Shown: one piece after another, positions 1 through 21,747 of the stretch
Numbering within the stretch: the first letter of the stretch is position 1
Layout of the letters: each line of letters begins with the position of its first letter
From: a virus
Length of the DNA: 21,747 bases
Strand: one strand, 5' to 3'
IMG/VR virus record: IMGVR_UViG_3300050138_000366
Location: 1 to 21,747 of that record
Notes under the pieces: generated by a model
The model's database searches: none
Seen by the model: only the letters and a program-made list of their open reading frames with translations
What the model was told of the DNA's origin: nothing
Position numbers and translations under genes: made by a program

Positions 1-1653
1 GGATCAGATCGCTATCTTTCGGTAGAAATAGCAATGCTATCGCTGGCGCAAACCGTTACCAGTATTACTTACAATGGTGCACTTCTTGAGTTTTTAGGCG
101 CTCAGAATTCTATTACAGGAGCCGCCAGAATTGAGTTATGGGGAATTCCGAATCCAGCATCGGGAACCAATACCATAGCCGTAACGCTGTCTGGGTCTAT
201 AGCCAGTGCGGGCGTGGCATCATCCTATACCGGAGTCAACCAGTCATCCCCCACCGAATCGTTTAACTCGGCACAGGCTACCAACGTAGGAGCGGCAGAC
301 GCCACCGTGACCATTACCACGGTTTCGGATAATTGCTGGATTATTGCGGCGGTGGCAACCGATGATACGTCAATAACCTCCAATAACACATCGCGCAATA
401 AAGTGACTGGTGCCGGTGGTTCAGGGGCTAATAGCGATAATAACGCCGCTAAAACACCAGCCGGAGCTGTTACCATGAGTTGGACAGGTGTGGGGGCTTT
501 GGCAACATGGGCCATATTAGGCATTGCCCTGCGCCCCGTAGCGGATGCGACCTTGGATATAGGATGGTTTCCCATCTACTCCGATCAATCGCGCCTAAAT
601 CTTAAGGTGCAGCGCGACTTTTTCTTCGCTGGCATTCCCAAACTAAACTTTCCTATGCCATGGATACCTCGCTATCCCGATCAGGTCCCATTTTTCAATC
701 AACAAATACCCTCTGGTCAAGTCGTGGAGCCAGTGCAGCCCCTCAATTTCCCTATGCCGTGGTTGCCCAGTTATCCAAATCAGGTTCCCTTTTTTGTCCA
801 ACAGCGCCCTTCTGGACAAGCCACTGAGCCGGTATTTCCACTTAATTTTCCATTAAAGTGGTTGCCCACTTACCCTAATCAAGTACCGTTTTTTGTGCAA
901 CCTGTTGCATCCGGGCAATCTGTTGAGCCCGTGCCATCCGTGGTCGTCAATACTCCATTGCCCTGGCTTCCGATTTATGCTGATACCTATCGACCCTTCA
1001 CGCAGCCATTCCGAAATTTTATATTTGAACCGGTTATCCCGCTTAATCTTCCGTTACCATGGTTGCCCTCCTACCCGAATCAGGTTCCGTTCTTTGTCCA
1101 GCAATTGCCATCTGGCCAAGCTGTAGAGCCCATCCAGCCATTAAATTTCTCCATGCCATGGTTGCCGGAATATACGGATCTGCCTCGCCCGGTTATTCAG
1201 CCATTTAGGAACTCCTTCTTTTCCGGTATTCCGCCGCTTAATTTGCCGATACCATGGCTCCCTTCTTACCCCAACCAAGCCCCATTCTTCGTTCAGCAGA
1301 TTCCCTCTGGGCAATCAGTCGAACCTATTCAGCCGCTCAGCTTTACAACGCCATGGATGCCAAGCTATCCATCGGCCCCATTACCCGTGCCTTCCGTTCA
1401 GGACACCAATGCTGGATTCAGCATCAAGACCGTTACGCCGATAATTAATATAGGGTGGTTTCCGGTCTATCCGGCATCTTATCCGGGTATTCAGCTATCC
1501 GCATCCACATTGGCTGGATTTTTTGGACCACCATTCATTGGCCCTACTCCGCCAGCAAGCGGTTTGGTGTGTCATATTGGCCATATACTTAGCCATCCTG
1601 GAGTGGCTTGCCTTGGATTTGGTGTGGCGACCGACAAGAACGGGAGTATTTAG
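1..1653 (+). CDS. Repeat-rich phage tail/adhesin-like protein (5' partial)
   Basis: The reading frame is open to the first base of the window, so the gene begins upstream and the ATG at 34 is probably internal. The first ~180 residues are a Gly/Ser/Thr/Ala-rich beta-type region (motifs such as TNTIAVTLSG and ASSYTGVNQ) of the kind seen in phage and bacterial surface proteins. The rest is built of about ten degenerate modules of roughly 30-35 residues, each with a W-[LIFM]-P-x-Y core; a typical continuation is YPNQVPFFVQQ-x-PSGQ-x-VEP. The C-terminus (about the last 30 residues) is non-repetitive, with two His and two Cys. There is no transmembrane segment. It lies directly upstream of two tail-fibre-like genes, so a virion-surface, probably tail-associated, role is inferred. 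No enzyme motif is visible. Confidence 0.75.
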   Translation, partial: GSDRYLSVEIAMLSLAQTVTSITYNGALLEFLGAQNSITGAARIELWGIPNPASGTNTIAVTLSGSIASAGVASSYTGVNQSSPTESFNSAQATNVGAADATVTITTVSDNCWIIAAVATDDTSITSNNTSRNKVTGAGGSGANSDNNAAKTPAGAVTMSWTGVGALATWAILGIALRPVADATLDIGWFPIYSDQSRLNLKVQRDFFFAGIPKLNFPMPWIPRYPDQVPFFNQQIPSGQVVEPVQPLNFPMPWLPSYPNQVPFFVQQRPSGQATEPVFPLNFPLKWLPTYPNQVPFFVQPVASGQSVEPVPSVVVNTPLPWLPIYADTYRPFTQPFRNFIFEPVIPLNLPLPWLPSYPNQVPFFVQQLPSGQAVEPIQPLNFSMPWLPEYTDLPRPVIQPFRNSFFSGIPPLNLPIPWLPSYPNQAPFFVQQIPSGQSVEPIQPLSFTTPWMPSYPSAPLPVPSVQDTNAGFSIKTVTPIINIGWFPVYPASYPGIQLSASTLAGFFGPPFIGPTPPASGLVCHIGHILSHPGVACLGFGVATDKNGSI

Positions 1654-1689
1654 GTAGAAGTCAATCGTTTAATAGTGTATTTTTAACCC

Positions 1690-3225
1690 ATGGCCGCCCC
1701 ATCATTATCAATGCAGGTAAACGGACTTCTCCAGGTTTCAGGAGATAACTTTAATACCTATGTGCAAACCGCCGATTCGGTAGCCCAGCTTGCTGCCTTT
1801 GTCGGGGCTGTTGGGATGGGGGTTTACCTGAAGGGGTTTACTACCCCCGGTGATGGTGGGCAGGGAAATTTTTACTGGAACTCTACGGGCACCGGTCCGA
1901 ATGATGGAGGAGTAACGAACATAGTTCCCAGCGGATCGACGGTCGGCTGCTGGACACGCATCCTCGCAACGGGGATAGGTAATGGCACAGTGACCAGCCT
2001 ATCGGTGGTCACGGCAAACGGTGTATCGGGTACGGTTGCTAACCCCACCACCATTCCTGCAATAACCTTAGTGCTTGGAGCCATTACTCCGTCATCGGTT
2101 ACGGCATCGGGTGCTGTTTCCGGGTCGAATTTAATGGGAACCAATACTGGCGATCAAACCATTACCCTGACCGGTCAGGTTACGGGGGCGGGGACCGGAT
2201 CTTTTGCGACAACCCTTGCATCGAACACGGTAACAAGTGCCAATTTCAGGCAAAGTGCAGCCCATTCGGTTGTTGGCAATGCGACAAACGCAACTGGAAA
2301 TGTTACCGATATTAGCGGAACGGCCAATCAAGTCCTTACCGTAAACGCCGCCGGTAACACAGTGGCCTTTCAGAATACCCTTCTCACAATGGGTGTTGTA
2401 ACCGATTCCGGGTCAACATCTTACGGGAATATAATTACCTATAACGCCGGTCCCTACACGCTATCAAATAACACGAGCATTAATAATTGGACTGGTTTCG
2501 AAGCGCAAATGCCAGTTGCCTCTGGGAGTGCTAATTTAGGATTATCCGTAGGATTTAAGGCTATTGGGCATTCTCTGAGTGGAAATACTAGCGCGACCGC
2601 TGGCATTGGGACGTGGGTAACTCCAGCTTCATTCTCTGGAAATGCCAGTATAAGTAATTATTACGGAATACAATTATCTGCCACTTCCGTTAGCAGTGCT
2701 ACCGTCTCCTTTGGCAGCGATTATAAATCGCTTGCCACCATGGTCAGTCTGTCGAACGGTGCCGTAGTAACTAATTCTTATGGATATCAAGTTACGATGC
2801 CAACTCTTGCTGGCACATCAGTCCTGTCCAATGCTTACGGGGTTAGGGTTGATTCGCCGACAGTTCCCGGAACGGCTACCTTAACCAGTGCTTACGGACT
2901 GTATATTGATAATATGGGTGCTGCCGGTATAGCGACATCGAAAGCCATAAATATCCAAGCGCAATCCGGGTCCACCACAAATTGGGATTTGTTTATTGCC
3001 GATGGGTTTTATGTTAAATCAGATGGCACCGTAACGCATGGCAATGCAGCTCTAGTGACGACTGCGACAACCGGACTGCTATGGTTGGAATCATGTCCAG
3101 GTGCTCCTACAGGCGCGGCAGCTGCTCCCTATACTTTAGCCGCTGCCATGGTGTATGACTCTACGAACAACAAAATTTATGTGCGTTGTAATGGAACTTG
3201 GCGCTCAACAGCGGCATTAACATAA
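1690..3225 (+). CDS. Tail fibre-like protein, paralogue of the 3394-4425 product
   Basis: A 511-residue protein. Residues 1-~95 form a head that recurs in the gene at 3394 (QVNGLLQVSGDN, GDGGQG-x-FYWN, DGGVT, GCWTRI). This resembles the N-terminal virion-attachment segment of phage tail spikes and fibres. The middle has the NTGDQTITLTGQVTGAGTG-type tail-fibre motif. The C-terminal half has about four loosely repeated units ending in (A/S)YG-(L/V/Y)-x-(I/V/L), probably a repetitive beta fibre, and it ends with KIYVRCNGTWRSTAAL, a compact cap-like sequence. The ATG at 1690 is supported by alignment with the start of the paralogue, although its ribosome site is weak. Likely role: receptor binding or a side fibre. 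No depolymerase catalytic residues could be identified. Confidence 0.8.
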   Translation: MAAPSLSMQVNGLLQVSGDNFNTYVQTADSVAQLAAFVGAVGMGVYLKGFTTPGDGGQGNFYWNSTGTGPNDGGVTNIVPSGSTVGCWTRILATGIGNGTVTSLSVVTANGVSGTVANPTTIPAITLVLGAITPSSVTASGAVSGSNLMGTNTGDQTITLTGQVTGAGTGSFATTLASNTVTSANFRQSAAHSVVGNATNATGNVTDISGTANQVLTVNAAGNTVAFQNTLLTMGVVTDSGSTSYGNIITYNAGPYTLSNNTSINNWTGFEAQMPVASGSANLGLSVGFKAIGHSLSGNTSATAGIGTWVTPASFSGNASISNYYGIQLSATSVSSATVSFGSDYKSLATMVSLSNGAVVTNSYGYQVTMPTLAGTSVLSNAYGVRVDSPTVPGTATLTSAYGLYIDNMGAAGIATSKAINIQAQSGSTTNWDLFIADGFYVKSDGTVTHGNAALVTTATTGLLWLESCPGAPTGAAAAPYTLAAAMVYDSTNNKIYVRCNGTWRSTAALT

Positions 3226-3235
3226 TGGAGAAAAT

Positions 3236-3397
3236 ATGACACGATTGATTGAAGACAGCATTCTGGTTCCCCTAATAAATTATTTAGCCACTCGACCCTA
3301 TACCGAGGTCTATCAGGTTTTGCCTATTTTGCAGAAATTGCCTGAATTGCAAGAAAAGCCAATCATGGCGGATAAGCTAGAGGAAGTGACTCCGTGA
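3236..3397 (+). CDS. Small 53-aa protein between the two tail-fibre genes
   Basis: Starts at an ATG 10 nt after the upstream fibre stop, with a GGAG ribosome site at 3227-3230. The protein begins MTRLIEDSILVPLINYLATR and ends in a charged tail. Its stop shares the GTGA overlap with the GTG start of the next fibre gene, so translation of the two is probably coupled. Composition suggests a short amphipathic helical protein (LPILQKLPELQEK). I do not recognise a family. The position suggests an accessory or chaperone-like role for the fibre, which is inference only. Confidence 0.7.
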   Translation: MTRLIEDSILVPLINYLATRPYTEVYQVLPILQKLPELQEKPIMADKLEEVTP

Positions 3398-4425
3398 CAG
3401 CACCGGCTCTAGCGGTACAGCAAAATGGGTTATTGCAGGTTAGCGGCGATAACTACAATACTTATGAGCAGAGCTGCAATGTGGTTGCTGATCTTAAGGG
3501 GTTTATCGGTGTCTCTGGCGTGCAGGTTTATATGCGCGGGTATACCGCTGTTGGCGATGGCGGGCAAGGGCAGTTCTATTGGAATGCGGGTGCGGTAAGT
3601 CCTGTTGATGATGGCGGAGTAACCACCATAGTCCCGAATGGGGCTGCATCGGGATGCTGGACCAGAATTATTGACGCTGTATCGTCTAGTTTACCGGTGG
3701 CGGCTGACGGCAGGAATATACTGGTTTCTGATTTGACCAACACCACGGCAGCGGCAACTTACGATCAGTTCGTTGTAAAGGCCAGCCTGACCGGGAAAGC
3801 CTATTTACTCTCTTCCGGAAATATTACGTTCAACGGCGCAACGACAGGCGCGGGCGGCATGGATACCGGCGCATTGCCTACCAGTGGGTTTGTTTATCTT
3901 TACGTTATCTATAACCCCACCACGTCTATTGCCAGCGTCATAGGAACCACCCTGTCCAGTAACACGATATATAGCAGCAGTCATATGCCTGCCGGGTATA
4001 CCGCCAATGCCTTGATTGGTGTGCTTCTGACCGATGGATCGGCTCATCTCCTCGGAACCCAACAATACGGAAGAGAAGTGTTCTTAGGATCGGCAGTCAG
4101 TATATTTACCAATGCAACAAACGTTAGCGCCCTTACCTCCCAAAGCGTGGCGGCTGCCGTTCCTTCCATAGCAAAGATGTGCAGCGGGTTCTTGACGGTT
4201 GCCCTGGTCGGTAGCGTAACCAACGTTGCTAACGTTGCTGGCAATGCCAGCGGTTTTGGGCAGCAGACAGGCCCCATGTTAACCAGTTCAACGGTCACAA
4301 ATTTAACAAGTCAAACTTGTAATTTCCGTAATTTACCCATTGTTACGGCCCAAGCAATTTACTGGAATACAGGCAATACAGGCGGTTCTACCAATTCCAT
4401 GGGCATAACTAGCTTTACCTTTTAA
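3394..4425 (+). CDS. Tail fibre-like protein, second paralogue
   Basis: A 343-residue protein that begins at a GTG inside the stop of the previous gene (GTGA overlap). Residues 1-~95 copy the head of the 1690-3225 product (QQNGLLQVSGDN, YTAVGDGGQGQFYWN, DDGGVTTIVPNG, GCWTRI), while the remainder is unrelated to that protein. The middle contains a region of the type LLSSGNITFNGATTGAGGMD-TG-LPTSGFVYLYVIYNP, seen in various phage fibre C-terminal halves, followed by a Thr/Asn/Ser-rich beta segment. Same head with a different body suggests that both attach to the same virion site and carry different ligand-binding parts. The last gene of the structural block. Confidence 0.8.
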   Translation: MTAPALAVQQNGLLQVSGDNYNTYEQSCNVVADLKGFIGVSGVQVYMRGYTAVGDGGQGQFYWNAGAVSPVDDGGVTTIVPNGAASGCWTRIIDAVSSSLPVAADGRNILVSDLTNTTAAATYDQFVVKASLTGKAYLLSSGNITFNGATTGAGGMDTGALPTSGFVYLYVIYNPTTSIASVIGTTLSSNTIYSSSHMPAGYTANALIGVLLTDGSAHLLGTQQYGREVFLGSAVSIFTNATNVSALTSQSVAAAVPSIAKMCSGFLTVALVGSVTNVANVAGNASGFGQQTGPMLTSSTVTNLTSQTCNFRNLPIVTAQAIYWNTGNTGGSTNSMGITSFTF

Positions 4426-4459
4426 TACCGTATAGATACCTTAGAACCGAAAGAATACG

Positions 4460-4651
4460 ATGAATGTTCAAGATAGATTAACTGAGCTTGAAAGAGAAAT
4501 AGACGAGTTAAAAAAATGGAAAGCAAGCTGCAACATGCTCATGGCAGGGTGGGGCGGAATTTGCATGGCGGTGTTGACTGCCGGTGGTTTTATAACCGAA
4601 TATTATCAAAATATTAAATCATATCTAATGGCCCTATGGACAGCGAAATGA
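4460..4651 (+). CDS. XhlA-like coiled-coil plus membrane protein (holin-associated)
   Basis: A 63-residue protein. Residues 1-~24 are a charged heptad-like coiled coil (DRLTELEREIDELKKWK). A single hydrophobic segment at about 27-47 follows, then a short polar tail. This layout matches the XhlA/hemolysin-type small phage membrane proteins that work with holin and endolysin. Being two genes upstream of the M15 endolysin supports a lysis role. The ribosome site is poor (AAAGAA upstream). Its stop codon lies inside the first copy of a 24-bp tandem duplication that also carries the next start. Family assignment is by architecture, not by sequence match. Confidence 0.65.
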   Translation: MNVQDRLTELEREIDELKKWKASCNMLMAGWGGICMAVLTAGGFITEYYQNIKSYLMALWTAK

Positions 4652-4679
4652 TTAACCCTATGGACAGCGAAATGATTAA
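4632..4679 (+). repeat. Perfect 24-bp tandem duplication at a gene junction
   Basis: Two adjacent identical 24-base copies (4632-4655 and 4656-4679), each CCCTATGGACAGCG followed by AAATGATTAA. The first copy contains the stop codon of the upstream gene and a potential start of the downstream gene. The second copy supplies a second in-frame start (ATG at 4660) and adds eight residues (MDSEMINP) to the N-terminus. Confidence 0.9.
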
Positions 4680-4824
4680 AATGATAATGGCATTGGAGCT
4701 TATATTTTTCTTTATCGCGGGGGCGCAAATTTCCCAGCACAGGATTAATTGTATCAGAAATGAAGCTCAGGCGGTTTTCTATCTCTCCCTCTCCCCGGAG
4801 GCGCTTAGTCAGATTAGAATATGA
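4636..4824 (+). CDS. Small one-TM protein of the lysis cassette
   Basis: Up to 62 residues. One hydrophobic stretch (MIMALELIFFFIAGAQIS, about residues 16-33) precedes a polar C-terminal part. The start is uncertain: ATGs at 4636, 4660 and 4681 are all in frame, none with a good ribosome site. The first two come from the 24-bp duplication, so the 4681 start is the one that does not depend on it. It ends in an ATGA overlap with the endolysin gene, implying translational coupling. It could be a holin, antiholin or inner-membrane spanin subunit, but no family is recognised. Confidence 0.6.
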   Translation: MDSEMINPMDSEMIKMIMALELIFFFIAGAQISQHRINCIRNEAQAVFYLSLSPEALSQIRI

Positions 4825-5210
4825 CGGATAGCGATGTAAATCATCTCGACCCTATTCTCCTGAAAATATACCGGGAATGGCTTATTGAATGCTATTCTGT
4901 ACCACTCGCAACTAAGGCCATTGTCACATGGCGCTCTTCTGTAGATCAAAATCTAGCCAAGGCCAAACATCTAAGCAATGCCGCTGCTGGACAGTCCCCG
5001 CATAATTATGTTGATGCCCAAGGGAATCCAGCCAGTCGTGCTTTTGACTTTGCAATATTTGATGATGACGGCAAATATATTACCGATGGAACCGATCCGC
5101 GATACAGGCAGGCGGGCGAAATAGGCAAGAAAATGGGGCTAGTTTATGGCGGCGATTGGCAAAAGCCCGATTGGGATCACCTGGAATTGGCTAACTGGAA
5201 AACATCTTGA
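4821..5210 (+). CDS. Endolysin, M15-family L,D-type metallopeptidase
   Basis: A 129-residue zinc peptidase of the M15 (VanY / phage L-alanyl-D-glutamate peptidase) type, predicted to cut peptidoglycan stem peptides at lysis. The zinc ligands are visible as the S-x-H motif at 59-61 (SPH), the SRAFDFAI segment at 72-79 (D76), and the DWDHLEL segment at 117-123 (H120, with D118 as candidate catalytic acid). The full length of about 130 residues is normal for the single-domain phage endolysins of this family, and no signal peptide or cell-wall-binding domain is present, so it would depend on a holin. It overlaps the previous gene by ATGA and is followed 31 nt later by a two-TM holin candidate. 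Confidence 0.88.
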   Translation: MTDSDVNHLDPILLKIYREWLIECYSVPLATKAIVTWRSSVDQNLAKAKHLSNAAAGQSPHNYVDAQGNPASRAFDFAIFDDDGKYITDGTDPRYRQAGEIGKKMGLVYGGDWQKPDWDHLELANWKTS

Positions 5211-5241
5211 CTCCTTATGGAGCGAAGAGGACACTCGCCGT

Positions 5242-5427
5242 ATGATTACTATGCTCGTCCTTACAATTATAGTATTGATATGCTTCTGGATACTCACCGG
5301 GGTTATTAATAGCGCGCCATTTGGTGATGCAAATATCAAGTGGGGGCTATATGCCATTACCGCTCTTATTGCCATCATGGTTATTCTGAGCATTTGGGGC
5401 GTTGTCTCTACGGCATCGCTCCGATAA
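5242..5427 (+). CDS. Two-TM small membrane protein, holin candidate
   Basis: A 61-residue protein with two hydrophobic segments (about residues 3-22 and 31-54) separated by a short polar loop (NSAPFGDANIK). This is the size and topology of a class II phage holin. The frame is open further upstream to an ATG at 5146, but that would overlap the endolysin by 65 nt. The ATG at 5242 has a GAGG site at 5227-5230 and clears the endolysin stop, so it is preferred. It lies immediately after the endolysin. Holin function is inferred from position and topology. Confidence 0.7.
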   Translation: MITMLVLTIIVLICFWILTGVINSAPFGDANIKWGLYAITALIAIMVILSIWGVVSTASLR

Positions 5428-5441
5428 CATAAAATATCACT

Positions 5442-5960
5442 ATGCATGAACAGCCCATACGCATTACGCTCGACTTTTCACATGAACTTAAACACTTTTT
5501 AAAGGAATTATTTATGGCTAAAGACATTTCAGATCGCGTTGATGACATTGCAACTACAGTCAATACGATCAATGCCAATTTAAAAACCCTTATCGCTACC
5601 GGTGTTAAGGTTGACCTAACCCCGGTTACTAATAGCCTTGTCACCATTCAGGATACGGTTAACATTATTCGCGGTGATGTTGAACCTGCCGATCAGGTGC
5701 CGCATGTAACTGGTATTTCCCCGACCAGTGGCTCGGTCAATGGTGGAGAAACCATCACCGTTACCGGCAATAACTTTACCAAGGCCAGCACCGTAGGCGT
5801 TATGTTCGGCACCGTTCCGGGCACCAACCTTGTGGTTGTCAGCGATAGTTCGCTGACCATTACCTCACCTGCTCAGGCTGCCGCTGTGGTTGATGTTACC
5901 GTGGTTGATGCCGCCGGTAGTTCTGCAATTAGTGCTGCTGACCAGTATACGCTCGCCTAA
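5442..5960 (+). CDS. IPT/TIG-domain protein
   Basis: A 172-residue protein (148 if it starts at 5514). After an N-terminal helical part (DRVDDIATTVNTINANLKTL), residues ~88-172 form an Ig-like IPT/TIG domain: the pattern VTGISPTSGSVNGGETITVTGNNF, then a beta-rich stretch ending near VDVTVVDAAG, is characteristic. Such domains decorate phage capsids or tails and bind surfaces. The start is ambiguous: 5442 follows the previous stop by 14 nt but lacks a ribosome site, whereas 5514 has AAAGGA at 5501-5506. The N-terminal extension looks like real protein, so the longer form is listed. A strong terminator follows the stop. Confidence 0.8.
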   Translation: MHEQPIRITLDFSHELKHFLKELFMAKDISDRVDDIATTVNTINANLKTLIATGVKVDLTPVTNSLVTIQDTVNIIRGDVEPADQVPHVTGISPTSGSVNGGETITVTGNNFTKASTVGVMFGTVPGTNLVVVSDSSLTITSPAQAAAVVDVTVVDAAGSSAISAADQYTLA

Positions 5961-5976
5961 TCCAATCGACTCCCCT

Positions 5977-6008
5977 AAGCCCATCTCCTTGACCGGGGGT
6001 GGGCTTTT
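5977..6008 (+). terminator. Rho-independent terminator after the IPT/TIG gene
   Basis: An AAGCCCATCTCC arm pairs with GGGGGTGGGCTTT (about 12 pairs with G-T wobbles) around a TTGACC loop, ending in TTTT. It starts 16 nt after the stop at 5960, closing the lysis/structural transcription unit on the plus strand. Confidence 0.85.
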
Positions 6009-6018
6009 GTCGTATAGT
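5989..6018 (+). promoter_or_regulatory. Sigma-70-like promoter nested in the terminator
   Basis: A -35-like TTGACC at 5989-5994, which is exactly the loop of the terminator hairpin, and a -10-like TATAGT at 6013-6018, separated by 18 nt. It would drive the 111-aa gene at 6049, whose GGAG ribosome site is at 6037-6040. The same two hexamers are used in the promoter of the HTH regulator at 17213, which supports reading it as a real promoter. Confidence 0.6.
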
Positions 6019-6048
6019 GGGTAATTAAACCCCTATGGAGTAAGCAAT

Positions 6049-6384
6049 ATGAGCTGGTGGACCACGATTCGGAACAAAATTGAAGGCAATGTAGACGCTG
6101 TTTTCACCGCTGAAGAGCAGGCGCTTGTCACCTGGGCACATAACCTTCTGGTTCAGATCACCCCGGTTGTTAAGCAGGCCGCTGAGGATGCTGTGGCGGC
6201 TGCTGTAGCGGTTCCGGGCAATGGCGAGGTTAAGGCTGCCGCCGCCCTTGCAACCGCTATTGCAGACCTTAGCAGTAAGGGTGTTCCCATTGTCGTTAAT
6301 GCCATCAAGGGTGCAATTGAAATTGCCTTTGCTAATACCGTGGCCCCGGCTGGTACGGTTCCCATTCCTGCTGCCGCCGCGTGA
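6049..6384 (+). CDS. Ala-rich 111-aa phage protein, unknown function
   Basis: Starts at ATG 6049 with GGAG 8 nt upstream. The N-terminus (MSWWTTIRNKIEGNVDAVF) is amphipathic. The remainder is an Ala/Val-rich helical protein (QAAEDAVAAAVAV, AAAALATAIADLSSKG) with a terminal PIPAAAA tail. It is hydrophobic enough to associate with membranes but has no clear spanning segment free of charged residues. It is placed between two lysis-associated loci, downstream of its own promoter. No family recognised. Confidence 0.7.
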   Translation: MSWWTTIRNKIEGNVDAVFTAEEQALVTWAHNLLVQITPVVKQAAEDAVAAAVAVPGNGEVKAAAALATAIADLSSKGVPIVVNAIKGAIEIAFANTVAPAGTVPIPAAAA

Positions 6385-6459
6385 CAATTTATTCCTTCCT
6401 AAGCTTGCTCTGTCGGTTGTGTGGATTCGCGCAATTGGCAGAGCATTTTTATGCAAAGC

Positions 6460-6675
6460 ATGAAGAAAGGGTGGCGAAAGATGTACGCGATCAGGATAAT
6501 CGGCTTGACGACACTGATGTTTCTAAGCGGGTGCGGGAATACTACAGAGACTAGGCCGGATTGGTGCCAGGACGATAGCCTGATCTTGCCTAGCAGAAAT
6601 GACCAGCTTTCTCCCGGAACGGCCAGGCAGATTGTTCTGCATAATGACCAAGGAAAGGTAGTTTGCGGATGGTAA
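6460..6675 (+). CDS. Small lipoprotein, Rz1-like outer-membrane spanin candidate
   Basis: 71 residues from ATG 6460 (64 from ATG 6481, which has AGAAAGG about 10 nt upstream; longer forms to GTG 6421 are possible). A signal peptide with a basic N-terminus, a hydrophobic core (RIIGLTTLMF) and a lipobox LSGC is followed by a mature lipoprotein of about 46 residues containing two further Cys (in PDWCQDD and VVCGW). This is the profile of phage o-spanins, which fuse the outer membrane to the inner membrane after endolysin action. It sits close to the endolysin and holin genes. A partner i-spanin is not obvious. Spanin function is inferred from size, lipobox and context. Confidence 0.75.
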   Translation: MKKGWRKMYAIRIIGLTTLMFLSGCGNTTETRPDWCQDDSLILPSRNDQLSPGTARQIVLHNDQGKVVCGW

Positions 6676-6688
6676 TTTCATTTCCCCA

Positions 6689-6711
6689 AAAAGTTGGACT
6701 ATCCTACTTTT
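6689..6711. repeat. Short inverted repeat upstream of the 6729 gene
   Basis: AAAAGT-T-GG and CC-T-ACTTTT face each other around an ACTAT loop (6 pairs, one T/T mismatch, 2 pairs) in the 53-nt gap after the lipoprotein stop. It ends in TTTT and so could be a weak bidirectional terminator or an operator. Either reading is tentative. Confidence 0.35.
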
Positions 6712-6728
6712 CAAGATGGTAAGAACTC

Positions 6729-6875
6729 ATGAACGGGACCAAAAAATCAGCCTATTTTCACAATGACCTGTTCCGGTATATAAAAACGGTAATGAAGCGC
6801 GAGGGGTTTAATTTCTCGCAAACGCTGAACTGGATTGTTCGTAAAGCCATGAATGAGGACAAAGGGAGTGATTAA
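6729..6875 (+). CDS. Small 48-aa protein, possible RHH-type DNA binder
   Basis: Starts at ATG 6729 and begins MNGTKKSAYFHNDLFRYIK. The C-terminal pattern FSQTLNWIVRKAMNED looks like the second helix of a ribbon-helix-helix (Arc/CopG-type) fold, but the length is short and the strand part is unusual, so this is a suggestion only. Its last codons overlap the start of the RusA gene (6853), so the two genes are probably co-translated. Confidence 0.6.
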   Translation: MNGTKKSAYFHNDLFRYIKTVMKREGFNFSQTLNWIVRKAMNEDKGSD

Positions 6876-7209
6876 GCTCCACATACCCTTCCCGCCCTCA
6901 TTGAATACGATGTATCCCGGCAAGATAAAGCGTCACAAGAGTAAAAAATATTCAGAGTGGATACGAGAGGCCAATTCCATGCTTTCAGAGCAAAAAATAG
7001 AATATTTTGATTACCCGGTACAGGCCACCTATCGGTTGGGCAAACCCGACAAGCGGGTACGCGATCTTGAAAATTACGCGAAGGCCATTTCTGACTTATT
7101 GGTGTCGTTCCAAATATTAAAGGACGACTCGCTTATACATCGCCTTATTATGGAATGGGATGGCATAGAGGGCGCGGATATAGAGATAATCAAAATGGCG
7201 GAGAATTAG
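6853..7209 (+). CDS. rusA: RusA-family Holliday junction resolvase
   Basis: 118 residues, the standard length of RusA. The N-terminal motif LHIPFPPSLN and the catalytic segment RVRDLENYAKAISDLL...ILKDDSLI (residues 68-95) are typical; D71, D91/D92 and K77 correspond to family active-site positions, while E73 replaces the usual second Asp. It cuts four-way DNA junctions as a dimer, here most likely to resolve recombination or replication intermediates before packaging. A GTG start at 6868 (GAGG upstream) is an alternative that fits the family N-terminus equally well. The gene overlaps the small gene upstream, and its 3' end overlaps the convergent 7190-7447 gene by 20 nt. Confidence 0.88.
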   Translation: MRTKGVIKLHIPFPPSLNTMYPGKIKRHKSKKYSEWIREANSMLSEQKIEYFDYPVQATYRLGKPDKRVRDLENYAKAISDLLVSFQILKDDSLIHRLIMEWDGIEGADIEIIKMAEN

Positions 7210-7447
7210 GGTCGAATTTCCAGTGCTCGCACCCGTCTTTCGTAAACTCCGGCGGGATCACGTCATTCCACTTTTTGCAGCGCCCTGAGTCAAATGACTG
7301 GCAGTCCTGGCACTTGGTTTCCTGCGGGAAGAACTCCAGAATGCCCATTACAAAGCCAATAATTTGCTCTCTGTGCTCTTTTTGAGATTTAGCCAGCATT
7401 CGCTCCAGCATTGTTTTTAGCGATTCCTTGTCATGCGGGGAGATCAT
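7190..7447 (-). CDS. Small Cys-rich (zinc-knuckle-like) phage protein
   Basis: 85 residues. The N-terminal half is helical (LKTMLERMLAKSQKEHREQI). The C-terminal half has the pattern C46-x2-C49-x2-F-x4-C57-x15-C73-x-H75, a likely zinc site. A closely similar Cys/DGC-x2-H pattern occurs at the C-terminus of the nuclease encoded at 9221-10183. The start forms an ATGA overlap with the upstream 7444-7620 gene, so it ends the leftward operon. It overlaps rusA by 20 nt, tail to tail. Function unknown. Confidence 0.75.
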   Translation of the reverse strand: MISPHDKESLKTMLERMLAKSQKEHREQIIGFVMGILEFFPQETKCQDCQSFDSGRCKKWNDVIPPEFTKDGCEHWKFDPNSPPF

Positions 7448-7620
7448 ACAAGCCCCTTATCAATGGCCAGCCATTCAGGAATTTGCAATTCACCTTCGTC
7501 AAACTCACACTGGCTTTTGGGAACCCATACAGGTTCAGGCCAATGCTCAATTAGATAAGCATTTTCAGTTTCGTGTTTTATTGATGCAGGGATAGAGATT
7601 ATATCGTGATTTTTCTTCAT
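7444..7620 (-). CDS. Small conserved-type phage protein (58 aa)
   Basis: 58 residues beginning MKKNHDIISIPASIKHETEN and containing AYLIEHWPEPVWVPKSQC and IPEWLAIDKGL. The (V/I)W-(V/I)PKSQ...IPEWLA pattern resembles small beta-type proteins found beside helicases in phage replication regions, recalled from memory. Its start overlaps the helicase stop and its stop overlaps the next start, both as ATGA, which strongly supports it as a real coupled gene. Function unknown. Confidence 0.75.
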   Translation of the reverse strand: MKKNHDIISIPASIKHETENAYLIEHWPEPVWVPKSQCEFDEGELQIPEWLAIDKGLV

Positions 7621-9221
7621 ACATCCACTCCTAAAACCTCGTAGTTTTTACCTATTTTCTTGACGTGAATCTGTGTCGGCTTCTTAATCTCCGCTACCCT
7701 TGTCAGAGCCTCGGTAATGGTGTTGGGGGCCTTGGTCCCGGCGTTTAACCTCCACCAGTAGCAGGCCATTTCCCGTGCTCGGTGCGAATGCTCGAAGCAG
7801 ACCCATTCTCTAAAGAATCGTGAGAGGCCACACATATACTCCACGCGCAGGGAATCGGGCTTCCCCTCTTTCTGATGGCGATGATAGGAAACATGCGTGA
7901 CCGGGTATGTTTCGGTTTTGAGCTGCGTTGAAAGGACCGCTGCATTGCTGGCCTTTTTATCTAGGTTCAATTCCGGTTCTGGGAAAGCAAATCCGCACTT
8001 GATGCAGATACGGGCAGCGGCATGGTTTTCCTCACCACATTCAGGGCAAAATTTATGCGGAGCCTCACCCTTTCCGCGTTTGGTGGCGACATGAACCCTA
8101 TCGATGGGGCCTAAAGTGTCAACCACGTTCCCGAAGTCCAAACACAGCGCATCTTCCTTGCCGGGGAATGGGCGCATTGCCCTGCCCATCATTTGGATAT
8201 AAAGAACCGGACTGCGCGTGGGCCGCATGAATACGATAAGGTCAATAGCGGGGCAGTCGTAGCCGGTCGTCAGTACGCTCACATTTACTAGGCAGCGGAC
8301 CCCTGTTGTTTTTTCTTTGTGCCAATCAACAATGCGATTACGCTCTGCTGTCGGGGTTTTACCCGTGACCATTTCGCACGCTATGCCGCGCTTCCTGATT
8401 TCGTCCCTTACGTGCTCACAATGGGATATGCCTGTCGTGAATATCAACCATTTATTTCGGCCTGCACAATTCTCCATGATCTCGTCAACGCAGGCTATGT
8501 TCAAAGGATCGGTATCCACCGCCTTTTCGAGTTGGGATTGAACGTAATCTCCGCCCTGTATGGCCACGCCTGTTATATCCATGCGTGTTTGCATGGTGGG
8601 GGTGATTACGGGAACCAGATAGCCTTGGTTTATAAGGTCAAGAATCCCGATTTCATAGGCTATGCCGGAGAACATGGCTTTTGGGCCTTTATGCAAATAT
8701 CCAGTTCCCTTGCGGAATGGGGTTGCGGTGAAGCCTATGCATTTTATGTCGGGATTGATAATTGCCATGTCAGCAAGGAAGCGCCGATACATGCCGGTAT
8801 CTTTTTCACTAAGCAAATGCGCTTCGTCAATGATTACCAACTCCGGAATTGGCAAGGAAAAATCATAGGCACGGCGATAGATGCTCTGAATGCCCGCCAC
8901 CACCACTTGACCAGATATATCCTTGGTGCCAATTTTATCGCTGCAAAAGGTGAGATGGCAATTTGGCCACTGACTGATAATGGCTTGTGCATCTTGGACC
9001 AATAATTCAGACACATGCGAGAGGACAATAAATCGCGTGCCGGGATATATCTCTGCCGCTCTTCGTATGAACTCGGCCAAGCATAGAGATTTACCTCCGC
9101 CCGTGGGGATGACCACCAGTGGGTTTCCGGAGTTATTATCGAAGTAATCGAAGATCGACGGCACACAGTCATGCTGGTAATCCCGAAGCTGCATTGCTGG
9201 GGCTTGTGATGGAAGAAGCAT
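7617..9221 (-). CDS. SF2 DEAH-box DNA helicase with C-terminal zinc ribbon
   Basis: 534 residues. Helicase motifs in order: the Q-like LRDYQ (12-16), Walker A PTGGGKS (39-45), motif II DEAH (132-135), motif III TATPFR (165-170), motif V NVSVLTTGYDCP (313-324), and motif VI QMMGRAMRP (343-351). A four-Cys zinc ribbon follows at 392-409 (CPECG...CIKCG). The C-terminal ~120 residues are family-specific. This is the RecG/UvsW-like helicase usual in phage replication regions, for branch remodelling or initiation. ATG at 9221 shares one base with the stop of the nuclease gene (TAATG) and has GGAG upstream; an ATG at 9194 (MQLRDYQ) is the alternative. Confidence 0.92.
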   Translation of the reverse strand: MLLPSQAPAMQLRDYQHDCVPSIFDYFDNNSGNPLVVIPTGGGKSLCLAEFIRRAAEIYPGTRFIVLSHVSELLVQDAQAIISQWPNCHLTFCSDKIGTKDISGQVVVAGIQSIYRRAYDFSLPIPELVIIDEAHLLSEKDTGMYRRFLADMAIINPDIKCIGFTATPFRKGTGYLHKGPKAMFSGIAYEIGILDLINQGYLVPVITPTMQTRMDITGVAIQGGDYVQSQLEKAVDTDPLNIACVDEIMENCAGRNKWLIFTTGISHCEHVRDEIRKRGIACEMVTGKTPTAERNRIVDWHKEKTTGVRCLVNVSVLTTGYDCPAIDLIVFMRPTRSPVLYIQMMGRAMRPFPGKEDALCLDFGNVVDTLGPIDRVHVATKRGKGEAPHKFCPECGEENHAAARICIKCGFAFPEPELNLDKKASNAAVLSTQLKTETYPVTHVSYHRHQKEGKPDSLRVEYMCGLSRFFREWVCFEHSHRAREMACYWWRLNAGTKAPNTITEALTRVAEIKKPTQIHVKKIGKNYEVLGVDV

Positions 9222-10183
9222 TACCCCTGCTCCGAATCAGTCCACTCGCCGCCATTCTTCATTTTATAACGTATAAAATTCTTCTCCTGATTGGCCTCAA
9301 TGACTTCGCCCGGAACCATGCTTGGCAATAGGAGATGGGCCGGACAGCCATCAATCTGCTCTTGGAGCGTAAGCGATTTTCCAAAGCGGGAGCAATGCCA
9401 TGCCCCCTGCTCTACTGGCGTTGAATGCACGCATGTCCGGCATGTACGGTCCGGAAATTCGTCTTTATGGCAAATTCCACTGAACTGACACCACTTGCAT
9501 TCATAGTAACTTTCATCGCCTATTTTTTCTGGTGGGGCATCTGCTTTTATGATCCTGCGAGCCTGCTCTATTTTTTGCAGGGCATGGGCGGCGTCGTAGT
9601 CGGTTCTAACCCCCATCCAGTCCCTTCCGCCCGGAGTTGCCACGACAAGATAGTGTCGTTTGTATGAACGATAGTGACAATATAATTGCCCTTGTGTGTG
9701 ATACGTAGGATTCCAAGCCCTGAGAGCTTGTTTTTCCCCCACCTCAGACACCAGTTTTTTAAGCTTATTAAAACTTTTCTCCTCAACACACTTTACCTCC
9801 AATATATGCGGGGTTTTTGGTGCCTGCAATATTCCAGTAATTTCGCCGTCAGCATGGCCTGAGAAATGGCCATCAATGTCACTGAACCCGATTTGCTCAC
9901 CGTCAATCAGATCAATAAGCGTTATGCCATCGACCATTTTGAGGCGTTCAATAACCAGTGCCTCCGTGCGGTGGCCATCAGAGAAACGCTTGAGGGTCAA
10001 GGCATTAAATTTCTCGCGCCCCGCAAAACGAAAACGATACCATGATTTGCGTGAGCACGATTCACCAATGGATGACATACCAAGATAGGGCCTTGGTATT
10101 TCCTCTAGCGATTTGGCAACTAATGCAGCGTCAGCAGCCTCCAGCGTTGGATCGCCTTCAAGTAGCCTGCTAAGATCCACCAC
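9221..10183 (-). CDS. Cas4/RecB-like PD-(D/E)XK exonuclease with Fe-S-type cysteines
   Basis: 320 residues. The nuclease core shows GHRTEALV (70-77), HAD (D112), LEVK (E129, K131) and HTQGQLY (Q164), the RecB-family signature. A lone Cys at 43 (ESCSRKSWY) plus C229, C232 and C238 (CKWCQFSGIC) give the split four-Cys arrangement of Cas4/AddB-type 4Fe-4S nucleases. A second Cys set follows (C248, C251, C264, C280 with H283), a likely zinc site shared with the 7190-7447 product. Start GTG 10183 has an AGG-rich ribosome site. Probable role: DNA end resection for phage recombination, alongside the Sak4-like protein and the helicase. Confidence 0.88.
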   Translation of the reverse strand: MVDLSRLLEGDPTLEAADAALVAKSLEEIPRPYLGMSSIGESCSRKSWYRFRFAGREKFNALTLKRFSDGHRTEALVIERLKMVDGITLIDLIDGEQIGFSDIDGHFSGHADGEITGILQAPKTPHILEVKCVEEKSFNKLKKLVSEVGEKQALRAWNPTYHTQGQLYCHYRSYKRHYLVVATPGGRDWMGVRTDYDAAHALQKIEQARRIIKADAPPEKIGDESYYECKWCQFSGICHKDEFPDRTCRTCVHSTPVEQGAWHCSRFGKSLTLQEQIDGCPAHLLLPSMVPGEVIEANQEKNFIRYKMKNGGEWTDSEQG

Positions 10184-10325
10184 CTTCCACCTCCACGCCT
10201 AATTGTTTGGCTGCGAAATGCAGGGTATCCCACAGGAGACGCTCACGCTCCGTTTTGTGAGGAAGTTGGCATACTTTCTTTATCAGGAGATACATCTCCC
10301 TGCGTAGCTGCGATTCCACGGTCAT
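10170..10325 (-). CDS. Small 51-aa helical protein overlapping its neighbours
   Basis: From ATG 10325, directly preceded by an in-frame stop, reading MTVESQLRREMYLLIKK and ending QLGVEVEGGGS. It looks like a real charged amphipathic protein. It overlaps the 80-aa gene upstream by 83 nt in another frame and the nuclease start by 14 nt. Without it the space before the nuclease would hold only the tail of the 80-aa frame. Unknown function. One of the two overlapping frames may be spurious. Confidence 0.5.
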   Translation of the reverse strand: MTVESQLRREMYLLIKKVCQLPHKTERERLLWDTLHFAAKQLGVEVEGGGS

Positions 10326-10485
10326 AAATCAAATCCGGATGGTGAGTAGTGTGTTCCTGCAAGTCACAGCAGCGCGGGCAACGTGCCGGGTATAGGCCAA
10401 GGCGATATAGCATTGCCCGGTCCCCAATCAATATCTGCACGTTGCCGCACTTCTTATGCCCTACATAGGCTTCCTCGATATGCAC
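10243..10485 (-). CDS. Small Cys-containing protein (80 aa, GTG start)
   Basis: Starts at GTG 10485, immediately after the stop of the 10487-11059 gene. Residues 1-~55 (VHIEEAYVGHKKCGN, LYPARCPRCC, EHTTHHP) look like a small zinc-binding fold with a C-x2-CC cluster plus upstream C13 and His residues. The C-terminal 25 residues are low-complexity and lie over the 51-aa frame. No family recognised. A longer open frame continues upstream inside the previous gene, but the GTG at the boundary is the natural start. Confidence 0.55.
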   Translation of the reverse strand: MHIEEAYVGHKKCGNVQILIGDRAMLYRLGLYPARCPRCCDLQEHTTHHPDLIYDRGIAATQGDVSPDKESMPTSSQNGA

Positions 10486-10486
10486 A

Positions 10487-11059
10487 TTAGGACTTTCTCG
10501 CCCATGGCTTGGTGGCTGCCGCTGTTGCGGGTTGAGCAGCCTGTGCGGGAGCCGCTTCGGCAGGCTTTCCCCATCCGGCTTTCTGGGTAGAAGAAGCCTG
10601 AGTGCGTTTAACACCCAGTATTTGCTCATCGGTAGTCCCGACAGCATGATATTTTCTAAACCAATTTTTAGCTTCTTTCCCATCCTTTGGCGGAGAAACA
10701 GTAATTTCAAATCGAGTTTCCTTTCCTTCAAGGGTATGCAGGGTTTCATCGCTTACCGATGGAACGCCACATGCATTGATAAAGTTACCAAATCTTTTTC
10801 TTTCCATCTCCGCCCGCTTCTGATCCTCCCCCTGTATCCAAAAGGTATCCCAGCGCTTTCTATTTGCGTATTCGGATGGGGCTACTATATCTTGCTCAAC
10901 CTCAATATAGATAAATGTCTCAGAATCAGGATTTGATTTATCTTTTTTAAATTCTTTTTTTGTTACCCTTGAGGCAATACCATTATAAATTCCAGCCGGA
11001 ACTATTGAGCCAGATGGCGGGGTATAGTCAGAATTGGCTGATATTTCTCCGATTGTCAT
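10487..11059 (-). CDS. Possible DUF669-type phage recombination-associated protein
   Basis: 190 residues from ATG 11059, which has AAGGAG 6 nt upstream; a longer form from 11113 would run into the ATPase gene. The core (about residues 15-140) contains GSIVPAGIYNGIASRV, FIYIEVEQDIVAP, KRWDTFWIQG, RFGNFINACGV and LEGKETRFEIT, matching the pattern of the phage DUF669 family found next to Sak4-type ATPases (possibly an ssDNA-binding partner). The C-terminus is Ala/Gln/Pro-rich and disordered, ending WARKS, similar to acidic or flexible SSB tails in placement only. Encoded right after the Sak4-like gene. Confidence 0.7.
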   Translation of the reverse strand: MTIGEISANSDYTPPSGSIVPAGIYNGIASRVTKKEFKKDKSNPDSETFIYIEVEQDIVAPSEYANRKRWDTFWIQGEDQKRAEMERKRFGNFINACGVPSVSDETLHTLEGKETRFEITVSPPKDGKEAKNWFRKYHAVGTTDEQILGVKRTQASSTQKAGWGKPAEAAPAQAAQPATAAATKPWARKS

Positions 11060-11069
11060 GTTATGCTCC

Positions 11070-11972
11070 TTATGCTGCGTTGGTTTGGTCGGTTGGTTCT
11101 GTTGGCTGCTCAATTACCGGTTCCGCTTTCTTGCCGCGTGTCTTTTTCTCCGGCTTAACTTCTGGTTCAGAGAATTGTGAGAACCAGGGGATGTTGGTGG
11201 CAAGGACTTCCCATACGTCAGACCAGTCTTTGGTTTTTACATGAACTTGGGCAGGTAAGGAAAAACGGTTCTTAGCAGTATAGGCCGGACGTTCCTCGGT
11301 GTAAATGATACGCTCCCCAGAGCCTACACCGCGATTACGAGAATTGCCGAATCCTAGCTTTTCATCGGTCAACGCCACGCGCCAGTTGGCGAACAGGACC
11401 GCATCGCTGCACTCTACGATTTTATCCTTAGCCGATACCTTGTCAGAGTCCTGAAGCTTTAACGTATAGCTATCGTAACTGTCGGAATCTGGAGGGGTGA
11501 TCTTGCGAATGGTGGAATGGGCAATAAAAATAACCATCATGTCTTTTTCAACACGAAGCTGGTTTACTAGCGATATAAAATCATTCCAGTATTCTATAGC
11601 GTACTTCACGCCTTTCCCGTACCCATACGATTCCACACTCGTAACTGGCCTGCCTTTTTCATCGGTAGGCTGCTGACGAAGGAGATAGGCCCAGATCATC
11701 GGCTCTAGCCAGTCCAAGGTTGAATAAACTACCGTCTTAAATTTATGATCCTCGGTGATAAGCGCCTGCGTCATATCCATGACATCCTCATAGGTCTTGG
11801 CCTGCCATCCGCTCACATCAAGAACGCCTCGGCTATTTTCGGTGAAGATAAAAACCGGATCAGGTGCATAGGATGCAAACGTATCCTTACCTATGCCACC
11901 GTCTCCGTAAATGGTGATGATACGGGCCTCTTTTGAGATGCCGGTTTGTAGTGAGCTTAATGATATAGCCAT
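11070..11972 (-). CDS. Sak4-like phage P-loop ATPase / recombinase with altered motifs
   Basis: 300 residues. The overall plan is that of phage AAA_24/Sak4-type single-domain RecA-like proteins: P-loop YGDGGIGKDT (22-31), a beta strand plus DWLEP segment (KTVVYSTLDWLEP, 79-91), VIFIAHSTIRK (148-156) and an E/K/P-rich tail. Sak4 proteins promote single-strand annealing with SSB. Two key positions look altered: D30 follows the P-loop Lys where Ser/Thr is usual, and Y83-S84 stands where family members have an Ile-Asp (Walker B). The gene has a TAATG overlap with the upstream 52-aa gene. ATP hydrolysis may therefore be reduced. Confidence 0.8.
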   Translation of the reverse strand: MAISLSSLQTGISKEARIITIYGDGGIGKDTFASYAPDPVFIFTENSRGVLDVSGWQAKTYEDVMDMTQALITEDHKFKTVVYSTLDWLEPMIWAYLLRQQPTDEKGRPVTSVESYGYGKGVKYAIEYWNDFISLVNQLRVEKDMMVIFIAHSTIRKITPPDSDSYDSYTLKLQDSDKVSAKDKIVECSDAVLFANWRVALTDEKLGFGNSRNRGVGSGERIIYTEERPAYTAKNRFSLPAQVHVKTKDWSDVWEVLATNIPWFSQFSEPEVKPEKKTRGKKAEPVIEQPTEPTDQTNAA

Positions 11973-12130
11973 TATACATTCCTCTGTTTTGGTTTTTGAT
12001 ACACGTTTATAATGTTTTCATTTTCATCTAATTCTAAAAGAATTGCGCCAATATCATAAGATTCCTCAAGCGTGTTATCCCACTGACCGACACTCATCGT
12101 TACAATTAAACTCGCAGGATTACTCGGCAT
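11972..12130 (-). CDS. Small 52-aa protein upstream of the Sak4-like gene
   Basis: MPSNPASLIVTMSVGQWDN..., then an acidic beta-type stretch (AILLELDENENIINVYQKP). It ends in a TAATG overlap with the ATPase start, supporting a coupled gene. The ATG at 12130 has little ribosome-site support. The frame stays open upstream to a stop overlapping the end of the previous gene, where only non-standard starts exist, so the N-terminus is uncertain. Function unknown. Confidence 0.6.
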   Translation of the reverse strand: MPSNPASLIVTMSVGQWDNTLEESYDIGAILLELDENENIINVYQKPKQRNV

Positions 12131-12163
12131 CTGGATAGAATTAAGTTGCGGTCTTTTTATAAA

Positions 12164-12628
12164 TCACTCCTCCTCACTCATCTTTAACGTTGCCTTACCC
12201 GGCGTAACAGTCCTTGCTGGCAAGAACTCCTTTTTCATCTCGTCATCCCAGGTTTTATACATCGTCTCGCTGACGCTATATTCGATCTTCATATAATTGG
12301 TGGGATTTACTTTCTCGGCCCGCATCTGCGTAGCGATGGATGACAATTTATCATTGTCCCATTTGACGGTCTTTTTAACATCGACCTTAACCTGGTGATT
12401 GCCAATAGTGAGCGTTACCGTTCCATACGGTTCCGGCTTGGCCTTCAATAATTTTTGGATTTCTGCGTCACGGCGCTGGATCAATTCCGCTTCTGCGGAT
12501 TTTTTAGCCTTGGTATGCTCGGCTATGGCGTCTGCCGCTTCACTGATCTCAATGAGCAATTGCTCATCGGTCTTTTTAGGTTGGCGGTCTGGATCGGGCG
12601 TGGGTTTAATATTGGTCTTGCTGGTCAT
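12164..12628 (-). CDS. 154-aa phage protein, first gene of the leftward replication operon
   Basis: Starts at ATG 12628 with AAGGAG 7 nt upstream. The N-terminal third is a charged coiled-coil (DEQLLIEISEAADAIAEHTKAK...). The rest is a compact domain with YGTVTLTIGNHQVKVDVKK and DDEMKKEFLPARTVTPGK. I do not recognise a named family. As the first gene of the leftward replication operon it may be a regulator or accessory protein; some small coiled-coil proteins in this position are host nuclease inhibitors (Gam-like), but no specific Gam motif was identified. Confidence 0.7.
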   Translation of the reverse strand: MTSKTNIKPTPDPDRQPKKTDEQLLIEISEAADAIAEHTKAKKSAEAELIQRRDAEIQKLLKAKPEPYGTVTLTIGNHQVKVDVKKTVKWDNDKLSSIATQMRAEKVNPTNYMKIEYSVSETMYKTWDDEMKKEFLPARTVTPGKATLKMSEEE

Positions 12629-12741
12629 GTTTGGCTCCTTTGGTATTTTTCAATCTTCTCTCTTTACATTCCCTTTATGCTCGCTCAAGATAAAAAAATC
12701 AAGAACAAAAACCACACAAAATACCAAACAGGGGAATTAGC
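12629..12741. promoter_or_regulatory. Divergent early control region with an inverted repeat at both ribosome sites
   Basis: Only 113 bases separate the divergent starts at 12628 (minus) and 12742 (plus). TTTGGTATTTT at 12639-12649 is exactly the reverse complement of AAAATACCAAA at 12718-12728. Both arms lie 10-13 bases before the respective start codon and abut or run into the ribosome-binding purines (AAGGAG on the minus side, AGGGG on the plus side). The middle is A/T-rich with two TCAAGA motifs. No confident -10/-35 pair was assigned. Confidence 0.55.
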
Positions 12742-12942
12742 ATGAAAAAGTCAGGAAAAGCGCCACTGACCAAAAATCCAACACAGAAAAAATCCCCCAA
12801 GAGGAGAGTTGCCAGCTATATCGGAGGGGAATTGCTGGACTGGATGATGCTCGAAGTGGTGCGCCTTGAGTCCAATGAAAGCCATTTTATAAGAACGGCC
12901 TTAAAAGAAAAAAAACAGCGAGAATGTTTTACGTCAATCTAG
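12742..12942 (+). CDS. Small RHH-like DNA-binding protein (66 aa)
   Basis: MKKSGKAPLTKNP..., then a basic stretch and RRVASYIGGELLDWMMLEVVRLESNESHFIRTALKEK, which matches the strand-helix-helix pattern of Arc/CopG ribbon-helix-helix proteins (beta strand VASYI, helix LLDWMMLEVVRL, turn ESNES, helix HFIRTALKEK). It would bind DNA as a dimer, plausibly controlling the divergent region just upstream. Ribosome site AGGGGA 7 nt before the ATG. The primase-helicase starts 18 nt after it, probably in one transcript. Confidence 0.7.
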   Translation: MKKSGKAPLTKNPTQKKSPKRRVASYIGGELLDWMMLEVVRLESNESHFIRTALKEKKQRECFTSI

Positions 12943-12960
12943 TGGCATCGGAGTATTGCC

Positions 12961-15147
12961 ATGGATTTCCCAGAGATTGCGCGCACAGCCCTTTTGCACT
13001 CAGAGCGCATTTGCTCAGAGCTGTTCCCGCTCGGTAAAAAGCGCGGAAGAGAATTTGTCGTTGGCGATATATATGGCAATGCCGGGGATTCCCTGAGCGT
13101 GAACCTGTCGTCCGGTATCTGGAAGGATTTTAGCAACGGGGCGGAAAAGGGGGGCGATCTTACCTCCTTGGTGGCTGCCGCCAAGAGCATAAGCCAGTCC
13201 GAAGCGGCTGAGTTTATAGAATCAAGGTACGGAACCAGTAATTATACACCTGCCACTACACGCCTCCAAGAAGAATTTGAGCCGATTTACCCTGCCATCG
13301 ACCCACCGGATTCGGCTTTCTCTCATTCTGGATACGGAGAACCGACTAATATCTACGCTTATTACCGGCAAGATAAATCCCTATCCAATTTTATTTGCCG
13401 GTTTGATATTCGCGGCCAAAAAACCTTCCTGCCATTGAGCTACGGGAAAATAAGTAATGCGGTGGGGTGGCATTGGAAGCAATTGCCAGCGCCGCGCATA
13501 TTGTATGGCCTCGAAAACCTACCGGAATTAGGGCAGATTTGTATTGTGGAGGGCGAGAAAGCGGCGGATGCTGCTGCCAAGCTATTGTCCGATATGTGCG
13601 TCCTGACATGGCCGGGTGGAGCACAGGGGATCAGTAAGATCGACTGGTCGCCACTATTCAGTAAAAAATACGATGTGCTGCTATGGCCGGACAATGATGA
13701 ACCCGGCAAGGAGGCCATGCAGAAAATTGCGGCTATCCTAATTAATGAGGTGGCGAGCGTATCCGTTCTCGACGTGTCATTACTGGCTCCAAAGGATGAC
13801 GCAGCGGATTGGAATAAAACATCCGAGGAGCTACAGAAATTTATCGCCGCCAATAGCAAGCCCGTTGTTTTTCCAGAACCGGCCAAGCCGAAAAAACACA
13901 TCACCAGCGATGGAGACATAAATCCACTCAACATACCTGGCCTGATTGGCGATACCGTGCGCTGGATAGTGGCAACCGCCGACCAGCCTCGACCGGACAT
14001 TGCCCTGCTCAATACCATTTCCTTTGCCGGAGCTGTATTCGGCAGGCGCTACGAATCGCCGCGTCGGACACGTAGCAATATATATATGGTAGCCACAGCT
14101 GATACCGGAGCTGGAAAAAATCATCCGAGGCAGATGATTACCAAATTAGCTATAGCCGCTGGCTTATCGGACTATCTTGGTGGGAACTCTATTCGTTCCG
14201 ACACCGGAATGTTACGGGGGCTCATGAATAATGGCAGTCAGCTATTGATGCTCGATGAATTTGGCCAGTTCTTACGCGCCCTGCATGATCCAAAAATGGT
14301 CCATTACCGGAATATCATGCGTACATTCCTTACTCTCTATTCCGATTCCAACAGCATATACAACCACGGCGATTATGCTGACCCGAAGGCAAAGACCATA
14401 AAGATACACGCTCCCAACCTCTGCATATTTGGCACCACCACAGAATCAGAATATATCCCTGCGCTGCGTAAATCATCCATTGAAAGCGGGGAACTAAACA
14501 GGTTTATCGTTCTCCCCATGGATTCCGGGAAAATGTATCCGCTGCGGGAATCCCCATCGCAAAATATACCAGAATCTCTATTAGAGGGGTGGCAAAAATT
14601 CGCACCCAGCAAGTCCGATAAGATTGGCATCATCGTAAATAATGATACGATCCTTCCGCAACCGGAAATGATCGAGTGGGGTGAATGCGATGATGCGGCA
14701 TATAAGCTTCGTTGCGAGCAGGAGGACATCAGATGCAGTAACCTTGCCACTAAATCACTGTGGGGCCGTCTCTATGAAAATACCATAAAGATAGCCATGA
14801 TTCTGTCTATAGGATCGACCGAGGGGGATGCGCCCATATTCCTGCCAGAGAGCTGGGCCATAGCCGAGTCTATTGTCCGTGCGTCAGTAAAATACATGGA
14901 GAGCCTTGCAGAGAGTCACATGGCTGAAAACGAATATGAGGCGCTGGTACAGGAAATGCACAACTTTATAAAATCCGGCAAGGGTGTGGATAAGACGGCC
15001 ATTACCCGCAGATTCCAGCGCATAGATAGTAAAAAGAGGGACGACATTTTACGCACCCTTGTAGATCAGGATGCCATCATTGCCGTAATTACCATGAGTG
15101 AATCAGGAGCGGGACGTAAAAAGACTATTTACCAGTCAGTGAAATAA
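12961..15147 (+). CDS. TOPRIM primase fused to P-loop helicase (phage replicative primase-helicase)
   Basis: 728 residues. The N-terminal domain has the primase-like SGIWKDFSNGAEKGGDL (51-67) but no zinc-binding cysteines. A TOPRIM domain follows: VEGEKAADAAAK (196-207, E198) and the DxD-type LLWPDNDEPGKEA (240-252, D244/D246). From about residue 325 there is a DUF3987-like P-loop domain: Walker A TADTGAGKNHP (379-389) and Walker B LLMLDE (428-433). It should synthesise primers and unwind the phage origin. The residue after the Walker A Lys is N387 instead of Ser/Thr. Start ATG 12961 has CGGAG 9 nt upstream. It follows the RHH gene; direct repeats lie just beyond the stop. Confidence 0.9.
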   Translation: MDFPEIARTALLHSERICSELFPLGKKRGREFVVGDIYGNAGDSLSVNLSSGIWKDFSNGAEKGGDLTSLVAAAKSISQSEAAEFIESRYGTSNYTPATTRLQEEFEPIYPAIDPPDSAFSHSGYGEPTNIYAYYRQDKSLSNFICRFDIRGQKTFLPLSYGKISNAVGWHWKQLPAPRILYGLENLPELGQICIVEGEKAADAAAKLLSDMCVLTWPGGAQGISKIDWSPLFSKKYDVLLWPDNDEPGKEAMQKIAAILINEVASVSVLDVSLLAPKDDAADWNKTSEELQKFIAANSKPVVFPEPAKPKKHITSDGDINPLNIPGLIGDTVRWIVATADQPRPDIALLNTISFAGAVFGRRYESPRRTRSNIYMVATADTGAGKNHPRQMITKLAIAAGLSDYLGGNSIRSDTGMLRGLMNNGSQLLMLDEFGQFLRALHDPKMVHYRNIMRTFLTLYSDSNSIYNHGDYADPKAKTIKIHAPNLCIFGTTTESEYIPALRKSSIESGELNRFIVLPMDSGKMYPLRESPSQNIPESLLEGWQKFAPSKSDKIGIIVNNDTILPQPEMIEWGECDDAAYKLRCEQEDIRCSNLATKSLWGRLYENTIKIAMILSIGSTEGDAPIFLPESWAIAESIVRASVKYMESLAESHMAENEYEALVQEMHNFIKSGKGVDKTAITRRFQRIDSKKRDDILRTLVDQDAIIAVITMSESGAGRKKTIYQSVK

Positions 15148-15164
15148 TAAGAGATCTACGGAAT

Positions 15165-15210
15165 CTTAGCCCATACAATAAATCCCTTAGCCCATACAAT
15201 CAAGGCTTAG
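15165..15210. repeat. 15-bp direct repeats at 21-bp period after the primase-helicase
   Basis: CTTAGCCCATACAAT occurs at 15165-15179 and again, identically, at 15186-15200 (period 21, two helical turns). A partial third copy (CTTAG-x-CC) starts at 15206. They fill the convergent gap between the primase-helicase stop and the 57-aa gene end. The spacing fits a protein-binding array, iteron-like or operator. No hairpin terminator is present here. Confidence 0.7.
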
Positions 15211-15380
15211 TCCGGTTGGGTTGCTGAATCCTTATTTGAGTGCTTTTTAGCCGCATTCCAAGCATCCTGCCATACAAGATAATCCGGGGCTGCATCTTCG
15301 CTCATCTGCCATTCTTTTTTATAGGCATCATAAGCCTTTTGACACGCTTGTTTATTCGACAGCTTATCTGGTTGGGTCAT
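15207..15380 (-). CDS. Small acidic/aromatic protein (57 aa)
   Basis: MTQPDKLSNKQACQKAYDAY..., with a Trp-rich helical core (KEWQMSEDAAPDYLVWQDAW). It joins the upstream 120-aa gene by an ATGA overlap. Interestingly its first five residues (MTQPD) match those of the 19315-19473 product. Its stop lies inside the partial third direct repeat. Function unknown. Confidence 0.7.
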   Translation of the reverse strand: MTQPDKLSNKQACQKAYDAYKKEWQMSEDAAPDYLVWQDAWNAAKKHSNKDSATQPD

Positions 15381-15739
15381 AAAGAATCCTCATGTTCTTT
15401 TTGCTTATCTCGAAAATGCCATGATTGTATAAAGGCTGTTTCAGTCCATCCCATATCGCAAACGTCATCTTCTCCTGACCAGCATAGTTTTGTTGGCTGC
15501 ATAATCGACCAGCCATCCCGATCATAGTCATAGGTGAGTCGGATGCCATCACTGGCACGTACTGATTCCTGATCTATCTCTATAAACTTTACGCCACAGG
15601 TGGAAATATTCGGATAGGTTGGCTCTATGGAAATGGTGTCGCCACGGCGCGTGATATGCACGTTATTAGGGCTATCTCCGTACTCGGATTCCCTGATTTT
15701 CTCGTACTTCACTGATTTATTGATCGGGGAATCAGGCAT
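15377..15739 (-). CDS. 120-aa phage protein of unknown function
   Basis: ATG 15739 has a GGAG site 6 nt upstream and is preferred over 15766. The product (MPDSPINKSVKYEKIRESEY...) is a beta-rich soluble protein with ISIEPTYPNISTCGVKFIEI and an acidic CxxxxGxxC-like region near the end. It overlaps both neighbours (8 nt upstream, ATGA downstream). No family recognised. Confidence 0.7.
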   Translation of the reverse strand: MPDSPINKSVKYEKIRESEYGDSPNNVHITRRGDTISIEPTYPNISTCGVKFIEIDQESVRASDGIRLTYDYDRDGWSIMQPTKLCWSGEDDVCDMGWTETAFIQSWHFRDKQKEHEDSL

Positions 15740-15875
15740 AATGAACTCCAATAATTGTCGCAACAATCATAATTAATATCCCAAAAGTACCATATCGGGC
15801 ATTCTTGCTATTTTGTGCCGCAAGAGCGCATTCTGCATAGCCCGCCAATATCCATGCTGCACATATAGTCGTCAT
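15732..15875 (-). CDS. Small 47-aa membrane protein
   Basis: MTTICAAWILAGYAECALAA..., with two hydrophobic stretches (about residues 4-20 and 29-44) and a short polar bend, QNSKNARYG. It is likely an inner-membrane protein. Joined upstream by ATGA and overlapping the next gene by 8 nt. Unknown role; such tiny membrane proteins are common in phage early regions. Confidence 0.65.
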   Translation of the reverse strand: MTTICAAWILAGYAECALAAQNSKNARYGTFGILIMIVATIIGVHYA

Positions 15876-16138
15876 TTCTCGGTTTCCGTATTGTTCGTAG
15901 ATTGCTCGTATTCAGCAAGAAAATTATAAGCAACATTAGCACTTCCCATCATCCTTATGGCAGATTTTATAGCCTTATCATTGCCATAATCATCTTTTTC
16001 GCCAGTTATACTGGATTCGTAAAGCGCAACCATAGACTGTATTTTATTTATATCGACATCAGGGATGCATTCATGAACTGGGTGCATTCCTAGAGCATGT
16101 TGAAAAGCGGTTTCGTTCTTTATTTTTATTTCAGTCAT
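15872..16138 (-). CDS. 88-aa phage protein, unknown function
   Basis: MTEIKIKNETAFQHALGMHP... The protein is charged and soluble, with a helical C-terminal half (AIRMMGSANVAYNFLAEYEQ) and a Glu/Thr/Asn-rich tail. It ends by ATGA into the membrane-protein gene. No family recognised. Confidence 0.65.
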   Translation of the reverse strand: MTEIKIKNETAFQHALGMHPVHECIPDVDINKIQSMVALYESSITGEKDDYGNDKAIKSAIRMMGSANVAYNFLAEYEQSTNNTETEK

Positions 16139-16154
16139 ACGCTGGTCACTTTCT

Positions 16155-16295
16155 TCATTTTAGTAAATATCTAGCGGTCTGCACCAATACGAACGCCGCC
16201 ACACAAGCTACAGAAAACCCATTTGAGAACCCCGATCTATAGGCGTTCTTTTCTGAATCAATCTCCGCTAATTCTTGCTCATTTAAAGGGCGCAT
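16155..16295 (-). CDS. Small 46-aa single-TM protein
   Basis: MRPLNEQELAEIDSEKNAYR followed by one hydrophobic segment (about residues 25-40, FSVACVAAFVLVQ) and a short basic tail. N-terminal cytoplasmic helix plus membrane anchor. No good ribosome site in the 21-nt gap after the upstream gene. Function unknown. Confidence 0.6.
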   Translation of the reverse strand: MRPLNEQELAEIDSEKNAYRSGFSNGFSVACVAAFVLVQTARYLLK

Positions 16296-16316
16296 AAATA
16301 CTCGATATTATCTCGG

Positions 16317-16502
16317 TTAATCTTCTTTATGTTGCCAATGCGGAAGTTCCGCCCGTAACAACTCTAAATAATCAGCGCACAAGCAATGGTCACTCCTAAA
16401 CTCTCGTTTATATCCGCCTATGATCTCACTGGAACCTTGCGGGTATTCACGAAGATGCTTAATAAGGCGGTCTAGTTCTTTTGGGGTCGCGGCGATTGTC
16501 AT
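16317..16502 (-). CDS. 61-aa protein, unknown function
   Basis: MTIAATPKELDRLIKHLREYP..., a helical N-terminal half and a Cys-containing DHCLCADYLELLRAELPHW segment. Separated by 15 nt from the upstream gene stop. The ribosome site is weak. No family recognised. Confidence 0.6.
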   Translation of the reverse strand: MTIAATPKELDRLIKHLREYPQGSSEIIGGYKREFRSDHCLCADYLELLRAELPHWQHKED

Positions 16503-16517
16503 ATCAATAAATACTTG

Positions 16518-16787
16518 TTATGCCGCTTCGTAAGTCATCTCGAAAATATCTGGTTTGCATGGGTAAATCTCACCCTTTACGCCACAGATAACGTAATCGC
16601 CGCTCTCAGCTCGCATAATGCCCTCAAGGGTTTTTATATCAGCATGACCGCCTACAGGAGGCTTCCCGCCCTCAAGGTGCAAGATAACGTCACCGTAAGA
16701 AACTCGGTTCATAAACCAGTCAGGTATATGATCGTGGCCTAGCTTGAAGGCTTCAATAACTACTGGCTTTTTACGATAGTTTGGCAT
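16518..16787 (-). CDS. Conserved-type phage protein with KPVVIEA / YPCKPDIF motifs (89 aa)
   Basis: The ribosome site TAGGGGG sits directly against the ATG at 16793 but six bases before the ATG at 16787, so the second is the real start (MPNYRKKPVVIEAFKL). The protein ends with the hallmark segment GDYVICGVKGEIYPCKPDIF-(E)-x-TYE, which recurs in small phage proteins of unknown function. The middle, HADIKTLEGIMRAESGDYVI, is typical too. No catalytic motif. It is the gene just downstream (on the minus strand) of a tRNA-like element. Confidence 0.75.
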   Translation of the reverse strand: MPNYRKKPVVIEAFKLGHDHIPDWFMNRVSYGDVILHLEGGKPPVGGHADIKTLEGIMRAESGDYVICGVKGEIYPCKPDIFEMTYEAA

Positions 16788-16850
16788 TGGCATCCCCCTA
16801 AGTGGACTGATGGTTATTACGGTTACTCAAACTCGGTTTCAGTGTTTAGT

Positions 16851-16919
16851 GTGACGGGGGCAATGGACTCGAACCATTACTCCTTCGGATTGCTAGCTTG
16901 CTACCTAGTCCCCCGTCAC
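16851..16919 (-). other. tRNA-like structure (acceptor stem and T-arm, no recognisable anticodon arm)
   Basis: On the minus strand a perfect 10-bp inverted repeat (GTGACGGGGG at one end, CCCCCGTCAC at the other) encloses AATGG-TTCGAGT-CCATT, a textbook T-arm placed one base before the 3' acceptor-like strand. A GGTAGC D-loop-like motif follows the 5' strand. The interior is only ~28 bases between the 5' strand and the T-arm, too short for a normal D-arm plus anticodon arm, and I could find no 5-bp stem with a 7-base loop. It may be a decayed tRNA, a tRNA mimic or an att-type relic. Confidence 0.5.
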
Positions 16920-16994
16920 TAATCATTAGCGGAATTGCACCACCCCTTCAGAGATACGTCTGATGCTCGCTGTGAGCTTATGATTATCTCAAAT

Positions 16995-17213
16995 TCAGTT
17001 TGCTATATCTTCGTATCTCGGTTCTTTTGCCTTGTCGTCCACCACTGGCCTGATCTTCAAAGCCCGCAGCACCGTATTACCTGGCGTTGCTTCCCCGCGC
17101 ACGATCTTATATACATGCCCGTATGCCAGCCCCTTCTTTTCCGCCCACTTCTTTATGCTCCCCGCTTTGAAGCCTAAATCCGATATGCGTTGTCTAACTT
17201 CAATCAATGTCAT
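16995..17213 (-). CDS. Small HTH transcription regulator (repressor/Cro-like, 72 aa)
   Basis: MTLIEVRQRISDLGFKAGSI..., where residues ~19-52 form a helix-turn-helix: AEKKGLAYGHVYKIVRGEATPG gives the recognition helix region, followed by NTVLRALKI. A short charged tail follows. No C-terminal oligomerisation domain, so it is Cro-sized. It has its own sigma-70-like promoter with no ribosome site (predicted leaderless), and GATTACC-type repeats flank the -35, suggesting auto-control. It faces no divergent gene and transcription runs with its neighbours. Confidence 0.75.
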   Translation of the reverse strand: MTLIEVRQRISDLGFKAGSIKKWAEKKGLAYGHVYKIVRGEATPGNTVLRALKIRPVVDDKAKEPRYEDIAN

Positions 17214-17219
17214 AAAAGC

Positions 17220-17248
17220 ACTATAGGGTAATCAAAAGCAATGGTCAA
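17220..17248 (-). promoter_or_regulatory. Promoter of the HTH regulator, leaderless
   Basis: On the minus strand: TTGACC (17248-17243), 17-nt spacer, TATAGT (17225-17220). The ATG at 17213 begins 7 nt after the -10, so transcription should start on or next to the start codon. No Shine-Dalgarno is visible, in line with a leaderless mRNA. The hexamers are the same pair as in the promoter at 5989-6018. Confidence 0.75.
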
Positions 17249-17266
17249 TAACTTTATTCGGTAATC
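17227..17266. repeat. GGTAATC operator-like direct repeats around the -35 box
   Basis: GGTAATC at 17227-17233 (in the spacer, abutting the -10) and again at 17260-17266 (upstream of the -35), 33 bp apart, about three helical turns. They bracket the -35 box at 17243-17248, so a protein bound at both could block the promoter. The adjacent HTH protein is the obvious candidate ligand, which is inference. Confidence 0.5.
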
Positions 17267-17279
17267 TTGTGAGCAATCG

Positions 17280-17807
17280 TTACTCGCTCGTGGCTAGATC
17301 GTTTAGCAAAGCAAATTCCCCAAAGTGTGCAATGGCTGCTTTGTTGTAAGCCTCTGCCGCTTTTATCTCATCAGAGAAAAGCCCGATGTGATGGGATTTA
17401 TTATTTATCTTCATTTGAACAGTAAATTTATTATTGTTCTTATCCCAACACACGCCTTTATATTTGCTGCTCGTCGGCCTACCAAATATCTGAACAGTTT
17501 TTCTAGCGTTGCCTCTATTTTGACTGCGTGTGGCAAGCCGCAGGTTGCATTTGCGATTATCCAGACCATCACCGTTGATATGGTCAATTAGAAATCCAGC
17601 AGGAACATCCCCAAAAATGAAGTTGTGCATACAAAGAAGTCTTTGGCGCTTCTTCCCTGGTTGCCACTGGCTCTTCCCGGCATAAAATTTGCTGTACCCT
17701 TTATAAGCATACCATTTATGGGCGGATACTTTTTCAAAGTCCTCAGCATCAATGATGGCGTACATACCTCTAGTTAGCGTTATACGGCTCGTCAGGTCGT
17801 TGGTCAT
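17280..17807 (-). CDS. HNH endonuclease with AP2 DNA-binding domain
   Basis: 175 residues. HNH motif: MHNFIFG (H61), LIDHINGDGLDNRKCNLR (D75/H76, N84, N88), then AP2 domain at about 115-168 (SKYKGVCWDKNNNKFTVQM, then HIGLFSDEIKAAEAYNKAA). This is the typical layout of phage free-standing HNH homing-type endonucleases. It would nick or cut DNA at a site recognised by AP2. It overlaps the upstream 95-aa gene by ATGA. No intron is evident next to it. Confidence 0.9.
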   Translation of the reverse strand: MTNDLTSRITLTRGMYAIIDAEDFEKVSAHKWYAYKGYSKFYAGKSQWQPGKKRQRLLCMHNFIFGDVPAGFLIDHINGDGLDNRKCNLRLATRSQNRGNARKTVQIFGRPTSSKYKGVCWDKNNNKFTVQMKINNKSHHIGLFSDEIKAAEAYNKAAIAHFGEFALLNDLATSE

Positions 17808-18091
17808 TGCTTCACCTTTAGAGTTTTTATTGTACGCACTATTCTTATTTTCTTATACTTGGTCATAAGCGCCTCATAGACTTTGTTAAGCTCTGTTTCT
17901 CCACGTTCCTGCGTAGGGACAAAACAATATTTTCCAGATTTTAATAGCAGAGACCATGTGCCGCAATAATCCGCGTCTGATTTATAGTCAGTGCTTATCT
18001 CGGAAAATTCCCAATAATTGCCAAAGCCGTTTTTTCTCATAATGGCAAATTGGCTATTTTGGAGTTCAACTAATTTTAGTATTATTGTCAT
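17804..18091 (-). CDS. 95-aa phage protein, unknown function
   Basis: MTIILKLVELQNSQFAIMRK..., then aromatic beta-type NYWEFSEISTDY and a basic helical tail (KYKKIRIVRTIKTLKVK). Connected by ATGA overlaps to both neighbours. A small DNA- or RNA-binding role is possible from the basic tail but nothing specific is recognised. Confidence 0.65.
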   Translation of the reverse strand: MTIILKLVELQNSQFAIMRKNGFGNYWEFSEISTDYKSDADYCGTWSLLLKSGKYCFVPTQERGETELNKVYEALMTKYKKIRIVRTIKTLKVKQ

Positions 18092-18249
18092 TTCTTGACT
18101 CCCGGTCTAGTTATCACGCCAAGATTGGCAAGCGTCCTAAGCATTTCGCCAATTGCTTCTGGCACACCAAAAACGCCCGGTGCAGCACCGTTGAATGCTT
18201 TGACAGCAAGAGCATTTTCTTCGTCATTAAGCGGCTTCCATTTGCTCAT
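18088..18249 (-). CDS. Small 53-aa phage protein
   Basis: MSKWKPLNDEENALAVKAFN..., with a Gly/Pro-rich middle (GAAPGVFGVPEAIGEML) and a basic end (VITRPGVKK). Coupled by ATGA at both ends, which is the main support for it being real. Function unknown. Confidence 0.65.
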   Translation of the reverse strand: MSKWKPLNDEENALAVKAFNGAAPGVFGVPEAIGEMLRTLANLGVITRPGVKK

Positions 18250-18611
18250 TTTCCCTCCGATATAGGGACAGTAGGTCGGTTGTTACTACTTTCAGCTTTA
18301 GATAGGGTAATCGTCTGCTCACGCCATGCCTTATCGAAAGCATACATAGCTTCGCTTGGCGTTTTGCCGAACCCTGCCACGCCCGTTGCAAGGTCAGCAC
18401 CGAACAGAGCGCACCACATATCCCCGTCTGGATATAAATCGGGCTTGAAGATTACGCAGGGGCGCTGGAGTTCGTAGGCAGCGTTTATAAATTCGGTTTT
18501 GATTGCGTCTACCTGCCAACTTATATCAAAGGAATTTCGCAACATTCCCTCAATATCGGGCATATGAAATTTACTTCTAACTGCGTCATAAACTTCTTGA
18601 GAATAGCTCAT
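18246..18611 (-). CDS. 121-aa phage protein with WCALFG / GVAGFG motifs
   Basis: MSYSQEVYDAVRSKFHMPDI..., then YELQRPCVIFKPDLYPDGDMW and WCALFGADLATGVAGFGKTP, a pattern I recall from small proteins of other phages (DGVAGFGDSP-type) without known function. The C-terminus is disordered. Joined by ATGA to both neighbours. Confidence 0.7.
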   Translation of the reverse strand: MSYSQEVYDAVRSKFHMPDIEGMLRNSFDISWQVDAIKTEFINAAYELQRPCVIFKPDLYPDGDMWCALFGADLATGVAGFGKTPSEAMYAFDKAWREQTITLSKAESSNNRPTVPISEGK

Positions 18612-19324
18612 TTTATACCGCCTTCTATTTCAGTTGGGTTGCATGTCTTACAGTGAGCCGTATTATCAGCGCCAAGCATCCAGCAATCACAGGCATCAAG
18701 TTTTTCTTGTCGCCGCTTTTCCTCATCGGCCATAGCTTGAGGTGTTTTGGAATATCCCTTTCGCTTTGCCATATCAGCTATGGATTCCCGCTTGGGTGCA
18801 TTCATGCCAAGCTGTATTGCAACATCGACCACTTCCACGACGTAATCGGGCATGAAGTCGGTGCTATCCAGCACATGCAATAGTGCAGACCTGATTTTCT
18901 GAGCTTCGAGGGAGGGCTTAACCTCTTTCCATTTATCAGTGATATGCGGGTACTCAACCGGCTGGTCGGATGACGGCCCGCACTTAATGCAAGTCTCGCC
19001 GTTGCTGATCTCGTCGCATTCGCATTCAAGTTCACCCACCACCGGCTCCGGTTGCTGGGACAAACGCAAATAGTCCCGCGTCATCTCAATGCGAAGCTGG
19101 CACTCAAGCGATAAGCTCTTGAACTCGTCGCTGGCTATTACCTTATCAAGGCGGTTCGCCATGATCTCGTTACCCGAAATCTCACGCTGTTTCTCATTGG
19201 CCAACGCCTCAAGCTTCTCGAAATCGCTGGATGAAATAGCGCGGATGGAAATCCCGTTCAGTTGCAAAACGCCTAGCGCATCCCTGGTGAGGGTTAAACC
19301 ATTCAGCGATTCGTTTAACGGCAT
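18608..19324 (-). CDS. 238-aa phage protein with two cysteine clusters, unknown function
   Basis: ATG 19324 has GGGAG about 11 nt upstream and overlaps the previous gene by 10 nt. An upstream ATG at 19342 would overlap further and has no such site. The N-terminal half is helical (DFEKLEALANEKQ...). Two Cys sets (C-x-C...C-x2-C in about 100-115, CECDEISNGETCIKC, and CDCWMLGADNTAHCKTC near the end) suggest two zinc sites. The middle is charged and helical. No enzyme motif. ATGA overlap with the next gene. Confidence 0.65.
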   Translation of the reverse strand: MPLNESLNGLTLTRDALGVLQLNGISIRAISSSDFEKLEALANEKQREISGNEIMANRLDKVIASDEFKSLSLECQLRIEMTRDYLRLSQQPEPVVGELECECDEISNGETCIKCGPSSDQPVEYPHITDKWKEVKPSLEAQKIRSALLHVLDSTDFMPDYVVEVVDVAIQLGMNAPKRESIADMAKRKGYSKTPQAMADEEKRRQEKLDACDCWMLGADNTAHCKTCNPTEIEGGIK

Positions 19325-19473
19325 ATGGCGACAGGCTCCCATTTCTTCGTTTTTAGATTGTATTCAGATAGGACTTTGCCAAGCGGCATTGTTTCGCCAA
19401 CCCGGTAAATCTTATCCTGAGAAGTTGGATAACCTGTAGGATGGTTTCTGATGCTCGTATCGGGTTGGGTCAT
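19315..19473 (-). CDS. Small 52-aa protein beginning MTQPD
   Basis: MTQPDTSIRNHPTGYPTSQD, then KIYRVGETMPLGKVLSEYNL and a basic end. Its first five codons resemble the start of the 15207-15380 gene at protein and DNA level, although the rest differs. Coupled to the 110-aa gene upstream by ATGA. Function unknown. Confidence 0.65.
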   Translation of the reverse strand: MTQPDTSIRNHPTGYPTSQDKIYRVGETMPLGKVLSEYNLKTKKWEPVAICR

Positions 19474-19802
19474 GGCTTCCTCTTTGGTCGATCGGTATAA
19501 TCTAAATAAGGCTCTGGCCCATACCCGGCGATAATTTCAGCGTGACGCAATATATCTTCTGATGCCATGCATCTGCCTCCGCCCTTCATAGCCTGCTCTG
19601 TCTGCAAATGACACGTTGGCACAAGTTCCATATAGCCATTGATAAAAACCGCCGTATGATAGAGATACCAACGTTTACGTCTTGCCCCTATGAAGTGAGG
19701 GGAGCGTATTAAGTCGCCGGGATAGATTGGCCTGTTATTAGCATCGAATAATTCTCCCGGCTTTTTCCACCAAGGATTATCTCCGCTGATGTTCGTGTTC
19801 AT
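19470..19802 (-). CDS. 110-aa phage protein with PGDLIRSPHF and GYGPEPYLDYTDRP segments
   Basis: ATG 19802 lies in an ATGA overlap with the 56-aa gene upstream, which settles the start (an upstream GTG is not needed). It contains NRPIYPGDLIRSPHFIGARR and WYLYHTAVFINGY, a pattern I recall in phage proteins of unknown function. It ends in a Pro/Lys tail. A likely small beta-barrel fold; no catalytic motif seen. Confidence 0.7.
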   Translation of the reverse strand: MNTNISGDNPWWKKPGELFDANNRPIYPGDLIRSPHFIGARRKRWYLYHTAVFINGYMELVPTCHLQTEQAMKGGGRCMASEDILRHAEIIAGYGPEPYLDYTDRPKRKP

Positions 19803-19969
19803 TTGCCGCACCTTTCACATTTAGGGTAACAAACTTTATGTAGGCGCTTTATGGTTTTCACCACCACGGCCTGATTGCCATATTTAAAGCCGTTTTTCTC
19901 AGCATCTAGCTTGGTTGCCTCAAGAACGCGCAATGCCTCTTTTAACTCAACTATCAGGCCGTTGCTCAT
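19799..19969 (-). CDS. 56-aa protein, possible small zinc-binding protein
   Basis: MSNGLIVELKEALRVLEATK... is a helix, then a Val/Lys-rich middle and CYPKCERCGK at the C-terminus (three Cys, C-x3-C-x2-C). Both ends are coupled by ATGA. Function unknown. Confidence 0.65.
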   Translation of the reverse strand: MSNGLIVELKEALRVLEATKLDAEKNGFKYGNQAVVVKTIKRLHKVCYPKCERCGK

Positions 19970-20361
19970 GCTGCCTTCTTCTTTCTTTCGGCTTCCTGTG
20001 TATCAACACAAAAAATGCGCTCTGAAACCATACATGCCCATCCATCCGGCGACATAGCATGGCGACGATTTATATGATGGAATTTAATAATGAAAACAAT
20101 GTGACTGGCATCACTAACCACACTGGCAAAATAATAAGTGTATCTGTCGGGATATTTCTCGGCATGTTTATATTCGTCGCCTAAACTTCTGCTGCCATGT
20201 GATAAACTATTCATCCATGTTACCATTTCGTCTCTGAATGAATCCGTGAAATAGCAGTAATCGCCAGCGGAGTATTGTTCAGCGACATAATCCCTGATTA
20301 TATTTTCCAGCTTTTCTTCAAAGCGTTTTTCAGTATCGCCAAACCCTAGTATAATGTTCAT
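19966..20361 (-). CDS. 131-aa phage protein, unknown function
   Basis: ATG 20361 has AAAGGG 7 nt upstream; a GTG one codon earlier is too close. MNIILGFGDTEKRFEEKLEN..., with a helical N-terminal part and a beta-rich middle (YTYYFASVVSDASHIVFIIKF). It ends RKKKAA. Coupled by ATGA to the next gene. Upstream (20362-20493, 132 nt) no gene with support was found; the strand there contains a weak AGCCC/GGGCT hairpin without a T-run. Confidence 0.65.
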   Translation of the reverse strand: MNIILGFGDTEKRFEEKLENIIRDYVAEQYSAGDYCYFTDSFRDEMVTWMNSLSHGSRSLGDEYKHAEKYPDRYTYYFASVVSDASHIVFIIKFHHINRRHAMSPDGWACMVSERIFCVDTQEAERKKKAA

Positions 20362-20493
20362 CACTCAACCCTTTGCCTATAAATCTCTAGTTACTCTGTA
20401 TAGATTTCGGTACATTTACGCTGTAGCCCTTGTGGGCTTATCAATACAAATTTTGCCATTGTAGACGATTGAATCAATCATCCACTCATAGCC

Positions 20494-20733
20494 TCAGAAT
20501 CCGCTGGTTTTCTTGTCGATTTTGCGCTTTTCGATTCCGGTTATTTCCTTGACAGAAACATCTGCATACCAACCATCACCAAAATTATAGCCATATGAGT
20601 CTTTGGAAAGGATTTCAGCCGCCCTTTTGGGTGTAAATTTCCGGGTACGCGCATAAAACTTTTCGCCCCCAGTCCATTTGCCATTCCAGCTATTATTGCG
20701 TGGCATGGTCAATTGAAAGCAGATGTATGTCAT
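20494..20733 (-). CDS. 79-aa phage protein, LTMPRNNSWNGKW-type
   Basis: MTYICFQLTMPRNNSWNGKW..., then KFYARTRKFTPKRAAEILSK and GYNFGDGWYADVSVKEI. The LTMP-x4-SWNGKW-(S/T)-G pattern is one I recall from small phage and bacterial proteins without function. AGGAG 6 nt before the ATG supports the start. Confidence 0.75.
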   Translation of the reverse strand: MTYICFQLTMPRNNSWNGKWTGGEKFYARTRKFTPKRAAEILSKDSYGYNFGDGWYADVSVKEITGIEKRKIDKKTSGF

Positions 20734-20749
20734 AATCTCTCCTGATCCG

Positions 20750-20956
20750 TTAATTCTTTTTACCGTAGCGCACCGGGCCTTCTAATCGCTCCGCCCATCC
20801 ATCAGCCACTAAGGCTTTAAGCGACGACATCACAACACTAGAGGCGCAGTCATAATCAAAACCCAGCGCTTTGCCAATGCGAGTTGGCCCACATGCTTCT
20901 GGCGCGATTGATTCAAGAAATTTCTTCACATCATCTTTTAGATTTATCTTCTTCAT
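20750..20956 (-). CDS. Small winged-helix-like protein (68 aa)
   Basis: MKKINLKDDVKKFLESIAPE..., then CGPTRIGKALGFDYDCASSVVMSSLKALVADGWAERLEGPVRYGKK, a pattern of helix, recognition helix and beta hairpin typical of a winged HTH. It could regulate neighbouring genes. GGAG 7 nt before the ATG. Stop lies 16 nt before the next gene. Confidence 0.65.
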   Translation of the reverse strand: MKKINLKDDVKKFLESIAPEACGPTRIGKALGFDYDCASSVVMSSLKALVADGWAERLEGPVRYGKKN

Positions 20957-20990
20957 TTCATTCTCCGTTATCTGTAACCGTTATTCGTTG

Positions 20991-21747
20991 CTATGCTGCT
21001 GCTTTCAATTTCTCCGCAAACCTATCTGCGCCATATTGCCCTTTGACAAGCGCTGCTATTTGCTTGGCTGTGTAGGTATCATCCAGACTCTTGCCTGTAC
21101 TCTCTACGAAATTACGGACACCAGCACCACACGCGCCGGTTACAGCGCGGTAAATGCCGATCCATTCTTTGCCAGTGGCTGATTTAGGCAATACACCATC
21201 GAATTTGGCAACGGCCTTATAAATTAAATCCTCACGCGCTTGCTTGATCGTTTCACCATGCGCGGAATTGCCGTTGTCGTCATGGACAACAAACAGGATT
21301 TTGCCGTTATCGGTTTTAACTTTTTTGACACCTGCTTTAGTGGAGATGACACGGGAAAACACATTGTCAGTGAAATCGACTTCAACCCATTTGGCTTTTT
21401 CAACGATATACCAGCAACCAGCTTTAAGTTTCTTTCCGTCTACGATGTCGGCTTTCCCGCCTATCGGGATATATTTGCCATCCTTGATAATATACTCAGA
21501 GGCCATCAATAGATTTCCCTTATCGCCACTTACGGCGGCGCGATAACCTACAGAAGTAGTTCCGCTGTTATAGCCCGAGGATGCCGCCTTGCTGTTATAG
21601 CCCGAGGATGCCGCCGTGCTGTTCTCGCCCGAGGATGCCGCCGTGCTGTAATTGCCCGAGGATGCCGCCTTGCTGTTATAGCCCGAGGATGCCGCCGCGC
21701 TGTTATAGCCCGAGGATGCCGCCGTGCTGTTATAGCCCGAGGATGCC
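20991..21747 (-). CDS. Protein with N-terminal nonapeptide repeats (5' partial)
   Basis: The frame stays open to the right edge, so the gene starts outside the window; the ATG at 21506 is internal. The N-terminal part is at least six copies of ASSG-x2-S-x-A, followed by a linker GTTSVGYRAAVSG and then a globular segment (DKGNLLMASEYIIKDGKYIP, KLKAGCWYIVEKAKWVEVDF, LFVVHDDNGNSAHGETIK) and a C-terminal helical domain (GKEWIGIYRAVTGACGAGVRNF, TYTAKQIAALVKGQYGADRF). Similar repeat-plus-domain proteins occur in phages and bacteria, function unknown; the resemblance of the repeat to left-handed beta-helix head repeats is by eye. Confidence 0.75.
   Translation of the reverse strand, partial: ASSGYNSTAASSGYNSAAASSGYNSKAASSGNYSTAASSGENSTAASSGYNSKAASSGYNSGTTSVGYRAAVSGDKGNLLMASEYIIKDGKYIPIGGKADIVDGKKLKAGCWYIVEKAKWVEVDFTDNVFSRVISTKAGVKKVKTDNGKILFVVHDDNGNSAHGETIKQAREDLIYKAVAKFDGVLPKSATGKEWIGIYRAVTGACGAGVRNFVESTGKSLDDTYTAKQIAALVKGQYGADRFAEKLKAAA
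21563..21747 (-). repeat. 27-bp tandem coding repeats (about 7 copies in the window)
   Basis: On the minus strand a 27-base unit GCATCCTCGGGC-x6-AGC-x2-G-GCG recurs with an invariant framework. The 6-base slot is TATAAC in most copies and AATTAC or GAGAAC in single copies; the slot after AGC is ACG, GCG or AAG. Each unit codes for nine residues (ASSG-x2-S-x-A). Copies run off the right edge. Confidence 0.9.

Follow-up and report, generated by a model that had tools for sequence, protein, structure and literature searches.

The window, which is the whole stretch of DNA analysed here (21,747 nucleotides, virus record IMGVR_UViG_3300050138_000366), is probably a fragment. It carries a block of helicase, Cas4-like exonuclease, SSB-like and AAA genes together with a DUF3987 primase-like gene, the exonuclease and the SSB having been named through homology and position. 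The tRNA-like element lies at a gene junction on the same strand as its flanking genes, the features of which are collected in Table 1. The gene before it, which ends 75 nt from the element, encodes a small protein whose helix-turn-helix (HTH) profile matches were weak and consistent. The structure of this protein was modeled confidently as four helices (pLDDT 91), and its top Foldseek neighbors were XRE-type controllers, none of which was significant (best E 0.34). The gene after the element belongs to a family that is widespread in phages. The HNH/AP2 protein encoded further upstream resembles a free-standing homing endonuclease. ORFs of at least 20 aa that overlap the element were only 21 to 26 aa long, so that the placement given by the first-pass annotation, outside any coding sequence and between the HTH gene and the next gene, was confirmed.

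Table 1. Coordinates of the features at the window locus and of tRNA-like elements in transposable phages
Record	Feature	Coordinates	Strand	Basis
Window	91-aa phage protein, PHROG 419/4502, next gene downstream of element	16518..16793	-	homology/PHROG
Window	whole tRNA-like element, 5' end at 16919	16851..16919	-	sequence read, folding, dinucleotide simulation
Window	acceptor-like 10-bp stem, 3' strand CCCCCGTCAC, no encoded CCA	16851..16860	-	sequence read; inverted repeat
Window	single G that parts T-stem from acceptor strand and can lengthen the T-stem	16861..16861	-	sequence read, folding
Window	T-arm AATGG-TTCGAGT-CCATT, box GGTTCGAGTCC	16862..16878	-	sequence read, pattern, simulation
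Window	3-bp hairpin TCC-GAA-GGA at anticodon-arm place	16881..16889	-	sequence read, folding
Window	D-like arm CTAG-GTAGCAAG-CTAG, alternatively CTA/TAG with GGTA-containing loop	16893..16908	-	sequence read, folding
Window	acceptor-like 10-bp stem, 5' strand GTGACGGGGG	16910..16919	-	sequence read; inverted repeat I4, 100%
Window	72-aa helix-turn-helix protein, upstream of element	16995..17213	-	PHROG HTH family E=1.4e-4; 4-helix model
Window	promoter-like TTGACC-17-TATAGT directly before HTH gene	17220..17248	-	consensus match only; scan yield no higher than shuffles
Window	HNH endonuclease with AP2 domain, adjoins HTH gene upstream	17280-17807	-	HNH_3 + AP2 profiles
L103	tRNA-like element	2440-2497
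L103	MuA-like transposase ORF	2530-4614
L167	tRNA-like element	2451-2516
L167	MuA-like transposase ORF	2538-4520
L211 (Porphyromonas phage BK068090)	tRNA-like element	2768-2888
L211 (Porphyromonas phage BK068090)	MuA-like transposase ORF	2903-4951
L205	tRNA-like element, after Gam-like ORF (Mu Gam-like gene)	271-213	-
L391 (BK010646.1)	p00 element; also in L392, L399, L400	1763-1854

Read directly on the minus strand from 16919 to 16851, the element is GTGACGGGGGACTAGGTAGCAAGCTAGCAATCCGAAGGAGTAATGGTTCGAGTCCATTGCCCCCGTCAC, and its layout is GTGACGGGGG-A-CTAG.GTAGCAAG.CTAG-CAA-TCC.GAA.GGA-GT-AATGG.TTCGAGT.CCATT-G-CCCCCGTCAC. The perfect pairing of the 10-bp outer stem, claimed at first pass, was borne out by both the direct read and the inverted-repeat search. 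The T-arm likewise held, with all five pairs of the T-stem formed and a complete box in its TTCGAGT loop (GGTTCGANTCC), which fits the tRNA consensus fully; the stem can be extended to 7 bp (GUAAUGG/CCAUUGC, one G-U). The GGTAGC motif was read in the D-like loop as described. The scarcity of room for D and anticodon arms stood in part: about 30 bases are left for the two and no 7-nt anticodon loop is present, but a 4-bp D-like arm (CTAG/CTAG) does exist. Sequence reading and folding placed no 5-bp/7-nt anticodon arm in the element; a 3-bp hairpin closing a GAA triloop was all they gave. Two further refinements were made to the earlier description, namely, that the element runs on the minus strand, as the neighboring genes do, and that a single G parts the T-stem from the acceptor strand, unlike in a normal tRNA.

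The structure is far beyond chance. In 165 Mb of sequence simulated with the dinucleotides of the window, a TTCRA T-arm with five Watson-Crick pairs and a closing Watson-Crick stem at an allowed distance was seen once with a 7-bp stem and never with one of 8, 9, or 10 bp, corresponding to a chance expectation of <3e-4 per window. The folding energy gave z = -4.1 for the minus strand and -2.9 for the plus strand. The cloverleaf (-28.4 kcal/mol) was not the minimum-energy fold, a rod being calculated at -29.3 kcal/mol, and the pairing probability of the T-stem was about 0.4. Docking of the D-loop to the T-loop, which is ignored by the folding program, would favor the cloverleaf. Since the T-box, the D-like loop, and the stem together exceed chance, tRNA ancestry was accepted, and a tRNA origin of the element is well supported. 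The same evidence makes it very unlikely that the locus is a DNA site, either an operator or a replication or transposition site, whose tRNA look is coincidental. The 10-bp palindromic arms do adjoin a regulator gene, as such a site might, but a gap of 49 nt between the arms is unusual for an HTH operator, and the T-box, T-stem, D-like loop, and spacing are jointly far beyond coincidence.

The identity of the element was compared with the defining features of a tRNA. The 5-bp T-arm with a TTCRANN loop is present. In place of a 7-bp acceptor joined directly to the T-stem and ending in N-CCA or with room for CCA, the element has a 10-bp stem, the extra G, and no CCA, and in place of a 5-bp anticodon arm with a 7-nt loop, it has TCC-GAA-GGA. 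ARAGORN reported zero tRNAs in the window, and Rfam gave no match at gathering. The covariance search suggested at first pass was negative, as the Rfam tRNA model was silent up to E=10 in a 351-base search around the element and to E=3 over the whole window. The curated models of tRNA-like RNAs (tmRNA, Y-RNA-like, and others) did not match either, the only return being a snoRNA match of 19 bits, well under its cut-off; snoRNA and miRNA identities were rejected because Rfam matches to them at permissive thresholds were only chance level. Because ARAGORN and Rfam find none, the T-arm is the sole defining test by which the element could pass for a working tRNA. We conclude that it is tRNA derived and non-decoding and that it is unable to act as an ordinary tRNA. 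It may represent a tRNA put to a new use, as opposed to mere debris.

One account of such an element is a neutral tRNA pseudogene, a once-working phage tRNA that lost its anticodon arm and some of its D-arm through deletion, with the remainder drifting. The degenerate D-arm, the extra G, the lack of CCA, and the absence of an Rfam score are all consistent with this account, and tRNAs are common in phages. The top tRNA match, the 3' half of tRNA-Asn, also points this way, though it is within chance, being reached in 13 of 100 shuffles in which the T core was kept; assignment of a parent isotype by alignment was dropped as no better than chance. A BLAST search against phages returned nothing that covers the element, the partial matches being ordinary tRNA-Asn and low-scoring Lactococcus pieces. 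Set against this are the perfect 10-bp stem and T-arm. The stem in particular has three pairs beyond those of a tRNA acceptor, which is not expected from decay. A neutral pseudogene is considered a serious possibility, though somewhat on the improbable side.

The first-pass annotation had listed a decayed tRNA, a tRNA mimic, and an old attachment site as origins. While the tRNA origin is well supported, the last of these found no support. In that reading, the T-arm/acceptor half would be a relic of an integration site, copied in attP from the 3' end of a host tRNA. In its favor, 3' halves of tRNAs often serve as att cores and are a main source of the tRNA fragments present in genomes of prokaryotes (PMC9897764). 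The host-tRNA check of the 3' part came out negative: a search of 84,980 species genomes of bacteria and archaea, among which the true host may be absent, gave no exact match to the 21-mer of the T-arm and acceptor strand (GGTTCGAGTCCATTGCCCCCG). The 19-mer obtained by leaving off the end of GGTTCGAGTCCATTGCCCCCG had no exact match in IMG/VR and a single match, with one mismatch, across 398 Pseudomonadota genomes. The identity of the 3' part with a host tRNA gene that marks an attachment site was thus not found. Furthermore, the 5' acceptor strand is intact, although an att core could do without it. The Pfam and PHROG searches, which covered part of the ORFs of a window that is itself a fragment, recognized no integrase. 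The attachment-site reading is weak, and a relic of this kind is highly improbable.

Relatives of the window phage were sought through its proteins. Single-protein searches gave no close relative in the collections searched, and neither primase nor helicase as a single query had relatives in IMG/VR. A helicase alignment search returned 80 IMG/VR loci, the best of which, L213, matched at 50% identity. L213 has a 77-aa HTH-like ORF with its end at 5813; 5 nt on, at 5819, begins an element of the tRNA family. This element scores 43 bits with Rfam, its anticodon arm is broken by mismatches and a 9-nt loop, and its tail is an encoded CCG rather than CCA. The ORF and this lone degenerate tRNA are positioned upstream of the same p154-AAA-SSB-Cas4-helicase order as in the window. 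Since the structure model of the 77-aa ORF is of low confidence (pLDDT 65), its HTH label rests on weak profile matches and sequence reading. The two HTH proteins do not align, and the two elements have little in common beyond the T-box. The search for the same element in related phages, suggested at first pass, was answered in part, no homologous element having been found in a close relative while this more distant phage has a damaged lone tRNA. A tRNA above the cut-off was found in 4 of 50 records of the helicase-related group, and because tRNAs are so rare in it, two lone, anticodon-damaged tRNA-likes behind small regulators are suggestive; two cases are no proof. That the L213 tRNA is also damaged likewise speaks for a neutral pseudogene.

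In two more phages that have this replication block, a standard tRNA-Met (CAT) whose CCA is encoded lies elsewhere (L246:14212-14288 and L272:17999-18075, both on the minus strand). Among the best 80 of 402 relatives of the 91-aa protein, no short-form element was found at the same place. Four phages that share this protein with the window contain tRNA-like arrays (L041:9027-10052, L040:9462-9854, L026:1741-2981, and L050:7522-7950) in which the acceptor and T-arm are intact and the middles are abnormal. The array elements mostly end in N-CTA(G/C) or similar, not CCA, and those of L040 and L041 are parted by GACAGCTGGAAAGACAGCA-like hairpins.

A gapped pattern with a short distance from GGTAGC to the T-box matched at least 119 stretches in viral contigs, a count to be read with the fact that the patterns used partly select for short anticodon regions and that some matches are ordinary tRNAs with GGTAGC inside the anticodon stem. 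Among the matches listed, the anticodon arm is missing while acceptor, D, and T are kept in L103 and L205, and a hairpin with a 3- to 4-nt loop takes the anticodon place in L087, L112, L123, L126, L132, L140, L167, and L189. The elements of L103, L140, L167, and L205 are the sole tRNA-family matches of their own records. The Rfam tRNA model scores the elements of L087, L103, L167, and L205, as it does that of L213, but not the element of the window. The same pattern gave two matches in the 398 Pseudomonadota genomes, both resembling ordinary long-variable-arm tRNAs. The recurrence in other phages of a T-arm and acceptor without a decoding arm argues against a one-off.

Other tRNA-like genes were noted in the course of these searches. 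The anticodon arm is abnormal in all four tRNA-like elements of the 4.3-kb viral contig L087 (1944-620, minus strand); the first of them has ACC-GAA-GGT where the window has TCC-GAA-GGA. Diverged tRNA-like genes in five contigs (L104:6134 on the minus strand, L111:1192, L121:about 2880, L137:about 2980, and L153:about 10970) have in common a D-loop that carries a small extra hairpin, TGTAA-[GGGAATGAATACC]-GGTAGC. A test of decay based on breakage of the anticodon arm versus the T-arm was dropped, as false positives dominated the T-arm-broken class (shuffled sequence gave 106).

Pursuit of the pattern matches led to transposable (Mu-like) phages of Bacteroidota. In L103, L167, and L211, the element ends no more than about 35 nt before the start of the MuA-like transposase ORF; in the Porphyromonas record L211, it is unannotated. 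Across five Porphyromonas phages, the acceptor, D, and T arms are constant nearly letter for letter, while the element exists as two alleles, one of 69 nt (reduced) and one of 119 nt with an inserted structured arm, which group L211 and L395 versus L393, L394, and L396. Bacteroides phage p00 (hankyphage) and its relatives have an 82-nt tRNA-like element in 17 records, located about 450 nt upstream of MuA and directly before a small gene (an ArsR-type regulator in some annotations). It also occurs as two alleles, in which the anticodon arm is swapped for a longer stem with either a 6-nt loop or a GCAA tetraloop and which differ by one exchange of A-U to G-C and further compatible changes. Over the Porphyromonas and Bacteroides phages, at least one pair change is compensatory. 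The 82-nt element is annotated as tRNA-Arg in some records and not at all in others. In an Elizabethkingia phage, the T-arm is kept just before MuA and the full acceptor stem is absent, and two other Mu-like records had no such element. Since most of the elements came from tRNA-like sequence searches, of which MuA adjacency was not a part, their frequency is not inferable. A body that is kept while the decoding arm is free to change is not what simple decay predicts, and the recurrence of solitary, non-decoding tRNA-likes with conserved bodies favors a retained tRNA-like body over simple decay; for the window element itself, neutral decay is still nearly as probable as a function.

The reading that we favor tentatively, at a little short of an even chance, is that the window element is a functional, non-decoding tRNA-like RNA of the minus strand that serves in transcript processing or as a 3'-end element. 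Its transcript would come off the minus strand and would probably also include the HTH gene that precedes it. The parts by which a tRNA body is recognized (acceptor-like stem, T-arm, and GG D-like loop) would have been kept and the codon-reading part lost. The HTH message might then be split from the downstream genes by tRNA-maturing nucleases (RNase P or RNase Z type) or by the stable fold on its own; alternatively, the fold or the processing might protect the end of the HTH message. RNase P and EF-Tu measure a 12-bp acceptor/T stack. Because the stack of the element, at 15 to 16 bp, speaks against textbook RNase P cleavage, the stem may just as well shield the end of the transcript, or the cleavage site may be a modified one. 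Counting against a functional reading are the lack of a homologous element in a close relative, the lack of CCA, and a cloverleaf that is not the minimum-energy fold. The broader proposal, possible though rather doubtful, is that several unrelated phage lineages have a selected class of non-decoding tRNA-like RNAs, with the anticodon arm deleted or replaced and the acceptor/D/T body maintained, that these act in processing or regulation where early genes meet, following small HTH regulators and preceding MuA transposase, and that the window element is a reduced member of the class.

The kept acceptor and T-arm are also what would be needed by a decoy, an RNA that occupies host defense nucleases or other enzymes that bind the acceptor/T-arm and that is devoid of the anticodon loop cut by many defense nucleases. 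By analogy, the idea may be called reasonable, given that phage tRNAs are reported to counter tRNA-cutting defenses (PMC10264068, PMC11555353) and that Cas12a3 engages the acceptor stem, T-arm, and CCA tail (PMC12851939). The CCA tail is absent here, the stem is over-long, and no such decoy was found in the literature searched; a decoy is deemed improbable.

The usual explanations of phage tRNAs are codon supply and the replacement of cleaved host tRNAs, and a non-decoding body would need another one. It raises the questions of whether the host tRNA-processing machinery cuts phage messages at look-alikes or whether the RNA occupies tRNA-acting enzymes. Gene finders either miss such elements, as in the window, or give them a doubtful isotype, as with the tRNA-Arg of the Bacteroides phages. 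Non-decoding tRNA-like RNAs are already known from the Bacillus cereus pseudo-tRNA (PMC3399842) and tRNA gene fragments (PMC9897764). The word "phage" is absent from a review of non-canonical tRNAs (PMC7609411), and word matches, with incomplete coverage of the literature, found no paper that describes tRNA-like elements lacking an anticodon as a phage class. If selection were proven, the broader phage class would be more than one further non-decoding tRNA-like RNA.

Compared with known systems, the element resembles canonical phage tRNA genes in its acceptor-like stem, TTCRA T-arm, GG D-like loop, intergenic position, and strand shared with the genes, and it differs from them in having no 5-bp/7-nt anticodon arm, no CCA, an extra G, a 10-bp stem, and no ARAGORN or Rfam call. 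The tRNA gene fragments arising from mobile-element integration (PMC9897764) similarly place a tRNA 3' half near mobile-element genes, whereas the element has both acceptor strands and no matching host tRNA or integrase was found. The B. cereus tRNAOther (PMC3399842) is likewise a tRNA-like RNA outside translation that is linked to acquired DNA, but it belongs to another organism, and the window element has no anticodon arm and is known from sequence alone. Phage tRNAs with altered anticodon loops (PMC10264068) also diverge in the anticodon region; these are described as usable and nuclease resistant, while the window element cannot decode. The elements of L087, L103, L132, L167, L205, and the Porphyromonas Mu-like phages differ from it in their 7-bp acceptor, mostly normal D-arm, and other genomic neighbors, and they share with it a kept acceptor, D, and T with the anticodon arm missing or replaced by a tiny hairpin.
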